Positions 1-64,000 of a DNA stretch of 64,000 nt are shown in pieces. The position numbers and the translations under genes are program-made. The stretch covers positions 2,555,001 through 2,619,000 of the forward strand of contig NZ_CP078143.1 of the NCBI RefSeq assembly GCF_019891395.1. Reading direction: 5' to 3'. The DNA is from Nitratireductor kimnyeongensis. GTDB taxonomy: Bacteria; Pseudomonadota; Alphaproteobacteria; Rhizobiales; Rhizobiaceae. Each line of letters opens with the position of its first letter. Within the stretch, counting starts at the first letter, position 1. The notes beneath the pieces are model-generated. The model made no database searches, had not been told where the DNA came from, and saw nothing but the letters and a program-made list of their open reading frames with translations.

Positions 1-499
1 CGAATTCATCTTCGAGAAGATGCCCGCGAACCCTAAGCCGCCAGTCGTCGCCAACGGGGTTTTTGTCAACCACATAGTCACTGACGCCCCAGTCCCCGGC
101 ATCTTTTGAATACCATTCGTCAATGTCAGTATGCTTGTCCCATCGGATTTGCTTCACTGTCACCGCCGCTGCTTTGGGGGCGACATGTGGAAACGTGTCA
201 ATCGGCCCGTCCACCGGCTCGCCGGTTTTCAGATCGACGGCCGGGCTTCCCGCAAGGCATTCGGCATGGCATTTGCCAAGCTCGATATCGGTGGCGCATG
301 TGTCGCCGGCTGCAAACGGCTTGGTGCAGACAGGGCAAGGTTCTTCCGCCGCTGCTTTTGGGGCAGGCGCGGCGGCGAGATAAGCCATGACTGCCGCTAT
401 TATGCATGGGGCGTGCGCTTTCCCGGTTGGCGACACCTTGTCGGCGGCATCGAAGGCGGCTTGTATCGCATTCGCGTCAAGCTTCTGCTCTCTATTCAT
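1..499 (-). CDS. Hypothetical phage protein, partial at the window edge
   Basis: An open frame starts at ATG 499 and runs off the left edge, so the C-terminus is missing. The N-terminal part is alanine-rich, followed by a cysteine cluster (CPVC about residue 55, then C-x8-C-x3-C) that looks like a small zinc-binding module. A charged, tryptophan-containing region follows. The start overlaps the stop of the upstream gene (492-785) by 8 bases, so the two are translationally coupled in the leftward operon. No family is recognised. Confidence 0.7.
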   Translation of the reverse strand, partial: MNREQKLDANAIQAAFDAADKVSPTGKAHAPCIIAAVMAYLAAAPAPKAAAEEPCPVCTKPFAAGDTCATDIELGKCHAECLAGSPAVDLKTGEPVDGPIDTFPHVAPKAAAVTVKQIRWDKHTDIDEWYSKDAGDWGVSDYVVDKNPVGDDWRLRVRGHLLEDEF

Positions 500-785
500 C
501 GCCCTTCTCCATCCATTCGGCAGCGGCGCGGAGGTGGCCGACTGTGATCACGTCACCAATCGAGGCGCACGGGTCTAGGTCAGGGGCTGTGAGCACATTC
601 GCGAACGGCTCAATCACCTTCTCAGCTTCCGCCAGCTTGGCGCGCAGGCGTTCGATCTCAGCGGCGGCTTCAAATGGCGCGTCGTCTCGAATAAGTTCTT
701 CTGTCGCGCTTGAGGCGATAATATCGTCCGCGTGGCGCGCCCATGTTCCCGGCCTTTTCAGCCGTTCAATCAGGTCAGCCATCAC
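492..785 (-). CDS. Small phage protein with coiled-coil centre
   Basis: A 97-residue protein. It begins MMADLIERLKRPG and has an E/A-rich heptad-like helix (EAAAEIERLRAKLAEAEKVI) in the middle, a layout common in Ead/Lar-like phage accessory proteins that contain a Leu-x-Ala-x-Leu helix. It overlaps both neighbours by a few bases. The function is unknown; the coding call rests on composition, overlap pattern and operon position. Confidence 0.75.
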   Translation of the reverse strand: MMADLIERLKRPGTWARHADDIIASSATEELIRDDAPFEAAAEIERLRAKLAEAEKVIEPFANVLTAPDLDPCASIGDVITVGHLRAAAEWMEKGDE

Positions 786-1000
786 GCAGCCCTCCGCTTC
801 GCGCTGTCGTTCCGGCGCGCGCTACCGCGTCGCGGGCGCACCGGCATGCCTGTAATTTCGGCAACCTCGCGCGCAACCTGGCGCAGCTTGCGATCGGCCG
901 GCGTTCCTGCATTCGCCTTGGCAACGGAAAGGACGCCCGCGTAAGACGTGCCCTGCGCGATGAACTCTGCAGCTGTAAGGATGGGATAAATCGTCGTCAT
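782..1000 (-). CDS. Small basic phage protein
   Basis: A 72-residue protein whose start ATG at 1000 follows a CACACCACACCACAGGAGCACC leader-type stretch on the minus strand, which supplies an AGGAG ribosome site. The C-terminus is Arg/Ser-rich. It overlaps the next leftward gene by 4 bases. No family is recognised. Confidence 0.7.
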   Translation of the reverse strand: MTTIYPILTAAEFIAQGTSYAGVLSVAKANAGTPADRKLRQVAREVAEITGMPVRPRRGSARRNDSAKRRAA

Positions 1001-1027
1001 GTGGTGCTCCTGTGGTGTGGTGTGTGG

Positions 1028-1141
1028 TTAGGCGTAGAGGCAAAGCAACCCATAAGCAGCCGTGCAAAACGCGGCCATTGCGATTGCTGCGGCGATGTCC
1101 TGCAATAAGCAGATCGCCGCTTCCCATTTGTCGGTGATCAC
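1028..1141 (-). CDS. Single-span membrane microprotein
   Basis: A 37-residue ORF with a GTG start overlapping the upstream stop (GTGA). After a short charged start (MITDKWEAAICLL) the rest is one hydrophobic alanine/leucine segment, so it is probably a one-pass membrane peptide. It fits the spacing of the leftward operon. Support comes from the overlap and the hydrophobic pattern only. Confidence 0.5.
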   Translation of the reverse strand: MITDKWEAAICLLQDIAAAIAMAAFCTAAYGLLCLYA

Positions 1142-1302
1142 AGCCCCACCTCCTCAACGAAGCCGGCGAGGCGGCTATCGGCGCACGTGGCGCTCATGCG
1201 GCTGGCGGGCATGCCTTGTGCGGCAAGGTCGTCGAAAAGCTGCTCCATGGCCTGCTGGCAGCTGTGCTCAGTGACATACTGCCCGGCCAGCAACTTCGGC
1301 AC
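1138..1302 (-). CDS. Small hypothetical protein
   Basis: A 54-codon frame from GTG 1302, with a charged amphipathic stretch (QQAMEQLFDDLAAQGM) and two cysteines. It ends at the overlap with the membrane microprotein. The frame stays open upstream of the GTG for several codons and is then blocked by TAG. The hydrophobic start of a different frame (ATG 1351) may be its original N-terminus, separated by a frameshift. Confidence 0.45.
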   Translation of the reverse strand: MPKLLAGQYVTEHSCQQAMEQLFDDLAAQGMPASRMSATCADSRLAGFVEEVGL

Positions 1303-1351
1303 TAACGTCTGGCTGTCCCGCCAGAAAAACGACTAGGAAAATCTTGGTCAT
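1268..1351 (-). CDS. Tiny hydrophobic ORF, possible frameshifted N-terminus
   Basis: A 27-residue ORF beginning MTKIFLVVFLAG, right after an A/C-only leader with a GAGGAAG ribosome site. It is the first ORF downstream of the leftward operator-promoter. It overlaps the 1138-1302 frame. Either it is a leader peptide, or the two pieces were once one signal-peptide-bearing protein. Confidence 0.3.
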   Translation of the reverse strand: MTKIFLVVFLAGQPDVSAEVAGRAVCH

Positions 1352-1385
1352 TGGTTCTTCCTCGGTGGTGGTGTGGTTGTAGGTA

Positions 1386-1414
1386 GATATATGCGTTTTC
1401 GCATATCAAGTCAA
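1386..1414 (-). promoter_or_regulatory. Leftward promoter with operator in its spacer
   Basis: On the minus strand, TTGACT (1409-1414) and TATATC (1386-1391) are 17 bp apart. The perfect palindrome ATGCGTTTTCGCAT (1391-1404) fills the spacer. It drives the leftward small-gene operon and is predicted to be closed by the repressor encoded next to it. Confidence 0.75.
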
Positions 1415-1416
1415 TC

Positions 1417-1450
1417 AAAAAAATGCGCATTCGAATATCCGAATGCGCAT
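1417..1450 (-). terminator. Intrinsic terminator of the repressor gene
   Basis: An 11-bp perfect stem (1423-1433 with 1440-1450), a 6-base loop, and a run of T on the minus strand (1417-1422) lie just after the repressor stop. The stem arms contain ATGCGCAT, which resembles the operator half-sites. Confidence 0.75.
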
Positions 1451-1482
1451 CTATGCGTTTTAGCGTTTTTCTGTGTGCTCGA

Positions 1483-2145
1483 TTATGGAGCCTGCGTCAC
1501 CGCAAACCTTACAATTCCAGTGACCGTAACTTCCTCAGATTCTCCGTTATCAAGCGCCAACGGTGCCTGATGCTTGGGATCGTATGAACGCGGCCAGAGC
1601 CAGCGCCTTCCTTCTCCGTCGACTACAAACTCTTTTAGTGTGGCTTCGTATAGGCCATCACGGTTGCGTCTGTTCACCAATACATACTGTCCGTTCTTGG
1701 GCTCTATGCCATTCAGGATGGTTGGCTGAACGTATACAACCGTACCCTCGCCATAAATTTTATTCATTGACGACCCGCGGACACGAAATCCTTTCACATC
1801 TACATTCTCCAGACCCAATGGCGGCGTCAAAGCCACTTCGATTTGATCATCGTGTTCCCATTCTATCGCTTCCATCCAGACACCTGCTTGAACTTCCCCA
1901 ACAATACGGTACGTCCGCGGCGGCGATCCTCCAGCCCCTAGAGGAACCACTTCTTCGAGGCCACGTCCGGCCGTTCCCGCCAGTTTGTTTATTCGGTCCC
2001 AATGTTCGCCGGAAGGCACGTTTTCTCCGCGCTCCCATTTTGATACCCGCCCCTGGCTTGCCTTTATTGCGTTGGCAAACTGAACCTGTGTCAAGCCGAG
2101 CGCTTCCCTGATCTTTTTTACGCGATCCGCGTAGTCATTCTTCAT
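1483..2145 (-). CDS. LexA/CI-type prophage repressor (HTH + S24 peptidase)
   Basis: A 220-residue protein. Residues 1-60 form a Cro/CI-type helix-turn-helix (TQVQFANAIKASQGRVSKWERG). The C-terminal half is an S24 self-cleaving domain: an Ala-Gly cleavage site in EVQAGVW, the nucleophile serine in RGSSMNKIYGEGT and the general-base lysine in YEATLKEF. By family knowledge such repressors keep a prophage silent and cleave themselves when RecA is activated by DNA damage. The start at 2145 is chosen because AAGGAG lies 7 bases upstream; a longer in-frame extension to 2247 crosses the promoter region. It is flanked by operators on both sides, so autoregulation is likely. Confidence 0.93.
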   Translation of the reverse strand: MKNDYADRVKKIREALGLTQVQFANAIKASQGRVSKWERGENVPSGEHWDRINKLAGTAGRGLEEVVPLGAGGSPPRTYRIVGEVQAGVWMEAIEWEHDDQIEVALTPPLGLENVDVKGFRVRGSSMNKIYGEGTVVYVQPTILNGIEPKNGQYVLVNRRNRDGLYEATLKEFVVDGEGRRWLWPRSYDPKHQAPLALDNGESEEVTVTGIVRFAVTQAP

Positions 2146-2173
2146 ATCTGAACTCCTTGCTTTATGCGGGTTC

Positions 2174-2269
2174 GTATATCGCGATATGCGTTTACGGCCT
2201 GCTGTGGATAAAGTCAAAATGCGATATAGCATATTTCCGCTTGACAAAATAGGCGAAAACGCATAATCC
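2174..2269. promoter_or_regulatory. Divergent control region between repressor and early operon
   Basis: The rightward promoter is TTGACA (2241-2246), 17 bp, TAATCC (2264-2269), with the operator variant AGGCGAAAACGCAT (2251-2264) in its spacer. A second operator variant, ATGCGATATAGCAT, is at 2219-2232. On the minus strand TTGACT (2212-2217) is a candidate -35 for the repressor with a weak -10. A further palindrome centred on TATATCGCGATATG is at about 2174-2190. The arrangement matches a CI/Cro-type switch. Confidence 0.75.
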
Positions 2270-2328
2270 TAATGGCGTAGTTAACGAACTGTACCACACA
2301 CCATTACCACCACTGAGGAGAGTTCAAG

Positions 2329-2577
2329 GTGAGAACCAAGGACGCGGTCCGCGCAATGCGGGCAAACGGCAAGCCATTTGCCGCTATTGCCGAAAGCCTC
2401 GGCATCAGCCTACAGCACGCATATAAATGCGCCTCCGACATCATTCCAGGGCCGGCTATCGGTCCAACAAGGCGAACGGTTGTTCGCTACGGAGCACACA
2501 ACGGCGGCTGCTCAACTCTTTCCGGGATGATCCCAGTCAGTCTTCCCCGCATTTCAGCAATCGATGGAGCCGCATGA
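2329..2577 (+). CDS. Small HTH protein, possible Cro-like regulator
   Basis: An 82-residue protein, first gene of the rightward operon. It starts after TGAGGAGAGTTCAAG, whose first base is not ATG: the start is GTG at 2329. The N-terminal half (AVRAMRANGKPFAAIAESLGISLQHAYKCA) reads as a helix-turn-helix. Its position directly opposite the repressor suggests a Cro-like or early regulatory role. The C-terminal half has no recognisable motif. Confidence 0.65.
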   Translation: MRTKDAVRAMRANGKPFAAIAESLGISLQHAYKCASDIIPGPAIGPTRRTVVRYGAHNGGCSTLSGMIPVSLPRISAIDGAA

Positions 2578-2789
2578 TGGACGGTATGATTCCAAACGGC
2601 ACCGAAGTTGTCGTGTATTTCCGCGGCAGAATTGCTGGTCGAAGCGATTTCGAGAATGGCGGAGAAAGTTATCTCATAGAACACACGAGGAAGGGCAAAA
2701 CGGTGCGCGAATGGGTTGTCGCCGACAAGGTTTCGCTGGCCGCAGTGGAGCAGGCAGCCGCCGAAACGAAGGAGCGCAAGGATGGCTAA
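2574..2789 (+). CDS. Hypothetical phage protein
   Basis: A 71-residue protein starting at ATG 2574 in an ATGA overlap with the previous stop; ATG 2577 and 2586 are alternatives. It is predicted to be mostly beta strand followed by an acidic/basic C-terminal helix (EQAAAETKERKDG). No family is recognised. The tight coupling to both neighbours is the main coding evidence. Confidence 0.65.
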   Translation: MMDGMIPNGTEVVVYFRGRIAGRSDFENGGESYLIEHTRKGKTVREWVVADKVSLAAVEQAAAETKERKDG

Positions 2790-2973
2790 CCCGATGGCAT
2801 ACGCAACAAAGATGACGCGCACCGGAGAGCGCGACATGTCAAACCGCAAGCCGTACCGCACGGCGAAGCAGAAGGCCGAAGCAAAGCGCACCGCTGTACG
2901 CGGAGAGGATGGAGTTTACCGCTCCGGAGCGCCGGTTTCGTTCCATCGGGGAGGGCGCGGCAATGCACGGTGA
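2782..2973 (+). CDS. Small basic hypothetical protein
   Basis: A 63-residue, lysine/arginine-rich protein (PYRTAKQKAEAKRTAVRG) from ATG 2782 with GGAG/AAGG upstream. It overlaps the preceding gene by 8 bases and the following one by 11. It may be nucleic-acid binding by composition; no family is recognised. Confidence 0.55.
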   Translation: MANPMAYATKMTRTGERDMSNRKPYRTAKQKAEAKRTAVRGEDGVYRSGAPVSFHRGGRGNAR

Positions 2974-3226
2974 TTTTGCGGATCTGGGCTGCCTGGTGCG
3001 GCACGTTATGAACCCGGCAATCGTCGGTGTCGTGATCGGTTACGAGGGATCACTGGTGCTTGTTCGTCTGGCCAGCATGCAGGTCATCAAGCTGCACGAA
3101 TACGAACTTACGGCGGCCGGTGATGATGGCGAAGGTGAGCCGGCGTTGGTCGATGAAGACGACAACGTCATCGATTTTACGAAAGCGCGCGATCTGCGCA
3201 CTGCAAAAACGCGAGGAGCTGCGTGA
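2963..3226 (+). CDS. Hypothetical protein with SH3-like beta start
   Basis: An 87-residue protein from ATG 2963, with a GGGGAGGGCG ribosome site upstream. Its first half (NPAIVGVVIGYEGSLVLVRL) has the alternating hydrophobic pattern of a small beta barrel, and the second half is strongly acidic. It ends in a TGATG overlap with the next gene. The function is unknown. Confidence 0.65.
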   Translation: MHGDFADLGCLVRHVMNPAIVGVVIGYEGSLVLVRLASMQVIKLHEYELTAAGDDGEGEPALVDEDDNVIDFTKARDLRTAKTRGAA

Positions 3227-4188
3227 TGGCAAAGTTCAAGGTTGGAGACAAGGTGCGGTTCACGGACAAGTGCTGCCGGTCATGGTGGTTCGGGCCGCAT
3301 ACGGCGCACAAGGAAGGCGTGATTTCAGGACTCAATGGGCTGGGAACCTATGAATACCAGGTTTGTGTCGATGTGGAGCAAAGAGTAGGCAATGTCGACG
3401 ACGAGCACATCGAACTGATTGTGCCGTCCTTCAAGGTTGGGGATCGCGTCGTGCCGTCAGACAAAGCCGGGACCGACCTGATCGATCACTGGAATGAATA
3501 CTGGAGTGAATTCGGCGAATACGAGGGCGCGTTCTTCGTTACGGAGATCAACTCCAGAGGTGACATCAAATACAGTAGCAAGCCGGGTGGCGATGGTCCC
3601 CACTTCATCCCCGCCGACTGGATGACTCCCGCGCCGCTCAAGCTTGAGGCCGGCAAGTATTATCGAACGCGCAACGGCAAGCGTGTCGGGCCGCTTATGA
3701 AAGGCTGGGCGCCGCACCTGTTCGGCTCGCAGGGCTACAGCCTAACTTCAGAGTGGTACAGCGACGGGCGGCGCAATAGCGGATGGGAAACCGACCTCGA
3801 CATCGTCGCGGAGTGGCCGTCCGACAGTGACGATACCAACAACGGTGTGTGGCGGTCGGCCGGATTCTTCCTCGATGCACCAGAATCGACCACCAACTGC
3901 ATCGTTGCGCTGATCGAGAACGGCCAGCCCAAACCTGCGACCCATCCATACGTCCATCCAAGCCGCAATAAGGCAGAGACGGAAGCGGGCCGCCTTGCGC
4001 GCAAGCACAAGGGGCGCGAGTTCGGAGTTTACGAGCTCGTTGTCACGAAGCAGGAGCAGGCGAAGCACGAGTGGCAGCGGCTCGCTTTGGATGGGCAGAC
4101 CATTGATGCAATCAAGAAGCTGCGCGAGATTGCCGGCATGTCCTTGAGGGCCGCCAAGGCAGCCGTTACCGATTGCCGCGCCGCCTAA
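3226..4188 (+). CDS. Phage protein with two KOW/SH3-like segments and an L7/L12-like C-terminus
   Basis: A 320-residue protein. FKVGDKVRFTDK near residue 4 and FKVGDRVVPSDK near residue 70 are paired SH3/KOW-like starts. The middle is rich in aromatic residues without a known motif. The last about 30 residues (IDAIKKLREIAGMSLRAAKA) closely resemble the C-terminal helix-loop-helix of ribosomal protein bL12. The start ATG 3226 overlaps the previous TGA. It may act on the ribosome or translation factors, but this rests on the short C-terminal resemblance only. Confidence 0.65.
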   Translation: MAKFKVGDKVRFTDKCCRSWWFGPHTAHKEGVISGLNGLGTYEYQVCVDVEQRVGNVDDEHIELIVPSFKVGDRVVPSDKAGTDLIDHWNEYWSEFGEYEGAFFVTEINSRGDIKYSSKPGGDGPHFIPADWMTPAPLKLEAGKYYRTRNGKRVGPLMKGWAPHLFGSQGYSLTSEWYSDGRRNSGWETDLDIVAEWPSDSDDTNNGVWRSAGFFLDAPESTTNCIVALIENGQPKPATHPYVHPSRNKAETEAGRLARKHKGREFGVYELVVTKQEQAKHEWQRLALDGQTIDAIKKLREIAGMSLRAAKAAVTDCRAA

Positions 4189-4255
4189 CCAACCACACAC
4201 ACCACAACCGAAACCACCCGCTTGCGCCATGCGCAGGCGGGAAAGGGGAGAAACC

Positions 4256-4369
4256 ATGCAGACTGAGGTAAAAGTGTTCATGGCCATCATGACGATCTGG
4301 TTTGTTGCCTGCGGAACCGGTGGCGCTTTCATCATTTACGGCGTCGGTCGCTTTGCCGGGGTCTGGTAA
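4256..4369 (+). CDS. Membrane microprotein 1
   Basis: A 37-residue ORF after GAAAGGGGAGAAACC. It consists almost entirely of one hydrophobic segment (FMAIMTIWFVACGTGGAFII) and a short basic tail. It is first of three tandem microproteins with overlapping ends. Confidence 0.55.
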   Translation: MQTEVKVFMAIMTIWFVACGTGGAFIIYGVGRFAGVW

Positions 4370-4539
4370 TGGCCAATTACCACGACGAGTACGACCCCGA
4401 ACTTCACGGGGAGCTAGAGGCACCAGCTGCGCAGCCGGTCATGGCTGCAATCATCGCGATCGTCATTGCAATGTCGCTACTTGGCGGCGCGATGTGGATC
4501 ATGGAGGCGGCGGCATGGCTGACGACCCCAACCCCCTGA
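4369..4539 (+). CDS. Membrane microprotein 2
   Basis: A 56-residue ORF whose ATG overlaps the previous TAA. An acidic N-terminus (YHDEYDPELHGELE) precedes one transmembrane segment (MAAIIAIVIAMSLLGGAMWI). The function is unknown. Confidence 0.55.
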   Translation: MANYHDEYDPELHGELEAPAAQPVMAAIIAIVIAMSLLGGAMWIMEAAAWLTTPTP

Positions 4540-4604
4540 CCGTGGCCGTCTGGGCCACATCCGCAGCGCTGATCGTTTTGTTGGCTATCCGCTTCGTCGG
4601 GTAG
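4515..4604 (+). CDS. Membrane microprotein 3
   Basis: A 29-residue ORF starting inside the previous one (ATG 4515, GGAGGCGGC upstream). It has a short acidic start, then a single hydrophobic span ending IRFVG. Coding support is the overlap plus a clear membrane pattern. Confidence 0.45.
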   Translation: MADDPNPLTVAVWATSAALIVLLAIRFVG

Positions 4605-4643
4605 GCACACCACCACCACACAACCACAACACCGGAGGATAGC

Positions 4644-5501
4644 TTGAGCATTCCGTTAAAAAATCTGACCACCACGAAACGCAAGCATCCGCCTCTGCTT
4701 TCCGTGTACGGCACGGCAGGCATCGGCAAGACTACGCTCGCCGCGGAGTTTCCTTCGCCGCTTTACCTTTTTACGGAGGGTGAGGAGCCGCCAACGGATA
4801 TCGAGCTTACCACGCTCACTAATGAGAATGGCGAACCCAAGCCGATAGAGTCTTATACAGAAATACTCGACGTCTTCGAGCAATTGCTGACCGAAGATCA
4901 CGATTTCAAGACTGTAATTATCGACAGCTTGGATTCATTCGAGAAAATGGTTTGGGCCTATACATGCGAGCAGAAAGGCGGCGCGCGAGAGGGTTGGGAC
5001 ACCATCGACAGCAACGACAAGGGGTCTCCGACAGCTTTCGGCAAGGGCTACCTGGCAGCCGATGAATACTGGAACGACTACATATCGGCGGTTAGGGCGC
5101 TGGCACGGAACGGCATTCATGTTGTGCAGCTTATCCACAGTGAGGCAAAGAAGTGGGAAGATCCGGTTGTGGACGCATACATGCGTTACAAGCCAAACCT
5201 TCAGGATCGCGCCATGAAGCTCATCAAGGACAAGAGCGACGCGCTCCTGTTCATTTCCAAGCGCACTTCCGTCAAGCAAGTGGACAAAGGCTTTGGCAAA
5301 AAGGAGTCAAAGGTTGAGGGGATGTCTGGATCGGAGCGCGTAATTTTCACGGATGAGCGCGCCGGATTCCATGCCAAAAACCGCCTCAATATGCCGCCGT
5401 CAATTCCCTATCGCAAGGGCTCTGGCTTCGATGAGTTGTCCAAATACTTCTACTCTCCCAACAACGACAACTCGTCATTGGAGAGCGGGGAGCCGGCATA
5501 A
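4644..5501 (+). CDS. RecA-fold ATPase, Sak4/AAA_24-like recombinase
   Basis: A 285-residue protein from TTG 4644, with CGGAGGA 6 bases upstream. The Walker A motif is GTAGIGKTT (residues 23-31) and the Walker B strand is TVIIDSLDSFE (about 92-102). By family knowledge, phage AAA_24/Sak4 proteins assist single-strand annealing recombination or replication and pair with a single-strand-binding partner. Here the DUF669 gene that usually accompanies it follows, separated only by an inserted HNH gene. It is preceded by an A/C-only leader. Biochemical role is inferred. Confidence 0.8.
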   Translation: MSIPLKNLTTTKRKHPPLLSVYGTAGIGKTTLAAEFPSPLYLFTEGEEPPTDIELTTLTNENGEPKPIESYTEILDVFEQLLTEDHDFKTVIIDSLDSFEKMVWAYTCEQKGGAREGWDTIDSNDKGSPTAFGKGYLAADEYWNDYISAVRALARNGIHVVQLIHSEAKKWEDPVVDAYMRYKPNLQDRAMKLIKDKSDALLFISKRTSVKQVDKGFGKKESKVEGMSGSERVIFTDERAGFHAKNRLNMPPSIPYRKGSGFDELSKYFYSPNNDNSSLESGEPA

Positions 5502-5504
5502 CAG

Positions 5505-6272
5505 GTGGATCACGAAAAGGATAACTTGGTGCAGGAAAAAACCTGCACCAAGTGCGGAACTAAAAAACCAGTTTCTGAATATTCGAAACTAAAATCTGGA
5601 AGGTTCGGCGTTAGGAGTGCATGTAAGCAGTGCACAAATGAATATAACGCGAAATATCGTTCTGAGAATCAAGAACTGGTAAAAGCCTCAACTGCGTCTT
5701 GGAGGGCGGAAAACAAGGATCACATTAGAGAATATAATAGTAGGTATCATGAAGCCAACTATACTCCAAAACCAAAGAAACCCGTTAGGAGTAAGAAGGA
5801 TGCTGACCGCCAGTATTACAACGACAACCGAGAAGCCATAATCAAACGGGCTACCGATTGGAACAAAGACAACAGAGAGAAATCTCGAGAGCACTCGCGA
5901 AACACGCAAAAGAAAAGGAGGCTTACGGCCAAAGGTAGGATTGAGGACACGATGTCGTCAAGTCTGTATCAGGCCGTTAAGGGCGCAAAATCGGGCCGCA
6001 GGTGGGAAACCTTGGTCGGCTACACGGTCGAAGAGCTTATGGCCCACCTTGAGAGCCTATTTCTGCCAGGGATGACTTGGGAGAATTATGGCCGCGGAGG
6101 ATGGCATATAGATCACAAGATCCCCCGGTCTGCATTCAACTACGAGACGCCGGACCACATCGACTTCAGGAGATGTTGGTCACTCGATAACCTTCAGCCA
6201 CTTTGGGAGCGAGATAACATTGTTAAGGGCAACAGGTTGGAGAGAGCCTTTCAGCCGTCACTAGCGATCTGA
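5505..6272 (+). CDS. Free-standing HNH endonuclease with one zinc knuckle (HNH-1)
   Basis: A 255-residue protein. An N-terminal treble-clef-like knuckle (CTKCGTKKPVSEYSK...C-x2-C) is followed by a long lysine/asparagine-rich linker. The C-terminal HNH domain has the sequence LFLPGMTWENYG, then WHIDHKIPRSAF and a NLQPLW end. The gene is much more A/T-rich than its neighbours and separates the ATPase from DUF669, typical of a homing gene dropped between partners. The start GTG 5505 is uncertain; TTG/GTG at 5526/5529 follow an AAAGG. It is related to the genes at 29087 and 33249. Confidence 0.85.
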   Translation: MDHEKDNLVQEKTCTKCGTKKPVSEYSKLKSGRFGVRSACKQCTNEYNAKYRSENQELVKASTASWRAENKDHIREYNSRYHEANYTPKPKKPVRSKKDADRQYYNDNREAIIKRATDWNKDNREKSREHSRNTQKKRRLTAKGRIEDTMSSSLYQAVKGAKSGRRWETLVGYTVEELMAHLESLFLPGMTWENYGRGGWHIDHKIPRSAFNYETPDHIDFRRCWSLDNLQPLWERDNIVKGNRLERAFQPSLAI

Positions 6273-6321
6273 CCACCCTAACCACACAACCACAACCACC
6301 ACACCACCAAAAGGAAATACC

Positions 6322-6873
6322 ATGGCACAACTCGGAAAAAAGTTCGACGCAACCCAGCACGATACCGAGCAGCGGGATTACGAAGAACTTCCTAACGGCA
6401 TTTATAAACTTGAGATCGAAGCTTCGGACGTTACCGAAACCAGCACCGGCAGCGGCACCATTCTCAAGACCACGATGAACGTGACTGCGCCGGAAGACTT
6501 CAAGGGCCGCAAGCTCTTCAACAACTACAACCTGGAGAACAAGAACCCGAAAGCGCAGGAGATCGGTCAGCGCCAGTTCGCCAGCCTTTGCCGCGCGATC
6601 GGCGAAAGCGAAGTCGAGGATTCGGAAGACCTGCACTTCCGCGAGTTCACGGCGAAGCTCGCGCTTGGCAAGCCGTCGAAGGATGGCCAGTACCCGGCCC
6701 GTGCTGAAATCAAACGCTACTACTTCCCCGACGAAGGCAACGTGCCGGAGCCGGAAATCGACGAGAACCAGCCCGCCAAGGCTGCGAACGACAACCGGCA
6801 GGCCGCCTCGAACGACAACGCACCGGCCAAGACAGCCGCTGCTGGCGGGGGCAAGAAGCGCCCCTGGGGCTAA
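6322..6873 (+). CDS. DUF669 family protein, partner of the Sak4-like ATPase
   Basis: A 183-residue protein with a strong AAAGGAA ribosome site after an A/C-only leader. The pattern (YEELPNGIYKLEIEASDVTET, then KGRKLFNNYNLENKNPKAQE) is that of DUF669, a family found next to phage recombination ATPases and believed to bind single-stranded DNA. The C-terminus is disordered and contains two NDN motifs. It ends before a hairpin. Confidence 0.8.
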   Translation: MAQLGKKFDATQHDTEQRDYEELPNGIYKLEIEASDVTETSTGSGTILKTTMNVTAPEDFKGRKLFNNYNLENKNPKAQEIGQRQFASLCRAIGESEVEDSEDLHFREFTAKLALGKPSKDGQYPARAEIKRYYFPDEGNVPEPEIDENQPAKAANDNRQAASNDNAPAKTAAAGGGKKRPWG

Positions 6874-6909
6874 CGCAATGGGGCGACCATAGCGCCCCCA
6901 GAAAAAGCG

Positions 6910-6936
6910 AAAGGCAGGCCACCACAGCCTGCCTTT
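6910..6936 (+). terminator. Strong hairpin, probable terminator or processing site
   Basis: A 10-bp stem (AAAGGCAGGC with GCCTGCCTTT) and a 7-base loop lie 37 bases after the DUF669 stop. A shorter G/C hairpin (GGGGCG...CGCCCC) precedes it. No long T-run follows beyond the stem itself, so termination may be partial. Confidence 0.55.
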
Positions 6937-6987
6937 CAACCACACAACCACAATCCGGGCACCACCCCGAACTGAGGAGCAAATCCC

Positions 6988-8031
6988 ATGCGAATTGACA
7001 TCGCAAGGAATCAACTATCGCGCCTATTAGCACAGGTATCTAAGGTTGTCGAGGCCAGAAACACAATTCCTGTGCTGTCCTGCGTGTTACTGGAATCATC
7101 CGGCGGCAAGCTAACCGCAACCGGAAGCGACCTGGATATCGAGATTACGGGAAGCATCGAAGTCGAAGGTGACGACTGGTCTGGCTGCGTCAGCGCCAAC
7201 CTGTTGAAGGGAATCGTCGACAAGCTTTCGGGTGATACGGTGACAATCGAGCCCGGCGCTACGGAGATCGTCGTGAAGGCTGGCCGAAGCCGGTTCAAGC
7301 TCGCGGTGCAGACCGCCGCAGACTTCCCGCGTTTGGCCGCGAATGACATGCCAGAACCATTCGAGCTGGATCTGGCGTCGATTGTCGCGCCATGCCTGTT
7401 TGCTATGTCAGAAGAAGAGACCCGCTTCTATCTCTGCGGCGTCTTTCTTGAGGCCGGCAAGGCAACGGCGACGGACGGGCACCGGCTTGCGCACGTGGAG
7501 CGAGGTGCATGGGGCGAACACCCCAATGTGATCCTGCCTCGCAAGCTTGTCGGCATGCTTCCCAAGGGTGCGTTGCGTGTCAGCGTGACCGAAAACAAGG
7601 TCCGCGTCGAGAATGACGATGTGACGATCACAAGCAAGCTGATCGATGGCACCTATCCCGACTACCGACGCGTGATTCCGGCGCAGGCGGCGAATGCCAT
7701 CCGTGTCGACAATGCCGCGCTGCGCGCCGCTGTGGAGCGCGTTGCTCTGGTCGCGAGTGCACGGGGGCATGGCGTGCGCCTGTCCATCGCCGGCGACACC
7801 ATTGAGCTGCATCTGCGCGGCTCTGACGGCGAAGCGGAGGACGGCGTGCCTTGCGGATACAGCGGCGAACCGGTCGAGGTTGGCTTCAACAGCAAATATC
7901 TGGCGGATCTGCTGGCGAACATGCCGGCGGGCGAGGCGGTTTTCTACATCGCGGACGGCGGTTCACCGATGCGCGTTGAAAGCGCAGCGGATGATGGCTG
8001 CTGCTTCGTCCTGATGCCGATGCGGGTGTAG
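6988..8031 (+). CDS. Phage DNA polymerase sliding clamp (DnaN-like)
   Basis: A 347-residue protein of almost full bacterial beta-clamp length. Landmarks are VVEARNTIPVLSCVLLE near the start, ATDGHRLAHVE in domain 2, the YPDYRRVIP segment before domain 3, and the ending FVLMPMRV, which matches the classical clamp C-terminus that forms the partner-binding pocket. It would form a ring on DNA and tether polymerase or other phage proteins. GAGGAG precedes ATG 6988, and an A/C leader lies upstream. Possession of its own clamp suggests recruitment of replication factors to phage DNA. Confidence 0.92.
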   Translation: MRIDIARNQLSRLLAQVSKVVEARNTIPVLSCVLLESSGGKLTATGSDLDIEITGSIEVEGDDWSGCVSANLLKGIVDKLSGDTVTIEPGATEIVVKAGRSRFKLAVQTAADFPRLAANDMPEPFELDLASIVAPCLFAMSEEETRFYLCGVFLEAGKATATDGHRLAHVERGAWGEHPNVILPRKLVGMLPKGALRVSVTENKVRVENDDVTITSKLIDGTYPDYRRVIPAQAANAIRVDNAALRAAVERVALVASARGHGVRLSIAGDTIELHLRGSDGEAEDGVPCGYSGEPVEVGFNSKYLADLLANMPAGEAVFYIADGGSPMRVESAADDGCCFVLMPMRV

Positions 8032-8036
8032 CGGGG

Positions 8037-8330
8037 ATGGCTGAGGAAAAAACGGAAGGCGGGCTGCGGCGGCCCGCCAACGAAAGCGATCTGGAAGACT
8101 TCCAGAGCGAGACATGCGCGCACTGCCTTGAGCGATTTGGCGACGGTGAAGGCTGGGAAGACGAGTTCGGCGACTACAACGAGCCCATGTGCGCCTTGCT
8201 CTGGGGCGCAGATTTAAAGTCACCGATCCCGCAGTGGACCATCAAGGACGGAAAGCGGGATTGCTCCATGTTCCGGGAAGACCCGAACAACCCGGCACGG
8301 TGCCTGCATACGATGGAGATGTTTGGATGA
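8037..8330 (+). CDS. Acidic hypothetical protein with cysteine pairs
   Basis: A 97-residue protein starting 6 bases after the clamp stop. It contains a CAHC pair and two later cysteines, consistent with metal binding, in a strongly acidic context. It ends in an ATGA overlap with the next gene. No family is recognised. Confidence 0.6.
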   Translation: MAEEKTEGGLRRPANESDLEDFQSETCAHCLERFGDGEGWEDEFGDYNEPMCALLWGADLKSPIPQWTIKDGKRDCSMFREDPNNPARCLHTMEMFG

Positions 8331-8659
8331 GGCCACTTGCAGAAGCTGTGATTGCTCCAGCAATTCAAACTGCGCTTTCCGCGGTCTCGAAGTCTCAGGG
8401 CGCACTTCGTGATGCACTCATTGAGGAGCAAGCTATTTGCGACCATCGCATTGTATCGGAGGCTCTTTGGGAAAGTGGCGGGCTTCCGGCGATACGCATA
8501 TGCAACCACTGCCGGCTTATAGAGAAGGGTAGCCACTGGTCGGGTGGCAGAACCTGGTCACGGCATGATTTTGGACGGTCTGATCTTGGAAATGAAGACG
8601 GACGCCTAGTTCAGCAGATATCGCGCGATCAGTTCTATGACATGCGGATCCTGGTATAA
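8327..8659 (+). CDS. Hypothetical protein with CxxH/CxxC-like motif
   Basis: A 110-residue protein from ATG 8327 (overlap with the previous TGA). After a helical N-terminus it contains ICDHRIV and IRICNHCRLIEKG, a pattern of Cys/His residues often seen in small zinc-binding phage proteins. The next gene starts at its stop. The function is unknown. Confidence 0.65.
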   Translation: MRPLAEAVIAPAIQTALSAVSKSQGALRDALIEEQAICDHRIVSEALWESGGLPAIRICNHCRLIEKGSHWSGGRTWSRHDFGRSDLGNEDGRLVQQISRDQFYDMRILV

Positions 8660-9600
8660 TGGCCCCGCTACCACGCGCTGAAGCCAGCACCGTGCGCGCG
8701 ATCTACGCTGCATACGAGGCTGCTGCCAACTATTGGGATAGCTGGGGCATCTCGGTCGGTGAAGCCAACGCGGACTGTGACCGCGCGCTTTGGAATGCGT
8801 TCCGGTGGGTAACACCACTGGAACGCCACACCGGCCGCACCCTTCGCTTGTTTGAAACCGGAAACCTGGAAGAGGACAGGCTTGTCGCGGACCTGCAGCG
8901 CATCGGCGTCGAGGTCTACGGCCAGCAGGATAAGATAAGGCTGGTTGGCGGCCATGTGCGTGGCAAGTGCGACGGCAAGGCCATGAACGTGCCGGAGGCA
9001 CCCAAGACCGAGCACCTGTGCGAGTTCAAGTCCAGTAATGCCAAAGGCATGCGGGAAATCATCGAGAAGGGGTGTAAGGAGGCGAAGCCGCTGCATTACG
9101 GGCAGTGCCAGCTTGGAATGCACGAGTTCGGGCTGACGCGGTGCCTATACCTGGTAGCATCCAAGGATGATGACACGCTGTATGCCGAGCGCATCCATTA
9201 CGACGCGGAATTCACGCTGCGACTTTTGGCGCGACTTGAACGCATCATCAATTCACCCGTGCCGCCGAGCCGCATCAGTGAAGACCCGGAGTTCTTTGGT
9301 TGCCGGTTCTGCAAGCACAAGCCTTCCTGCCACCACGGCGCGTGGGCACGCGTGACGTGCCGCTCTTGCCTCCACAGCACGCCGGAGATGGGCGGCGATG
9401 CGCACTGGTCGTGCGCGCGGTGGAACAAGCCGCTGTCGATCGACGAACAAAAGGACGCATGCCCCGCGCATCTATTCATTCCGGACCTGGTGCCGGGCCG
9501 GCAGCTGGATGTCGATGAAGAAAACGAGACCGTCACCTATGAGCTGGCCAACGGCGAGACATGGGTTGATGGGGAGACGAGGAAGGAGAGAGTGGGATGA
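8659..9600 (+). CDS. PD-(D/E)XK nuclease, RecB/Cas4-like exonuclease
   Basis: A 313-residue protein. The catalytic pattern is visible as GGHVRGKCDGKAM (Asp) and EHLCEFKSSNAKGMREI (Glu-x-Lys). C-terminally there is a dense cysteine set (FGCRFCKHKPSCHHG, then CRSCLHS and further Cys), compatible with an iron-sulfur cluster as in Cas4/AddB nucleases. Such phage nucleases trim DNA ends during replication or recombination. It sits just upstream of the helicase gene. Family call is firm, substrate is inferred. Confidence 0.8.
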   Translation: MAPLPRAEASTVRAIYAAYEAAANYWDSWGISVGEANADCDRALWNAFRWVTPLERHTGRTLRLFETGNLEEDRLVADLQRIGVEVYGQQDKIRLVGGHVRGKCDGKAMNVPEAPKTEHLCEFKSSNAKGMREIIEKGCKEAKPLHYGQCQLGMHEFGLTRCLYLVASKDDDTLYAERIHYDAEFTLRLLARLERIINSPVPPSRISEDPEFFGCRFCKHKPSCHHGAWARVTCRSCLHSTPEMGGDAHWSCARWNKPLSIDEQKDACPAHLFIPDLVPGRQLDVDEENETVTYELANGETWVDGETRKERVG

Positions 9601-9812
9601 GTAAGATAAAAGCTGAGCCCGTACTGATCGGAAGGTACGTTCGTGAAACAGACGGCATCTTCGGTCGCGTTGAGCGATTCAAAACGGTCTACGAGCACCG
9701 CATTCAACTTCAGATTGGTAATGCGATATTCAGGTCAGAGCGGACCTATTCCTCATATGAAGGCGCCGAACGTGCTGCAAAGCGCCTGGAGTCCACCACC
9801 CGCGCCACGTAA
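9597..9812 (+). CDS. Small hypothetical protein
   Basis: A 71-residue basic protein in a 4-base ATGA overlap with the nuclease. It is mostly beta-strand pattern ending in a helix (YEGAERAAKRLESTTRAT). No family is recognised. Confidence 0.65.
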   Translation: MSKIKAEPVLIGRYVRETDGIFGRVERFKTVYEHRIQLQIGNAIFRSERTYSSYEGAERAAKRLESTTRAT

Positions 9813-9854
9813 GAAGTAACCACCACACACACCACCACCGCGAGTAAGAGCACC

Positions 9855-10070
9855 ATGTTTCCGTTTGAGACCGCGCCAAAGAACCGCGAATTCCTCGCCA
9901 TAGACAAGAACGCCCCAAGTCCAAGCTGGAGCATTACGCGCTGGCATAAGGGCGAGTGGGAAACCGTCCAGTGGGACGGCGACGGATACATCGCCGCAAC
10001 ATGGCACAAGCCAACCCATTGGGTGGATCTGCCAGCCGAAGACCTGCCGACCACCAAAGAGGCCGCCTGA
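9855..10070 (+). CDS. DUF551-like small protein
   Basis: A 71-residue protein after an A/C-only leader. FETAPKNREFLAID, WSITRWHKGEWETVQ and ATWHKPTHWVDLP follow the pattern of DUF551-type phage proteins (P-x-D/E...W-x-PTHW). The biochemical role of that family is unknown. It overlaps the next start (TGATG). Confidence 0.6.
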   Translation: MFPFETAPKNREFLAIDKNAPSPSWSITRWHKGEWETVQWDGDGYIAATWHKPTHWVDLPAEDLPTTKEAA

Positions 10071-10411
10071 TGCTGCAGGAGGTCCATTATCGGCGGCGCA
10101 TCAACGAGCTTGAAACAGAAGTAGAGCGGCTGCGGCAGGGAAGGGAAGAAGACTCCCGTCTTTCTGCCCCTCTGGCTTGGCGGCTTACACCCAAGGAAAA
10201 CATCGTCGCAGCAAAACTAGCAACACGCGAAATAGCAACGATCGAAGCGCTCTGCGTCGAGGCAGACTGCGCCGAAGACACACTGCGGGTTTTCATTTCG
10301 CGCATGCGCAAGAAGCTGGCGCCGGCCGGCTACACGATCCGGAATGTGTTCGGTCGGGGTTATGTGGTGAATGACAGGGCGCGGTTAAAGAGGGAGATGC
10401 AGGGTGCTTAA
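10070..10411 (+). CDS. Winged-helix regulatory protein (OmpR-type C-terminal domain)
   Basis: A 113-residue protein. A short coiled coil (RRRINELETEVERLRQG) precedes a winged helix: LTPKENIVAAKLA, then DTLRVFISRMRKKLAPAGYTIRNVFGRGYVV, which matches the DNA-binding domain of response regulators. There is no receiver domain. It probably acts as a small phage transcription factor. It overlaps the helicase start by 8 bases. Confidence 0.75.
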   Translation: MLQEVHYRRRINELETEVERLRQGREEDSRLSAPLAWRLTPKENIVAAKLATREIATIEALCVEADCAEDTLRVFISRMRKKLAPAGYTIRNVFGRGYVVNDRARLKREMQGA

Positions 10412-13202
10412 GCTTCGCGATTATCAGCGGGACGCAGTGGATTCGCTATACGAATACTGGGGTGAAAAGGCCGGCTCTCCATTGATCGTACTGCCTACCG
10501 GTTGCCACGCCAAAGGTACGGGCATCCTGATGTATGACGGATCGGTTAAGCCCGTGGAAAGTGTGGCTGCAAACGACAACGTCATGGGGCCTGACAGCAA
10601 GCCGCGTCGCGTTCTGCGGACGATACGCGGTGTTGAGCCAATGTACGAAGTCGCGCCGAAGAAAGGCGATCCGTTTGTCGTCAACGAAAACCACATCCTG
10701 AGCCTGAAGGCTACGAACGAAGGGAAGAAGGCCCTGCGTTATCCCAACTCGCACCGCAAAGGCGGCGAGTTGGTTGAGATAAGCGTCAAGGACTATCTCG
10801 GCAAGCCTAAGTATTTTAAACACCTTCACAAGCTATGGCGCACTGGTGTCGACTTTCCGCAGGCCGGCAATGACAACTACCCGGTTCCGCCATACATTCT
10901 AGGTGCATTTCTTGGTGACGGAAGCACCACTCACAGCGCTGCTTTCACCGGCATGGATCCGGAAGTGCTGGACGCCGTTTGCGATTTTGCGGAGTCGGTT
11001 GGTGTTCGGCTGCGTGTCAACCAGAAGCCAAACAATCGTGCCTGGTCTGTCTACTTTCCAGACGATCAATCGAATTGCGTCACTCGTAATCGCTTTGTCG
11101 CGCGCCTAGAGGCGGCTGGCATCTGGGGAATGCGCTGCGAAGAAAAGAGTGTTCCGCATTCGTACAAGACGGGATCGCGCAAAGTTCGTCTCGATGTTCT
11201 TGCCGGCCTGCTTGACACGGACGGCCACCTGTCCAAGGGCAATCATTTCGATTTCATTTCGAAGTCACGCCGCCTATCCGGTGATGTTGTTTTCTTGGCG
11301 CGAAGCCTTGGGCTCGCAGCATACATGGGTGCGTGCGAGAAGCGCTGTCAAACCGGCGGAGGTGGAACCTATTGGCGGGTGTCCATTTCAGGCGATGTCG
11401 ACGTGATCCCGAACAGGGTTCCGAGACAGAAGGGAACTGCGCGAAAGCAGATCAAGAATCCGTTGGTGACGGGCTTCTCGGTCTCGCCTGTTGGCGTCGG
11501 TGAGTTTTTCGGATTCGAGCTCGATGGTGACCACCTCTATCTCACGGACGACTTCACGGTCCACCACAACTCTGGCAAAAGCTTGGTTCTTAGCACGATC
11601 TGCAAAGAGCTGGTCGAAAACTACCCCGACATGCGCATTCTCAACGTCACGCATGTACGGGAGCTTATCCTTGGCAACTACAAGGAGCTGCTGAACATCT
11701 GGCCCTTTGCTCCGGCTGGGATTTTCAGCGCTGGTGTCGGTCGCCGCGATGCACATTCGCAAATCATCTTCGGCGGTGTTCAGACAATCGCGAGCAAGAC
11801 CGAACTGATTGGCCACATCGACCTTGTCACGGTCGACGAGGCGCACCTGATGCCACGCAAATCTGAAACGCAATACGGGCAGCTATTGTCCGGCCTGCGT
11901 GAAATCAATCCGGACCTGAAGCTGATGGGGCTGACCGCGACGCCATATAGGCTTGGCGAAGGGCAGCTGCATGAGGGCGAAGGCGCGCTATTCGATGACA
12001 TCTGCTACGAGATGCCGATTGGCGACATGATCGACCAAGGCTACCTATGCAAGCCGGTCAGCAAGGGCATGGTCGCAGGCTTCGATCTGTCTGGTGTCGG
12101 CAAGCTTGGCGGTGACTACAAGCAGAAGGCGCTGCAGGCCGCCGTTGATAAGATCGACGTAAACCGCGCCGTGGTTGACGAAATCGTCAAGTATGGAACG
12201 ACGCCGGGAGCGGAGCGTAAGGCGTGGCTGATGTTTTGTTCCGGTGTAGAGCATGCGCTGCATATCCGGGATGAAATCCGCGACCGTGGCTTTACGTGCG
12301 AAACCATCACGGGTGAAACACCAGCGGCGGAACGCGACCGCATCCTGAACGACTTCAAGGCGGGCAAGATTCGCGCTCTGACGAATAACTCTGTCCTGAC
12401 CACCGGCACCAACCTGCCTATCATCGACCTTGTTGCTTTCTTGCGGCCGACGCTATCGGCTGGCCTTTATGTCCAGATGGCAGGTAGGGGGCTGCGCCTG
12501 TTCCCAGGCAAGGAGGATTGCCTGTTTCTGGATTTCGCTGGAGTGGTGCGGAAGCACGGGCCAATTGATGCGGTTATCCCGCCGCACGAGCGCAAGGGCG
12601 ATGGAGAAGCACCTATCAAGCAGTGTCCGGAAACGGAAACCGATGCGCACGACAACAAAGGCTGCGGGTCGCTGGTGCACGCTAGCGCGCGCGTTTGTCC
12701 TGATTGCGGCTTTGAATTCCCGATCGACACCGCGCCGAAGATTAAGGAAACGGCGGAAGACACACCAATCCTCTCCAAAGGAGAGCCCACCTGGCGCGAA
12801 ATCGTCAGCCGCCGCTTCGACTTCCACGAGGGAAAAGGCAACAAGCCGCCATCCGTCAAGGTCACGTACATGGCCGGCCTCACCGCGATGCGTGAGTGGT
12901 TGTGCCCGCAGCACACGGGGTTTGCCAAGAGCAAGGCAGACCGGTGGTGGATCAAGCACGGCGGCGAGCGGCCGTTTCCGAAGACGGTCATGGAGTGGCT
13001 CGAACGACAGAACGAATTGCTTGAAACCGCACGCATTTCGGTGCGGCCGAGCGGTCGATACTGGGACGTTGTCGGGCACGAGCCGGGTGACAAGCGGCAG
13101 TTTGCCGAGCCCGTTGCGGAGACGCGGGATATGGAGCCTGCGAACGATAACGGGCCGGGTCATGCAAGCTGGGATGAGCTGGACGACGCAATACCGTTCT
13201 AG
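10404..13202 (+). CDS. DEAD/DEAH-type superfamily 2 helicase interrupted by an intein
   Basis: A 932-residue precursor from GTG 10404. Extein residues 1-33 (QRDAVDSLYEYWG...LPTG) and the part from SGKS onward form a split Walker A motif. The remaining helicase has VDEAHLM (motif II), LTATPYR (motif III), LTNNSVLTTGTNLP and QMAGRGLR (motif VI), then a C-terminal zinc ribbon (CPETE...CGSLVHASARVCPDCGFEFP). After splicing the host protein would be 576 residues. It is a phage replication/recombination helicase by family. It follows the nuclease and small regulators in one operon, and carries a PANDNGPGH motif near the end. Confidence 0.92.
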   Translation: MLKLRDYQRDAVDSLYEYWGEKAGSPLIVLPTGCHAKGTGILMYDGSVKPVESVAANDNVMGPDSKPRRVLRTIRGVEPMYEVAPKKGDPFVVNENHILSLKATNEGKKALRYPNSHRKGGELVEISVKDYLGKPKYFKHLHKLWRTGVDFPQAGNDNYPVPPYILGAFLGDGSTTHSAAFTGMDPEVLDAVCDFAESVGVRLRVNQKPNNRAWSVYFPDDQSNCVTRNRFVARLEAAGIWGMRCEEKSVPHSYKTGSRKVRLDVLAGLLDTDGHLSKGNHFDFISKSRRLSGDVVFLARSLGLAAYMGACEKRCQTGGGGTYWRVSISGDVDVIPNRVPRQKGTARKQIKNPLVTGFSVSPVGVGEFFGFELDGDHLYLTDDFTVHHNSGKSLVLSTICKELVENYPDMRILNVTHVRELILGNYKELLNIWPFAPAGIFSAGVGRRDAHSQIIFGGVQTIASKTELIGHIDLVTVDEAHLMPRKSETQYGQLLSGLREINPDLKLMGLTATPYRLGEGQLHEGEGALFDDICYEMPIGDMIDQGYLCKPVSKGMVAGFDLSGVGKLGGDYKQKALQAAVDKIDVNRAVVDEIVKYGTTPGAERKAWLMFCSGVEHALHIRDEIRDRGFTCETITGETPAAERDRILNDFKAGKIRALTNNSVLTTGTNLPIIDLVAFLRPTLSAGLYVQMAGRGLRLFPGKEDCLFLDFAGVVRKHGPIDAVIPPHERKGDGEAPIKQCPETETDAHDNKGCGSLVHASARVCPDCGFEFPIDTAPKIKETAEDTPILSKGEPTWREIVSRRFDFHEGKGNKPPSVKVTYMAGLTAMREWLCPQHTGFAKSKADRWWIKHGGERPFPKTVMEWLERQNELLETARISVRPSGRYWDVVGHEPGDKRQFAEPVAETRDMEPANDNGPGHASWDELDDAIPF
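10503..11570 (+). mobile_element. Intein with LAGLIDADG homing endonuclease
   Basis: In-frame insertion of 1068 bases (356 residues) inside the helicase P-loop: LPTG before, SGKS after. The first residue is Cys, the block-B histidine is in VNENHIL, and the end is VHHN followed by Ser. Two dodecapeptide motifs are visible, ILGAFLGDGS and VLAGLLDTDG, so the endonuclease looks intact. Inserting at the catalytic loop means the helicase is inactive until the intein excises. Confidence 0.92.
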
Positions 13203-13236
13203 GCCGGCCTGGTGGCAGGGCGCGGGCGGCGCTGGG

Positions 13237-13297
13237 CTGACAGAAAAATGCGAAAGCGCATATTGTGATTGACAAAATATGCGAAAGCGCATATAAC
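13237..13297 (+). promoter_or_regulatory. Promoter with tandem operators
   Basis: TTGACA (13269-13274), 17 bp, TATAAC (13292-13297) with operator ATGCGAAAGCGCAT at 13279-13292. An identical 14-mer lies at 13248-13261, centres 31 bp apart, about three helical turns. CTGACA at 13237 could be the -35 of a second, upstream promoter. Confidence 0.8.
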
Positions 13298-13339
13298 GGG
13301 CGGTAGATGAACAGCGAACACGAACTGAGGACGAGAGTG

Positions 13340-13606
13340 ATGACTAACCGCATGAAGCTTTCCCGCAACTTTCTGACCGTCAATGGCGTGCGCGCGGGTG
13401 TTCGCATCGATGCTGGACCATGGGTCGAAGGTATTCCCGCCGAGCTCATCAAGGTGCGATGCAAGCGTGGTGCATTCCCTACGGCGATACGCGAAGCGCT
13501 GTCCGTCGAGAACCGCAGCGACATGCGCGAAGACTATTTCGAGGCAGACTCTATCCGGTTGATGCCGGGCCATCCGCTATACGATGCCGCAAAGGCAGCT
13601 GTTTAG
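13340..13606 (+). CDS. Small hypothetical protein, first gene after an operator-promoter
   Basis: An 88-residue protein. ATG 13340 is preferred over ATG 13307 because the stretch ACGAACTGAGGACGAGA upstream is nearly identical to the leader of the gene at 47734. It contains beta-strand repeats (LSRNFLTVNGVRAGVRID). No family is recognised. Promoter-proximal position suggests an early regulatory or host-takeover role. Confidence 0.6.
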   Translation: MTNRMKLSRNFLTVNGVRAGVRIDAGPWVEGIPAELIKVRCKRGAFPTAIREALSVENRSDMREDYFEADSIRLMPGHPLYDAAKAAV

Positions 13607-13707
13607 CCTAGCCTAACCCCTCCAAGGCATAACCACCACTTATGCCGCACAGCACATAACCACACACCACACACCACCACACCACACCGCGCACCGAGGA
13701 AACACCA

Positions 13708-14208
13708 ATGAACTACCAGTTCGAAATCACGGCGCTAGAACGCGCCTTTGCGGATCTTGTCGCAGCCTATCCCGACCTCGCAGAAGACGATGAACTGCGC
13801 GCCGACATGTTCGAAGGCGAGACGGACGCTGACCGCATCTTGTCGCGTCTTTTGAGTGAGGAACGCGAAGCAAATGCGCTGTCCGGCGCGGCCGCGGAGC
13901 GCATCAAAGACCTGCAGGCACGCAAGGCCAGGTTTGAACGCAAGAAGGAAGCCATGCGCTCGCTCATGCTGCGCCTTATGCAGGCCGGCGGGCTTTCCAA
14001 GCGGCAACTGCCGGAAGGCACCGTTTCCGTTTCCAAGGGGCGAGACAAGGTCGAGATTACGGATGAAGCCGCGCTGCCGCGCTGGGCTTACGAGACAGTG
14101 CGCAAGCCTGACAAGAAAGCCATCCTGGAGCGTCTAGCCGCAAACAAGAACGTGAAGGGCGCTGCGCTTGTTACCGGCGAGCCGACGCTTAGCGTGAGGG
14201 CGGTTTGA
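13708..14208 (+). CDS. Gp157-like phage protein
   Basis: A 166-residue protein preceded by an A/C-only leader and ACCGAGGAAACACC. It has long helices (YQFEITALERAFADLV, then ERIKDLQARKARFERKKEAMRSLM) and a C-terminal beta part (LPEGTVSVSKGRDKVEITDEAALP, GEPTLSVR). This matches the Siphovirus Gp157 family, which in Streptococcus thermophilus phages is linked to phage resistance and replication, with no proven activity. Confidence 0.8.
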   Translation: MNYQFEITALERAFADLVAAYPDLAEDDELRADMFEGETDADRILSRLLSEEREANALSGAAAERIKDLQARKARFERKKEAMRSLMLRLMQAGGLSKRQLPEGTVSVSKGRDKVEITDEAALPRWAYETVRKPDKKAILERLAANKNVKGAALVTGEPTLSVRAV

Positions 14209-14495
14209 TGTCCAAAAAGTGTACACAAACTTCGGACAAGCCAGACTACCAATACAGCGCCGGCGACCACCCCGATAATCATTCGCCCTTATCGCGCTTC
14301 ATTATGCCTCCAGGCCAATGCATCTACTTTGAGGATTGGCGCTTGGTAGCAAGCGACCTGGCTGAAGACTACCACTCCAACCATGACGGGTGGGAATCGA
14401 GCTGGCCGGTTGAGTTCCGCATCTACAAGAACGGCGAATGCGTCTGGAAAGGCGAAGTCGAGCGTGAAATGGAGCCTGCCTTCTATGTCTCATGA
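14208..14495 (+). CDS. Hypothetical protein
   Basis: A 95-residue protein whose ATG overlaps the Gp157 stop. It is rich in aromatic and acidic residues (FEDWRLVASDLAEDYHSNHD) with no known motif. It overlaps the next gene by 11 bases. Confidence 0.6.
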   Translation: MSKKCTQTSDKPDYQYSAGDHPDNHSPLSRFIMPPGQCIYFEDWRLVASDLAEDYHSNHDGWESSWPVEFRIYKNGECVWKGEVEREMEPAFYVS

Positions 14496-14730
14496 TGAAA
14501 TCGACAGCGAGGTCGCAGAGATGCTGGGGCACGCGCCTCGTGCGACTTACCAGCCGCGTGGATTCGGCTTGTGGGTCAAGGGCAGCCACCCGCCTGTTGC
14601 AGCGCAACGGGCGGGGATGTGGACAGACTACGAGCCGGATTACGACGCTTACATCGCAGAGACGGATAGCCTAGAAGAGAACATGGCCCGCGTGGCAAGC
14701 TATGACGATTGGTTCGTGGAGGAGGAATGA
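14485..14730 (+). CDS. Acidic hypothetical protein
   Basis: An 81-residue, strongly acidic protein. HAPRATYQPRGFGLWVKG resembles short beta-rich accessory proteins; the end is DDWFVEEE. Its stop overlaps the methyltransferase start, so translation is coupled. It could be a DNA mimic by charge, but nothing specific supports this. Confidence 0.6.
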   Translation: MSHDEIDSEVAEMLGHAPRATYQPRGFGLWVKGSHPPVAAQRAGMWTDYEPDYDAYIAETDSLEENMARVASYDDWFVEEE

Positions 14731-16430
14731 CAAATCAACTGTTTCTCGACGGCCGCGTCGAACTTCGCCCCGGTGATTGCCGCGACGTTATCAAGGCGAT
14801 GCCGGATAATAGCGTGGATGCGGTCGTGACAGACCCTCCTTACGCGCTGGTTTCCATCCAGAAGAGGTTCGGCAAGCCAGGTAGTGCCGCAGCGCAACAT
14901 GGTACAGACGGCCTGTATGCCCGCGCCAGCGCCGGTTTTATGGGGAAGCAATGGGATACGGGCGAGACCGCATTCGCTGCCGAGTTCTGGGCCGAGGTGC
15001 TGCGTGTGCTCAAGCCGGGTGGACACGTCGCAGCATTCTCAGGAACGCGAACCTATCACCGCATGGCGGTTGCCATCGAGGATGCGGGGTTTGAAATCCG
15101 CGATCAGCTTGCGTGGTGCTACGGGTCGGGCTTCCCGAAAAGTCATGCAGTCGATGTCGGTCTGTGGAAGGGAGTATTGAATTGCCAATCGAAAGAATCT
15201 GCCCCGCTTGTGGTGCAACTTTCAGCGTTTACCCATCTCAAATCAAGCGAGGCGAAGGAACATATTGTAGCCGCGCCTGCTCTAATCCTGCCAGAGGGCG
15301 TTCCGGCGCTGATAATGGAAATTGGAAAGGCGGGCGGTTCATCAGAAGTGACGGTTATGTCGCTGTCGGAATCGGAGGCGGGAAATATCAGCTTGAGCAC
15401 AGGCTGGTCATGGGAGAGCAACTTGGTAGACCGCTCCGAACCGAGGAGCATGTACACCACAGAAACGAACGCAAAGCAGATAACGACAGCAAAAACCTGG
15501 AAGTCACTAACGTCGTTGATCACGCGAAAATCCACGCTCCGCAGCGTGACCCTTCAAAATGGGTGGACGTGGCCTGCAATCACTGTGGCATCAAGTTCCA
15601 AAGACGGAAATACGAACAAGAACGCCATCCCGATTCTTACTGTTCTAGAAAGTGCTACGTGGAATCCCGTCGCGCAGGCTAAAGGTACAGGTACTTCTCT
15701 GAAGCCGAGTTGGGAACCAATCTGCCTTGCCCGCAAGCCGTTGATCGGCACCGTTGCTGAGAACGTGCTGGAGCACGGCACGGGGGCGCTGAATATTGAT
15801 GGGTGTCGGGTGGGTGATACGGTAGAAACATGGCCCGCGTCGCGTAGTTATGGGCCGGGGCAGTTACAGCCGGGCGGCAAGGGGAAAACGCAGGCAACTG
15901 GAGCAGTGCCCGCTGGCCGCTGGCCAGCCAACATCGTGCATGACGGCAGCGAAGAGGTTGTTGCATGTTTCCCAGATGCCCCCGGACAGCAGCGCCAAGT
16001 TGGTCCGCAGCACGGCGCAAAAACGAGCGTAAACACCTACGGCGATTACGGTCCACGCGATGATTTCGCCCCGCGTCTGGACTCTGGATCTGCTGCCCGC
16101 TTCTTCTACAGCGCCAAGGCCGACAAGAACGACCGGCTTGGCAGCAAGCACCCGACCGTAAAGCCGGTCGATCTGATGCAGTGGCTTGTGCGACTCGTCA
16201 CACCGAAGGGCGGGTTGGTTCTTGACCCGTTCGCCGGCAGCGGAAGCACCGGCGAAGCGGCTTGGCGCGAAGGCATGCGTTGCATTCTTGTCGAGCGCGA
16301 GGAGGAATACCAAGCCGACATTGCGCGCCGCATGGAGCTTGCCGACAAGGGGCCGGCAACGCGGAAGGCAGCTACAGCACGACCCGCCAACGATAACTTG
16401 CCTTTGTTTGGTAACACCAATGCAGCATGA
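14727..16430 (+). CDS. DNA methyltransferase (N6-A/N4-C type) carrying an HNH gene in another frame
   Basis: A 567-residue frame from ATG 14727 (GGAGGA upstream). Motif IV is VVTDPPYALV, and the SAM-binding motif is LDPFAGSGSTGEAAW near the C-terminus, the order of a beta-class enzyme. Between GLWKG and GTGTSLKPSWEP the frame runs for about 170 codons through unrelated sequence that encodes an HNH protein in the +2 frame. The methyltransferase frame has no stop there. Relatives of this family have these two conserved pieces directly joined (WxGWGTALKPxxEP). The C-terminal DNLPLF resembles a clamp-binding motif. Activity with the insertion is uncertain. Confidence 0.88.
   Translation: MTNQLFLDGRVELRPGDCRDVIKAMPDNSVDAVVTDPPYALVSIQKRFGKPGSAAAQHGTDGLYARASAGFMGKQWDTGETAFAAEFWAEVLRVLKPGGHVAAFSGTRTYHRMAVAIEDAGFEIRDQLAWCYGSGFPKSHAVDVGLWKGVLNCQSKESAPLVVQLSAFTHLKSSEAKEHIVAAPALILPEGVPALIMEIGKAGGSSEVTVMSLSESEAGNISLSTGWSWESNLVDRSEPRSMYTTETNAKQITTAKTWKSLTSLITRKSTLRSVTLQNGWTWPAITVASSSKDGNTNKNAIPILTVLESATWNPVAQAKGTGTSLKPSWEPICLARKPLIGTVAENVLEHGTGALNIDGCRVGDTVETWPASRSYGPGQLQPGGKGKTQATGAVPAGRWPANIVHDGSEEVVACFPDAPGQQRQVGPQHGAKTSVNTYGDYGPRDDFAPRLDSGSAARFFYSAKADKNDRLGSKHPTVKPVDLMQWLVRLVTPKGGLVLDPFAGSGSTGEAAWREGMRCILVEREEEYQADIARRMELADKGPATRKAATARPANDNLPLFGNTNAA
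15182..15682 (+). CDS. HNH endonuclease gene nested in the methyltransferase gene
   Basis: A 166-residue protein in a different frame, start TTG 15182 chosen because GGAAGGGAG ends 8 bases upstream. An N-terminal knuckle (CPACGATFSVYPSQ...YCSRAC) is followed by an HNH of the LEHRLVMGEQLGRPLRTEEHVHH type with NLEVTNVVDHAK after it, then a second knuckle (CNHCGIKF...YCSRKC). It is a typical phage homing endonuclease of the HNH_3 kind. It fills essentially the whole insertion, leaving no room for an intron. Confidence 0.88.
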   Translation: MPIERICPACGATFSVYPSQIKRGEGTYCSRACSNPARGRSGADNGNWKGGRFIRSDGYVAVGIGGGKYQLEHRLVMGEQLGRPLRTEEHVHHRNERKADNDSKNLEVTNVVDHAKIHAPQRDPSKWVDVACNHCGIKFQRRKYEQERHPDSYCSRKCYVESRRAG

Positions 16431-16737
16431 CCCATCAACCTGCATCTGCACCCGCCACGCCGTTGGCATCGGCGTCGGCAACCCCAAAAGCCCGCAGTGG
16501 CTGTGCAAGGAGTGCGTCATGGCGTTCGACGACCTGTCACGCATCAAGCGTCCCACCGCTTACGAGCTGAAGGCGAGGGAGGGTGGCATGGCAGCAGCCG
16601 CGCCGCTTGTGAAGGAGTTTGGCCCGAATCTGAGCCAGTGGAGCGAGGAGCAGGTGCTGCTGTTCGTCGGGGCGGTCTGGAAGGGCTGCGCTGATCGGTT
16701 GAGGGAGCTTATCAAGGAAAGCGAGGCACCATTCTGA
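16420..16737 (+). CDS. Small cysteine-containing phage protein
   Basis: A 105-residue protein overlapping the methyltransferase end by 11 bases. CICTRH and WLCKECVMAF suggest a zinc-binding loop; the rest is helical (SQWSEEQVLLFVGAVWKGCA). This layout matches DUF6511-type phage proteins of unknown role. Confidence 0.65.
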   Translation: MQHDPSTCICTRHAVGIGVGNPKSPQWLCKECVMAFDDLSRIKRPTAYELKAREGGMAAAAPLVKEFGPNLSQWSEEQVLLFVGAVWKGCADRLRELIKESEAPF

Positions 16738-16739
16738 AA

Positions 16740-16838
16740 ATGACAATAAGCAGGACCGCAATGCAGCCGCAGCTTAGCACCACCACCACCATGCTCGACC
16801 TTGCCCTTGCCTACAACGAGCGGGGGTGGGTGCCGTGA
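16740..16838 (+). CDS. Short ORF resembling the start of a primase-polymerase
   Basis: A 32-residue ORF whose second half (MLDLALAYNERGWVP) looks like the first helix of bifunctional primase-polymerase proteins, then stops. It overlaps the next ATG. It could be a relic of the original primase start cut off when the neighbouring HNH-type gene arrived, or a leader peptide. Confidence 0.35.
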   Translation: MTISRTAMQPQLSTTTTMLDLALAYNERGWVP

Positions 16839-17269
16839 TGTTCAAGCCAGGTGATGCAGTTAATCCCTACACCGCGAGCAAGTGCGATATGCCAACGACG
16901 AAATGGCCGCGCCATCGGATGTCATGTAGCCAGACATCTGAGCGCGTCGGGTTGGGCAAGGTGATTTGCTCAAGCGGCAGTGTGCAGTTCAAGGCGTATT
17001 GCTTGGAGTGCGGTGGCCGTGGCCCCGATTTGCCGCACACCCATGTCGAGGGGCTGGATCTGGACCGCATACCGACAATGACACAGCACGATGTCATCCC
17101 TTGCGAACGGTGTGGCAGCACTGAAGGAACCGAGGTTCATCATTGGGCGCCTTGGCACCTGTTCGATGATGCGGATGAGTGGCCAACCAGCAATCTGTGC
17201 AAGTCATGCCACACGCGATGGCATCGCATTGTAACCCCTAATATGTCCACCCCGAGGAGCCGCACATGA
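16838..17269 (+). CDS. HNH-type nuclease or zinc protein
   Basis: A 143-residue protein from ATG 16838. It has several cysteine pairs (CLEC, CERCGSTEGTEVHHW, LCKSCHTRWH). The spacing C-x2-C...HH-W...N-LCKSCH fits a compact HNH nuclease domain. It overlaps the following gene. It may be one more homing gene in this region. Confidence 0.75.
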   Translation: MFKPGDAVNPYTASKCDMPTTKWPRHRMSCSQTSERVGLGKVICSSGSVQFKAYCLECGGRGPDLPHTHVEGLDLDRIPTMTQHDVIPCERCGSTEGTEVHHWAPWHLFDDADEWPTSNLCKSCHTRWHRIVTPNMSTPRSRT

Positions 17270-19635
17270 TGCTTCGATTTGAACCGGCGGACTCGCCGTT
17301 CGCCAAGATTTCCGACACGATGGTGGATAATGGTTATTCCGTCATTCCCTGCATGCCGGGAAGCAAATGGCCGGGGCGGTACCAGCGCAAGACGTGGTCA
17401 GCGCGTTACGGCTGGCAGACGTTCGGGGACCGGCTTCCAACGGACATCGAGCTCCGGCACTGGAACTCATGGCCCGGCGCGGGCGTCTGTCTTGTACTAA
17501 ACAAAACAATCAAGGTTCTGGATGTCGACACCGACGATCCGGATATTCGCGCTGCGCTTCTGAAGGTCATTCCCGATAGCCCCGTCAAAAAACGCGGGGC
17601 TAAAGGCTTTTCGGCATTCTATCGCGGATCCGAAACAATCACGTCGCGCAGCTTCAATCTGGGTGGCGAGCGCGTGCTTGATCTTCTTGCTTATGGCAAG
17701 CAGACCGTTATCCCACCTACGCTGCACCCTGATACGGGCAAGCCATATTTCTGGACCGAGGGCAGCGAAACCCTTATCGATGTTCCGCCTGAAGACCTGC
17801 CGGAACTGCCGGAGGACATCGTCGATCGTATCGAGGATGCGCTAAGCGAATTCGGTTATCTCCCGCCCATCGAACGCGACGTTGTCTATGGCGACGCGGA
17901 CACGGCATGGCGCGAGATTAACGACCTGGCGCTGGCCAATCTTGATGCATGGGTGCCTGACCTTGGCTTGCCGAGACTGCACCGTTCCATGGGCGGATAC
18001 CGTGCCGTTGCTGGATACCGCCCGAGCGGCAGCGGCAAGCCCACCGAAAAGCGCAACCGGCACCTGTCAATCCACGCCAGCGGCATCAAGGATTGGGGCG
18101 ACAACGACCGCAGCTATACGCCTATCGATCTGGTTATGGTCACGCGGCTTTGTGCGTTCCAGGACGCGTTCGATTGGTTGCGCGACAAGCTCGGAATTGA
18201 GCCACCAAAAGTCAACGTCGAAGCTCTCAAAGCCAATGCGGAGAGGCGGCGCAATAAAGGCGACATCGCTCCCGAGAAACCACTTTCAATTCCCGCTGAA
18301 GCGGTGAACGACGAAAGTGTTGTTGTTGAAAAGACTTCAAAGGCTGTACGCGCACCGATGGGTGAAATGAACCCGCACGACACCAAGATGCAAGGCGGAA
18401 TAATGGGTGCGGTGTCGCGCTGGATGCTGGAAAGCGCATGGCGGCCCGTGCCGGAATTCGCAACAATTGGAGCTATCGCGTTCTGTGCGGCACTGTTCGG
18501 CCGGCGGTACGCGTCACCGACCGGCCTTGGTCTGAACCTGTACCTTATGGGGATTGCCGGTCCGGGCTTTGGTAAGGACCACCCGCTGAAAGCGCTGCAG
18601 AACCTCATGGCGGATGCCGGTATGCAGTACCTTGTGGGACCGGGCGACATAACGTCTGACTCAGCCTTGGAGCATGTCATTCGCCAACGCGCGTGTTTCG
18701 TGATGCCTATGGATGAAATCGGTGTGTTCATGCAGGCCACGGGTGGGCGCAACGCTGGTGGCTATGAGCGGCGGATCCGCAAGGTTCTGCTAGACATCTA
18801 CACCAAAGGCGACGGCATGTGGACAGGCAAGCAGAAGGTGCCGACACAGGGAAGCGGGGCGGTGAATGACAGCGCTGCCGAGCCGGTGTTCAACCCGACC
18901 GTAAGCATCATGGGCATGTCCACGCCAACGGAGTTTTATTCCGGCTTGTCCGAGGCCAACCTTAGCGATGGCATGGTGGCGCGCATGACCATCATCAATG
19001 CGAGCAAGCGACCAACGCCGAGGGATGACCGCGAACCTGTCATCCCGCCGCGGTCACTGGTTGCTGAGGTCAAGCGCGTGGCATCGGAATACCCAACCAG
19101 CGGCGGGAACCTCCAGAACAACAATTGGCGCATGCCGACAGCCAGACCGGCCATCTACCACGTTCCGTGGGAGACGCCGCAGGTTAAGGGCAGGTGGCGC
19201 GAAATCGAGGATTGGCAGCTATCCGTGATTGACGATGATCCGTCAAAAGACGGCCTTGTCAGCCGAGCCGCGGAGCAGACGCTAAAGCTTGCGACGCTGC
19301 GTGCCGTGTCCCGAAGCCCAGCCGACCCGAAAGTGTCTATGGATGACGTGGAATGGGGTTGGTCCATCGTGTCGCAGTCGATCTGGAGCCTGGAGTCGGG
19401 TGTCGACAAGCACATGGTCAACGGCGACTTCGAGAAGCTATGCAAGGCCATCCTCGAGGCGGTTGAACGTCACGGAGGGAAGATGCCTAAATCACAACTG
19501 CTGCGCGCCAGAGGCGTGGGGAAAGAGCCGCGGATGGTCTCGGCCGCACTTCAGCACCTGGCCGAGGCGCAGCGGATTTATCCCGTCCCTACCGGCGGCA
19601 GAGCAACAGTTACATTGATGAGGGAGGCCGCGTGA
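17266..19635 (+). CDS. Primase-polymerase / DUF3987 replicative helicase-like protein
   Basis: A 789-residue protein from ATG 17266 (GAGGAG 6 bases upstream). The N-terminal part (GYSVIPCMPGSKWPG, then CLVLNKTIKVLDVDTDDPD) has the prim-pol pattern with an acidic DVDTDD catalytic motif. The second half carries a P-loop-like GIAGPGFGKDHPLKA and MDEIGVFMQ (Walker B-like), as in DUF3987 helicases. It would unwind and prime phage DNA. The last gene before an A/T-rich non-coding stretch; a hairpin overlaps its stop. Confidence 0.82.
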   Translation: MMLRFEPADSPFAKISDTMVDNGYSVIPCMPGSKWPGRYQRKTWSARYGWQTFGDRLPTDIELRHWNSWPGAGVCLVLNKTIKVLDVDTDDPDIRAALLKVIPDSPVKKRGAKGFSAFYRGSETITSRSFNLGGERVLDLLAYGKQTVIPPTLHPDTGKPYFWTEGSETLIDVPPEDLPELPEDIVDRIEDALSEFGYLPPIERDVVYGDADTAWREINDLALANLDAWVPDLGLPRLHRSMGGYRAVAGYRPSGSGKPTEKRNRHLSIHASGIKDWGDNDRSYTPIDLVMVTRLCAFQDAFDWLRDKLGIEPPKVNVEALKANAERRRNKGDIAPEKPLSIPAEAVNDESVVVEKTSKAVRAPMGEMNPHDTKMQGGIMGAVSRWMLESAWRPVPEFATIGAIAFCAALFGRRYASPTGLGLNLYLMGIAGPGFGKDHPLKALQNLMADAGMQYLVGPGDITSDSALEHVIRQRACFVMPMDEIGVFMQATGGRNAGGYERRIRKVLLDIYTKGDGMWTGKQKVPTQGSGAVNDSAAEPVFNPTVSIMGMSTPTEFYSGLSEANLSDGMVARMTIINASKRPTPRDDREPVIPPRSLVAEVKRVASEYPTSGGNLQNNNWRMPTARPAIYHVPWETPQVKGRWREIEDWQLSVIDDDPSKDGLVSRAAEQTLKLATLRAVSRSPADPKVSMDDVEWGWSIVSQSIWSLESGVDKHMVNGDFEKLCKAILEAVERHGGKMPKSQLLRARGVGKEPRMVSAALQHLAEAQRIYPVPTGGRATVTLMREAA

Positions 19636-19648
19636 GCGGCCTTCATTT
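19625..19648 (+). terminator. Hairpin overlapping the primase stop
   Basis: AGGCCGC (19625-19631) pairs with GCGGCCT (19636-19642) around a GTGA loop that contains the stop codon; TTCATTTCT follows. Confidence 0.6.
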
Positions 19649-19898
19649 CTTGCAAACGGCAATTGCAACAACGGTTATTGCAAAATTTCGAAGATTGCGA
19701 TTTTGCACTATAGCAACTTTGTTGCAGCCGATTACAAGACGAATTTCCTTTAAAATCAATAAGCTATATATAAAATGTTGTAATTGTAAGGGGGTATAGG
19801 ATTATTCCTGATTCTGAATAGGTACTCTTAATATAGGGCAATAACAACAAGAAGCGTTCCGCCGCCCGTCGCCATTCACCACCACCACGAGGCACCAC
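19649..19898. other. A/T-rich non-coding stretch with TTGCAA repeats, possible origin
   Basis: No gene is seen. TTGCAA occurs at 19650, 19663 and 19678, with more GCAA/TTGC words to 19726, then a strongly A/T-rich block (about 19741-19830). It lies between the primase and nuclease genes. An A/C leader precedes the next ATG. Confidence 0.4.
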
Positions 19899-20453
19899 AT
19901 GACCACCACCAAACAGCAGCACACCCAAACCACCCGCATCAACGGCAAGCGCGTCCGCATCGTCACCAAGAACGGCAAGGTCACCACCAGCGCTGCTCTG
20001 CCGCTGGAAAGCGATCTGCAGGCCGCCCAGGTGCGAGCCCTGCGCGCCATGCCGGAATATGTCGCAACAGCCAAGGACGCGGCACAGGCGGCACGCACAG
20101 GGAAACCAGCGTTCACCTTCGCTGCGGACCAGAACGCGGCCCGTCGCGGCCCCAAGGCGCGCAGCGAGGCACTGCGCACCGGTATGGTTGCTGGCGAGCA
20201 TGACTTGCGCATCTACATGGCCGGCGGTCGCCTGGGGCTGATCGAGAACAAGGTTGGTAATCCAGAGACGGGAAGCGGCGGCAAGCTGTCGCCAGCGCAG
20301 AAATTACGGCACGCGCTCCTGGAGGCATTAGGGTTCGATCGGCAGGCCGTCATCCGGGCTGTTACGGAAGAGGAGGCAGCGGCTCAAGCTGTCACTACGG
20401 TGCGGCGGTGGCTGGCGGATAATGATAACGAAAAATATGCGAAAACGGCTTGA
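19899..20453 (+). CDS. VRR-NUC family nuclease
   Basis: A 184-residue protein after a CACCACCACGAGG leader. The nuclease core is EHDLRIYMAGGRLGLIENKVG, giving an Asp and a Glu-x-Lys, followed by KLSPAQKLRHALLEALGF and a final helix. VRR-NUC proteins are PD-(D/E)XK-fold, often structure-specific (Holliday-junction-like) phage resolvases. The N-terminal 90 residues are basic. It ends within operator DNA, so its 3' end overlaps a control site. Confidence 0.78.
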   Translation: MTTTKQQHTQTTRINGKRVRIVTKNGKVTTSAALPLESDLQAAQVRALRAMPEYVATAKDAAQAARTGKPAFTFAADQNAARRGPKARSEALRTGMVAGEHDLRIYMAGGRLGLIENKVGNPETGSGGKLSPAQKLRHALLEALGFDRQAVIRAVTEEEAAAQAVTTVRRWLADNDNEKYAKTA

Positions 20454-20478
20454 CTAAATATGCGCTTTCGCATACTGT
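20437..20478 (+). promoter_or_regulatory. Promoter with one perfect and one decayed operator
   Basis: TTGACT (20450-20455), 17 bp, TACTGT (20473-20478). Operator ATGCGCTTTCGCAT is at 20460-20473. A degraded copy (ATGCGAAAACGGCT) at 20437-20450 lies inside the end of the preceding gene. Confidence 0.75.
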
Positions 20479-20504
20479 TATCTCAACAACGAAGGAGAGA
20501 CGAG

Positions 20505-20687
20505 ATGAATGACGCCGAACGATATAACGCTGAAGTCAAACGCATCATGCCCCACATGGCTGAAGACCTCATGGTTGACCCATCTATCGACAACGCTAAC
20601 CATATCGATGAAATTGTTTTCCGGCGCAGCGAATTCTTGGGTGGTATGGCTTGCGTGATCCTTGAGTTGGTAAAGAAGGCCGCATGA
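20505..20687 (+). CDS. Small acidic-helical hypothetical protein
   Basis: A 60-residue protein right after the operator-promoter with GAAGGAGAGACGAG upstream. It is mostly helical, with many Asp/Glu (MAEDLMVDPSIDNANHIDEI). It is followed by a terminator, so it forms a one-gene transcription unit under repressor control. Confidence 0.7.
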   Translation: MNDAERYNAEVKRIMPHMAEDLMVDPSIDNANHIDEIVFRRSEFLGGMACVILELVKKAA

Positions 20688-20718
20688 TCGGCAAGCCCAA
20701 AACAATCCTCCCCGTTAA

Positions 20719-20740
20719 CCCGCCACAAGGCGGGTTTTTT
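20719..20740 (+). terminator. Intrinsic terminator
   Basis: CCCGCC-ACAA-GGCGGG stem-loop followed by six T. It ends the 20505 unit two bases before the next -35. Confidence 0.85.
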
Positions 20741-20741
20741 C

Positions 20742-20770
20742 TTGACAAAATATGCGAATTCGCATATTGT
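20742..20770 (+). promoter_or_regulatory. Promoter with operator in its spacer
   Basis: TTGACA (20742-20747), 17 bp, TATTGT (20765-20770). Operator ATGCGAATTCGCAT at 20752-20765. An A/C-only leader follows (20777-20797). Confidence 0.82.
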
Positions 20771-20805
20771 AAGCAATACCACACCACCACCACCGAGGAA
20801 TCGAA

Positions 20806-20894
20806 ATGAACCAACTCGCCACAATCAATGTCGCCGGGGCGGCGTGACCATCAACAGCATCGATGCGCGAAAGATGCGCGTCAACAGTCTTTAG
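20806..20894 (+). other. Two overlapping mini-ORFs in a leader
   Basis: MNQLATINVAGAA (20806-20847) is followed in a GTGA overlap by a 16-residue ORF (GTG 20844 to 20894). The first has a GAGGAATCGAA ribosome site. They may be leader peptides coupling translation to the gene at 20905, or the remains of a longer protein with one frameshift. Confidence 0.35.
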
Positions 20895-20904
20895 GAGTGG
20901 GCAC

Positions 20905-21267
20905 ATGCGGAGCGATATAAGCTTGAGGTTTTCGCAACTTCCGGAAACATTGACGTTCCCCGACGGCACGACATCAAACAAAGAGAATGCGGAAAAACAT
21001 ATCATCAGACGGTATGGGTATCCCCGTGTGGGATACGTCTTGCCAGCCGCTGGTGGCGGGAAATTTTTCTATGCAGCTTTCATACCGGACATAGAGACGG
21101 ATGACGAAGGGGAACGGGTGCGCGAAGGACAATGCGTCTCATGGCACTCGACATACGAATCAGCGTCGCGAAGGGTTCGGCGTCGTTATATCGAGTTAGC
21201 TAAGATAAATTACGAAGCGGAGTTCGATTTCGGGTTCGATGACGAAGAATATCTGGTGGCGGCATGA
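20905..21267 (+). CDS. Hypothetical phage protein
   Basis: A 120-residue protein from ATG 20905 with TAGGAG upstream. It is beta-rich (SLRFSQLPETLTFPDGT), has a short basic helix (ASRRVRRRYIELAKI) and an acidic tail. It overlaps the next gene by 4 bases (ATGA). No family is recognised. Confidence 0.65.
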   Translation: MRSDISLRFSQLPETLTFPDGTTSNKENAEKHIIRRYGYPRVGYVLPAAGGGKFFYAAFIPDIETDDEGERVREGQCVSWHSTYESASRRVRRRYIELAKINYEAEFDFGFDDEEYLVAA

Positions 21268-22160
21268 CCAGACACGGATCGCTGGCGGAGCAGCTTAAGG
21301 CTCTTATGGAATACCGCAACAGACCGGAAGGCGATCCTATGCCGGTCAAGACGAATTGGTCTGTTGTTCCGGCAAACGACAACAATCCGGAGGAGATTGC
21401 CGATTTCGGGTTTGAGCGCGATCTACGCATTACGCCTTCAGTGCAGGAAATCATGCGGCACGCGGCAACAGGAGACGAGGAGCGCAACGACAAGAACCAG
21501 ATTGTGCGCATCGGCAAGTTGCGCTTCAGCGACGGGACGCAAACGGAAAAGGCGTTTACGCTAGGCCCGGACGGCTCCGCGGTCCAATACGACCGGCGAA
21601 TGCCGGCCGGCGCAATGCTTGGCACGCGTGAGAAGGCGGAGACGCAACTTGGTGGCAAGGGCTACACACAGGCGCAGAACGAGCAAAGCAACCTTTATTT
21701 CGCAGCCATGCTTGGCACGATTGAGCCACGTTATGTCAAGCGTGGCAAGAGGAAGAACGGCAGATCACTTTCGGCTGACGAGAGCCGGGCAGAGTTAGCC
21801 AAGGCGGTCGCAAACACCAAAGCCATGCCGAAGATAACAAAGCTTCGTCCCGGCCTGCCGTGCGGCGGTGAACGAGTCGCGGATTCGTTTGTCGGGATGC
21901 GCAAGGGCAAGAAAGGTGAAAGCGGCGCGATGATGTGGCAGGATATGTGCTCCGCAATTGTGGATCGTGAGATTTGGGAAGAGACGCTTGCGGCGCTAAA
22001 TGACGAGGACAGGGCGACGCTTGATGCAACCATGGCGGCCCGGTCTGTTAGGGATTTGGCGCCGGGCAAGCGCGGTGGAAACGCCTATATCGCAGGATCA
22101 ACTGCTTTATCTGCCGCCAACGATAATCTCACTCGAAATTTGAAGCGTGCTTATAGGTAA
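21264..22160 (+). CDS. Hypothetical phage protein, possible late regulator
   Basis: A 298-residue protein with two NDN motifs (PANDNNPEE, AANDNLTRN). The middle has QTEKAFTLGPDGSAVQYDRRMPAG and a basic RGKRKNGR stretch. No known domain is seen. It is the last gene before the RNA cluster and the packaging genes, a place often used for late-gene regulators; this is positional inference only. Confidence 0.6.
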   Translation: MTRHGSLAEQLKALMEYRNRPEGDPMPVKTNWSVVPANDNNPEEIADFGFERDLRITPSVQEIMRHAATGDEERNDKNQIVRIGKLRFSDGTQTEKAFTLGPDGSAVQYDRRMPAGAMLGTREKAETQLGGKGYTQAQNEQSNLYFAAMLGTIEPRYVKRGKRKNGRSLSADESRAELAKAVANTKAMPKITKLRPGLPCGGERVADSFVGMRKGKKGESGAMMWQDMCSAIVDREIWEETLAALNDEDRATLDATMAARSVRDLAPGKRGGNAYIAGSTALSAANDNLTRNLKRAYR

Positions 22161-22197
22161 TTCGGGAGTTTTTGCGATTAAGTCCGGAGTATAGTGA

Positions 22198-22448
22198 GGG
22201 GGTGATTATCCCCGCCACCTCCATGCGCAAAAAGCGATGGACCCGGAGCCATGCTGCACGATGTTGCAGCCGCTGAGTTCCGGGTAACTAAGCCGCCATA
22301 GCGGCGCAACTACACGGCAGTGACAGTTTTGGCTGAGAAGGATGGGGATGCCCGCCCGTTTCACTGCCGTACCTAACCACACTGTGGCGCGGTTCTCCTC
22401 ACGCGGCCTTGGTGTGTGGCGGGTTGCAGTCCGCAAGGACTCCCCGCC
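22198..22448 (+). ncRNA. Candidate structured RNA, seven stem-loops
   Basis: No convincing gene lies here. Helices visible by eye: 22198-22204/22216-22222; 22221-22224/22237-22240; 22241-22247/22279-22285 with inner 22253-22258/22265-22270; 22292-22296/22301-22305; a 10-bp pair 22314-22323/22361-22370; 22377-22382/22414-22419 with inner CGCG pairs; and 22418-22423/22443-22448 with an inner 5-bp stem capped by a GCAA tetraloop. It ends 15 bases before the tRNA-Met. It matches no RNA family that I recognise. Confidence 0.5.
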
Positions 22449-22463
22449 TTCAATTCATTCTAC

Positions 22464-22538
<75 letters not shown>

Positions 22539-22597
22539 ACTCATTACGACCCGCCGAAGCAGCAACGCTACCGATTGGCGCCAAGTGCTTTGGCTTT

Positions 22598-22673
22598 CAG
22601 TGTGTAGCGCAGATGGGAGCGCGCCGGACCTGGACTCCGGAGGCCGCTGGTTCGAGCCCAGCCACACTGACCA
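22598..22673 (+). tRNA. tRNA-Pro(UGG)-like
   Basis: Acceptor CAGTGTG/CACACTG is fully paired with C1-G72, typical of proline tRNA. The D-arm GCGC-AGATGGGA-GCGC and the T-arm GCTGG/CCAGC are intact, with encoded CCA. The anticodon loop reads CCTGGAC, giving UGG with C instead of U at position 33. Confidence 0.75.
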
Positions 22674-22688
22674 ATCACAGAGTTCTAC

Positions 22689-22991
22689 ATGACCGACCAA
22701 CGCAGCGCCGCGGCCAAGCGCTACAGGCGCTGGTACAAGACGGCGCGCTGGCAGCGCATGCGCGAGGCGCAGCTGTCAGCGCATCCGTTGTGTGCCTACT
22801 GCCTTGAGCGGGAAGTGGTGACGGCGGCCGATACGGTCGACCACGTCAAGCCACACCGAGGCGACGAAGCGCTTATGTGGGACGAGGACAACCTGCAGAG
22901 CCTGTGCTCCTCGTGCCACTCCTCGCGCGGTCAGCGCGAAGACTTGGGGCAGCGCGTCATCGCGTTCGGGCCGGATGGGTGGCCCCTCTAG
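22689..22991 (+). CDS. HNH endonuclease of the packaging module
   Basis: A 100-residue protein. CAYCLEREVVTAADTVDHVKPHRG, then NLQSLCSSCHSSRGQRED is a full HNH with structural Cys pairs. HNH proteins directly upstream of terminase are a known part of HK97-type cos packaging machinery, where they help terminase cut. This differs in role from the homing HNH genes elsewhere in the phage. Confidence 0.9.
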   Translation: MTDQRSAAAKRYRRWYKTARWQRMREAQLSAHPLCAYCLEREVVTAADTVDHVKPHRGDEALMWDEDNLQSLCSSCHSSRGQREDLGQRVIAFGPDGWPL

Positions 22992-23060
22992 GGGGGGGGC
23001 ATCGAAAGTCCAGAGGGCCGCGGGTCGCGGACCGGCGTGGGACCATTTCGCACATTTTTC
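22981..23060. other. Candidate cos region
   Basis: Between HNH and terminase small subunit. It has a run of nine G (22991-22999) and an imperfect inverted repeat GGCCCCTCT/AGAGGGCC (22981-22989, 23012-23019), then a G/C-dense tract and an A/T-rich stretch. The position and texture fit the packaging site of HNH-terminase phages. Confidence 0.4.
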
Positions 23061-23088
23061 CATTTCAAATGTTGGGGATTAATTCCTA

Positions 23089-23487
23089 ATGGCAAGGCCA
23101 AGAACGCCAAAGGCTAAGGCCGAGGTGACTGGCCAGGCAGCGGTAAGACGCAAGAAATTTGAGGGCAGGAACGAGCCCGAGGTCAATGACGAATTGGGGA
23201 ATGCCCCTGATTGGATCACTGACACTGAAAAGAACAAGGCGCGCGAGGCGTGGGAAACGCTGCGCAAGGAAATCCCATGGCTGAACAGTTCGCACCGCAT
23301 GCTCGTGGCAACAGCCGCGAATATCCTAGGTCGCATGATTGCGGGCCAGGAGGTGGGTGTGCAGGCCATGAACTTGTTTAGGCAGTGCTTGGGGCAGATG
23401 GGCGCAACGCCAGCCGATGCGAGCAAGGCGGGTGCTGTAGGTAAAAATGGCGAAAGCGAAGACCCAGCAGACGAGTTCTTCCAATGA
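23089..23487 (+). CDS. Terminase small subunit (P27 type)
   Basis: A 132-residue protein. A basic N-terminus (MARPRTPKAKAEVTG) precedes WITDTEKNKAREAWETLRKEIPWLNSSHRMLV, the helix-turn-helix-like region typical of P27 small subunits. It binds the packaging site and hands DNA to the large subunit. It overlaps the next gene by 41 bases. Confidence 0.8.
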   Translation: MARPRTPKAKAEVTGQAAVRRKKFEGRNEPEVNDELGNAPDWITDTEKNKAREAWETLRKEIPWLNSSHRMLVATAANILGRMIAGQEVGVQAMNLFRQCLGQMGATPADASKAGAVGKNGESEDPADEFFQ

Positions 23488-25369
23488 AGAACTTACCGGC
23501 CTGAATCCTGAATATCCCAGCGGCCCGGTTGATGAATACGCGGAAGCTGTTATTGCCGGCGACATCATCGCTGGACCGCATGTCCGTAATGCCTGCCGCA
23601 GACATCGCGCTGACCGCATTAATGGTCCGGAGCGCGGCGTGCATTGGGATCCGGAAGCGGCAGACCGGGTGTTTCGGTTTTTCCGCACGGTCTTGCGCCT
23701 GAATGGCGGGCAGTTCGAGGGGCGCCCGTTTGAACTTGAGCCTTCGCAGAAATTTATCGTTGGTTCGCTGTTTGGCTGGAAGTTGCAGGAGTCGGACGGC
23801 GCAATCGTTCGCCGCTTTCGCCGCGCCTATATCGAAATGGGCAAAGGCAACGGAAAATCCCCGCTTGCTGGTGGCATCGGCCATTACTGCATGATTGCGG
23901 ACGGAGAACCGGCTGCTGAAATCTACGCCGCAGCGGCGAACAAGGATCAGGCTTTCGTTCTGTTCCGCGACGCGGTTGCGATGTACGAGCAGTCGCCGCG
24001 GCTGAAGTCGACACTGACGCCATCGGGCGGCAATCCGGTCTGGAATCTTTCCTATCTGAAGAAGCGTTCGTTCTTCCGCCCGATTTCGCGCGAAGGCGCA
24101 CACAGCGGCCCGCGCCCTTACGTGGCGCTGTGCGATGAAATTCACGAACATCCCGATGGCAAGGTCATCGAGATGCTGGAGCGCGGCTTCAAGTTTCGCC
24201 GTCAGCCGCTGCTGTTCATGATTACGAACAGCGGCAGCGATCGAAACAGCATTTGCTGGGATGAACACCAGCACGCGGTAAAGGTGGCCGCAGGAACCGC
24301 AACGCCAGACGATGAATTCACGTATGTTGGCGAGGTCATCGATGACCGGACGTTCAGTTACGTCTGCGCGCTGGACAAAGACGATGACCCGTTCACGGAC
24401 CCAACGTGCTGGCAGAAAGCCAACCCGCTTTTCGGCGTCACGCTGAAACATGACTATCTTGCCGGTGTTGTGGCGCAGGCCAAGGATATCCCGTCGAAGC
24501 GCAACGGCATTTTGCGGCTGCACTTTTGCGTCTGGACCGAGGCAGACACGGCATGGATACCGCGACCGCTCCTTGACCGCGTGATGCATGACTTTGACCC
24601 GTACGAAGAAGGCGCCGGCCCTATAACGGCGGCTGGCCTTGACTTGTCGGGCGCGAAGGATTTGACGGCCGCTGCGTTTATTCGCGAGACAGGACGAAAA
24701 AGCATCAAGCGCGAGGACGGCACGATTGCGGATCTGCCCACCTATGACTTGTGGGTTGAGGTCTGGACTCCTGGCGACACGATCGATGAGCGGTCGAAGG
24801 TCGATCATGTGCCGTATCGCACTTGGCTGGAGCAGGGCTATATCCGCGCGCCGGAAGGCTCGCGCATTCGCTACGACCATGTCGCGGCGCTGTTTGCCAA
24901 GCTGAACACCGAGTTCGGCATTGGTGTCCTGGCGTTCGACCGGTACGCATATGACAAGTTCGAGGATGAACTTGATGAGTATGGCGTCGAACTGAAAACC
25001 GTTGCGCATCCCCAGGGCGGCAAGAAACGCGCGAAGCCCGATGAAGAGGCTGTCGAGGCGGCGAAGGCTGCGGGCGAAGAACCGCCGCTTGGATTGTGGA
25101 TGCCTGGCAGTGTTGCAGCGCTGGAAACGCTAATCCTCGAGGAACGCGTGCGCATTCGCAAGTCGCCCGTCACAATGACGGCGCTTATGGGTGTGGCGAT
25201 CGAGACCGACCCGTTGATGGGAAACCAGTGGTTCAACAAGAAGAAAGCCACGGTGCGCATTGACCCGGCCGTTGCTTGCGCAATGGCGGTTGGCGCCGCG
25301 GTTGAAGGGCAGGTTGAGACGCCTGGCCTCGATGATTTCGTAAACAACATGATTTCCGTCACTTGGTAG
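23447..25369 (+). CDS. Terminase large subunit
   Basis: A 640-residue protein. The ATPase motif is RAYIEMGKGNGKSPLAGG (Walker A), with VALCDEIHE (Walker B) and a coupling motif FMITNSGSD. The nuclease domain starts at AAGLDLSGAKDLTA, an acidic metal site, and continues to CAMAVGAAVE. It is the motor that packages DNA into the prohead and cuts cos. Length is normal for P27/HK97-type enzymes. Confidence 0.95.
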   Translation: MAKAKTQQTSSSNEELTGLNPEYPSGPVDEYAEAVIAGDIIAGPHVRNACRRHRADRINGPERGVHWDPEAADRVFRFFRTVLRLNGGQFEGRPFELEPSQKFIVGSLFGWKLQESDGAIVRRFRRAYIEMGKGNGKSPLAGGIGHYCMIADGEPAAEIYAAAANKDQAFVLFRDAVAMYEQSPRLKSTLTPSGGNPVWNLSYLKKRSFFRPISREGAHSGPRPYVALCDEIHEHPDGKVIEMLERGFKFRRQPLLFMITNSGSDRNSICWDEHQHAVKVAAGTATPDDEFTYVGEVIDDRTFSYVCALDKDDDPFTDPTCWQKANPLFGVTLKHDYLAGVVAQAKDIPSKRNGILRLHFCVWTEADTAWIPRPLLDRVMHDFDPYEEGAGPITAAGLDLSGAKDLTAAAFIRETGRKSIKREDGTIADLPTYDLWVEVWTPGDTIDERSKVDHVPYRTWLEQGYIRAPEGSRIRYDHVAALFAKLNTEFGIGVLAFDRYAYDKFEDELDEYGVELKTVAHPQGGKKRAKPDEEAVEAAKAAGEEPPLGLWMPGSVAALETLILEERVRIRKSPVTMTALMGVAIETDPLMGNQWFNKKKATVRIDPAVACAMAVGAAVEGQVETPGLDDFVNNMISVTW

Positions 25370-25399
25370 TGACAGGCGGCCCTGCCGCCGGGAGTGGCT

Positions 25400-26647
25400 A
25401 TGGGCTTTTTTGATCGGTGGGTTGGCAAGCCTATCAAGCTAACGGATGGCGAGTTTTGGCGAGGCTTCTTTGGCCTCACTACGCCATCCGGCGAGACTGT
25501 GACGATTGAAAAGTCGCTGCAGCTTGATGCGGTTTGGGCTTGCGTAAATCTCATACAAAACGCAGCTGGCACGCTGCCTTGCCTCGTTTACAAAGAGGAT
25601 GGGGTTACGGTCGACAAGGAAAGCGACCTCTACAACATCCTGCACAACATGCCCAACATGGATGACACGGCGCCGGAATTCTGGTCCATGGTCGCCATGT
25701 CGCTTTGCTTGGATGGAAACTTCTTCGCTGAGAAGAGGATGAATGGCGGCAAGCTCGTTTCACTGAATCCTCTGGATCCTCTAACCGTCGATGTCTGCCG
25801 CACGAAAGATGGCAAGAACACTCGGTATTACGAGGTAAAGGAAGACGGTAAGACGCGGCAGGTATCCGAGGAACGCATGTTCCACGTCCGTGGCTATCGG
25901 ATGCCGGGTTGCGACAGGGGTATTTCGCCAATCGGCGCGGTGCGGAATGTTCTAGGCAGCGCGATGGCGGGCGACAAGGCCGCCGGCAAGATGCTGAAGA
26001 ACGGCCTGCTATCGTCTCTCCTTGTTAGTTCCGACCAGATCTTGAAGCCGGACCAGCGCAAACAGATTGCTGACACCCTGAAGGAATTTGCGGGCGCTGA
26101 AAAAGCAGGCGGCGTTACAGTCCTTGAGGCTGGCTTCAAACCTTACCCGCTTTCCATCAACCCCAAAGACGCGCAGATGCTCGAGACGCGGCAATACAGC
26201 GTCGAGCAGATTTGCCGCATCTTTGGCGTTCCGCCTGTCATGATCGGACACGCCGCTAACGGAACCACGACCTGGGGCAGCGGGATTGAGCAATTGATCC
26301 TGCAGTTCGTGAAGACCTGCATGCGGCCGATGCTGAAACGCATCGAGGCTGCGATTTATCGCGACATCCTGACCTCCAAGGAGCGCGGAAAGGTCAAGGT
26401 CAAGTTCAACATGGAGGAACTGCTGCGCGGCGATAGCGCGGCGCGAGCCGAATTCCTTCAGAAGATGGTCCAGAACGGCATTTACACGCCAAACGAGGCG
26501 CGGGCTTACGAAGACAAGCCAACAGTTGATGGTGGCGAATACGCCATTGTGAACGGAACAATGACGCGGCTGGACATGGTCGGTCACAATGGTGGGCCGC
26601 CCCTCAATGACGAGCAAGAGCGCGCTGCACCGCGCGAAAATCGCTAA
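25400..26647 (+). CDS. Portal protein (HK97 family)
   Basis: A 415-residue protein from ATG 25400, chosen over GTG 25394 because GGGAG lies 6 bases upstream. DAVWACVNLIQNAAGTLPC, YNILHNMPN, then RQYSVEQICRIFGVPPVMIG are standard HK97 portal landmarks. Twelve copies would form the DNA channel at the head vertex. Confidence 0.93.
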   Translation: MGFFDRWVGKPIKLTDGEFWRGFFGLTTPSGETVTIEKSLQLDAVWACVNLIQNAAGTLPCLVYKEDGVTVDKESDLYNILHNMPNMDDTAPEFWSMVAMSLCLDGNFFAEKRMNGGKLVSLNPLDPLTVDVCRTKDGKNTRYYEVKEDGKTRQVSEERMFHVRGYRMPGCDRGISPIGAVRNVLGSAMAGDKAAGKMLKNGLLSSLLVSSDQILKPDQRKQIADTLKEFAGAEKAGGVTVLEAGFKPYPLSINPKDAQMLETRQYSVEQICRIFGVPPVMIGHAANGTTTWGSGIEQLILQFVKTCMRPMLKRIEAAIYRDILTSKERGKVKVKFNMEELLRGDSAARAEFLQKMVQNGIYTPNEARAYEDKPTVDGGEYAIVNGTMTRLDMVGHNGGPPLNDEQERAAPRENR

Positions 26648-26662
26648 AAATCAGGTTGAAAG

Positions 26663-27778
26663 ATGAAATTTCAAAACACTTTGGCAGCTTTTGCTGCCGA
26701 GCCGTGGGCGATTCAGCGCGAAAAACTTGCTGTTTTGGCCGATATTCTGGTTGCCCGAGCGGATGGCGAAAAGTTTGTGCCATCCGACTTTGCGGCCGCA
26801 ATTTCCGACGCGCGTGCCAAGGAGGTGGCAGAAACGGACGGATCCGTTGCCGTCATCCCGATTCATGGCGTTCTGGCCGACAAGATGGACGCATTTTCCG
26901 CCATGAGCGGAGGCACGTCCTATCAGGGCATCAAGCGCGCGCTTTACAAGGCACTGTCGAGCGATGACGTCAAGGCGATCATTCTAGACATCGACAGTCC
27001 AGGTGGTTCCGTTCCTGGAACGGATGAGCTTGCTAGCGAAATCCGGAAGGTACGAGGCGGAGAAAAGCCAATCATCGCGCAGGTAAACAGCCTTGCAGCC
27101 AGTGCGGCGTACTGGATCGCGGCGCAGGCCGACGAAATCGTTGTGACTCCGTCCGGCCGAGCCGGTTCCATCGGGGTTTACACGGCGCATGATGACCTTT
27201 CCGCTGCAATGGAGCGGCGCGGTATCAAGCGCACGTATATTTCCGCCGGCAAGCACAAGGTCGAGGGCAACGAAACCGAGCCGCTTAGCGAAGATGCGCT
27301 GTCCTACTATCAGGGCATGATTGATCGGTCCTACGGCAAGTTCGTTTCTGCCGTAGCAGCGGGCCGCGGTGTCAGCAAAAGCGAGGTTGAGGACCGTTAC
27401 GGGCAGGGGCGCGTGTTTTACGCGGAATCGCTCATTGACCGCGGCATGGCTGACCGCATTGCGACGCTAGACGAAACGCTTGACCGTTTCGGCGCACAGA
27501 CCGAGCCGGATTATGTCCGGCGCATCAAGATTTCCAACCGTTCGCGTGCAGAAGCCGCGGAGGTTCTGGCCGCCAAGCTACGCGCTGGCGAGCCGATAAC
27601 GAAACGTGAGTTTGAACACGGCCTCAAGGGACTTGTTGGCCTTTCAAACTCAGAGGCAGAGCGGGCCGCTCGGCTCTACCTCAAGGAGGATCAGGGGGAA
27701 CCTGATGGCGATGCGGATGCTGCTGTTTCGGCGGCACTAGATCGGCTGCTTGCCGAAACGAAAACATTCAAAATCTAA
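26663..27778 (+). CDS. Prohead protease, S49 (SppA/ClpP-like)
   Basis: A 371-residue protein. The fold starts VAVIPIHGVLADKMD. ILDIDSPGGSVPGTDEL forms the oxyanion strand, the nucleophile serine is in NSLAASAAYWIA, and a lysine base is likely in GKHKVEGNETEPLSEDA. It cleaves scaffold and capsid during maturation. The C-terminal 90 residues are a helical, acidic region that may be a fused scaffold. Confidence 0.92.
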   Translation: MKFQNTLAAFAAEPWAIQREKLAVLADILVARADGEKFVPSDFAAAISDARAKEVAETDGSVAVIPIHGVLADKMDAFSAMSGGTSYQGIKRALYKALSSDDVKAIILDIDSPGGSVPGTDELASEIRKVRGGEKPIIAQVNSLAASAAYWIAAQADEIVVTPSGRAGSIGVYTAHDDLSAAMERRGIKRTYISAGKHKVEGNETEPLSEDALSYYQGMIDRSYGKFVSAVAAGRGVSKSEVEDRYGQGRVFYAESLIDRGMADRIATLDETLDRFGAQTEPDYVRRIKISNRSRAEAAEVLAAKLRAGEPITKREFEHGLKGLVGLSNSEAERAARLYLKEDQGEPDGDADAAVSAALDRLLAETKTFKI

Positions 27779-27794
27779 CCATTAGGAGGCCACT

Positions 27795-29015
27795 TTGGCT
27801 GATAATGAACTTGCCACCAAGATTGGTGAGCTTGGAAATTCGCTTGCCGCTATCAAGGAAACCGTTGGCAATCTCGGTTCCGACCTGACCGCAAAGGTTG
27901 AGCAGGGAGCTTCTGTTAGTCAGGAGCTGAAGGACAAGACCGACAAGGCGCTGTCCGAGCTTGGCGATGTAACCACGCGCCTTTCCGACCTTGAGCGCCG
28001 CGCTGCGCGTGAGACCGAGGCTGTCGAGCGAGGCTTCAAGAGCCTGGGCCAGGCGTTCATTGAGTCCGAGAAGTTCCGCAGCACGGATGTGACCGGCGGC
28101 TGGCGCGGTTCCATTCGCGTTCGCTCTGAGAACGCCGCAATCACTTCTTACCCGGCAACGGTTGGTAGCAACACGTCCGTTGGCACGTCGCTTGTGCCGG
28201 CAGATCGTCAGGCTGGTATCGTTCGCCTTCCGATGCAGAAGTTCACAATCCGTGATCTTGTCGCCACGGGACGAACTGAGTCGAACTCCATTGAGTACAC
28301 GAGGCAGGTTAGCCGCACCAACAACGCAGCCGTTGTAAGTGAAGGCGAAACCAAGCCGTACTCGGATCTGACTTACGAGCTTGAAACTGCACCGGTTCGC
28401 ACCCTTGCGCACCTCTTCAAGATTTCGCGCCAGATGATGGACGATGCTCCATACATGATGAGCGAGATTGATGCGGAAGGCACTTACGGCCTGAAGTATG
28501 TCGAGGAAATGCAGATTCTGAAGGGTGATGGTACGGGCCAGAACCTCCACGGCATTATCCCGCAGGCCACTGCGTTCGCACCGGCCTTCAATCCGGAAGG
28601 TGAGACTGCAATCGATCGCCTGCGCCTTGCGGCTCTGCAGACGGTGCTTTCGCTTTATCCGGCCTCTGGTTTCGTTCTCCACCCAACTGATTGGGCGCGA
28701 ATCGAGACCACGAAGGACAACGAGGGGCGCTACATCGTCGGCAACGCGCTTTCCCCGATTGGTCCTCGCCTATGGGGTCTGCCTGTCGCGGAATCGATGT
28801 CGATGACACCCGGCACGTTCCTAACCGGTGCATTCAACATCGGCGCGCAGATTTACGACCGCATGGGTGTTGAAGTTCTGCTCTCTACCGAGAACGCGGA
28901 TGACTTCGAAAAGAACCTGGCAAGCGTTCGCATCGAAGAACGTCTCGCGTTCGCCGTGAAGCGTCCGCTGGCGTTCGTCACGGGCGACATCGATACGCTC
29001 ACCTCTGCAGCCTAA
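27795..29015 (+). CDS. Major capsid protein (HK97 fold)
   Basis: A 406-residue protein from TTG 27795 with AGGAGG upstream. Residues 1-90 form a coiled coil (delta domain acting as scaffold), followed by TVGSNTSVGTSLVPADRQAGI, FKISRQMMDDAPYM, LRLAALQTVLSLYPASGFVL and LWGLPVAES, the usual HK97 pattern. It is directly downstream of the protease expected to remove the delta domain. Confidence 0.95.
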   Translation: MADNELATKIGELGNSLAAIKETVGNLGSDLTAKVEQGASVSQELKDKTDKALSELGDVTTRLSDLERRAARETEAVERGFKSLGQAFIESEKFRSTDVTGGWRGSIRVRSENAAITSYPATVGSNTSVGTSLVPADRQAGIVRLPMQKFTIRDLVATGRTESNSIEYTRQVSRTNNAAVVSEGETKPYSDLTYELETAPVRTLAHLFKISRQMMDDAPYMMSEIDAEGTYGLKYVEEMQILKGDGTGQNLHGIIPQATAFAPAFNPEGETAIDRLRLAALQTVLSLYPASGFVLHPTDWARIETTKDNEGRYIVGNALSPIGPRLWGLPVAESMSMTPGTFLTGAFNIGAQIYDRMGVEVLLSTENADDFEKNLASVRIEERLAFAVKRPLAFVTGDIDTLTSAA

Positions 29016-29031
29016 CGGCTAGTGAGACCAA

Positions 29032-29060
29032 AAGAAGGGCGCCGCATGGCGCCCTTCTTA
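29032..29060 (+). terminator. Terminator after the capsid gene
   Basis: A 12-bp perfect stem (AAGAAGGGCGCC/GGCGCCCTTCTT) with a GCAT loop. It separates the highly expressed capsid gene from the inserted HNH gene. Confidence 0.75.
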
Positions 29061-29086
29061 TCCCACCATGAACAGCGAGGAGTGAC

Positions 29087-29938
29087 ATGGCTGCTTCTTG
29101 TGGTGCGCTGGCGAAGGCGCCTGAAAACCGACCGATGCTGATAAAGAGTTGCCCTGATTGCGGTGCTGATGTGTATGGCGTGACTGCGCATAGGCAGTTC
29201 TGCAATGAGTGCAAGGAAAAGCGCAAGCGCGACCGACACATTCGGGCGGCTGAAAAGCAGCGGCGAAAGAAGGGCATCCCCAAGGTAAAGGGAGCGACCT
29301 TCACTTGCGAAGAATGCGGTGAGGACTTCACGCCAACTTCCAAAAGTCGCCAACGATATTGTTGCGAATGTGGACCTAAAGTCGCCCTGCGTTCCGCGAG
29401 GGAGCGGTCATTCCTGAACGACAATGATGGTTCCAGGCTTAGGGTCGGCAGGGAATGCAAGTGCGCGCATTGTGGAAGCAAATTCACCGTTATGACGAAA
29501 GGCGCGAGACACAAATATTGTGAGGAGTGTCGAGAGCTAAGCGACCAGAACAAGCTGCCACACAACCGGGCCGCGGGGCGTTCTTGGCGCAAGCAGAAGA
29601 GAGCATCTGACCCCAAGTTTGTTCTAAATGAAATCATGCGCCGCAGCGTCTCTCGCGTTCTCAATGGAAGTAAGGGCGGGCGGTCATGGGAATCCCTTGT
29701 GGGGTACACGGTGGAGGAACTGCGCGAACATCTGGAGCGCCAGTTTCTGCCGGGCATGACATGGGATAACCGCGGACTTAATGGCTGGCACATAGATCAT
29801 ATACGGCCGATTTCATCTTTCAGCTACACGAGCTCAGACGATCCTGAATTCAAGGAATGCTGGGCATTAACGAACCTGCGCCCGATGTGGGGCAGTGAAA
29901 ACATTCGCAAAAAAGACCAGCGCATTTACTTGATTTAG
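29087..29938 (+). CDS. Free-standing HNH endonuclease with three zinc knuckles (HNH-2)
   Basis: A 283-residue protein. Three CxxC...CxxC knuckles lie in a row (CPDCGADVYG, CEECGEDFTP, CAHCGSKFTV, each closed by a second Cys pair). The C-terminal HNH (LERQFLPGMTWDN, WHIDHIRPISSF, NLRPMW) is clearly homologous to the one at 5505. It is inserted between the capsid and head accessory genes. ATG 29087 follows GAGGAG; ATG 29135 is possible. Confidence 0.87.
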   Translation: MAASCGALAKAPENRPMLIKSCPDCGADVYGVTAHRQFCNECKEKRKRDRHIRAAEKQRRKKGIPKVKGATFTCEECGEDFTPTSKSRQRYCCECGPKVALRSARERSFLNDNDGSRLRVGRECKCAHCGSKFTVMTKGARHKYCEECRELSDQNKLPHNRAAGRSWRKQKRASDPKFVLNEIMRRSVSRVLNGSKGGRSWESLVGYTVEELREHLERQFLPGMTWDNRGLNGWHIDHIRPISSFSYTSSDDPEFKECWALTNLRPMWGSENIRKKDQRIYLI

Positions 29939-29946
29939 GAGTTCAC

Positions 29947-30243
29947 ATGCAGATTCGAGCACTGAAGTCGTTCTATGGCGAGGGCAAATCAACGGATGCT
30001 GGCGACATTATCGACGTCCCGCATAACCGTGGACGCCAGCTTATCGCCAAAGGCTACGCAGTTGAAGTTGGCGGCGAGCCGGTAGTGCCACAGGCGAAGC
30101 CGGAGGCGGAAGGTGATTCCGACCCTTTCGTGGAGCGCCAGACTGGTGGCTCGACTGGCGAGGACAAACAGCCGTCTGCATCGCAGGAGGACCGTCCGCA
30201 GCGGAAACGCCGGTCGACCTCGCCAAAGGACGATGCCGAGTAA
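29947..30243 (+). CDS. Head-associated small protein
   Basis: A 98-residue protein. A short beta-type start (MQIRALKSFYGEGKSTDAGD, ending AKGYAVEV) is followed by a disordered, charged tail. Proteins with this layout follow capsid in many HK97-type phages and are thought to bind the head; function here is inferred from place. Confidence 0.6.
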   Translation: MQIRALKSFYGEGKSTDAGDIIDVPHNRGRQLIAKGYAVEVGGEPVVPQAKPEAEGDSDPFVERQTGGSTGEDKQPSASQEDRPQRKRRSTSPKDDAE

Positions 30244-30266
30244 TCGCAATCAATAGCTCATGGCGA

Positions 30267-30755
30267 TTGGCGCCATGGGCTGATGTTCTTTACGGCTGCG
30301 ACGCTGCCTGGTGGCAAGTAAATAACGGCGTGCCTGATTTTCAGGGCATGCGTGTGACGCAGGGCGATTACGTCCCACCGCGAGGCATTGATGTGCATCG
30401 CGTGCAGATCGTACGTCATGACGATGAAATGCGGCTAGACCGGTTCGGGCATATCGGCTGGGGCGGCAATTCTGGATTTCAAGCTTTGAATCTGGCGGTT
30501 CAGTTTGGCGCAAAGCGGGTTGTTCTTGTCGGTTATGATATGCATCTCGATGCCGGTGTGCATTGGCACGGTCGCCACGGTGGAAGGTTGTCAAACCCTA
30601 CGTCTGCAAACGCGCGCAGTTGGCGCAAGCGCTTGGATGACGTTGCTGGCACTCTTGCCGGAATTGGCGTCGAGGTGCTGAACACATCGAAGATTAGCGC
30701 GCTGCAAAATTACCGAAAAGTGGATTTTGAGGAGGCAATCAATGCCACTGCTTGA
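30267..30755 (+). CDS. DUF115/glycosyltransferase-fold-like protein
   Basis: A 162-residue protein annotated from TTG 30267; the similarity seems to begin upstream (INSSWRLAPWADVLYGCDAAWW), so the true start may be a rare codon near 30243. LNLAVQFGAKRVVLVGYDMHLD and the ASP/HIS-rich region match small phage proteins related to DUF115 (Rossmann-like). It lies between capsid and connector genes. A role in sugar modification of the virion is possible. Confidence 0.6.
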   Translation: MAPWADVLYGCDAAWWQVNNGVPDFQGMRVTQGDYVPPRGIDVHRVQIVRHDDEMRLDRFGHIGWGGNSGFQALNLAVQFGAKRVVLVGYDMHLDAGVHWHGRHGGRLSNPTSANARSWRKRLDDVAGTLAGIGVEVLNTSKISALQNYRKVDFEEAINATA

Positions 30756-31092
30756 TCTTGCGTTGGTGAAACGCCACCTCAGAATTTTTCATGACGATGA
30801 AGATACGGAGGTTGCGGCGTATCAAGCCGCAGCCGAAAACATTGTTACAGAATACCTTGACCGCGTCGTTTACGCGGAGGGTGGTGCGCCACCCTCCGGC
30901 GACGATGGAACAGCCATAGAGGTTACACCCGCCATCACGGCGGCAATTCTTTTGGTGACCGGCGACCTTTACGAGTATCGCGAGGCGGATCCGGATTCCA
31001 AAGGTGACGCTGTCCTTCCTCGATCCGTTCGCGCCTTGCTTGCACCTTTTCGCGTGTGGCGCACGGTCGATCCGGATTATACCGATGAATAA
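30742..31092 (+). CDS. Head-tail connector (gp6-like)
   Basis: A 116-residue protein from ATG 30742. LLDLALVKRHLRIFHDDEDTEVAAYQAAAENIV is the helical pattern of the gp6/QLRG family, which forms a ring under the portal; TPAITAAILLVTGDLYEYRE is the second helix. It overlaps both neighbours. Confidence 0.85.
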   Translation: MPLLDLALVKRHLRIFHDDEDTEVAAYQAAAENIVTEYLDRVVYAEGGAPPSGDDGTAIEVTPAITAAILLVTGDLYEYREADPDSKGDAVLPRSVRALLAPFRVWRTVDPDYTDE

Positions 31093-31705
31093 GCCCATAA
31101 CCGTAGCTTGCGTGTTGCGGTCGGGCGGAGATTTCAAGCCGGAGCACGTCGAACGGCTGCATCGAGACGTTACGCGCCACACCGACTGCCGGTTCGTGGC
31201 GCTGAGTGATGTGGCGGTGAAATGCGAGCACATCCCGCTCGCAACGCAATGGCCGGGGTGGTTGGCAAAACTGGAACTGTTCCGCCCTGGTTTGTTCGAC
31301 GGGCCGGTTGTTTATCTGGATCTCGACACGGTAGTCGTTGGCGACCTGTCATTCCTGGCGCGAAAGGCTGATGGCTTCTCGATGCTGTCAGATTTTTATC
31401 ACCCGAAAATTCCGGCGTCTGGCGTCATGTCGTGGCGCGGTGATTACAGCCATGTCTTCGAGCGGTTCAGCGAGTCGCTGGTGCCGCAATACAGGAACCT
31501 GCAGCCCAACCGCGGAGATTGCGGATGGATTGTCCAGCAGGCGGGTGACATTGACCGCATTCCCGATGATGGCCGCGTGGTGAGCTACAAGGTTCATGTC
31601 GCACGCAACGAGGGGCCGCGATCGAGGGGCAACGGAAAAATTCCGGATGCGGCGCGGGTGGTTTGCTTTCACGGCAAACCGCGACCATGGGAGGCTTGGC
31701 CTTGA
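31085..31705 (+). CDS. Glycosyltransferase-like protein (GT8-type DxD)
   Basis: A 206-residue protein from ATG 31085 overlapping the connector. PITVACVLRSGGDF, VALSDVAVKCEHIPL, and a clear DxD metal site in VVYLDLDTVVVGDLS; a later region GDCGWIVQQAGDI supports a nucleotide-sugar enzyme. It is an unusual cargo in a head-tail operon: it could glycosylate a virion protein, or a host cell-surface receptor. Confidence 0.78.
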   Translation: MNKPITVACVLRSGGDFKPEHVERLHRDVTRHTDCRFVALSDVAVKCEHIPLATQWPGWLAKLELFRPGLFDGPVVYLDLDTVVVGDLSFLARKADGFSMLSDFYHPKIPASGVMSWRGDYSHVFERFSESLVPQYRNLQPNRGDCGWIVQQAGDIDRIPDDGRVVSYKVHVARNEGPRSRGNGKIPDAARVVCFHGKPRPWEAWP

Positions 31706-31893
31706 GTTGGATCCGAATTACTGAGGCTTGGTCGTGGAAGCCAAACCCGCAGACCACGATAGATTATCCGCCTGGGGAATATAACGTGCCGCGCTCCTGC
31801 GCGACGATGGCCGTGGCTTCCGGCAAGGCGGTTCGCTTGCGCAAGACGAACAAAGACGTTGGCGTGGAGGCTGCGGATGGCGAGGAAGCGTAA
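31702..31893 (+). CDS. Small hypothetical protein
   Basis: A 63-residue protein from TTG 31702, in a TTGA overlap with the previous stop and preceded by GGGAGG; ATG 31687 is also possible. SWIRITEAWSWKP and YNVPRSCATMAVASGKAVRL suggest a small virion-associated or stabilising protein. No family is recognised. Confidence 0.6.
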   Translation: MSWIRITEAWSWKPNPQTTIDYPPGEYNVPRSCATMAVASGKAVRLRKTNKDVGVEAADGEEA

Positions 31894-32260
31894 AGGCGCT
31901 GGCGCTCTGAACCACCTCGTGACGTTCCAGCGGCGCGTTGTCGAGAGCGACCCGTACGGCAACGAACGCGGTGCGTGGCAAGACGAATTCACGGTTCCTG
32001 CTAGGCTGAAGCCGAAGATGGGCAGCGAAGAAGTCACGGCCTCCCGACTGCAGGGCATCCAGCCTTTCATTATGACGGTTCGCAGCAGCGCCGAAACACG
32101 CCAAATCACACCGGCGTGGCGAGCTTACGATGCGCGTGAAGGCTTGATCGACGGCGACGTGCAGACGCCGGCGCGAGCTTTTGACATCAAGACCGCGGCC
32201 AATATCGATGAACGCAACGCGTACATCGAAATGCTGGTTGTCGATAGCGGCGCTGTGTAA
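31877..32260 (+). CDS. Head-tail adaptor (HT-join)
   Basis: A 127-residue protein from ATG 31877. LNHLVTFQRRVVESDPYGNERGAWQ is the usual start of the SPP1 gp16/HT-join family, and a series of beta strands follows. It bridges connector ring and tail terminator. Confidence 0.85.
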   Translation: MARKRKGAGALNHLVTFQRRVVESDPYGNERGAWQDEFTVPARLKPKMGSEEVTASRLQGIQPFIMTVRSSAETRQITPAWRAYDAREGLIDGDVQTPARAFDIKTAANIDERNAYIEMLVVDSGAV

Positions 32261-32736
32261 TGGCCAAGACGGTTACGATCAAGGGCTTGAAGAGCCTGGA
32301 GGCAAAGCTGAAGCGCCTGCCACCTGCAGCCGAAAAGCGCATCAAAGAAGCGATGGAAAAGGGCGCGGGCGAAATCGTCGCCATGATGAAGAGCCTAGCA
32401 CCCGTCGACCAAGGCGACCTTCGCGATAGTATCGGCTGGACGTGGGGAGACAAGCCAAAATACAGCCAGGCATTGGCTAAGGTGAAGTCGGCAGATGGCA
32501 GGTTAGCGATAACGGTCTATGCCGGCAATAGCAAAGTCAGATATGCCCATCTTGTAGAATTCGGCGCCGCGCCGCACATAGCGGGCGGCATGTTTGAGGG
32601 TGCGCAGCACCCAGGCGCACCAGCGCAGCCCTTCTTTTACGTCAGTTGGAGGGCTCTGCGGCGTAGAACGAAGTCCCGCATTACGCGCGCGATTACAAAG
32701 TCAGCCAAGGAAGTCGCAGCAGGCAAAGGGGCTTGA
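32260..32736 (+). CDS. HK97 gp10-like tail component
   Basis: A 158-residue protein with KGLKSLEAKLKRLPPAAEKRIKEA, SLAPVDQGDLRDSIGW and YAHLVEFGAAPH, the hallmarks of the HK97_gp10 family. It sits between the adaptor and the DUF3168 tail terminator. Confidence 0.88.
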   Translation: MAKTVTIKGLKSLEAKLKRLPPAAEKRIKEAMEKGAGEIVAMMKSLAPVDQGDLRDSIGWTWGDKPKYSQALAKVKSADGRLAITVYAGNSKVRYAHLVEFGAAPHIAGGMFEGAQHPGAPAQPFFYVSWRALRRRTKSRITRAITKSAKEVAAGKGA

Positions 32737-32739
32737 TCC

Positions 32740-33156
32740 ATGGATCCCACACTCGAGTTGCAAGGTGCCATCGTGCAGCGCCTGCGTTCCTTTGCACCAC
32801 TTACAGCGCTCATCGGCAATCGCGTTTATGACGAGGTTCCAACTGATGACAGTGGCGCTGTGAGCGCGGCGCGATTTCCCTATGTAAGCATCGGGCCAAC
32901 CGCGTCCATCAGCGATGATGCGGACTGCGTCTTTGCAGATGATATCACTTTTCAGATCGACGCTTGGTCGATTGATGTCGGCATGCCGGAGGTCCGCAAT
33001 ATCGCTTATGCGGTTCGGCAGGCGTTCCGCGGGTTTGAGATCGTGTTGACGCAAAACGCGCTTGTCTCTTTCGAGCATGAGCGCACGCAGTACATCAGGG
33101 ACGGCAATGTGAAACACGCCGCCATCAGGTTTACGGCGCTGACAGAGTCGCCTTGA
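32740..33156 (+). CDS. Tail terminator, DUF3168
   Basis: A 138-residue protein from ATG 32740. LQGAIVQRLRSFAPLTALIGNRVYDEVP, then FPYVSIGPTASISDD, and the end with ALVSFEHERTQYIRD match DUF3168, which caps the growing tail tube. Confidence 0.87.
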   Translation: MDPTLELQGAIVQRLRSFAPLTALIGNRVYDEVPTDDSGAVSAARFPYVSIGPTASISDDADCVFADDITFQIDAWSIDVGMPEVRNIAYAVRQAFRGFEIVLTQNALVSFEHERTQYIRDGNVKHAAIRFTALTESP

Positions 33157-33248
33157 AACAATAATTACAAGCTACCATATTAGGCGGGCCGAGACGGTGC
33201 TCGAACACCGAATCAGCCCTAACCAATAACGCTAATAGAGGTAGCGGT

Positions 33249-34187
33249 ATGGCTGACCATATAAGTAGTGCGTGTTCCAATAATTCTCAATCCATCAATG
33301 AAAAGAAATGCGCATCATGCGGTGCGGAATTTCGTGCTAGAAATTCTCGGCACAAATACTGCGGCGAGAAATGCGCTAGACACGCGGAAAACCAACGAAG
33401 AAGGTCTGGCGATGCGGTCGGGTCCATCATTCACTGCGCGGGTTGTCATCGCCCTGTAAAGAAAACAGGGGCGACCATGACCTTTTGCCGTGATTGTATC
33501 AGAAGTCGAAAAAGCCAGAGGACACTCGCGGCTTATCACCACAAGCGCGGTGAACAAGGTAAATTGACCGTAGGTGCCACAATAAGATGCTGTGACTGTG
33601 GTGGAGAGACACTATATACTGGTGGTCGCAACAAGCGATGCCTTAAGTGCCAAAAGACCCGTAGAGAAAACAGGTACTTTATTGAGAAGGGTACAAACCC
33701 CGATTACAAGCCAAAAGGTGAGATAATACCGTGCCGTATTTGCGGCACTAAGTTTGCGCGCAGGTCTCATAACAATATTTACTGCAGCGCTGCGTGCTAT
33801 TGCGATGCTGATTCTGAGGCTCGCAATGCTCGAGCGGAACGGCATCGGGAGAAGCGAAGTCGGGATATTCATTATATACTGTCATCGCGTATTTCTTCTG
33901 GAATCCGCAGCGCATTAATCTCAGGTAAGGATGGGCGCTCATGGGAGAGGATACTTGGCTACTCCAGAAGGGAGCTGGCTTCCCACCTTGAGAGGCAGTT
34001 CTTACCAGGGATGTCTTGGGAGAATATAGGTGAATGGGAAATTGACCATATCGTTCCAAAGTCTTCCTTCAAGTATGAAACCTATGAATGTCCCGAGTTC
34101 AAAGAAGCTTGGGCCATAACCAATCTTAGGCCACTGTGGGCAGAAGAGAACAGAAAGAAACACGCTAAATTGGTATACATGATTTAG
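33249..34187 (+). CDS. Free-standing HNH endonuclease with four zinc knuckles (HNH-3)
   Basis: A 312-residue protein. Four knuckles (CASCGAEF, CAGCHRPV, CCDCGGET, CRICGTKF) are followed by the HNH domain LERQFLPGMSWEN, WEIDHIVPKSSF, NLRPLW. It is A/T-rich compared with its neighbours. The 90-base gap upstream holds GGGC..CGGTG-CTCGAA-CACCG..GCCC, a nested hairpin that may hold back translation. It splits the terminator gene from the major tail protein. Confidence 0.87.
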   Translation: MADHISSACSNNSQSINEKKCASCGAEFRARNSRHKYCGEKCARHAENQRRRSGDAVGSIIHCAGCHRPVKKTGATMTFCRDCIRSRKSQRTLAAYHHKRGEQGKLTVGATIRCCDCGGETLYTGGRNKRCLKCQKTRRENRYFIEKGTNPDYKPKGEIIPCRICGTKFARRSHNNIYCSAACYCDADSEARNARAERHREKRSRDIHYILSSRISSGIRSALISGKDGRSWERILGYSRRELASHLERQFLPGMSWENIGEWEIDHIVPKSSFKYETYECPEFKEAWAITNLRPLWAEENRKKHAKLVYMI

Positions 34188-34203
34188 CTATAATCATTTA
34201 TAT

Positions 34204-34227
34204 GGCCGCCGCGAGCGGCCTTTATTA
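34204..34227 (+). terminator. Terminator after HNH-3
   Basis: GGCCGC/GCGGCC stem with a 5-base loop and TTTATTAT tail, 17 bases after the HNH stop. Confidence 0.75.
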
Positions 34228-34239
34228 TAGGAGGGCACA

Positions 34240-34677
34240 ATGGCCCAGGCGACAACTATAAAAGGTGGTAAGGTGCGCGTTTTGCTCTCTGACGGCGACA
34301 GCCCGGAGGTTTTCTCCGCGCCTTGCGGTCTCACACAGCGCGCAGTGACGCTTTCCAAGGCTTTGAACGAGGTATCAATCCCGGATTGCCTCGATCCAGA
34401 TAAGGTCGATTGGCTGGGCCGGGATGCCGCATCGCTTTCCATGGCGATTTCGGGCGAAGGCGTTCTCGCATCGGAATCCATTGAAGCGTGGTTCGACGCT
34501 GCCGAAAGCATCGACTCAGTGAATGTTAAGGTGGAAATCGAATTCCCTGCCACGACTTACACCTATACTGGCAAGATGCATGTGGAATCGCTCGAGATTG
34601 GCGGCAACAACGGCGAGCGCGCCACAGTCAGCGTTTCGATGCAGTCTGACGGCGAGATGGTCCGGACATCAGCCTAA
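34240..34677 (+). CDS. Major tail protein
   Basis: A 145-residue protein with AGGAGG upstream. Pattern: QATTIKGGKVRVLLSDGD, ALNEVSIPDCLDPD, then TTYTYTGKMHVESLEIGG: a beta-rich tail tube subunit typical of short-tube siphoviruses and gene transfer agents. It overlaps the chaperone gene. Confidence 0.85.
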   Translation: MAQATTIKGGKVRVLLSDGDSPEVFSAPCGLTQRAVTLSKALNEVSIPDCLDPDKVDWLGRDAASLSMAISGEGVLASESIEAWFDAAESIDSVNVKVEIEFPATTYTYTGKMHVESLEIGGNNGERATVSVSMQSDGEMVRTSA

Positions 34678-35048
34678 TGTCGCGTGACGCTAGTATTGAA
34701 CTGGCATTTGCGGATGGTGATTACACCTTCCGCTTGCCATGGGGGAAACTGGCCGAACTTCAGGAGAAGTGCGATGCCGGCCCTTACGTGGTTCTGCGTC
34801 GCCTTTACGACAACACCTGGCGCATCGAAGATATCTCTCAGGTTATCCGCCTCGGCCTGATTGGTGGTGGAACGAAGCCCGCCGATGCCCTTGCGCTGGT
34901 GCGTCGCTATGTTGAAGAACGGCCTCCGCTGGAGAACGTCATGCTCGCGCAGGCCATACTCAGCGCTGGTTTGATGGGGGCGCCGGAGGAAAAGGTGGGG
35001 GAGGACGAAGGGGAGGCGGAAGCGGTCGCAACAAAGGCGAGCGAATAG
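34677..35048 (+). CDS. Tail assembly chaperone (GTA gp10-like)
   Basis: A 123-residue protein. SIELAFADGDYTFRLPWGKLAELQEKCDAGPYVVLRRL and ISQVIRLGLIGGGTKPADALALVRRYVEERP is the pattern of gp10/TAC proteins, which coat the tape measure during assembly. The C-terminus is Glu/Gly-rich where a -1 frame continues. Confidence 0.85.
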   Translation: MSRDASIELAFADGDYTFRLPWGKLAELQEKCDAGPYVVLRRLYDNTWRIEDISQVIRLGLIGGGTKPADALALVRRYVEERPPLENVMLAQAILSAGLMGAPEEKVGEDEGEAEAVATKASE

Positions 35049-35257
35049 ACGACCTCCCCAACGGCAAAATACGGTTCGCGTCGATCTACGGCAATGCAGC
35101 CGTGATGGGTTTTACGCCACAACAAGTCAATGAGATGAGCGTCTGGCAATATCTTGCGGCGGTTGACGGCTATATGGCTGCGCACGCTGGCGAGCAGGAT
35201 GGGTTGTCCGGCAGCGAAGTCGATGAGTTGTGGGAATGGATGCAGGAAAAAGATTAA
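34988..35257 (+). CDS. Second tail chaperone part, in the -1 frame
   Basis: After the first chaperone stop the -1 frame encodes IDDLPNGKIRFASIYGNAAV, FTPQQVNEMSVWQYLAAVDGY and an acidic end, clearly a GpT-like second domain. It has no useful start codon before residues that look conserved, so it is likely made as a fusion. Position 34988 is a notional boundary at GGAAAAG (34988-34994); the true slip site is unproven. Confidence 0.65.
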   Translation, partial: GKGGGGRRGGGSGRNKGERIDDLPNGKIRFASIYGNAAVMGFTPQQVNEMSVWQYLAAVDGYMAAHAGEQDGLSGSEVDELWEWMQEKD

Positions 35258-35571
35258 CGTATACCTTTAACCCTGCATTGAGCGTGTGCAACTCCATCGC
35301 TTCTTTGTATTGAGGCTTTTTCATAAACGAAATCGTTTGCGGGGATGGTGCTGATTAGCACCTTCCCTATGTCTATTGCCTTCATATCTTTGTTCATAAA
35401 AGCGCAGTTAACAAAGACAGATCTCAAGTCATCGTTGGTGTTATTGCTCACCTTAAACACCAGCTCGGACACGCCGCCGGCGGCTGTGAAATTCTCAATA
35501 TCAATATCTATCTCGCCTGCGCTCACAGCGCTGGAAGCAATTACGGCTACCAGTAGAACTAGTGCTCGCAT
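35254..35571 (-). CDS. Exported moron protein on the minus strand
   Basis: A 105-residue protein, opposite strand to the surrounding tail operon, with GGAGGATCGC upstream of ATG 35571. A signal peptide (MRALVLLVAVIASSAVSAG) precedes a small beta-type domain with two Cys (FVNCAFMN and AQCRV), probably disulfide-bonded in the periplasm. It overlaps the chaperone end by 4 bases. It is a good candidate for a gene expressed from the prophage that changes the lysogen. Confidence 0.75.
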   Translation of the reverse strand: MRALVLLVAVIASSAVSAGEIDIDIENFTAAGGVSELVFKVSNNTNDDLRSVFVNCAFMNKDMKAIDIGKVLISTIPANDFVYEKASIQRSDGVAHAQCRVKGIR

Positions 35572-35591
35572 GCGATCCTCCGGGGTTATGC

Positions 35592-37703
35592 ATGGCCAAG
35601 ACCGATCTAGAAAGACTTGTAGTTCAACTTAGCGCTGACGTCAAAAAATATGAAAATGCCCTCAGAAAGGCAATGGGGCAAACGAATAGTACGGCACACC
35701 GTATTGAAAAGCGCTTTTCGAAGATGAACTCGGTAATATCTTCAAATGCAGCTCGCCTTGGTGGAGTTATTGCCGGCGCATTTGCCGGGGGGGCGGCTGT
35801 GCGTGGTGCTAGGGAGCTAATAGACACCGCAACCAGAATCGAAAATGCGCTCAAGGTAGCGGGTCTTTCCGGAGAAGAGCTTACCACAGTCTATGACAAG
35901 CTATACGAGAGCGCGCAACGAAATGCCGTTCCATTAGAATCTATGGCCATACTTTATGGTCGAATCGCTCAGGCACAAGATTCTCTGAACGTATCACAGC
36001 AGGAGATGACGAACTTCACCGATAAAATCGGTGTTGCCCTGCGTGTCGCTGGAACCTCTGCCCAAGAGGCCAGTGGAGCGCTACTTCAGCTTAGTCAGGC
36101 TCTTGGATCTGGTATTGTCAGGGCAGAAGAATACAATTCTATCAACGAAGGCGCGCGACCTATTCTTCAGGCTGTGGCCGCGGGTCTTAAAGAGGCAGGC
36201 GGATCAGTCGCGACGTTGCGACAACTAGTGGTAGATGGAAAAGTTTCATCAGAAGCGTTTTTTCGCGCATTTGAAGCCGGATCATCAATCCTAACAGAGA
36301 AGGTAGCTAGAGCGGAGCTTACGGTTTCGCAAGGGTTCGTTCGTCTTCAGAATGTCCTTGTAAAGACTGCAGGGGAACTAAACAAGGCCACAGGTGCTAG
36401 TGATAAGACTGGTAAAGCTTTGGAGAGACTGGCAATCGCTGTTGAGGCGATCGGTGAATATATGCTCCGAGTTGCCAATGGACCGATAGGTACGTTCATT
36501 GGCAAGATTGGCGAGCTAGACGCCGCCGCCAAAAGGCTAATTGAGACATTAAGCTACTTCACGCTTAATGACGAAATTTTGGGGGCGGTTAGCGACATTG
36601 TGGCCCCAAGGCAGGAACTTTCTGAACAGGCAATCAAGGATTACGCGGCACGGAACGGTATAGGTTCACGCTCAAGAACGACTGAAAAGACATCTAAGCC
36701 TTCTGCGCCGATAAATGAAATTTCCCTGGAAGACTATAAAGTCAAAGATAAGGACTCCAGCAAAGGTAAAGCGAAGCAGCGCGCCGACGATTACGAACGT
36801 CTTGCGAAGCGTATCGCCGACGCGGCCGCTGCTACGGTGGTCGAGACCGAAGCCCAGCGCCAACTTAATCCGCTCATTGACGACTATGGCTATGCCGTGG
36901 AGCGTGCGCGCATCCAGCAAGACCTGCTAAATGCCGCTAAGGAACAGGGCAAGGAAATTACGCCTGCGCTGCGCGATGAGATCAACCAGCTTGCGCACCA
37001 ATACGCTACGGCAACGGTTGAGGCCGCAAAGCTTGCCGAAGAGCAGGATAAGATCCGCGAGAAGGCGGAAGAGCTCGCCGAGTTCAACAAGGATCTGGCG
37101 CGAGGCATCATCGATGGATTCATTGAGGGTAAGGACGCAGCTGATATCTTCGCGGATGCGCTAAAGAAGGTCGGCGACCGGCTGATCAATGATGTTCTGG
37201 ATGGCCTATTTCAGATTCAGAACATGCAGGGCGGCCTTGGCGGTATCTTCCAGATGCTTGGCGGCCTGTTCGGTTTTTCGGGCGGTGGTTTCGTATCCGG
37301 AACAGCCATGCGCGCCGTTATGGGCGGCGCCGGCGGCCTTTACGACAAGGGCGGTTACACTGGCCCAGGCGGCAAGTATCAGCCAGCAGGCGTGGTTCAC
37401 AAAGGCGAGTACGTCTTCAGCAAGAGGGCTGTCGACCGCATCGGTGTCGGCAATCTCGAGGCCATGCATCGCAATTTGAAGGGCTATGCGGAAGGCGGCT
37501 TCGTTGCGCCTTCAATGCCAATGTTGAAGTCAAGCACGGCGAATGCCGGAGAGACTTATGCACCTCAGTACAACATCGATGCGCGGGGCTCCGAGGCTGG
37601 TGTTGAGAAAAAGATTGCGGCTGCTTTGCGAGAGTATGACCGCGGCAACTATCAGCGCTTCCTCGCCAATATGGGGAACGCCAGAAAGAGGAATGCACTT
37701 TGA
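35592..37703 (+). CDS. Tail tape measure protein
   Basis: A 703-residue protein from ATG 35592. The start (DLERLVVQLSADVKKYENAL) and the AVRGARELIDTATRIENALKVAGLSGEEL stretch match lambda-type tape measures; hydrophobic glycine-rich segments lie near 560 (GLGGIFQMLGGLFGFSGGGF). The length predicts a fairly short tail, about 100 nm using the usual scale of 0.15 nm per residue. Confidence 0.92.
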   Translation: MAKTDLERLVVQLSADVKKYENALRKAMGQTNSTAHRIEKRFSKMNSVISSNAARLGGVIAGAFAGGAAVRGARELIDTATRIENALKVAGLSGEELTTVYDKLYESAQRNAVPLESMAILYGRIAQAQDSLNVSQQEMTNFTDKIGVALRVAGTSAQEASGALLQLSQALGSGIVRAEEYNSINEGARPILQAVAAGLKEAGGSVATLRQLVVDGKVSSEAFFRAFEAGSSILTEKVARAELTVSQGFVRLQNVLVKTAGELNKATGASDKTGKALERLAIAVEAIGEYMLRVANGPIGTFIGKIGELDAAAKRLIETLSYFTLNDEILGAVSDIVAPRQELSEQAIKDYAARNGIGSRSRTTEKTSKPSAPINEISLEDYKVKDKDSSKGKAKQRADDYERLAKRIADAAAATVVETEAQRQLNPLIDDYGYAVERARIQQDLLNAAKEQGKEITPALRDEINQLAHQYATATVEAAKLAEEQDKIREKAEELAEFNKDLARGIIDGFIEGKDAADIFADALKKVGDRLINDVLDGLFQIQNMQGGLGGIFQMLGGLFGFSGGGFVSGTAMRAVMGGAGGLYDKGGYTGPGGKYQPAGVVHKGEYVFSKRAVDRIGVGNLEAMHRNLKGYAEGGFVAPSMPMLKSSTANAGETYAPQYNIDARGSEAGVEKKIAAALREYDRGNYQRFLANMGNARKRNAL

Positions 37704-38320
37704 CAGCCTTCCCCTTTACCCACCCGCATATTCGCTTCACGCATTCGCGGTTCAGGCTTCAACGGGTTGTTGCGTCTTCTCCGTCCGGAGCTGGGCGCAT
37801 CAACTTCACCGAAACTGCAGATCCGACCTGGACGATCCAGTTCACGAGCGTCCCCTTGCGGGAGAGCGAGCTTGCGGAAATTGCCGCGTGGTGGAGCCAA
37901 TTCCGGGGCGGCCTCAAATCCACTCTGGTAACGCAGAATGTCACTTGCCGGCCATTTGCTCACAGCAATCCCGCACAGGCCGCTCCTGCGCAAGATGCGG
38001 GCGTTCTGGACGGTGTTTCGGGTGGCAATGTTCTGGCAGTGAGCGGCGTGTCGCCTTCACTGGTGCTCCAGCCTGGCGATCTGCTTGGCTTGGAACGCCT
38101 GACCTTCCGAGGACTCCACCGCGTAATCGCCGTTTCGGGTTCCGGAACCAGCCGATCGATCACGGTTGAGCCTCCACCGCGCTCCTATGTGGCGCAGGCC
38201 GGCGCTGTGGTGCGCTTTGAACAGCCGGAACTCAACATGCGGTCTCCGGTGGACAGTTGGTCCGTGTCGGAGGGCGCGCGACCAGTGGTGTCGTTCTCAT
38301 TTGTCGAGAGCAGGGTTTAG
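37700..38320 (+). CDS. Distal tail protein
   Basis: A 206-residue protein starting in the tape measure stop. The beta-rich sequence (WTIQFTSVPLRESELAEIAAWW, then RPFAHSNP and GDLLGLERLTFRGLHRVI) resembles the small distal tail proteins of this module (DUF2460/gp-like). It precedes DUF2163 as in gene transfer agents. Confidence 0.65.
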   Translation: MTAFPFTHPHIRFTHSRFRLQRVVASSPSGAGRINFTETADPTWTIQFTSVPLRESELAEIAAWWSQFRGGLKSTLVTQNVTCRPFAHSNPAQAAPAQDAGVLDGVSGGNVLAVSGVSPSLVLQPGDLLGLERLTFRGLHRVIAVSGSGTSRSITVEPPPRSYVAQAGAVVRFEQPELNMRSPVDSWSVSEGARPVVSFSFVESRV

Positions 38321-38322
38321 AA

Positions 38323-38970
38323 ATGGCACTCCCCACAGTCGTTCAAGACCTATTGGATGAAGGCCGCATTGCCATTCGCGGGCTTATGAAGTTCCAGTTC
38401 GGCACCGGCACCTATGGTTTTGCAAAATCGGACCAGCCGATTGAGTGGAATGGTCTGACCTATCAACCGGGTGGCATCATCAAGGTGTCGGACCTCCCCG
38501 GAGGCACGGGCACCACGGCGCGGCAGTTCACAATTGAGCTTGCGGAATCGCCCGACGATGGGCTGACGCCGGATGTGCTCAAGACCATTGAGGCGGAGGA
38601 TTATCGCGACCGGCCCGTCACCATTTACGATGCGTTCTTTCATCCGGATACCGGCGCACTCCTGCACGTCGAGGCATTGCGGCGCGGATATATCGACCAG
38701 CTTTCGCACGAGGAAGACCCGGAAGAGGGTTACAAGCTCATTGCCGACTGCGAAACACGGGCGCTTGATTACACCCGCACGAATGGTCGCAAGCGCAACA
38801 TGGCGGATCAATACCGGCGCGTGGATGGCGACAATTTCTATGTGAATGCCGCCCTTACTGGCAGGCAAGACATCCGTTGGGGCAGAGCAACCTCCTCTCC
38901 GAAGAGGGCGCGGGGCTTCGGGTCCATTCAGGGCTTCATTGATGACATCAACAAGCGTCTCGGAATCTAG
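38323..38970 (+). CDS. DUF2163 baseplate hub protein
   Basis: A 215-residue protein. LMKFQFGTGTYGFAKSDQPIEWNGLTYQPGGIIKVSDLPGG and the C-terminal NMADQYRRVDGDNFYVNAA, GRATSSPKR are DUF2163/gp13-type landmarks of GTA-like tail tips. Confidence 0.85.
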   Translation: MALPTVVQDLLDEGRIAIRGLMKFQFGTGTYGFAKSDQPIEWNGLTYQPGGIIKVSDLPGGTGTTARQFTIELAESPDDGLTPDVLKTIEAEDYRDRPVTIYDAFFHPDTGALLHVEALRRGYIDQLSHEEDPEEGYKLIADCETRALDYTRTNGRKRNMADQYRRVDGDNFYVNAALTGRQDIRWGRATSSPKRARGFGSIQGFIDDINKRLGI

Positions 38971-38973
38971 CCA

Positions 38974-39384
38974 ATGATTGAACGGGTTCCTGATTGGGAA
39001 AAGCGCCTCAACGAGGTGATTGAAAAGCACATGGCACTGCCAAGCGAATATGGCGTGTCTGACTGCTACCTCATTCCTGCCGATGCTTTTGAGGCCATTA
39101 CCGGCGAGAAGCTTTATCCCGGCGTTCGATACAAGACGGAAGCCGGAGCCGGTAAGCAGCTTCGCAAGCGCGGGTTTGAGACCGTGGAAGACGCTTTCCG
39201 CGCTCGCCTGCCAGAGATAGGCCGATTGATGGCCCAGCGCGGCGATCTGGGCGTTGTGGAGCGCGATGGCGTCATCTCCGGGGGTGTCGTTACCTCCATC
39301 GGATTTGCGACGCGTGGCGAACGCTCGCTCGAGTTCTTGCCGGCCACCGAGGTGAAGACGGCGTTTCAGGTAGGCGACCGCTAA
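38974..39384 (+). CDS. DUF6950/NlpC-P60-like tail tip protein
   Basis: A 136-residue protein. RVPDWEKRLNEVIEKHMALPSEYGVSDCYLIPADAFEAITG matches the small tail-tip family of the GTA gp14 position, where a Cys after S-D is the expected cysteine of a peptidase fold; the His half is less clear. It might aid cell-wall entry. Confidence 0.75.
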   Translation: MIERVPDWEKRLNEVIEKHMALPSEYGVSDCYLIPADAFEAITGEKLYPGVRYKTEAGAGKQLRKRGFETVEDAFRARLPEIGRLMAQRGDLGVVERDGVISGGVVTSIGFATRGERSLEFLPATEVKTAFQVGDR

Positions 39385-39450
39385 CCGCCACCAACCACAG
39401 ACAATCAGACTGTTTAACGCGGGCGCATAGCGCCGCGCGGAGGGTAACTC

Positions 39451-42417
39451 ATGCCTTTTATTGGTGCAGCGATTGGCGCAGTTGTCAGCGCTGTTGGCGC
39501 GGTTGCGTCGTTCATCGGTGGCCTTGGCTTTCTTGGCAAGCTTGTAATTGGCATCGGCCTGAACCTTGCCGCTTCCGCGCTCCTGAAGCAGAAGCAAAAG
39601 GCCCCAGAACCGACCGGCGTCAAGATTCACACCGAATACGGCGCAGACGTGCCGCGCCAAGTCGCCTGTGGCTTGGTGGGCATTGCCGGTCATGAGATCC
39701 ACGTCAACACGTTCGGCAATGACAATGGCTGGCTGCAGGACGTCTACCAGCTATCCGATTATCCCTGCACCAGCCTTGAGCGTGTCGCGATCAATGGCGA
39801 GTGGGTGACGCTCGATGCCCCGCAGGCCAACGGATACCGCAAGGTTACGTCTGGCGAGTATGCGAACCTGGCATGGATCAAGTTCCATGACGGCACACAG
39901 GTTACGGCAGACCCCGACCTGGTGGACAATGCAAACCCAATCGATCGGTGGGGTGAAAGCTGTGTCGGTGTTGGGTGCTCCTATGTCATCGTCAAGGCGA
40001 AGTACGACCGCGAAAAGACGGTCGGAATGCCGGATGTGTTCTTCGAGTTCAAAGGCGCCAAGCTCTATGACTGGCGCAAGGATTCAACGGTGGGCGGCAC
40101 AGGCCCGCATCGCTGGAACGATCCTTCCACCCATGAGTGGACCGACAATCCGATTGTGATCGACTACAATTATCGGCGCGGGCTATCGGTCAATGGCGAT
40201 CTGTTCTGTGGCATGGAGATGCCTGCAAGCGATCTGCCACTCGACAAGTTCACGGCGGCGGCAAACGTCTGTGATGAGATTGTGGAGGGCGAAAAGCGCT
40301 ATCGGTGCTCGATCCTTCTGGATTGCACCGCCACCCATGGGAACAACATCGAATCCATCATGAAGGCGTGCGGCGGTGTCGTGATCGATGCCCCGGACGG
40401 TTCCTGGCCGATGATTGGTGCTGCCCAGCCAGTTGTTGCCACGATCACCGATGTTGACCTTGTCGTGGGTGAACCGGTGCGCTGGCAGGCCAAGCGGTCG
40501 ATGGCCGAACTGGTCAATTCAATCTCCGGCACGCATCCGGATCCAAGCCAGTTGTGGTCGATGGTGGGTTATGACCCGGTGGTGCTGGACAGCGCTATCG
40601 TGGTAGACCGTCGCACCCGCGATCTGGTCATGGACTTCCCCACGGTCACGAGTGCACGGCAGGCTAAACAGCTTGCATCAATCTATGCAGCCGAGAACCG
40701 TCTGGAGGCTACGGCAGAGATCACGCTCCGGCCGCGCTGGCGTGGTCTGAAAGCCGGTGACTGGATCACTTGGCAGTCGGACCGTTACGGCACGCTCACC
40801 TATCTGGTGACGGAATCCACGCTTTACTCTCTGGATAGCCAGGGGCCGCGCAATGTGCGGATTGCGCTCCAGCAACGCGATGCTTCGATCTATGACGCGG
40901 TGACGGTACCGGTGCCTGTGGTGCCGTATCCGCCCGGAAAGCCGGTCTACCTACAAGAGGTCCAGAACCTGCAGCTTGCGGGGGTAACGGCAGGCTCTGG
41001 CACCAAGCTCATGCCGGCCATTCAGACCTCATGGGATGCAATCGAAGACGTGACTGTTGTCGGTGTCGAACTGGAATGGTGGCCGACCGACGATCCGGTG
41101 TCTCGCGTAAGTATGACCGTTGCGGATGATCAGACCATTGCGGTTCTGACGGAAGCGGTGGTTTCGGACACGGAATATCAGGTTCGAACGCGGTTGCTGA
41201 CCAGCCCGCAAAGGCCGATTGCATGGTCGGCGCCAATGGCGGTGACGACACCGGACCAGCCGTTCACGGATGTGAGTGTCGACTATGAAGCCATCGGTGA
41301 ATTCGTCAACGAGGCAACTGACTGGATAGGCTGGAACACGCGCGAAGAGATCGAGCGTGCCCGACAGAACATCATTTTAGACATTGAGCAGGATGCCGCC
41401 AATTACCTCGACAAGCAGCAGTTGCGGCGGGAATTGGCGTCCACCACAGGCGATATGAACGCCCGTTGGGGCGAAGACATCACGCTCATAACTGGAGAGC
41501 AGTTTGCCCTGTCACAGCGCTTGGAAGAGTTCCAAGCCGAAACAGAAGATGATTTCACAAACATAACGAACCTGTTCTCGGCAGAGATTTCCCGTGTCGA
41601 TGGCGATGTGACCGCGAACTCAAATGCCCTCACAGCGCTGACCGCTCAGGTTGATGATGTTTCTGCTGAAGCAAACTTCAGGATGGAGGTTACTGCTGGG
41701 GCGTCGGGTTATGCATCCCGTATCGGGGCGCAGGCTCGTGTTGGGGGAACGGGTAATTGGCGCTCAGCGGCATGGTTCCTCGATGTACCGTCTGACGATC
41801 AGGAGCCAACCCGGTTTGCTGCAATCGCTGATCAGTTCGTGTTTTCTGACGGAACAGACGTATTCCGCCCGGTCGTCATTGAGAACGGGGCGCTCTATGC
41901 GGACCAGCTCTTTGTTGATTGGGCAAAGATTCGCAATGTCTCTATCGGCACGGCGCAAATTGCAAATGGCGCGATCACTGATGCAAAGATCGCCAATGCC
42001 GCGATTACCAGCGCAAAGATTGCTGATCTCTCAGTCGATACACTCAAGCTCGCAGGTGACGCCATCAATGTTACCAACAGCGCATACACGGCTGGGGCAA
42101 TATGGGTTTCCTTCTCCCAGACCGATGTTCAGTCGGTAACGCTGAATGTCCCGGCAGATGCGCTGTTCGTGCGATGCATTTTCACTGCGCAGACGAGCAA
42201 CGTGAATTACACGCCCGTATTCAATTTCTATGTTGATGGCAACTTCCTCCTTACTGACACCGTTTCGCGGTCACCATTCCAAGTCGAGTTTGTCTGGATG
42301 ACCCCGACGCCGGGAAACCACACTTTTCTGGTGAAGATGTTTGCGAACGGAGCCGGGCCAGGTACCGGGTGGGACGTTTCGCATCGTCGGCTTCATGCGG
42401 CAGCTCAACGGCGATAA
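39451..42417 (+). CDS. Tail host-specificity protein (J-like)
   Basis: A 988-residue protein with GGAGGGTAAC upstream. It begins with a hydrophobic repeat (GAAIGAVVSAVGAVASFIGG), then the J/gp15 core (KIHTEYGADVPRQVACGLVGI, YPCTSLERVAINGEW). Fibronectin-like region at about 480-580, a coiled stretch, and a C-terminal repeat IANGAITDAKIANAAITSAKIADLS typical of fibre collagen-like rods. It decides host binding together with the next fibre. Confidence 0.9.
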   Translation: MPFIGAAIGAVVSAVGAVASFIGGLGFLGKLVIGIGLNLAASALLKQKQKAPEPTGVKIHTEYGADVPRQVACGLVGIAGHEIHVNTFGNDNGWLQDVYQLSDYPCTSLERVAINGEWVTLDAPQANGYRKVTSGEYANLAWIKFHDGTQVTADPDLVDNANPIDRWGESCVGVGCSYVIVKAKYDREKTVGMPDVFFEFKGAKLYDWRKDSTVGGTGPHRWNDPSTHEWTDNPIVIDYNYRRGLSVNGDLFCGMEMPASDLPLDKFTAAANVCDEIVEGEKRYRCSILLDCTATHGNNIESIMKACGGVVIDAPDGSWPMIGAAQPVVATITDVDLVVGEPVRWQAKRSMAELVNSISGTHPDPSQLWSMVGYDPVVLDSAIVVDRRTRDLVMDFPTVTSARQAKQLASIYAAENRLEATAEITLRPRWRGLKAGDWITWQSDRYGTLTYLVTESTLYSLDSQGPRNVRIALQQRDASIYDAVTVPVPVVPYPPGKPVYLQEVQNLQLAGVTAGSGTKLMPAIQTSWDAIEDVTVVGVELEWWPTDDPVSRVSMTVADDQTIAVLTEAVVSDTEYQVRTRLLTSPQRPIAWSAPMAVTTPDQPFTDVSVDYEAIGEFVNEATDWIGWNTREEIERARQNIILDIEQDAANYLDKQQLRRELASTTGDMNARWGEDITLITGEQFALSQRLEEFQAETEDDFTNITNLFSAEISRVDGDVTANSNALTALTAQVDDVSAEANFRMEVTAGASGYASRIGAQARVGGTGNWRSAAWFLDVPSDDQEPTRFAAIADQFVFSDGTDVFRPVVIENGALYADQLFVDWAKIRNVSIGTAQIANGAITDAKIANAAITSAKIADLSVDTLKLAGDAINVTNSAYTAGAIWVSFSQTDVQSVTLNVPADALFVRCIFTAQTSNVNYTPVFNFYVDGNFLLTDTVSRSPFQVEFVWMTPTPGNHTFLVKMFANGAGPGTGWDVSHRRLHAAAQRR

Positions 42418-42461
42418 TCGCTCACCCCTAACCGCTTAAACACCACAACACCGGACATTCC

Positions 42462-42704
42462 ATGACTGACCAGCCGAAGAAGCAGGTCAGCCCGATGGCT
42501 GCTGCCGTCGAGTTGACCGCGCTCAACGAGTACTTCCGAAACCGCAACCTCATGCTGGCGGATGCGCTGGAGCGCAAGCAGCAGGAACTGGACGCCATGC
42601 AGACGGAGGTCGACCGACTGACCAAGATCAACGGCCAGCTTCAGGATGCGGCGGCGAAGAGCACTGCCAAAGGCAAGATCAAGGATTCGAGCGATGCCAC
42701 TTGA
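42462..42704 (+). CDS. Small coiled-coil tail protein
   Basis: An 80-residue protein after an A/C-rich leader. The middle (LTALNEYFRNRNLMLADALERKQQELDAMQTEVDRLTKING) is one long helix, probably a coiled coil. It overlaps the fibre gene by 11 bases and may help fibre trimerisation or act as a lysis accessory. Confidence 0.65.
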   Translation: MTDQPKKQVSPMAAAVELTALNEYFRNRNLMLADALERKQQELDAMQTEVDRLTKINGQLQDAAAKSTAKGKIKDSSDAT

Positions 42705-44097
42705 TATTGATGCTTCCTACTACAAGACAGGTACAGCTACCGTTGCGGCTGACGATACAGCTGTAACGGGGCAGGGCACCTCTTGGGCGCAGTCTGTGAG
42801 GCCGGGTGATCTGTTCGGCACGCATGTTGGCGATCCTGTTCGCATTGCTTCGGTCAACAGCAACACATCCCTTACACTGGCATATCCTTGGAAGGGACCA
42901 GCACAAACCGCAGCGGCATATGAGATCCAGTTCACGCCGTACGACACCGGCTATCAGGCGGCGGTGCGAGAACTGCTTCAGATGCTTGCATCAGGTAATG
43001 TCGAGGCACTGGCTGGGTTGGTGGGGGCGGCTGGCACGTTCCCCATCTTCACCGGGCCCGGCGCAATGGATTTGGCGGACCTGAGTGACTACGCCGGTGA
43101 TGTCGTTGGTCCAACAAGCTCGACCGATAGCAACGTAGCGCTGTTTGATGGTGCAACAGGCAAGCTGCTGAAGGATGGGTTTCCGGCTGGAACCACCGGC
43201 AAGGCCGTTTTGGCTGCGGGAAGCACTGGGGCTGCTCAAGACGCTATAGGTGCGAGCTCCACCGGTAAATCACTCTTAACAGCGGCAAGCGCATCGGCGG
43301 CTAGAAGCACGCTTGGGCTGGCGTCGATTGGGGGGATGCGTAACAAGTTGATCAACCCACTTGGGGTCGTAAACCAGCGTGATTACACCAGCGGTGCTAC
43401 GACTAGTAGTGCCAACCAGTACACCGTTGATAGGTGGCGCGTTGTTGCTTCCGGGCAATCGCTTTCTTGGACCCAAGCGGCGGGTGTTCGCACCTTTACG
43501 GCACCTGCGGGTGGTGTTGAGCAGGTGATTGAGGGTGGGGCTATTCTATCTGGAACATACACGCTTAATTGGGAAGGCACCGCTACTGCAACTGTGAATG
43601 GGGTAGCGCGCGCAAAAGGCGAGTCATTTCCCTTGACCGGAGGGGCAAACGTCACTGTGCGTTTTTCCGCTGGTACATTCTCAAAGCCGCAACTCGAGGT
43701 AGGTAGTTCCCCCACAGAATTCGAGGTGCGCCATCCGGGGCTGGAATTGGAGTTATGTCAGTGGTATTATCGGCGGGTTAAAGCATCAGATAGCGCAAGC
43801 AATTGGTGCAGATTTGGAACAGGTGTATGTTCCACAAATTCCCTTTCCCATGTGATCATTCCCTGGAATATGATGCGGGTCAATGGATCCTTGGAAATCA
43901 GTAATGAAACTCACTTTACCATTTCGAAGTCGGTGGGCGTTACTGGTTCAATCACGTTTTCGCTTTCAGACCTTTCAAACGGCAGTTTTGGGTTGTCTTG
44001 GAACTCACCTGCGGGGAGCTTCGCCGCAGGGGAAGGGGCCATTCTATTGGCCTACAACAATAAACTGGCATGGATAGCGCGAGACGCGGAGCTTTAA
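42694..44097 (+). CDS. Tail fibre
   Basis: A 467-residue protein from ATG 42694. A beta start (DASYYKTGTATVAADDTAVTGQGTSWAQSVRPGDLFG) is a common adhesin/fibre head; serine/alanine repeats (AGSTGAAQDAIGASSTGKSLLTAASASAARSTLGLASIG) form the shaft; a beta-sandwich tip ends the protein (KLINPLGVVNQR, LNWEGTATATVNG). Confidence 0.85.
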   Translation: MPLDIDASYYKTGTATVAADDTAVTGQGTSWAQSVRPGDLFGTHVGDPVRIASVNSNTSLTLAYPWKGPAQTAAAYEIQFTPYDTGYQAAVRELLQMLASGNVEALAGLVGAAGTFPIFTGPGAMDLADLSDYAGDVVGPTSSTDSNVALFDGATGKLLKDGFPAGTTGKAVLAAGSTGAAQDAIGASSTGKSLLTAASASAARSTLGLASIGGMRNKLINPLGVVNQRDYTSGATTSSANQYTVDRWRVVASGQSLSWTQAAGVRTFTAPAGGVEQVIEGGAILSGTYTLNWEGTATATVNGVARAKGESFPLTGGANVTVRFSAGTFSKPQLEVGSSPTEFEVRHPGLELELCQWYYRRVKASDSASNWCRFGTGVCSTNSLSHVIIPWNMMRVNGSLEISNETHFTISKSVGVTGSITFSLSDLSNGSFGLSWNSPAGSFAAGEGAILLAYNNKLAWIARDAEL

Positions 44098-44099
44098 TT

Positions 44100-44525
44100 A
44101 TGGAAGTACATGGTTATACAAAAAGCGGCTCGATTGACGTTACTATTGGTGGTTCTCGCTTGATCATTCCGGACGATTCCGCAAATCGGCATCGTCAGAT
44201 GATTGCCGATTGGGAAGCGGAAGGAAACGCGATCCCACAGTTCGTGCCTGTCCAGCCGTCACTTGAGGAGAAGCGCGCCGCCGTGCCGACACTCTCAGCG
44301 CGTCAGTTCCGTCTTGGTTTGGTTGATGGTGGAATTGATCTGGCAGACGTGGAGACTGCCATTGCGGCAATCCCTGACCCGGTGGAGCGGCAAAGGGGGC
44401 AAGTCGAGTGGGAATACGCCACACAGTTCAACAGGCTGCACCCACTCGTCGTGCAACTCTCTTCTTCCCTTGGTCTGACTCCGGAGCAGGTTGACGCAAT
44501 GTGGGAACAGGCGGCGGCGCTTTAG
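44100..44525 (+). CDS. Tail fibre assembly / hypothetical protein
   Basis: A 141-residue protein immediately downstream of the fibre. HGYTKSGSIDVTIGGSRLIIPDDSANRHRQMIADWEAEGNAIPQF, then RAAVPTLSARQFRLGLVDGGI match the DUF4376/chaperone-like proteins paired with fibres. It is probably a chaperone or tip factor. Confidence 0.7.
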   Translation: MEVHGYTKSGSIDVTIGGSRLIIPDDSANRHRQMIADWEAEGNAIPQFVPVQPSLEEKRAAVPTLSARQFRLGLVDGGIDLADVETAIAAIPDPVERQRGQVEWEYATQFNRLHPLVVQLSSSLGLTPEQVDAMWEQAAAL

Positions 44526-44546
44526 CCGGAGATAGTACATCTAGAA

Positions 44547-44723
44547 ATGGCGCCAACGAGCGAGGCGTTGGGGTGTACGCCTCGAGGCTTGGGGCGCTCA
44601 AGGGGACAAGTTTCATTGAAAGCCGAAGATGTATCGCTTCTCAAGCGACTAGTGGCAAAGCGAGGGGTTCCGGCCATTATGGCCCCCGCGTGGGAGAGGC
44701 TTGACCCAACGGAGAAAATGTGA
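44547..44723 (+). CDS. Short hypothetical ORF
   Basis: A 58-residue ORF. The C-terminal half (LKAEDVSLLKRLVAKRGVPAIMAPAWERL) is a good amphipathic helix and TTG/ATG starts are both available. It bridges fibre and sulfotransferase genes. The function is unknown. Confidence 0.4.
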   Translation: MAPTSEALGCTPRGLGRSRGQVSLKAEDVSLLKRLVAKRGVPAIMAPAWERLDPTEKM

Positions 44724-44761
44724 TGCTCCGAGGCACCTAACCATTGCGAGAGGATATTTAG

Positions 44762-45736
44762 GTGCCCCAACTTCTGCTGCATATAGGAATTCCGCGAACT
44801 GCCACATCCTTGATCCAGAGTTTCCTTGCGAAAAATGCGGGGAGACTGCGGGCGAATGGAATCTTCCTAGGAAGTCGGCACCCTCGCGCCTTTGCAGAGA
44901 CCCAAGCCATCTATGACGATGGAAGGAGAGGGGAGGAGCTCGCTAAGTCTTTGATCGATCGGTCGCAAGGAGCACACGCCATACTCCTCTCTGACGAGGA
45001 TCTCTCTCGCAGGTTGCGGCTGGCACCTCTTTCAGATTTCGCGAAGCATTTTAGCGGAGTAAAGGTAATCGTGGCGCTTCGGCGGCAGGATCTATGGCTG
45101 GAGAGTTGGTATCTTCAAAACATCAAGTGGCAGTGGGATACTGCTCTAGCGAAGCTGACTCTTCGTCAGTTTCTTGACCGAAGGGATCAATTCCACTGGA
45201 TAGACTACGACCTCTTGATGGGCAGGCTTTCCGAGTTTTTCGGAGATAATAACATCGTCCCGTTTGTCTTTGAAAAGGAAATGATGCCCGGAGGGCCTGT
45301 TACTCATTTTTGCCGGCTTCTTGGCATCAATTCCATAGACGGATGGACCAAGGGAGATAACGAAAATGTTAGCTTATCCCCCGTCTACGCCGAATTTCTT
45401 CGTCAGCTCCCTCTCCTGGATTTCCCCGATCCTATAAAGGTGCACTTGGAAGCCGCTTGTTTGGAAATCCACAAAGAAGCAAAAGATAACCTCTCACCCC
45501 GCGAATCTTCTCCGCTCTTGATTGAGCATGACGAGCGCCAGAGAATTCTCGATTCTTTTGAGAGCGGGAACCGTTCAGTTGCGCGGTCGTACTTCTCACG
45601 CGAAGCGTTGTTCTTGGAGGGTATGCCCGACCCGACGAGTGAGATTGGGCGGCTTGAGCTCCCACCGCCCAATGAGCTTATGTCGCGATTGGTCGCTCCA
45701 TATGTGAAAGCTCTAGTTAAAAGGGTGACTAAATAG
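44762..45736 (+). CDS. Sulfotransferase-like moron
   Basis: A 324-residue protein from GTG 44762 with GAGAGGA 7 bases upstream. LLLHIGIPRTATSLIQSFLAKN is the PAPS-binding loop of sulfotransferases; FSGVKVIVALRRQDLWLESWY matches the 3'-phosphate-binding strand. The base composition differs from the tail operon. It could sulfate a surface polysaccharide or lipid and thus block superinfection; the substrate is unknown. Confidence 0.78.
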   Translation: MPQLLLHIGIPRTATSLIQSFLAKNAGRLRANGIFLGSRHPRAFAETQAIYDDGRRGEELAKSLIDRSQGAHAILLSDEDLSRRLRLAPLSDFAKHFSGVKVIVALRRQDLWLESWYLQNIKWQWDTALAKLTLRQFLDRRDQFHWIDYDLLMGRLSEFFGDNNIVPFVFEKEMMPGGPVTHFCRLLGINSIDGWTKGDNENVSLSPVYAEFLRQLPLLDFPDPIKVHLEAACLEIHKEAKDNLSPRESSPLLIEHDERQRILDSFESGNRSVARSYFSREALFLEGMPDPTSEIGRLELPPPNELMSRLVAPYVKALVKRVTK

Positions 45737-45920
45737 TTTTATGAAAATGGACGAAGCCTGTAACACCGGTTAGCTCAAGAGAGAGGGTTAGACGCCAGAA
45801 ATGCGCACCCTCTTCTCCTAGCCTTAGCTCAGAAACCAGTCCATCCTGTTTGTGCTCCCTGAGTAGCGCGCCAAGCTCACGCATTTTCTCGTCCACTTTT
45901 TCTTGAAGTTCTGCGTCCAT
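45729..45920 (-). CDS. Small protein on the minus strand
   Basis: A 63-residue protein with AAGGAG 9 bases before ATG 45920. A helix of charged residues (LQEKVDEKMRELGALLREHKQDGL) precedes a beta hairpin (FWRLTLSLELTGVTGFVHFH). It runs against the late operon and overlaps the sulfotransferase end, so it is likely a second moron. Confidence 0.6.
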   Translation of the reverse strand: MDAELQEKVDEKMRELGALLREHKQDGLVSELRLGEEGAHFWRLTLSLELTGVTGFVHFHKTI

Positions 45921-46070
45921 AGCCTGTCTCCTTGAGATGCAGTCGTTGGCTTGCCCCGCCTTGGCCGTGCAGTCAAGCCTCTGTTTAATCACATCGCTTT
46001 CGGAGACCCCATGCGCTCCTTCCTTACCTGACACCCCATAAACCACACCACCACAACACGGAAAACCACC

Positions 46071-46853
46071 ATGGACAAAACCGTGCCAGCCGGCGCGGCG
46101 ATTCTGCTCGACTTCACTCGCAAGACTGAAGTCGGAACAGAATCGCGGCGTGGCTACGACATTATTTATTCCAATAAGCAGCACCTGCTACCGAAGCCAA
46201 TAACGAGCATGACCATCGCGGAGCTGCAGGGACACCAGCGCAAAGGCTGGCCGGCGCGCTCGACGGCGAGCGGCGGTTATCAGTTCATGCGCGCCACGCT
46301 TGCGGGGCTTCGCAAGGAGCTTGGCCTTGGCGACGGGCAGATATTCAATCCGGACCTACAGGACCGGCTTGGCTACCACCTATTGAAGCGGCGCGGTTAT
46401 GAGGCATTCATGGCCGGTAAGATGAGCCGCACCGAATTTGGCAAACGGCTTGCGATGGAATGGGCTTCCTTCCCCGTGCTGGCAGACACCAAAGGACAGA
46501 AGCGCACCGTCCGGCGCGGGCAGTCCTACTATGCAGGAGACGGCTTGAACAAGGCGCTGGTTTCTCCGGATGCCGTTGAAGCGGTTCTGGATAGGGTAAG
46601 AGCGGCTGGAAACACTGCTCCCACGCCAACACCGCGCCCAGAACCCGAACCGGCCCCCACTGACGACAAGTCCGTCGCAAAATCCAAGCGCTTCTGGACC
46701 TGGCTAACCACGGGCGGCATTGGCGCCGTGTTCTCCGGTGTTGGCGCACTTGATCCCAATGTGCAGCTGTTGCTTGGCGGCGCGCTAGTCGTGTTCGCGG
46801 CATACGCCATCCTCACAATGCCGGCGGTTCGGAAGAAATTGGGGCTGACGTAA
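46071..46853 (+). CDS. Endolysin, lambda R-like, with C-terminal membrane segment
   Basis: A 260-residue protein after an A/C leader. DFTRKTEVGTESRRGYDIIY (catalytic Glu region), STASGGYQFMRATLAGLRKELGL and NPDLQDRLGYHLLKRRGYEAF follow lambda R (GH104-like lytic transglycosylase). It is extended by a Pro-rich linker (about 185-200) and a C-terminal hydrophobic segment (LLLGGALVVFAAYAILTM). The extra part could anchor it in the membrane or act as a holin. Confidence 0.82.
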   Translation: MDKTVPAGAAILLDFTRKTEVGTESRRGYDIIYSNKQHLLPKPITSMTIAELQGHQRKGWPARSTASGGYQFMRATLAGLRKELGLGDGQIFNPDLQDRLGYHLLKRRGYEAFMAGKMSRTEFGKRLAMEWASFPVLADTKGQKRTVRRGQSYYAGDGLNKALVSPDAVEAVLDRVRAAGNTAPTPTPRPEPEPAPTDDKSVAKSKRFWTWLTTGGIGAVFSGVGALDPNVQLLLGGALVVFAAYAILTMPAVRKKLGLT

Positions 46854-47083
46854 TGCTGGCTTGGATCCAAAGCAAATTGGTCAAGTGGGCAGCGGCAGCC
46901 GGCGTCGTGTTGGCGCTGCTTACTGTCATCTATGGCAAAGGGCGGTCTGATCAAAAGGCCGCGCGCGCCAGAGACAGGCTGAAGGCCGTGGAGAAAGCCA
47001 GGAAGGTGGAGCATGAAATTGATGGCCTTGGCGCTACTGATATCGACCAGCGCCTTAATGAGTGGATGCGTGACAAGCGCTGA
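46853..47083 (+). CDS. Inner-membrane spanin
   Basis: A 76-residue protein overlapping the endolysin stop. One N-terminal transmembrane segment (WAAAAGVVLALLTVIYG) is followed by a charged coiled coil (ARARDRLKAVEKARKVEHEI). This fits an i-spanin (Rz). Confidence 0.75.
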   Translation: MLAWIQSKLVKWAAAAGVVLALLTVIYGKGRSDQKAARARDRLKAVEKARKVEHEIDGLGATDIDQRLNEWMRDKR

Positions 47084-47204
47084 ATATTGCGATGTGGCGC
47101 GCGCCATCCGGCCGTCTGTTGAGGACAGGCTGACAGGCGAGACAAAGCGTCAAATTCTTTCCGAGAACGAAAAACTTTCAAAACTATGCGGGGTGCGGCC
47201 GTGA
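47013..47204 (+). CDS. Outer-membrane spanin lipoprotein
   Basis: A 63-residue lipoprotein (MKLMALALLISTSALMSGC, lipobox LMSGC) starting within the i-spanin gene in another frame. This is the classic embedded Rz1 layout. Together with the i-spanin it would fuse inner and outer membranes at lysis. Confidence 0.78.
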   Translation: MKLMALALLISTSALMSGCVTSAEYCDVARAIRPSVEDRLTGETKRQILSENEKLSKLCGVRP

Positions 47205-47269
47205 CCGAATCAACAATCTACTGGCACGCGGCCAGTTTTGTAATTGGCCTTAAGGGATTGATAGGATGA
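47201..47269 (+). CDS. Short coupling ORF
   Basis: A 22-residue ORF (MTESTIYWHAASFVIGLKGLIG) in a GTGA overlap with the o-spanin stop and an ATGA overlap with the next start. It probably couples translation; it may also be a membrane peptide. Confidence 0.35.
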   Translation: MTESTIYWHAASFVIGLKGLIG

Positions 47270-47583
47270 CCGGCGGAGAACTTTCGGCGGTTGTATTGTT
47301 TGGAATCGCAGTCTTTGGCGCGATGTTCGGCGTGTGGAAATACGTCGAAGGCAGGATTGTTTCAGCCAAGACGGAAGCCGTGGAGCGTGCTGACGCCGCC
47401 CACCAGCTTGCCGCAAAGGCGCGCGATGAAATCGCTGCACAGCGCCTGCACACCGCGGAGGTGTACGTGACGAAGCAGGGCATGGTTGAGCAGACTAGCC
47501 AGATCATGCGCGCGATTGAAGCGGTGGCATCACGCATCGACGGTCTTTATGAGCGTCTGGACCGTTGGCACGACAACAAATAA
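47266..47583 (+). CDS. Holin-like small membrane protein
   Basis: A 105-residue protein with one N-terminal transmembrane helix (GELSAVVLFGIAVFGAMFGVW) and a long alanine-rich coiled coil. It lies at the end of the lysis cassette, so a holin or antiholin role is plausible, though it lacks further spans. Confidence 0.6.
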   Translation: MTGGELSAVVLFGIAVFGAMFGVWKYVEGRIVSAKTEAVERADAAHQLAAKARDEIAAQRLHTAEVYVTKQGMVEQTSQIMRAIEAVASRIDGLYERLDRWHDNK

Positions 47584-47656
47584 TGCGAATGCGCATGTCT
47601 GCGCTCCCGCAAAAGGCATGAATAGCCCCCTCTGGTTAGCGCCGGAGGGGGCTATT
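47583..47656 (+). terminator. Operator and hairpin at the end of the late operon
   Basis: Operator ATGCGAATGCGCAT (47583-47596) overlaps the holin-like stop. A 12-bp stem (AATAGCCCCCTC/GAGGGGGCTATT, 47621-47656) follows and should stop late transcription. Confidence 0.7.
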
Positions 47657-47667
47657 GTCGTTTCTGC

Positions 47668-47696
47668 TTGACAAAATATGCGAAATCGCATAATTT
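47668..47696 (+). promoter_or_regulatory. Promoter with operator in its spacer
   Basis: TTGACA (47668-47673), 17 bp, TAATTT (47691-47696); operator ATGCGAAATCGCAT at 47678-47691. It starts the rightward operon of the right arm. A leader with an A/C tract and TGAGGACGAG follows. Confidence 0.85.
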
Positions 47697-47733
47697 AAGA
47701 ATACCACACACCACACCACGAACTGAGGACGAG

Positions 47734-48165
47734 ATGATGAGATTGAGCGCAGAAGCTGAAAAGATGCTCGAACAAACGGCGCGAGTTGAGTCCGTTATTT
47801 GGATTCCTGGAGCCATCAGTGATCCGGACGTTATCCCAGAATCCTTTGAAGATTTTGTCGGGAACCTACCCGGCAATCCTGATGCACCACTTTATCGTCA
47901 GCTGCCTCAGATTGCGAGCTTTGCTGATGAAGGCGATTACCCTGATGTTTTAGACGTTGCCGGTCATCTGGTTGGGACTACCGGTTTTCTCATTCGCGCG
48001 GCAACCCCAATCATGAATCCATTGGGTGATGGCGGTGCCTTCCATTTCTCGTGGGGCTGCTACCGAACAGAATGGCTGTACGCAAAGTCCGAAAGCGACA
48101 TTCTGCCAGTTGTCACCGCGTGGGTTGAAAGTGAGCGGCGCGCAGAGCGATCCTCTGCCGCCTAA
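47734..48165 (+). CDS. Hypothetical protein under operator control
   Basis: A 143-residue protein. ATG 47734 and 47737 are adjacent; GAGGA gives better spacing to 47737. It is acidic in the middle (FADEGDYPDVLDVAGHL) and contains FHFSWGCYRTEWL. No family is recognised. It resembles the gene at 13340 in its leader, so both may be expressed at the same time. Confidence 0.7.
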   Translation: MMRLSAEAEKMLEQTARVESVIWIPGAISDPDVIPESFEDFVGNLPGNPDAPLYRQLPQIASFADEGDYPDVLDVAGHLVGTTGFLIRAATPIMNPLGDGGAFHFSWGCYRTEWLYAKSESDILPVVTAWVESERRAERSSAA

Positions 48166-48235
48166 CCCCTCCAGCCCCACCACCTATTCCCGCACCACAC
48201 ACCACACACCTTTCACCACCACCACGAGGCAAACC

Positions 48236-49498
48236 TTGCCCACACCACCAATCGAGAACGACGCGCTTTTGCGCACCGTCGAGGCGCGTCAGGCGTCCAA
48301 GAACAACGTCGAGGCTGCGGCGGCGCTTGGCGTCGATGAGAAGACCGTGCGCCGGCATATGCGTCTAGCTGCGGAGCGCGGGATACTTGGAACTGAGCCG
48401 GTGCTGCCTGGGTATGCGATCAAGAGCATAGCCAGCAAGCAAGGCGACGCGTGGGTGAAGCAGACCCGCGAGCACGGCGAAGTATTCCAAGTTCCGGACG
48501 GCCATACGGCTAAGGGCTACAGCGCTCTTGTCGACGCGGACGGGCGCGTGATCCAGCAGTGGGTCAAAACGCGAGAGACGCCATCGGCTGTTGATATTGC
48601 GGATATCTTAGCGAAGCGCTTTGAGGCTTACACACCCGCTTCTCCTGCGGTGTTGAAGTCAACGTCTGGCGATTCCGACATCCACAATCTCATTCCGTGC
48701 AATGACTGGCATGTTGGAATGTTTTCGTGGGCGCGCGAGACTGACCAAAATTGGGATTTGAAGATTGGCCCGCGCGTCATTGGCGATGCGATAGATGAGG
48801 CCATAGCCCGTTCACCAAGCGCGCACACAGCCATTGTGCTTGGTGGCGGCGACCTTACTCATGCCGACAACAATGACAACCGCACAAAGAGATCCGGGAA
48901 TGTTCTGGATGTTGATGGCCGGCATCAAAAGGTTGTCGAGACGGCTGGCGAGCTCATGGTGCGCACTGTAGACGCTGCGCTACACAAGCACGATCGCGTG
49001 AAGGTCCGAAACCTAAAGGGCAACCATGACGATGAAACTGCGCCGGCAATCGCGTGGTTCCTCAAGGCTTGGTACCGGAATGAGCCGCGTGTCGATGTGG
49101 ACGTAGATCAGTCGCTTTTCTTCTACCACGAACACGGTCTTACAATGCTCGGTGCCACGCACGGTCACGCTGCGAAGCTCCGCGATATGCCTCAAATCAT
49201 GGCGACGCGACGCGCAGAGATGTGGGGGCGCACTCGATACCGTTACGCGCACGGCTTCCACGTTCACCACAAATCCGGATTCGTAACCGAACAGGGTGGC
49301 GTTGTCTGCGAGTCGCATCAGGCACCCATCCCGCAGGATGCATGGCACTACGGCGCGGGGTTCCTTTCCGGGAGATCCATTCAAACCATCAGTTACCACA
49401 AGAGCTACGGCGAGTTTAGCCGCGTGCGGGTAGCAATTCTGGATGGTGCGCCGTCTGCCGCAAACGACAACCGCAAAGCAGAGGAGAGGGCGGCGTGA
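48236..49498 (+). CDS. HTH-metallophosphoesterase fusion
   Basis: A 420-residue protein from TTG 48236, GAGG upstream after a long A/C-only leader. The N-terminus (SKNNVEAAAALGVDEKTVRRHMRLA) is a helix-turn-helix. The rest carries a calcineurin-like site: NDWHVG, GGGDLTHAD, LKGNHDDE, GATHGH and HGFHVHH give the metal ligands in order. It should be a DNA- or nucleotide-phosphodiesterase guided by an HTH; substrate unknown. Confidence 0.8.
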   Translation: MPTPPIENDALLRTVEARQASKNNVEAAAALGVDEKTVRRHMRLAAERGILGTEPVLPGYAIKSIASKQGDAWVKQTREHGEVFQVPDGHTAKGYSALVDADGRVIQQWVKTRETPSAVDIADILAKRFEAYTPASPAVLKSTSGDSDIHNLIPCNDWHVGMFSWARETDQNWDLKIGPRVIGDAIDEAIARSPSAHTAIVLGGGDLTHADNNDNRTKRSGNVLDVDGRHQKVVETAGELMVRTVDAALHKHDRVKVRNLKGNHDDETAPAIAWFLKAWYRNEPRVDVDVDQSLFFYHEHGLTMLGATHGHAAKLRDMPQIMATRRAEMWGRTRYRYAHGFHVHHKSGFVTEQGGVVCESHQAPIPQDAWHYGAGFLSGRSIQTISYHKSYGEFSRVRVAILDGAPSAANDNRKAEERAA

Positions 49499-49680
49499 GA
49501 ATCGAGATCCAACGCAATGAGACGAGTCAGCCGCTCATCTACGAAAGTGCGCTCAATGCCTACACGAAAGGGCCGATGTATTGCGTCCTGTTTGAGAAGG
49601 ACGGAGCGCGCGTCACACACAAGTTTCCGCTGTGCAGCTTGTTTCGCGTCATCGAGGACTACTTGCCCAGCAAGAAATAA
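49495..49680 (+). CDS. Small hypothetical protein
   Basis: A 61-residue protein from GTG 49495 overlapping the previous stop. Beta-strand pattern (MRIEIQRNETSQPLIYESA, YCVLFEKDGARVTHKFPL). No family is recognised. Confidence 0.6.
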   Translation: MRIEIQRNETSQPLIYESALNAYTKGPMYCVLFEKDGARVTHKFPLCSLFRVIEDYLPSKK

Positions 49681-49693
49681 GCGGGAGAAAACC

Positions 49694-50380
49694 ATGGGAC
49701 TTCTAGAAGGTGGATCGTGGAAGGCCGAAACCTTCGGTCCGCTCCACATGTACGGCATTCACGGCGATAACGACAATGCGCCGGACCATATACCAAAATA
49801 TGGGGCAAACGGCGGCCTTGTGCCTGCTGCGCGCACCGGCCAATTCATGCAGACATACAGCGGCCGCAAGTTTTGGCCTCTGGATCCGCGCGCGGAAGAT
49901 GTCTGCATCCAAGACATCGCGCACAGCCTGTCGATGCAGTGCCGCTACGCCGGTCATTGCCAGCAGTTCTACAGCGTTGCTGAGCATTCCGTGCTTATCG
50001 CGCAGTGGCTGTTGGTTCAGGGCCACGGCGCAGAGGTGGCGCTTTGCGGTCTGCTGCATGACGCAACTGAGGCCTTCCTTGTCGATCTGCCGCGACCGGT
50101 AAAGGCGGACATGCCACGCTACAAGCAGGCGGAAATCCGATTGTGGCGCGTTATCGCGGATGCGTTTGACCTTCCGGAGGAAGTGCCGGCGATTGTGCAC
50201 GAGGCTGACGATCGCATTCTGGCGGACGAGATCGCCCAAAACATGAGGTGGATGCCTTGGCATGACGAACACAAAAATCCGCTAGGTATCGAGTTGCAGT
50301 TCTGGACGCCGGAGGCATCAGAGGAGCAGTTCCTGCGCACTTACGGCAACCTGGTGATGGCGAGGGAGTGGGCGGCGTGA
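49694..50380 (+). CDS. HD-domain nucleotidohydrolase (YfbR-like)
   Basis: A 228-residue protein from ATG 49694 (GGGAGAAAACC upstream). The HD signature is VAEHSVLIAQWL...CGLLHDATEAFLVDLPRPVK, as in 5'-deoxynucleotidases that remove phosphate from dNMPs. In phages such enzymes adjust nucleotide pools or make precursors for modified bases. It is close to a dNMP-kinase-like gene, supporting a nucleotide role. Confidence 0.85.
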   Translation: MGLLEGGSWKAETFGPLHMYGIHGDNDNAPDHIPKYGANGGLVPAARTGQFMQTYSGRKFWPLDPRAEDVCIQDIAHSLSMQCRYAGHCQQFYSVAEHSVLIAQWLLVQGHGAEVALCGLLHDATEAFLVDLPRPVKADMPRYKQAEIRLWRVIADAFDLPEEVPAIVHEADDRILADEIAQNMRWMPWHDEHKNPLGIELQFWTPEASEEQFLRTYGNLVMAREWAA

Positions 50381-50568
50381 CAATCCAAATTACCAAGAAC
50401 TTCACGTTGCGGCGGGTTGCAGGGCAATTGACCGCAAATATTGGCCCGTTCTCGGAAGTGTTCACCGCAGCGCAGGCGCGCGACGCAGCCGAGGCATTCA
50501 ACATCATGGCTGTGATGCTTGAGGCGGATGGGGATGTTGCGGATGTGGAAGAGGAGGAAGCGGAGTGA
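50377..50568 (+). CDS. Small acidic protein
   Basis: A 63-residue protein from GTG 50377 in a GTGA overlap (GTG 50368 also possible). A beta start (VTIQITKNFTLRRVAGQL) precedes an acidic helix ending VEEEEAE. Unknown. Confidence 0.6.
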   Translation: MTIQITKNFTLRRVAGQLTANIGPFSEVFTAAQARDAAEAFNIMAVMLEADGDVADVEEEEAE

Positions 50569-50762
50569 GCGAGATACCGGAAGATATTGAGGTGATGGCG
50601 CAGGCGGAGCTGGACAAAGGAGAGATGGCAATTGTCACCGTTGCTCGTGCCATCCTTGCTGAGCGCAAGAGGTGCGCTGAGATATGTGAGCGCATTGAGC
50701 ATACCGGTGGCGGCATTGAGCACGCTGCAGATGCAATAATGGGGGAGATCGACATTCCATGA
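50565..50762 (+). CDS. Small hypothetical protein
   Basis: A 65-residue protein from GTG 50565, overlapping 4 bases. VTVARAILAERKRCAEICERIEH is the helix found at the start of many small Rhizobiales phage proteins with a Cys. Unknown role. Confidence 0.6.
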   Translation: MSEIPEDIEVMAQAELDKGEMAIVTVARAILAERKRCAEICERIEHTGGGIEHAADAIMGEIDIP

Positions 50763-50989
50763 CCATGTTCCCCGACACAACCCGCCGGCTGCTTGAGGCC
50801 GGCCACAATCCGCAGCCGCTCGAACGCGCGGCGATGGAAAACTTCATGGCGGTTGGCCGCCATGAGAAAGGGCATCTGGAGCGCGGCGCGATCTACGCTC
50901 CGGATATCGTAACCGAAGGTTTCTGGCGCGTGTTCCGCGAGGCAGCGCGTGTGCTGCGAGGCGGCGATAGAAAGATGGAGGCAGCTTGA
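50759..50989 (+). CDS. Small hypothetical protein
   Basis: A 76-residue protein in an ATGA overlap. TTRRLLEAGHNPQPLERAAMENFMAVGRHEKGHLERG has the mixed charge of a DNA- or RNA-associated peptide. Unknown. Confidence 0.6.
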   Translation: MTMFPDTTRRLLEAGHNPQPLERAAMENFMAVGRHEKGHLERGAIYAPDIVTEGFWRVFREAARVLRGGDRKMEAA

Positions 50990-51180
50990 TGTACGAGCGC
51001 GAGGAGATGACCGGCCGAAGCCGGCACAGGGCGGATAAGTGCGGCTTGCTGATATTGCAGGTCGAGTGCTGGCGTCCCGGTCGTGCGCCAGACATTCCGT
51101 ATTGGCGGGACGCCAAGGCGGAAGACCTTACCGTGAGCAACAGCATCCCGGATTGTGCAGCATGGGAAGGGGCGGTGTGA
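50989..51180 (+). CDS. Small hypothetical protein
   Basis: A 63-residue protein starting in the previous TGA. GLLILQVECWRPGRAPDIPYWRDAKAEDL suggests a beta-alpha fold. It is coupled to the next gene at its stop. Confidence 0.55.
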   Translation: MYEREEMTGRSRHRADKCGLLILQVECWRPGRAPDIPYWRDAKAEDLTVSNSIPDCAAWEGAV

Positions 51181-51359
51181 TGGGCGAAAGAGAAAAGGCT
51201 TGTGGAGGTGGGTATCCAAGGTCTCTGTCGGCTGCTCTACGGCGCGCCTCTGATGTTGATGTTTCAGGCAACAAAATCGTTCTTGATTTCAAGAACCAAG
51301 ACAACGCTGATGCGGCTTACGATTGGCTGCTTCACATTAAAGATTGGCGCAACCAATGA
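51180..51359 (+). CDS. Small hypothetical protein
   Basis: A 59-residue protein whose ATG shares the A of the previous TGA. VDVSGNKIVLDFKNQDNADAAYDWLLHI suggests one alpha/beta unit. Unknown. Confidence 0.55.
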   Translation: MGEREKACGGGYPRSLSAALRRASDVDVSGNKIVLDFKNQDNADAAYDWLLHIKDWRNQ

Positions 51360-51628
51360 AACCCGGCGACAAGGTCATCTGCATCGATGACACGTTCCCG
51401 TCTGGCGTTGGCCCGCAAGGCATCCGCGCCGGTGGGGAATACACGGTGCGCAGCATTGGCACCGTCACGCATCCGCTCGACGGCACGTATCGCGGTGTGC
51501 GGCTTGAGGAAGTCGTGCGCGGTGAAGACCCGGCCGGCTATTGCGAGCCTGACCTGCCGTTCCGCGCAAGCCGCTTTCGGCCTGTAGTTTCGGGCGTCAG
51601 CAAGAAGGAATTGGAGGAGGTGGTATGA
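51356..51628 (+). CDS. SH3-like small protein
   Basis: A 90-residue protein from ATG 51356 (ATGA overlap). KPGDKVICIDDTFPSGVGPQGI, then GEYTVRSIG is the pattern of a small SH3/KOW-like barrel, similar in style to the start of the protein at 3226. Unknown partner. Confidence 0.6.
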   Translation: MKPGDKVICIDDTFPSGVGPQGIRAGGEYTVRSIGTVTHPLDGTYRGVRLEEVVRGEDPAGYCEPDLPFRASRFRPVVSGVSKKELEEVV

Positions 51629-52230
51629 CCCCCATCAACGACAACAACCCAACCCCAGCCAACCGCCCCGTCATGGTCGGCCTGACCGGCAAACGCAACG
51701 TGGGTAAGACGACGCTGGCCAATCTCTTGGAGGAGGAGTTTGGCTTCAACCGCATCCATGCGTTCGGCGCCGGTAAGGAGGCCGCACTGACCTGGTTCGC
51801 GGAGGCGACCGGCAATGTGGACCGTGCGGTGCGTATGGTCTATGGCGACCTGAAAGACAAACCGTGCGCAGACCTGCCTGGCGGTGTAGCGCCGCGCTAC
51901 TTCCTGGAGAAGTTCGGCCACTTCATGGGCGTGGATTTGGGAGTCGACTGGACGCTGGCCGTCGAAATCAACAAGGCCCGCCGTGAAAGTCCACACGCGC
52001 CGATCGTCGTTGAATCGGTGGTCTATGAGGCGGAATGGTTCCGTCGTGCTGGTGGCGTCATTGTGCGGCTCGAGCGGCCGGATTTTAAAAGCCCGGAAGG
52101 CGTTGAGAGCGACGCGGCGCAGGGGCTCATTGATGCCGATGTGACAATCTCTGCCGGTAGCGTCGAAGAACTGGAGCAGGAAGGCCGGCGCTTGGTGGAT
52201 TGGCTGGCTGGTGAGAGGAGGGCTGCTTGA
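51625..52230 (+). CDS. Deoxynucleoside monophosphate kinase-like protein
   Basis: A 201-residue protein. VGLTGKRNVGKTTLANLL is the P-loop; RYFLEKFGHFMG and VDWTLAVEINKAR, then VVESVVYEAEWFRRAGG correspond to the substrate-side elements of phage dNMP kinases. It would convert dNMPs to dNDPs. It works well with the HD enzyme upstream. NDN motif near the start. Confidence 0.78.
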   Translation: MTPINDNNPTPANRPVMVGLTGKRNVGKTTLANLLEEEFGFNRIHAFGAGKEAALTWFAEATGNVDRAVRMVYGDLKDKPCADLPGGVAPRYFLEKFGHFMGVDLGVDWTLAVEINKARRESPHAPIVVESVVYEAEWFRRAGGVIVRLERPDFKSPEGVESDAAQGLIDADVTISAGSVEELEQEGRRLVDWLAGERRAA

Positions 52231-52526
52231 TGCAGAAGGCATACAGCAGGCTGCCGGGTTATCGAGGTTGTAGGTACGATCCATTATGCGGCTGGTTCGT
52301 GATCAGGAACGTGCGAGAGGCTGGATATACACCGCCGTCGCCACTTCTATATTGGTGCGTAACGAGCATGAATGCGGGGGAAATGATCTTCACCGAAACT
52401 CTGAGGGAGGCTAGGGAAATAGCTGCCACCGCGTCTGATGGTGTCGGGCTAGATAGGTGGAGGTGGGAGGCCAAGCAAGCAGGGTCGGCAAGGGTTCTTA
52501 GTTTCAAGGCTGCAAAGGCCGCATGA
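52230..52526 (+). CDS. Hypothetical protein
   Basis: A 98-residue protein with ATG overlapping the previous TGA. Aromatic/proline-rich first half (YDPLCGWFVIRNVREAGYTPPSP), basic helix at the end. Unknown. Confidence 0.55.
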   Translation: MQKAYSRLPGYRGCRYDPLCGWFVIRNVREAGYTPPSPLLYWCVTSMNAGEMIFTETLREAREIAATASDGVGLDRWRWEAKQAGSARVLSFKAAKAA

Positions 52527-52732
52527 CCACCGCCGAAGCTTACGAGCTGGCCGCCCGATGGCACGACAAGCAGGCGCAGGGATGCCGCGAGATTGCCGCA
52601 GACGAACCGCGCATCAGTGCCGAAATCCGAGAGCGCGCGCGTGAGGCCGCCAAGCACCACGCGGCCAGTGCGGCGGGGCTTAGGCTGGCCTCAACAAGAG
52701 AGCGACGGCTCAAGTTGCTATCGCTCCCATAG
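52523..52732 (+). CDS. Small helical protein
   Basis: A 69-residue protein, last of the rightward operon. Highly helical, with alternating Ala, Arg and Glu (ELAARWHDKQAQGCREIAAD, RERAREAAKHHAASAAG). Unknown. Confidence 0.55.
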   Translation: MTTAEAYELAARWHDKQAQGCREIAADEPRISAEIRERAREAAKHHAASAAGLRLASTRERRLKLLSLP

Positions 52733-52737
52733 AGACA

Positions 52738-52759
52738 GGGCCGCGAGAGCGGCCCTTTT
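52738..52759 (+). terminator. Terminator between converging operons
   Basis: GGGCCGC-GAGA-GCGGCCC stem-loop with TTTT. It ends the rightward operon and touches the stop of the leftward one. Confidence 0.85.
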
Positions 52760-52938
52760 CAATCTTCCAAAGCTGCAAGAAGCTTTTCGTACATCTCGAT
52801 AAGGCGATCGTGCTCCTTGGCAAGTGCCTGCGCGTCTTGGTCGTTGACACTCCAAGATTCTTCTAGAACCCAATCCCGCATTTCTTTCTGGTGCTTGATA
52901 GCCGCCTTCAGCCCGTCAATTCGCTGTTGTATTGTCAT
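52759..52938 (-). CDS. Small coiled-coil protein
   Basis: A 59-residue protein from ATG 52938 with GGAGG upstream. It is helical and heptad-like (QQRIDGLKAAIKHQKEMRDWVLEES). Last gene of the leftward operon. Unknown. Confidence 0.65.
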   Translation of the reverse strand: MTIQQRIDGLKAAIKHQKEMRDWVLEESWSVNDQDAQALAKEHDRLIEMYEKLLAALED

Positions 52939-53252
52939 CGTACCTCCTCCACTGCCTTCTTGCCGCGCTCCCGCGCGTCGTGGACCTCGGTCTCGGACAA
53001 GTCGGCCGCCCGCTTGAATGACGTGTCGCGCGGCCAAGCCTGCGGAACGATCGCTTCCCACTTGTCGCCGCTGAACGTGCCAGGGAACATCCGCTCGATT
53101 TCCTTCATGCAGGTGCGCATGGCGGTTAGCAGCGCCGTGGCGCGCTTTGCATCGCCGGCTAGCGCCGCTTTGCGCTCTGCCTCTTCTTGTTTCTGAAGTT
53201 CCGCCTCTAATGCGGCAATTTCTGCGCGGATATGTTCTGCTGTCTTGGTCAT
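52935..53252 (-). CDS. Coiled-coil phage protein
   Basis: A 105-residue protein. Long charged helix (AEHIRAEIAALEAELQKQEEAERKAALAG) and a second half (MFPGTFSGDKWEAIVPQ). A terminator lies just upstream, with TATAAC in the gap that could be a -10 for its own promoter. Unknown. Confidence 0.7.
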   Translation of the reverse strand: MTKTAEHIRAEIAALEAELQKQEEAERKAALAGDAKRATALLTAMRTCMKEIERMFPGTFSGDKWEAIVPQAWPRDTSFKRAADLSETEVHDARERGKKAVEEVR

Positions 53253-53280
53253 GTATCGCTCCTGTAGATGGAGCGGTTAT

Positions 53281-53312
53281 AGAAAACCCGCCGTGCTGTA
53301 GCAAGGCGGGTT
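53281..53312 (-). terminator. Minus-strand terminator inside the leftward operon
   Basis: AACCCGCC/GGCGGGTT stem, 12-base loop, followed on the minus strand by TTTTC. Confidence 0.65.
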
Positions 53313-53321
53313 GTTGTGGGG

Positions 53322-53573
53322 TTAGGCGAGGAGAGTGCGACGGGCATCACGTAATGCATCTGCGGAAGTGTAGCGTAGAGAGCCCTGCGCTCTTTTCATC
53401 CGCGATGCAAGGAGCGCCGTAGCATCATCTCGACTGACGCCGGCAGATGCCGCCCTTGCGTAGTAGTCATCAAGATCGCGCATCATGCGAAGCTGCCATG
53501 GTTGCAATTTGATTCCAAGCTCGCTTCCACAGTGCGACTTTGAGACCGCGCTGGCAAGAGATTCCAGTGTCAT
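53322..53573 (-). CDS. Hypothetical protein
   Basis: An 83-residue protein overlapping the upstream gene by 4 bases. It has LGIKLQPWQLRMMRDLDDYYARAASAGVSRDDA, which is helical, and a basic end. Unknown. Confidence 0.65.
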   Translation of the reverse strand: MTLESLASAVSKSHCGSELGIKLQPWQLRMMRDLDDYYARAASAGVSRDDATALLASRMKRAQGSLRYTSADALRDARRTLLA

Positions 53574-53782
53574 AACGCTTCTCCCTTCCGCGCCAGTTCC
53601 AAGGCGGCGTCGATTTGTTCTAGCATGCCCTCGTCGCGAAGAACACGCGGCACGCCGTCACGCACATTCTCCAAAGCCGCCACCAGAGCGTCGATGATTT
53701 CCTTGTCGGTCGGTGGCGCCACCTTCACCGGAGGCGCGTGCATGAAGCGACCGCTGGTCCAGTCGCGGTGGTCGTTAGACAT
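53570..53782 (-). CDS. Hypothetical protein
   Basis: A 70-residue protein; APPTDKEIIDALVAALENVRDGVPRVL is helical and resembles small phage accessory proteins found beside Ead/Lar genes. ATG overlaps the next gene start. Confidence 0.6.
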   Translation of the reverse strand: MSNDHRDWTSGRFMHAPPVKVAPPTDKEIIDALVAALENVRDGVPRVLRDEGMLEQIDAALELARKGEAL

Positions 53783-54171
53783 TAGTCTCCTCCTTTGCGC
53801 GCGCGCTCGAGTGCGTCGCCGGCCATTTGATAAGCGAGACTGCCGTACGGCAAGTCAGCGGCTCTGAACTCGGCACACATAGCTTCCAGCGCTTCGACAA
53901 GCTGGTTGTGCATTGCCGCCTTGCGGTATGCATCAATCCGTCGCTCTGTTGATTCGTTCAGCCGTTCGCGGATGGCAGTGCGACACGCCTCGACATCGGC
54001 CAGAAACATATGACCAACTCGCTGGCCAAAATATTCGGAACCGCCTGGCGTCAAGTTGGTGAGGGCGAATGTAGCCTGCTGCGCGAATTCTCGAAGAACT
54101 CTGTTCTCTGAAAGCGCCCTATCAAGCAGTTCGTCGCGCTCCGCTTCAATTTCATCGTCATGCAGTCCCAT
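53782..54171 (-). CDS. Hypothetical protein
   Basis: A 129-residue protein from ATG 54171. It begins LHDDEIEAERDELLDRALSEN, so an acidic coil, then FALTNLTPGGSEYF and a helix of R/E residues. The start overlaps the upstream gene by 14 bases. Unknown. Confidence 0.65.
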   Translation of the reverse strand: MGLHDDEIEAERDELLDRALSENRVLREFAQQATFALTNLTPGGSEYFGQRVGHMFLADVEACRTAIRERLNESTERRIDAYRKAAMHNQLVEALEAMCAEFRAADLPYGSLAYQMAGDALERARKGGD

Positions 54172-54454
54172 TGACGTTAGCCTCCTTTTCCAAGCTCCCA
54201 ATGCCATCAACAACCGGCCAGCACGGCCCCGGCACAACCTCGATGTATTCGGGATTAGCGAGGTGCGACAACGCGCTGTCGGGAAAGATATCAGAGAACT
54301 GTTTCATAAGCGTCTCACGCGCCACCCGTTGCGCTTCCCGCTGAACATCGTGCCAGCTCGCATCGCTTTCGATAAGGAAGTCTGAGCTCAGCATCCGGCA
54401 TTCTGCCTTGCCTTTGTATCGAAACCTTATCGCGTAGTAGCGTCTCATGTTCAT
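54158..54454 (-). CDS. Hypothetical protein, first of the leftward operon
   Basis: A 98-residue protein from ATG 54454; an A/C-only leader with AAAGGA precedes it. YYAIRFRYKGKAECRMLSSDFL is beta-type; WHDVQREAQRVARETLMKQF helical. First product from the tandem-operator promoter. Unknown. Confidence 0.7.
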   Translation of the reverse strand: MNMRRYYAIRFRYKGKAECRMLSSDFLIESDASWHDVQREAQRVARETLMKQFSDIFPDSALSHLANPEYIEVVPGPCWPVVDGIGSLEKEANVNGTA

Positions 54455-54486
54455 GGTGAAATCCTTTGTGGTGTGTGTTCTGGAGA

Positions 54487-54536
54487 GTAATATGCGCTAT
54501 CGCATATTCTGTCAAGCGCGATATGCGCTTTCGCAT
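54487..54536 (-). promoter_or_regulatory. Leftward promoter with tandem operators
   Basis: TTGACA (54510-54515 on the minus strand), 17 bp, TATTAC (54487-54492). Operators ATGCGCTATCGCAT (54492-54505) and ATGCGCTTTCGCAT (54523-54536), 31 bp apart centre to centre as at 13248/13279. Confidence 0.85.
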
Positions 54537-54577
54537 TTGGCTTGACTCCACCCCACCATCGTTCCTATTTTGTTCCA

Positions 54578-54850
54578 ATGCAAATCGAAACACTTGGCGA
54601 TGCCTGGGCACACTCTGCGACGGTCTGGATGCGCTGCGCTTGGGGCAAGCGCGACGGTCTGAAGTCTATTCGCGAATGCACCTACAGCAGCTATCTCGAT
54701 ATGGAGACGCTGATTTGCACACGCGGCCGGAACTTTCCAATCGGTCTATTGTCGTCGCGCCTCAAGTGCCCGCGCTGCGGAAGCATGCGGGTGAGGGTGG
54801 TATGGGAGTTCCCGTCCAGAGCGCACGAAGGCAGGGCGGTTGTGGGTTAG
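54578..54850 (+). CDS. Small zinc-ribbon protein near attR
   Basis: A 90-residue protein; ATG 54578 follows a TTGACT-type element (54542) and CTATTT, so the mRNA may be nearly leaderless. It has an ARG/CYS-rich start (WMRCAWGKRDGLKSIREC) and one CPRCG pair. It is the last gene before the att site. Unknown. Confidence 0.55.
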   Translation: MQIETLGDAWAHSATVWMRCAWGKRDGLKSIRECTYSSYLDMETLICTRGRNFPIGLLSSRLKCPRCGSMRVRVVWEFPSRAHEGRAVVG

Positions 54851-54859
54851 GGGCGAAAA

Positions 54860-54878
54860 TTGTACAAAACCTGTACAA
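54860..54878. repeat. TTGTACA inverted repeat near attR
   Basis: TTGTACA-AAACC-TGTACAA, 7-bp perfect arms. Its position 60 bases from the tRNA end suggests a recombinase or excisionase arm site. Confidence 0.45.
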
Positions 54879-54935
54879 CAGACCGGAAAAAACCCGCAAA
54901 CCCTTTCAAAATACGGGGTTGCAAAATTAGCCCTA

Positions 54936-54984
54936 ACCCTTGGTAAGGGAGAGGTCGAGAGTTCAAATCTCTCCGGCAGCACCA
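54936..54984 (+). other. attR: 3' half of tRNA-Thr(GGU)
   Basis: ACCCTTGGTAAGGG (anticodon arm), T-arm GAGAG-TTCAAAT-CTCTC and ending CCA: the 3' half of a threonine tRNA with anticodon GGU. No 5' half is present before it. This is the usual footprint of integration into a tRNA gene. Confidence 0.8.
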
Positions 54985-55080
54985 TCAAATCAACCACTTG
55001 TCTGGCACCCGTCTTTCTGTCGTGACAGAAACTCCCGTCTTTCGATCCTCGATGTGATGTCGGCCTGAAACTCCGGATGA

Positions 55081-55362
55081 TGGTGGCCGTTCACGATCCT
55101 CGATCATTTTCAGGCTTGTTCCCGCATACTCGGCCGCGTCCCATCTTCCGAGGAAGCCAGAGAGGCAGCGCGGAATGCGAATGGGCAGACGGCGATTTCT
55201 CGTCTCGGTCTCGCCAGCACCGCGCCGATGGATGATGCCGGCCTTCGTATCCACACGGCCGCCCAGGGTGTTCACCATCCATCCCAGACGATTGAAAAGC
55301 CGGAGGTCAAAGACCCCGAAAACCTCGACAAGCCAATGGCAAAGAACAAAACGTGTGGATGA
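55081..55362 (+). pseudogene. C-terminal fragment of an unrecognised host protein
   Basis: A 93-codon frame with no start after a TGA. It reads NANGQTAISRLGLASTAPMD, then IHTAAQGVHHPSQ and ends KNKTCG. Composition is protein-like, but no family is recognised. It may be a gene truncated by the integration or earlier rearrangement. Confidence 0.35.
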
Positions 55363-55478
55363 GCGGAGTGTCAGAAGCCAGCCTAGAGCGGACCCTCGGG
55401 CAGAACCTGCCGCACTTCCTCGTGGAACCTTCCTACCTGCGCAAAGTTAAGGAGCGCGGGGCAATTTGGAGATTCACG

Positions 55479-55952
55479 ATGAAGTCACTGAATGAACTGT
55501 TCGAGCACACACTGCAGGATATCTACTACGCCGAAAACGCCATCACCAAAGCTCTTCCGAAAGTCGCAAAGGCTGCGAAAAGTTCTGAGCTGAAGAAGGT
55601 GGCTGAAGAACATCTCGGTGAGACAAAGGATCAGATCAAGAAGCTGGAAGCGGTGTTCAAATCCATCGGCAAGAAGCCCGAGGGCGAAAAGTGCGATGCG
55701 ATTGAAGGCCTCATCAAGGAAGCTGACGGTCTGATGGAGGAGGCGTCGGGAACGGCGCTGGATGCCGGATTACTGGCTGCTTGCCAGGCGGTGGAGCATT
55801 ACGAGATCGCTCGCTACGGGTCACTCCGCGAATGGGCGAAGTTGCTTGGCCATGAAGAGGCACACAATCTTCTGGGCGAAATCCTTGATCAGGAGAAGGC
55901 GGCCAACAGCAAGCTTACGAACCTGGCTGTTTCGAAAGTGAACAAAAAGTAG
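55479..55952 (+). CDS. DUF892 ferritin-like protein (YciE/YciF family)
   Basis: A 157-residue, fully helical protein from ATG 55479 (GGAG upstream). LFEHTLQDIYYAENAITKALPKVAKAA and the second pair of helices (ACQAVEHYEIARYGSLREWAKLLG with HEEAHNLLGEIL) carry the Glu/His positions of this stress-induced di-iron-like family. The function is thought to be stress protection. First intact host gene after attR. Confidence 0.9.
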   Translation: MKSLNELFEHTLQDIYYAENAITKALPKVAKAAKSSELKKVAEEHLGETKDQIKKLEAVFKSIGKKPEGEKCDAIEGLIKEADGLMEEASGTALDAGLLAACQAVEHYEIARYGSLREWAKLLGHEEAHNLLGEILDQEKAANSKLTNLAVSKVNKK

Positions 55953-56106
55953 GTCACTTCCAGCCGAAGAGCTTTTTGCCCCGTCGCCCAAGGGTGGCGG
56001 GGTGCCTGTTCGGGCACGTGGGCCCATTCCCAAAATCCTAAATCCGTGGCCGGTATGGGTCGGGCCCACTCTGAGGGAGAAAACCAAGATTTTTGATCGG
56101 GGGTCT

Positions 56107-57120
56107 TCAGATTTTTAAAGCAGTTGCTGATAGCTCGATCGTAACGGCAAGACCCGTTGCTCGCCAATCGTGGGTGAGGGTGGCATCCAACGCCAAGGCC
56201 AGGTTGCGCGTCAACTGGCTTCCGAACCCTGACGCCTTCTCTTTGTGCGACCCCGGTGCACCTGTTTCGGTCCATTCGATCCGGACCTGGTCGTTATCCA
56301 CACGGAGTTTTATGGCGAGGCGCCCCTCGGCAACCGACAAGGCGCCGTATTTGGCGGCATTCGTGGTCAGCTCGTAAATCAGAAGCGCCATATTGGTGGT
56401 GGAGCGACTGCCGACGGGGACGTGATCTCCCTCTACCTGGATACGGTTTCCATCGTCGTAGGGGGCAAGAACCGTTTGAATGAGCTCTAGAAGGTCGCCA
56501 CCCGTGTTCTCGGTTTTGTTCGCTGACCAACTGCCTGTCGTCAAGTCGTGGGCTCGTGCAAGTGCAGATAAGCGCTCACGAATGGCGCTGGCCAGCGTCT
56601 CTGCAGAAGGTTCTTGCCGAGATGTAAGCGTTACGATGGAAGTTGCCACTGCGAATAGATTTTTGACCCGGTGCTGCATCTCTCGAATGAGCAGGCGCTG
56701 GCTTTCCTCAGCCAGGCGGCGTTCGGATATATCGCGCGCGATTTTTGATGCACCTATAATCATGCCAGAAGCATCGCGGATCGGTGAAATCGTCAAGGAT
56801 ATGTCAACCAGCGATCCATCCTTGCGGCGGCGCACTGTTTCGAAATGTTCTACTCTTTCGCCGCTTCTAATCTTGGCGAGGATGCGCGGTTCTTCATCGA
56901 GCCGCTCCTCGGGAATCAGGATGGTGATTGGTTTGCCAATGACCTCTTCGGCCGTGTAGCCGAAAATGCGCACCGCGCCAGGATTCCAGCTCTGTATGTG
57001 TCCGGAGAGGTTTTTACTGATGATTGCGTCGTCCGATCCTTCAATGATGGCTGCCAGCCAGTCGCGTGGATCGGGGTTATGAAGTGGAGCTACACCGCTG
57101 GTGCGGTCTGCTTGCGCCAT
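56107..57120 (-). CDS. PAS-HWE family histidine kinase
   Basis: A 337-residue cytoplasmic protein. PAS domain about residues 15-130 (IIEGSDDAIISKNLSGHIQSWNPGAVRIFGY...). H-box EMQHRVKNLFAVATSIV with the phosphorylated His; N-box YELTTNAAKYGALS; then RIEWTETGAPG containing the W-x-E of HWE kinases. There is no receiver domain. Such kinases in alphaproteobacteria serve light/stress pathways. No partner regulator is in the window. Confidence 0.93.
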   Translation of the reverse strand: MAQADRTSGVAPLHNPDPRDWLAAIIEGSDDAIISKNLSGHIQSWNPGAVRIFGYTAEEVIGKPITILIPEERLDEEPRILAKIRSGERVEHFETVRRRKDGSLVDISLTISPIRDASGMIIGASKIARDISERRLAEESQRLLIREMQHRVKNLFAVATSIVTLTSRQEPSAETLASAIRERLSALARAHDLTTGSWSANKTENTGGDLLELIQTVLAPYDDGNRIQVEGDHVPVGSRSTTNMALLIYELTTNAAKYGALSVAEGRLAIKLRVDNDQVRIEWTETGAPGSHKEKASGFGSQLTRNLALALDATLTHDWRATGLAVTIELSATALKI

Positions 57121-57489
57121 CTGTAACTCCTACTTCTCAATTCCACACCCATAGGCACATGCCTTAGGTGGGTGTGAAACGATGCAATGCTTGTGGCTCT
57201 TACGCATACTCGTGGAATGATGTGCGATCAACAAGCAAAAGGCTCAAGCTCCGCTAGAGGAGTCTCGAAGACTGGCTCAACTGGTAGTGCGCCATATTTG
57301 CTGACCTGCTCCCCTGTATGGACCCGTGGCCTGCTGCCGGTTTCGTGGATACCGAGATAAGGTGTTTAACGGAACTTCCGGGGTGTCCGGCTCAGGCGGT
57401 GGAAGGTGCCGAGGAACCATTCATGATCGATATCGGCGGCTAGTTGCCGATTGCGCTGTGCGGTCCGACATTGTTGTGGTCCTCACGCC

Positions 57490-57690
57490 ATTCCTCCATT
57501 TTCGAACTTGCCGATGAAGGACTCTATGAACGTATTGTCCGTGGGCTTGCCCGGACGCGAGAAGTCGAGATCGACGTCACGCTGGTAAGCCCATAGGTCA
57601 AGATCACGGGACATGAACTCCGAGCCCTAGTCACCCCGGATCGTCTTCGGGTAAGCATTCCATTTTTCAAGGGTGTCGAGAAGGGAGTTA
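57490..57690 (-). pseudogene. IS3-family transposase (OrfB) remnant
   Basis: Minus-strand reading gives GSEFMSRDLDLWAYQRDVDL, then SRPGKPTDNTFIESFIGKF, the catalytic end of an IS3-type DDE integrase. A TAG replaces the codon before GSEF and the reading breaks after KFENGG. No inverted repeats could be assigned. The rest of 57121-57944 holds no gene that I can support. Confidence 0.75.
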
Positions 57691-57944
57691 GAAGTTTCTC
57701 CCTCCAGCAGCACCAGTCATCCGATATTCTCTGATCTGTTTGCTGACGGTGCCTGGTTCAGATCGCCTGTCAGGTATCGATACGCGTTCTACCTGTAACG
57801 TTTACCCGTTGAGACTCTGCAGATTATTGCCAAGCCCGTCGTTCTCCTCAGGATGAGCATGGGTCGGTCGGCATTTGGTCATGCTCGGCACTGCCTGCAA
57901 GCATTGAAATCAATGCGGCAGAACGATCGAAGCAAACTGCTTAT

Positions 57945-60900
57945 ATGCTACGGGAACGCGAGATGGACAATTTACATCAGGGGCATTTCAGGCGACGCGT
58001 GAAGGGTGTTTTTGTTTCTTCTGTGAAGCGAAGAAACAACTCGTCAGGCCGTGCGGATATGCCTTGCCGTTTGCCGTCATTGGCGGCCACGATGATGCGG
58101 AGGGGCGCGGTTGCGGCATTCGGTCTGGCTGTACTCGGGTTCGCCGGCGTCGGAACTGCCCATGCACAGGTGCAAAGAAGCTTTCTCAATCTTGGATTCG
58201 AGTCTCCCGTTCTCGGCTGTAGTGTAGTGAAGCTACCTGATGTTTCAGTTAGCGGTTGGTCCACGACCCATTCAAATGCACCCGGAAATTGCGGCTACGG
58301 AAGTGGACGTTTGATAGAACTCTGGAGGAGTGGATTCAACGGTGTTCCTTCTCGTTCCGGCAGTCAACACGCCGAGCTAAATGCAAATCATGGTTCCCGA
58401 CTGTATCAGACGGTGTGTCTGCTTGAGGGAGACAAGATCGACTGGCAGTTCAGCCATCGTGGCCTTTCGGGCACCGATGCCATGGATTTCAGCATCGGCG
58501 GTACCAGTCGTGTTGTTCGGGCGACGACAAGCAATTCCGGCATTGGCGGGGAGAGTCTTTGCGGTAGCGGCAGCACGGTAGGTGATGCTACTTGCAGCTC
58601 AACCCAAACTGGCACCTGGAGAGATTATACAGGTAGTTTCATCTGGATGGGTCCCACCAGTCTCCAGCAATTCGGTTTTGAATCGGTATCTTCTTCCGGT
58701 GGAAGCGCGGAATCTGGAAATCACCTCGACGACATCCAGTTGCGCATCGATCCTCTGGTTGAGTTCTCGCAGGCTGAGACCACTTATCCAGAAAGCGGAG
58801 AGGAAGTGGGCCTGCCGAAGATTAGCGTCAGCGGGTATCTCGAAGCACCGTTGACGGTGACCGTGAATGTGGTGGGAGGAACTGCTGACCTCGGAGATGA
58901 TTACACCACCCCTGGGGGCGGAGAGACTTTTACGGTTTCCATCCCGGCAGGTACGTATACCGCGATGGATTTCGATCTCGGGGTCAGCATCATTGAAGAT
59001 GAGGAGACGGAGGAAGACGAAACAATCGAATTTGAGCTGGTTGGGGGTGACAGCTTTGTCATGAGAAGCACTCAGGTTTGCGGTGGTGAACCAAATGCCC
59101 GCAATACGCACACGATACAGGAAGAGAAGATCGAACTCACGAACGTGGCGACGCTCATCGATTCGAATGGTAATGGTGTGCCGGATGCCGGTGAGATGGT
59201 CACATATCAATTCGAGGTGACCAACACCAGTTCTGTTGAACTGAGCGGGATTACCGTCGAAGCGCCTCTTCCAGGTATTCCGGTTTCGGGCGGCCCCATC
59301 AATCTGCCGGCAGGAGGAATAGACAACACTTCCTTCTCCGCCAGCTACACGTTGACCCAGGCGGATGTCGATGCAGGCATTCTTGAAAATCAGGCCGTCG
59401 TCAAGGGCACCACTACGGCCACTGGCCACGAAGTCGAGGACCTTTCCGACGATCCCGACAATGCCGCGGATGAGGATCTTGAGGGGGATGGCGATCCGGA
59501 CGATATAACCATCCTCAGGCTCGCTGCCGCAGGTGCCAATACGCTTGAGAAAGAGGCTGTGCTGATTGACTCCAATGGCAATGGTCTGCCCGATATCGGC
59601 GAGACCCTGGAGTATACGTTCACCGTGGTGAACACGGGCAATGTGACCCTCACCAACATTGAAGTGACGGACGAAAAGGTTGACGTGAAGAACAGCCCGA
59701 TCGCGTCGTTGGCCCCGGGAAACTCGGATTCGAGCGTTAAAGGCACCTACGAAGTCAAGCAGGAGGATATCGACGCAGGCGAGGTGGCCAACAGCGCGAC
59801 CTCGCGTGCATCTGATCCTCACGGCGATCCGGTTGACGCGGAGTCCTCACCCCCGGGAGGGACGCCGGGCGAAATGACGAAGACACCGCTCGACCAGAAC
59901 AGCGATATGGATTTGCAGAAGGATGCCGAACATCAGGATGCGGACAATGATGGCGTCATCGATGTCGGTGAAACGATCCTCTACACATTCACGGTGAAAA
60001 ACACGGGTAACGTGACCCTGACCGATGTTACCGTCGAAGACGAAAAGGTGGACGTGGAAGGCGGTCCTCTCGCAAGCCTGGAACCAGGTGGCGAAGACGC
60101 GGAGACCTTCAAAAGCTCCTACGTCGTCACCCAGGAAGACGCGGATGCGGGCACGATAGAAAATGTTGCAGAAGGCAAGGCGAAGGACCCCAAGGGAGAA
60201 GACGTGGTCGTCCAGTCGCATCCCCCTGGCGGTACGCCAGGCACCGCCACTGACTTCGACATCCCGAGTGTGCCTGGCCTGAGCTTGACCAAAAGCGCAT
60301 CGTTCGACCCTGCGGATGACACGAATGGCAATGGTTTCCCGGACGCCGGCGAGATCGTTCGCTACGTGTTCGACATTAAGAACACGGGCAATGTGACGTT
60401 GTCGAATATCACCGTCGAAGATCCAAATGCGGAGACGGGCACTATACCGATCTCAAGTCTGGCCTCCGGCGAAAACGATGCTGAAACGATCTCAGGAAAA
60501 CACGTGCTCACGCAGGAGGAGGTGAACGCCGGCGAGGTTGTGAATCAGGCCACCGCCCGCGGTGAGACACCTCAGGGCACTCCGGTAAGCGACCTTTCAG
60601 ACGACCCTGAAGACCCCACTGATCAGGACGCCGATGGCGATGATGACCCGGATGATCCAACGGTGCTGAAATTGCCACAAAACCTCTCGCTGGCGACGGA
60701 AAAGACAGGCACCTTTCGCGGAACGCAAGACGGGTTTGCTCAGCCTGGAGACACAATTGACTATGAAGTGACCGTGACCAATGACGGCACAGTCACCGCA
60801 TCTGATGTGACGCCACATGACGCCGGTCCGAAATTCAATGGTAAACCGGGCACGGGTTCGCTTTCCCCGTTCACACCTGCCAGCGCCGAGCTCGACCCTG

Positions 60901-62030
60901 CAGAAAGCCAGACATTCAAGGCTACTTATACGTTGTCCGAGGCGGATATCGCCAATGCTCAAAACGTGGAGCATGGCGTTCAAAACTCTGCAACCGCGAC
61001 GGGTAAGGGGCCCAAGGGAGACGAGACCACCTCGCCGGAAGCAATCGGCAAAGTCAATCTTCCCGGATATCTTATAAGCAAGACGGCGCAGATATTCGAG
61101 GTTCAGCGAGGGGGGCGCGTACCCTACGTGATCCGGGCAAAATTGATCGGGTTTACGTCGCCTCAAGTGGTCGACATCGTCGACGAGATACCAATCGCAT
61201 TTGCTTATGTTTCCGGCTCTGCGATGCTTGGGGATACAGCCCTGACGCCGAAGATCGACGGTCGGAAGCACACGTTTGAAGACATTACCCTAAATCCCGA
61301 TGAAGATGTCGAGATAGCGCTCGACCTTCGCGCGACTGCCGCCGCGAAGCCGGGCGGCTACATCAACCGGGCCTGGATGGAAGATGAGACCGGAGAGAGA
61401 GTTTCCGGCATAGCGACAGCCGAGGTTGAAATCGTACCGGAGCCGGTCTTCGACTGCGGGGACATTCTCGGAAAGGTATTTGATGACAAGAATCGCAACG
61501 GCTATCAGGATGCTGGTGAACCTGGGCTGCCGGGTGCCCGCGTTGCGGCAGTGAAAGGACTGCTTGTCACCTCGGATGATCACGGACGCTTCCACGTGGC
61601 CTGTGCAGACCTTCCTGATCAAACAATCGGAACCAACTATATCCTGAAACTTGATCCGCGATCGCTCCCCTCAGGCTATCGTATCACAACAGAAAACCCG
61701 CGGGTCGTTCGCCTGACTGCCGGTAAGGCGTCAGAATTTCTATTCGGTGCCTCAATCGGCCGTGTCGTAAGGCTTGATCTTAGCGCTGATGCCTTTGAGG
61801 CGGACGGGAAACAACTAAAGCCCGAGTGGTTTTCGCGGGTGGGCCAACTGATTACCCTGCTCGACGAGGAGCCCTCAGTGTTGCGCATTTCCTATGAGGG
61901 CGATCAAAATCGTTTGGCCCGGCAGAGGCTGGCTGCGGTTCGTGGGCTGATCTCTTCCGAATGGCGCAACATCGGATCACGTTACAGGCTCGAAATTGAA
62001 ACCCGGCATCTATCGCCGCAGAAAAAGTGA
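57945..62030 (+). CDS. Long DUF11-type repeat protein, secreted
   Basis: 1361 residues from ATG 57945; ATG 57963 and 58092 are alternatives, the last placing the signal peptide (RRGAVAAFGLAVLGFAGVGTAHAQ) at the start. A lectin-like N-terminal domain is followed by a Calx-beta-like stretch (about 270-365), then repeats of about 130 residues containing IDSNGNGLPDIGETLEYTFTV and similar: five to six DUF11/CARDB-like units with Ca-binding DxNGNG loops. Near the end there is an SdrD-B-like domain (DILGKVFDDKNRNGYQDAGE) and an OmpA-like tail. It is probably a cell-surface or biofilm protein. Confidence 0.85.
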   Translation: MLREREMDNLHQGHFRRRVKGVFVSSVKRRNNSSGRADMPCRLPSLAATMMRRGAVAAFGLAVLGFAGVGTAHAQVQRSFLNLGFESPVLGCSVVKLPDVSVSGWSTTHSNAPGNCGYGSGRLIELWRSGFNGVPSRSGSQHAELNANHGSRLYQTVCLLEGDKIDWQFSHRGLSGTDAMDFSIGGTSRVVRATTSNSGIGGESLCGSGSTVGDATCSSTQTGTWRDYTGSFIWMGPTSLQQFGFESVSSSGGSAESGNHLDDIQLRIDPLVEFSQAETTYPESGEEVGLPKISVSGYLEAPLTVTVNVVGGTADLGDDYTTPGGGETFTVSIPAGTYTAMDFDLGVSIIEDEETEEDETIEFELVGGDSFVMRSTQVCGGEPNARNTHTIQEEKIELTNVATLIDSNGNGVPDAGEMVTYQFEVTNTSSVELSGITVEAPLPGIPVSGGPINLPAGGIDNTSFSASYTLTQADVDAGILENQAVVKGTTTATGHEVEDLSDDPDNAADEDLEGDGDPDDITILRLAAAGANTLEKEAVLIDSNGNGLPDIGETLEYTFTVVNTGNVTLTNIEVTDEKVDVKNSPIASLAPGNSDSSVKGTYEVKQEDIDAGEVANSATSRASDPHGDPVDAESSPPGGTPGEMTKTPLDQNSDMDLQKDAEHQDADNDGVIDVGETILYTFTVKNTGNVTLTDVTVEDEKVDVEGGPLASLEPGGEDAETFKSSYVVTQEDADAGTIENVAEGKAKDPKGEDVVVQSHPPGGTPGTATDFDIPSVPGLSLTKSASFDPADDTNGNGFPDAGEIVRYVFDIKNTGNVTLSNITVEDPNAETGTIPISSLASGENDAETISGKHVLTQEEVNAGEVVNQATARGETPQGTPVSDLSDDPEDPTDQDADGDDDPDDPTVLKLPQNLSLATEKTGTFRGTQDGFAQPGDTIDYEVTVTNDGTVTASDVTPHDAGPKFNGKPGTGSLSPFTPASAELDPAESQTFKATYTLSEADIANAQNVEHGVQNSATATGKGPKGDETTSPEAIGKVNLPGYLISKTAQIFEVQRGGRVPYVIRAKLIGFTSPQVVDIVDEIPIAFAYVSGSAMLGDTALTPKIDGRKHTFEDITLNPDEDVEIALDLRATAAAKPGGYINRAWMEDETGERVSGIATAEVEIVPEPVFDCGDILGKVFDDKNRNGYQDAGEPGLPGARVAAVKGLLVTSDDHGRFHVACADLPDQTIGTNYILKLDPRSLPSGYRITTENPRVVRLTAGKASEFLFGASIGRVVRLDLSADAFEADGKQLKPEWFSRVGQLITLLDEEPSVLRISYEGDQNRLARQRLAAVRGLISSEWRNIGSRYRLEIETRHLSPQKK

Positions 62031-62122
62031 GGGTGTGAAAAGTGGGAGACAAAGTGATGTCACCGAGGCGCTTCTAGCCAGTGCGGCTTGACGCATTGAT
62101 CATCGAGGTATAGTCAGGGTTC

Positions 62123-62542
62123 ATGGCCCGCGCTTCGACATCACTTCGTCCTGTCTCCCGCCCAGCACCCGATTACACCGATCCGGCGTATTGGCAGGGA
62201 ACTATCAAGATGTCGCTGTCCAAGTTCTTCGTTTTGAGTGTGCTCCATCACAAGCCGATGCATGGATACGAGGTGGTCCAGGCCGTCGAGAAAACAACCA
62301 ACGGCTGCTGCAGCCCCACCGAGGGCACGGTTTATCCCATGCTCAATGAGTTCGAAGCGGGAGGATATCTCTCCTCCAAGCGCGAGACTGTTCAGGGCAG
62401 GGAGCGGAAGATCTACAGGTTGACCGATAAGGGGCGCTTGGCGTTCCAGACCGCTGTCGCAGCCTGGCTTGAGGCGACTGACTGCATCCTTGCCGGCAAG
62501 GCCTCCGCCGATGCCTTGAACCGCTCACAGGGACGCTCGTGA
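62123..62542 (+). CDS. PadR-family transcription regulator
   Basis: A 139-residue protein. [28 protein letters not shown], then [21 protein letters not shown] and [15 protein letters not shown] form a PadR winged helix. An unusual CC pair lies in the turn before SPTEGTVYP. It lies upstream of arsH and the pair could bind trivalent arsenic, but this is inferred. Confidence 0.9.
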
Positions 62543-62657
62543 TCCCTATGAAGCGGTGTTTTTTTGCAAATATACATCGCCCATCGAGGCATCGACAATC
62601 GATGTCTTGGAAGGTGCCCTCCCTCTGTCGTTAAACTCCGTTGAAAGATTACTATCA

Positions 62658-63425
62658 ATGAGACTTCGCACGCTTCCCGACCCCGATTCACTCCCGGCGC
62701 TCGATTGCGAGCATGCCTTTGAAAGACCTGCGAGTGGACTCCCGGGAGAACTGAATCACCCGCCCCGCATTCTGCTGCTCTACGGGTCGCTACGCGATCG
62801 TTCCTACTCCCGCCTCGCCGTGGAGGAAGCCGCGCGCCTCGTGCGCTTCTTCGGCGGTGAAGCGCGGATCTTCGATCCGTCCGATCTCCCCCTGCCGGAC
62901 CAGGTGAAGGGGGATGACCATCCGGCGGTGCGCGAGTTGCGCGAACTCGCGATGTGGTCGGAGGGGCAGATCTGGTGCAGTCCTGAAAGACACGGGCAGA
63001 TCACCGGTGTCATGAAAGCGCAGATCGATCACCTGCCGCTCAAGATGGGCGGCATGCGGCCCACCCAGGGGCGAACTCTCGCTGTCATGCAGGTTTCGGG
63101 CGGATCGCAATCCTTCAACGCCGTGAACACTTTGCGTCTACTCGGCAGATGGATGCGAATGTTCACCATTCCCAATCAGTCGAGTGTGGCGAAGGCCTTT
63201 CAGGAGTTTGATGAAAATGGAAGGATGCGTCCTTCCAGCTATTACGAACGCATCGTCGATGTGGTCGAGGAACTGATGCGTTTCACGATTTTGCTGCGAC
63301 CGCATGTCGATCTTCTGACTGATCGCTATTCGGAGCGCAAGCAGAGTGGGCGGACGCCAGTTGATACAAAACATGATCTTTCGGCCATTGCCGTAGCCTC
63401 GCAGATAAGAAAGACCGCAAGTTGA
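62658..63425 (+). CDS. arsH: ArsH, NADPH-dependent FMN reductase
   Basis: A 255-residue protein from ATG 62658. [26 protein letters not shown] is the flavin-binding start; LREL.. and [30 protein letters not shown] match ArsH, which oxidises methylated or organic As(III). An upstream in-frame extension is unlikely because no ribosome site is seen. Adjacent to the PadR gene. Confidence 0.93.
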
Positions 63426-63551
63426 CAGATCGAAGGGGGAGGGGGGACTGTTCGTCGCCCTGCCAGGCTTGTCTACACGCTTGGTTATCCGTTACGCCTG
63501 CGGCCAGGGTGTTGTGAATCCCAGCAACACATGGCGAGCGGATTAATTGGC

Positions 63552-64000
63552 ATGAACGCGTCAGAGGGCCCGCATATGCGCGGGCAGGAGAGATCGGACA
63601 ATGGCCGTGGACGGCGCGTCGACATTGGCGGATACAGTCTGAACAGTCTCCGTCTCCTTGCAGACCGGCCAGACCTCCCGCCGCTCGTTTTCATTCATGG
63701 AGCGAGCACGAGCCTGCTCGACCCACTCTATGCTTTTCGTTCGGCGCTGGAGGGGCGAGCGCATCTCCTGTTTATCGATCGGCCCGGCCATGGTCTGTCC
63801 GATCGTGGTCCGGGTAAAAACATTCTGCCGGATGCTCAGGGTGGTGCGATCGCAAGGGTGATGGAAGCGCGAGGCATCGACAGGGCCATCATTATCGGCC
63901 ACTCCTATGGCGGTGCGGTTGCCGCCGCCATGGCGCTCGATCATCCGGAGAGGGTCATTGGTACACTGTTCCTCGCGCCAGCTCTCTATCCATGGCCCGG
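63552..64000 (+). CDS. Alpha/beta hydrolase, partial at the window edge
   Basis: At least 149 residues from ATG 63552. LVFIHGASTSLLDPL, LLFIDRPGHGLSDRG and the nucleophile elbow IIGHSYGGAVAAAMAL are those of an alpha/beta-hydrolase. The C-terminus with the catalytic His lies beyond the window, so substrate is unknown. Confidence 0.9.
   Translation, partial: MNASEGPHMRGQERSDNGRGRRVDIGGYSLNSLRLLADRPDLPPLVFIHGASTSLLDPLYAFRSALEGRAHLLFIDRPGHGLSDRGPGKNILPDAQGGAIARVMEARGIDRAIIIGHSYGGAVAAAMALDHPERVIGTLFLAPALYPWP

Follow-up and report, generated by a model that had tools for sequence, protein, structure and literature searches.

An HNH endonuclease gene overprinted in the open frame of a phage DNA methyltransferase gene, a probable homing element that spares its host without splicing

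The 64,000-nucleotide stretch of the Nitratireductor kimnyeongensis genome analysed here (the window) contains a DNA methyltransferase gene whose reading frame stays open across a complete HNH endonuclease gene lying in its +2 frame. We consider it probable, at roughly 0.85, that the HNH is a homing endonuclease and that overprinting, without splicing, is how its host gene is spared. According to this explanation, a mobile homing-endonuclease element would reside in a phage methyltransferase gene, with the HNH protein translated from its own internal start in one frame and the methyltransferase translated through the same DNA in the other, carrying about 171 extra residues in a hypervariable loop; splicing would play no part. 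Selection on the host gene would purge host-frame stops, amino-acid selection would act mainly on the HNH, and the element would spread when alleles without it are cut and it is then copied in by repair. From the sequences we infer that the window DNA yields both proteins, with the enlarged methyltransferase active and the HNH able to cut the uninterrupted site.

The HNH gene and its host

The features of the locus are as follows.

14727..16430, plus strand: host gene, DNA methyltransferase of the N6/N4 type, 567 codons with the insert counted in (ORF, PF01555, phrog_67)
14832..14843, plus strand: DPPY motif of the methyltransferase, 5′ of the insert; D36-Y39 nearly invariant in the alignment
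15171..15683, plus strand: insert, 513 nt = 171 codons; no stop in the methyltransferase frame; nucleotide identity to the viral relative L008 steps at both ends
15182..15682, plus strand: HNH endonuclease ORF, 166 aa, +2 frame of the host; probable TTG start, TAA at 15680-15682
15395..15535, plus strand: HNH core, EHR...VHHRN..D.N...NL...H...H, from 43 aligned sequences
16230..16247, plus strand: FAGSGS motif of the methyltransferase, 3′ of the insert; F502 and neighbours nearly invariant in the alignment

In the ORF translation, the methyltransferase frame runs without a stop from the ATG at 14727 to the stop at 16428-16430. Its product matches PF01555 (97.7 bits against a cut-off of 26.7) and phrog_67 (E 4e-70), has DPPY ahead of FxGSGS as expected of a beta-class N6/N4 DNA methyltransferase, and has a predicted structure similar to CcrM and other DNA methyltransferases. 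The nearest relatives of the gene are from Rhizobium and Mesorhizobium. The surrounding genome is 4.05 Mb, and since the window holds terminase, portal and tail fibre genes, the region is most likely a prophage. Three homing-type elements lie inside 7 kb of it: an in-frame intein with Hint and LAGLIDADG domains in a helicase gene (10404-13202), the overprinted HNH, and a free-standing HNH gene (PF01844; 16826-17269) about 400 bp past the methyltransferase.

The ORF containing the HNH, as listed, spans 15113-15682, with TTG 15182 as the probable start, and takes up all of the insert except about a dozen bases. The insert boundary is placed to within about one codon, between GGA (15171-15173) and GGT (15684-15686), and because 171 whole codons were inserted the methyltransferase frame is kept. 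The HNH protein matches PHROG HNH families (best E 1e-21), its Pfam HNH_3 match lying below the cut-off (16.4 vs 24.8 bits). In 43 aligned HNHs, E72, H73, R74, H92, H93, N95, D100, N101, N105, H114 and H118 are invariant, and zinc-ribbon-like CxxC pairs stand close to both protein ends, so that the window protein has the HNH motif and zinc-binding CxxC pairs of HNH homing endonucleases. Its predicted structure (pLDDT 85) has its best match in I-HmuI (PDB 1u3e), whose fold it may share. The ORFs, PHROG and PF01555 matches thus bear out the earlier note, made from the letters of the window, which had described an HNH gene in the +2 frame of an open methyltransferase gene.

Homing genes are often found in introns and inteins, and T4 gene 60 is an example of a translational bypass element. 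We regard it as very unlikely that a reduced self-splicing intron, an intein or such a bypass eliminates the insert prior to or during protein synthesis, although the same prophage holds a real intein in its helicase gene and the codons at the two insert ends both encode Gly (GGA, GGT). Rfam covariance models gave zero matches in 14600-16500 at E values up to 10, and no intein (Hint) domain was found in the host frame of the insert by the same search that detects the helicase intein. The earlier note had named proof of removal by an intron or bypass as an outcome that would tell against it; neither an intron nor an intein was found in the insert. The HNH ORF leaves only about a dozen insert bases free for such a device. 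Neither removal at the RNA level nor bypass would require the host frame to be open, whereas stops in that frame are in fact avoided, as described below. In the AlphaFold model of the host protein, the insert lies mostly at pLDDT 25-47 between two core strands at 84-97; overall confidence in the model is low (mean pLDDT 57.7, with 315 of the 567 residues, some outside the insert, scoring under 50), and the predicted 171-residue loop is probably disordered.

Alleles without the insert and the insertion site

The earlier note had proposed a search for methyltransferases without the insertion, and relatives were found in which GFPKSH runs on to GWGTALKPAWEPI, indicating that the interruption is real. 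The segment from GFPKS to ARKPL is hypervariable: it spans 30 to 169 aa where relatives lack an HNH insert, and reaches 261 aa in two proteins that carry an insert, P0038 and P0114. At the DNA level, the uninterrupted allele L114, which comes from a genome of the same family, has the sequence TGG CAA GGA TGG GGC ACA GCG CTC AAG, where the window reads TGG AAG GGA, the insert, and GGT ACT TCT CTG AAG. The window has thus gained 171-172 codons, and one TGG of L114 is without a counterpart.

Members of the main HNH family occupy two insertion sites. One, at profile position ~146, is used in the window, L008 and L007; in the remaining embedded loci, the methyltransferase half before the HNH extends to 164-171 and the half after it resumes from 142-159 (181 in L047). 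At this second site, that of the published ShiLan element, about 16 codons (ALKPxxExxxxAxKP ... PxxxPIxxARKPL) are present both before and after the HNH, a repeat that is absent in the window (profile 146|146). The repeat may have arisen by duplication of the target, so that a complete strand is present downstream of the HNH. PMC11855218 notes the repeat at the ShiLan insertion and considers it a possible sign of an intron.

The host-frame translation of the window insert recurs at the same length in eight other database proteins with 62-73% identity, and in three more at 43-45%; these are ORF-based records and so biased to open frames. The DNA of the window-site relatives L008 and L007 shows in both cases a +2-frame HNH within a host gene that stays open, other carriers of the window-type insert being known from protein sequence alone. 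No methyltransferase with the insert but lacking the HNH frame was therefore found among these two, a result that favours the earlier note, against whose reading such a gene would count.

Several searches traced the spread of the element. The insert gave zero blastn matches in phage records, and tblastn with the window HNH against phages gave 94 records, 16 with query cover of at least 80%. A profile search of genome contigs with the HNH alignment returned four loci, one of them embedded (L087); three were taken into the 85-locus set described below, the one outside it being L090, a 36-residue match. Among 397 genomes of the window's order, six weak HNH matches (at most 49% identity) were found besides the window copy. 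The element was absent in the best 80 of 576 methyltransferase relatives, a scan whose ranking favours uninterrupted genes.

Stop codons are avoided in the host frame

The set of 85 loci (79 + 3 + L001, L003 and the window) was gathered on HNH similarity alone, and embedding was scored afterwards by methyltransferase homology in both flanks. Such homology was found on both sides of the HNH in 51 loci, which are mutually related and include near-duplicates. In all 51 the flanks are in one phase, the host codons begin one base after the HNH codons, and the host frame passes through the HNH without a stop; L043, an additional locus, is truncated upstream of the HNH. Among the loci without such flanks, 31 of 33 have stops in the host-phase frame, the exceptions being L073 and L089.

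For the stop test, 15 near-duplicate loci were removed (12 embedded, 3 not), and L034, whose HNH is broken, was left out. In the remaining 38 non-redundant embedded HNHs, no host-frame stop was observed against 49.4 ± 5.0 expected when synonymous codons were permuted within each gene (2,000 runs, the lowest giving 33), and against 213 expected when codons were drawn by third-base composition. By comparison, 30 non-redundant non-embedded HNHs had 125 host-phase stops against 120 expected. In the third frame, used as a control, the embedded HNHs had 334 stops against 362 ± 13 expected and the non-embedded HNHs 176 against 225, and this small deficit in both groups indicates that other weak biases exist. 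The non-embedded figures stem from a run in which the groups were defined by zero stops; the stop test with that grouping is circular and was replaced by the flank-based definition. The embedded elements range from 37 to 66% GC.

Taken by itself, the open frame of the window is weak evidence and not decisive; across the family the evidence is strong. The earlier note had put the chance of such a frame at about 3 in 10,000, a figure that equals (61/64)^171. With the HNH protein and its codon usage fixed, P is 0.07 (20,000 permutations); with third-base composition alone fixed, P is 0.003 (1,000 draws). The note had offered two alternatives, a loop tolerated under dual coding or an open frame selected so that splicing is not needed, and this reading is supported by the 51 of 51 open hosts and by the stop avoidance.

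That the methyltransferase is dead, its open frame being a product of chance or a by-product of codon usage, would fit the P of 0.07 for the window and the persistence of an HNH in a broken host in L093 and L094. We nevertheless give this little credence, given 0 against 49 expected stops in 38 elements, the lack of any such deficit in non-embedded HNHs, and an excess of changes at host third positions in the flanks of the window and L008 (81 of 150 upstream, 62 of 132 downstream). In L034, one nonsense codon breaks the HNH, yet the host frame is open across 753 aa, a pattern that a maintained host gene with a dispensable parasite would produce. Of the 51 host ORFs, five have no DPPY-like motif and seven no FxGSG-like motif (L029 has neither); four of these 11 loci are cut by a contig end. 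Judging from the absent motifs, some hosts may be inactive.

Constraint falls mainly on the HNH, and the element is mobile

Between the window and L008, 10, 3 and 22 substitutions fall at the first, second and third HNH codon positions, and the two are 95.8% identical when read in the HNH frame but 84.8% in that of the host. Across the 51 loci, the HNH is more conserved than the host frame in 1266 of 1275 pairs, which are not independent. Given the higher HNH identity and the substitution pattern, amino-acid selection acts for the most part on the HNH, and what is selected in the host frame is above all that it stays open. This corrects the dual coding suggested in the earlier note: host-frame amino acids are less conserved than those of the HNH, and it is chiefly openness that is kept.

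The same data weigh on the suggestion that the insert, translated in the host frame, forms a domain of use to the enzyme, perhaps in target recognition, and is selected for its sequence beyond mere openness. Its 62-73% identity in eight proteins and the extra domains held by the loop in other alleles are in its favour, but the conservation of the HNH over the host frame in nearly all pairs, the concentration of substitutions at HNH third positions, which are host second positions, and the predicted disorder of the insert make it hardly probable.

In three blocks of the insert, the window and L008 are 91-95% identical in nucleotide sequence, while successive flanking blocks are 61, 62, 84 and 68% identical upstream and 73, 71 and 57% downstream. 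The element is thus less diverged than its host genes in this one close pair, and a similar contrast between insert and flanks is seen in L001/L055 and L003/L024. This difference (91-95% against 57-84%) indicates that the element is mobile and, as far as sequence comparison can tell, has moved between long-diverged alleles.

The HNH start

A ribosome-binding-like site is visible at the insert border of the window.

15168..15174, plus strand: AAGGGAG, Shine-Dalgarno-like, 7 nt ahead of the TTG; motif class enriched in relatives

A start codon lies close to the HNH start in 48 of the 51 embedded HNHs. A Shine-Dalgarno core stands 15 to 5 nt upstream of such a start in 36 of these 48 (26 of 37 non-redundant) and is absent in the other 12, compared to 11% in control draws of other start codons in host genes. 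The published phage Bipolar has GGAGG four bases 5′ of a GTG. For the ShiLan HNH, PMC11855218 places the start at a GTG lying 18 bp inside the insertion, reports no detectable ribosome-binding site and proposes leaderless initiation.

Other nucleases, phases and counterexamples

Nucleases of other kinds are overprinted in the same methyltransferase family. A second HNH family, A6, occupies other inserts in L014, L017, L095 and L097, a zinc-ribbon HNH-like type is found in L046 and L097, two more HNHs lie in the +1 phase (L016 and L045), and L011 and L021 have an antisense nuclease. The main HNH family, A6 and the L046 type are all in the +2 phase. The second elements of L016 and L045 have no host-frame stops against 7.1 and 6.0 expected (0 of 2,000 permutations in either case). 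Taken singly, the A6 members and L046 give P values of 0.03 to 0.54 for the open frame, which is weak evidence. Relatives of the second L045 nuclease were found at six loci, embedded in its own contig only. Two loci of a second methyltransferase family (phrog_1008/27243), L059 and L065, have an HNH in the +1 phase with the host open (P 0.12 and 0 of 2,000, respectively), and in the plasmid locus L144 a gene of that family is uninterrupted across the site.

The antisense genes are the following.

L011, 1700-2455, minus strand: antisense nuclease gene in the loop after DPPY; host frame open
L021, 1445-2257, minus strand: antisense nuclease gene in the loop after DPPY; host frame open

Their proteins are 30% identical over 246 aa (E 9e-36), and their host-frame shadows have no similarity (E 2.6). 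Neither gene contains a codon that would stop the host frame (P 1.5e-3 and 2e-4), and the L011 protein matches phage HNH and homing endonuclease families (phrog_559, 3e-9). By tblastn in phages, the antisense protein gave three weak partial matches only, and in viral contigs only its own contig. The host-frame translation at the antisense locus gave zero tblastn matches in phages and only its own contig among viral contigs; the idea of a wider host-frame family for the antisense-bearing loop was dropped on the zero tblastn matches.

Eight loci hold an A6 relative. In L091, L092, L095 and L096 a methyltransferase lies on both sides with the host open; L097 has an open frame and is cut upstream; L098 is outside any methyltransferase. 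In L093 and L094 (26-27% GC; about 2850-3750), the HNH lies between methyltransferase halves without an open host frame, and the host gene is broken or in pieces. Both of these loci also shift frame near HPTVKP. Openness is the rule in the studied loci and not a law.

Three further arrangements were observed. In L097 (1-1117), two nuclease genes in tandem, the first by eye of the L046 type and the second of the A6 type, lie under one open methyltransferase frame. The L040 methyltransferase (1526-4249) has a region that by eye resembles an intein, with a CLDEQT start and a VTGN end before S, for which no Pfam intein match was found; an HNH ORF in the +1 frame (2145-2651) overprints its middle, perhaps making it an intein with an out-of-frame endonuclease. 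In P0042, P0058 and P0067, protein sequences only, inserts near RFFYSAKAD resemble the host-frame shadows of L046 and A6.

Somewhat more tentatively than for the window itself, we favour the view that overprinting is a recurrent and general harmless lifestyle of homing endonucleases in a host gene, beside introns and inteins, taken up by several nucleases in different loops and in the +2, +1 and antisense phases, with the host open and sometimes two nucleases in one gene. On the same view, the second target copy at the ShiLan site may be likened to the recoded rescue of a synthetic gene drive.

Significance and comparison with known systems

A selfish gene that inserts into coding sequence is usually assumed to require a splicing device if its host gene is to be spared. 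The family-wide signal indicates that the open host frame under the nuclease gene is selected and long maintained, even at 37% GC, so that how a parasitic gene avoids killing its host gene becomes testable from sequence alone. Serine/threonine-rich inserts that annotations assign to methyltransferases may also be explained in this way, and the loci provide natural cases of two long proteins encoded on shared DNA, twice in antisense.

One split-gene homing endonuclease is MobE, found in nrdA of phage Aeh1. Like the window element, it interrupts a host coding region without an intron; unlike it, the window host is one open frame, and L093 and L094 are closer to the MobE type. I-HmuI is an intron-encoded HNH homing endonuclease of a phage, whereas the window element is without a detected intron. 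Inteins share with the window an invaded host gene, an open host frame and a homing nuclease, but the window insert has no splicing domain and its nuclease is out of frame.

The closest known arrangement is the ShiLan domain, described in a 2025 paper on out-of-frame HNH insertions in phage methylases (PMC11855218), so that what the earlier note called an unusual way of hiding a selfish gene had already been published. In our literature search of papers other than preprints, this was the paper whose title or abstract describes the arrangement. Going by the available parts of these sources, a forerunner found the insert but did not recognise its nature (PMC9957025), an announcement reports one case of an out-of-frame HNH in a methylase (PMC12613952), and a 2025 preprint by Gosselin et al. 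on actinobacteriophage inteins, cited by PMC11855218, may overlap. Pacc40 gp60 and Applejack gp54/gp55 also have an out-of-frame HNH in a phage methylase (PMC11855218, PMC12613952); as compared by description only, they differ from the window in being from actinophages, and the Pacc40 methylase and HNH are different ones.

The window locus shows the features of an out-of-frame HNH insertion of the ShiLan type, with a complete HNH ORF, a stop-free host and no intron or intein detected. As far as the available ShiLan description goes, the two share a homologous HNH (~50% identity), the methyltransferase family, the relative frame, zero host-frame stops, the absence of an intron or intein, and a patchy spread. 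Taken strictly, by site and target repeat, the window falls outside that type: its element is inserted about 20 codons upstream (profile 146 vs 164-171) without the ~16-codon repeat, lies in a prophage related to Rhizobium/Mesorhizobium methyltransferases, and has a visible Shine-Dalgarno-like site. A word search of the PMC11855218 text for synonymous, selection, antisense, Proteobacteria and metagenom found none of them. The window element is a sister lineage of the published ShiLan kind, and relative to the text of that paper available to us, the stop-avoidance test, the frame under selection, the ribosome-binding sites and the clean site without duplication are new, as is the spread over other nucleases, other phases and a second host gene family.
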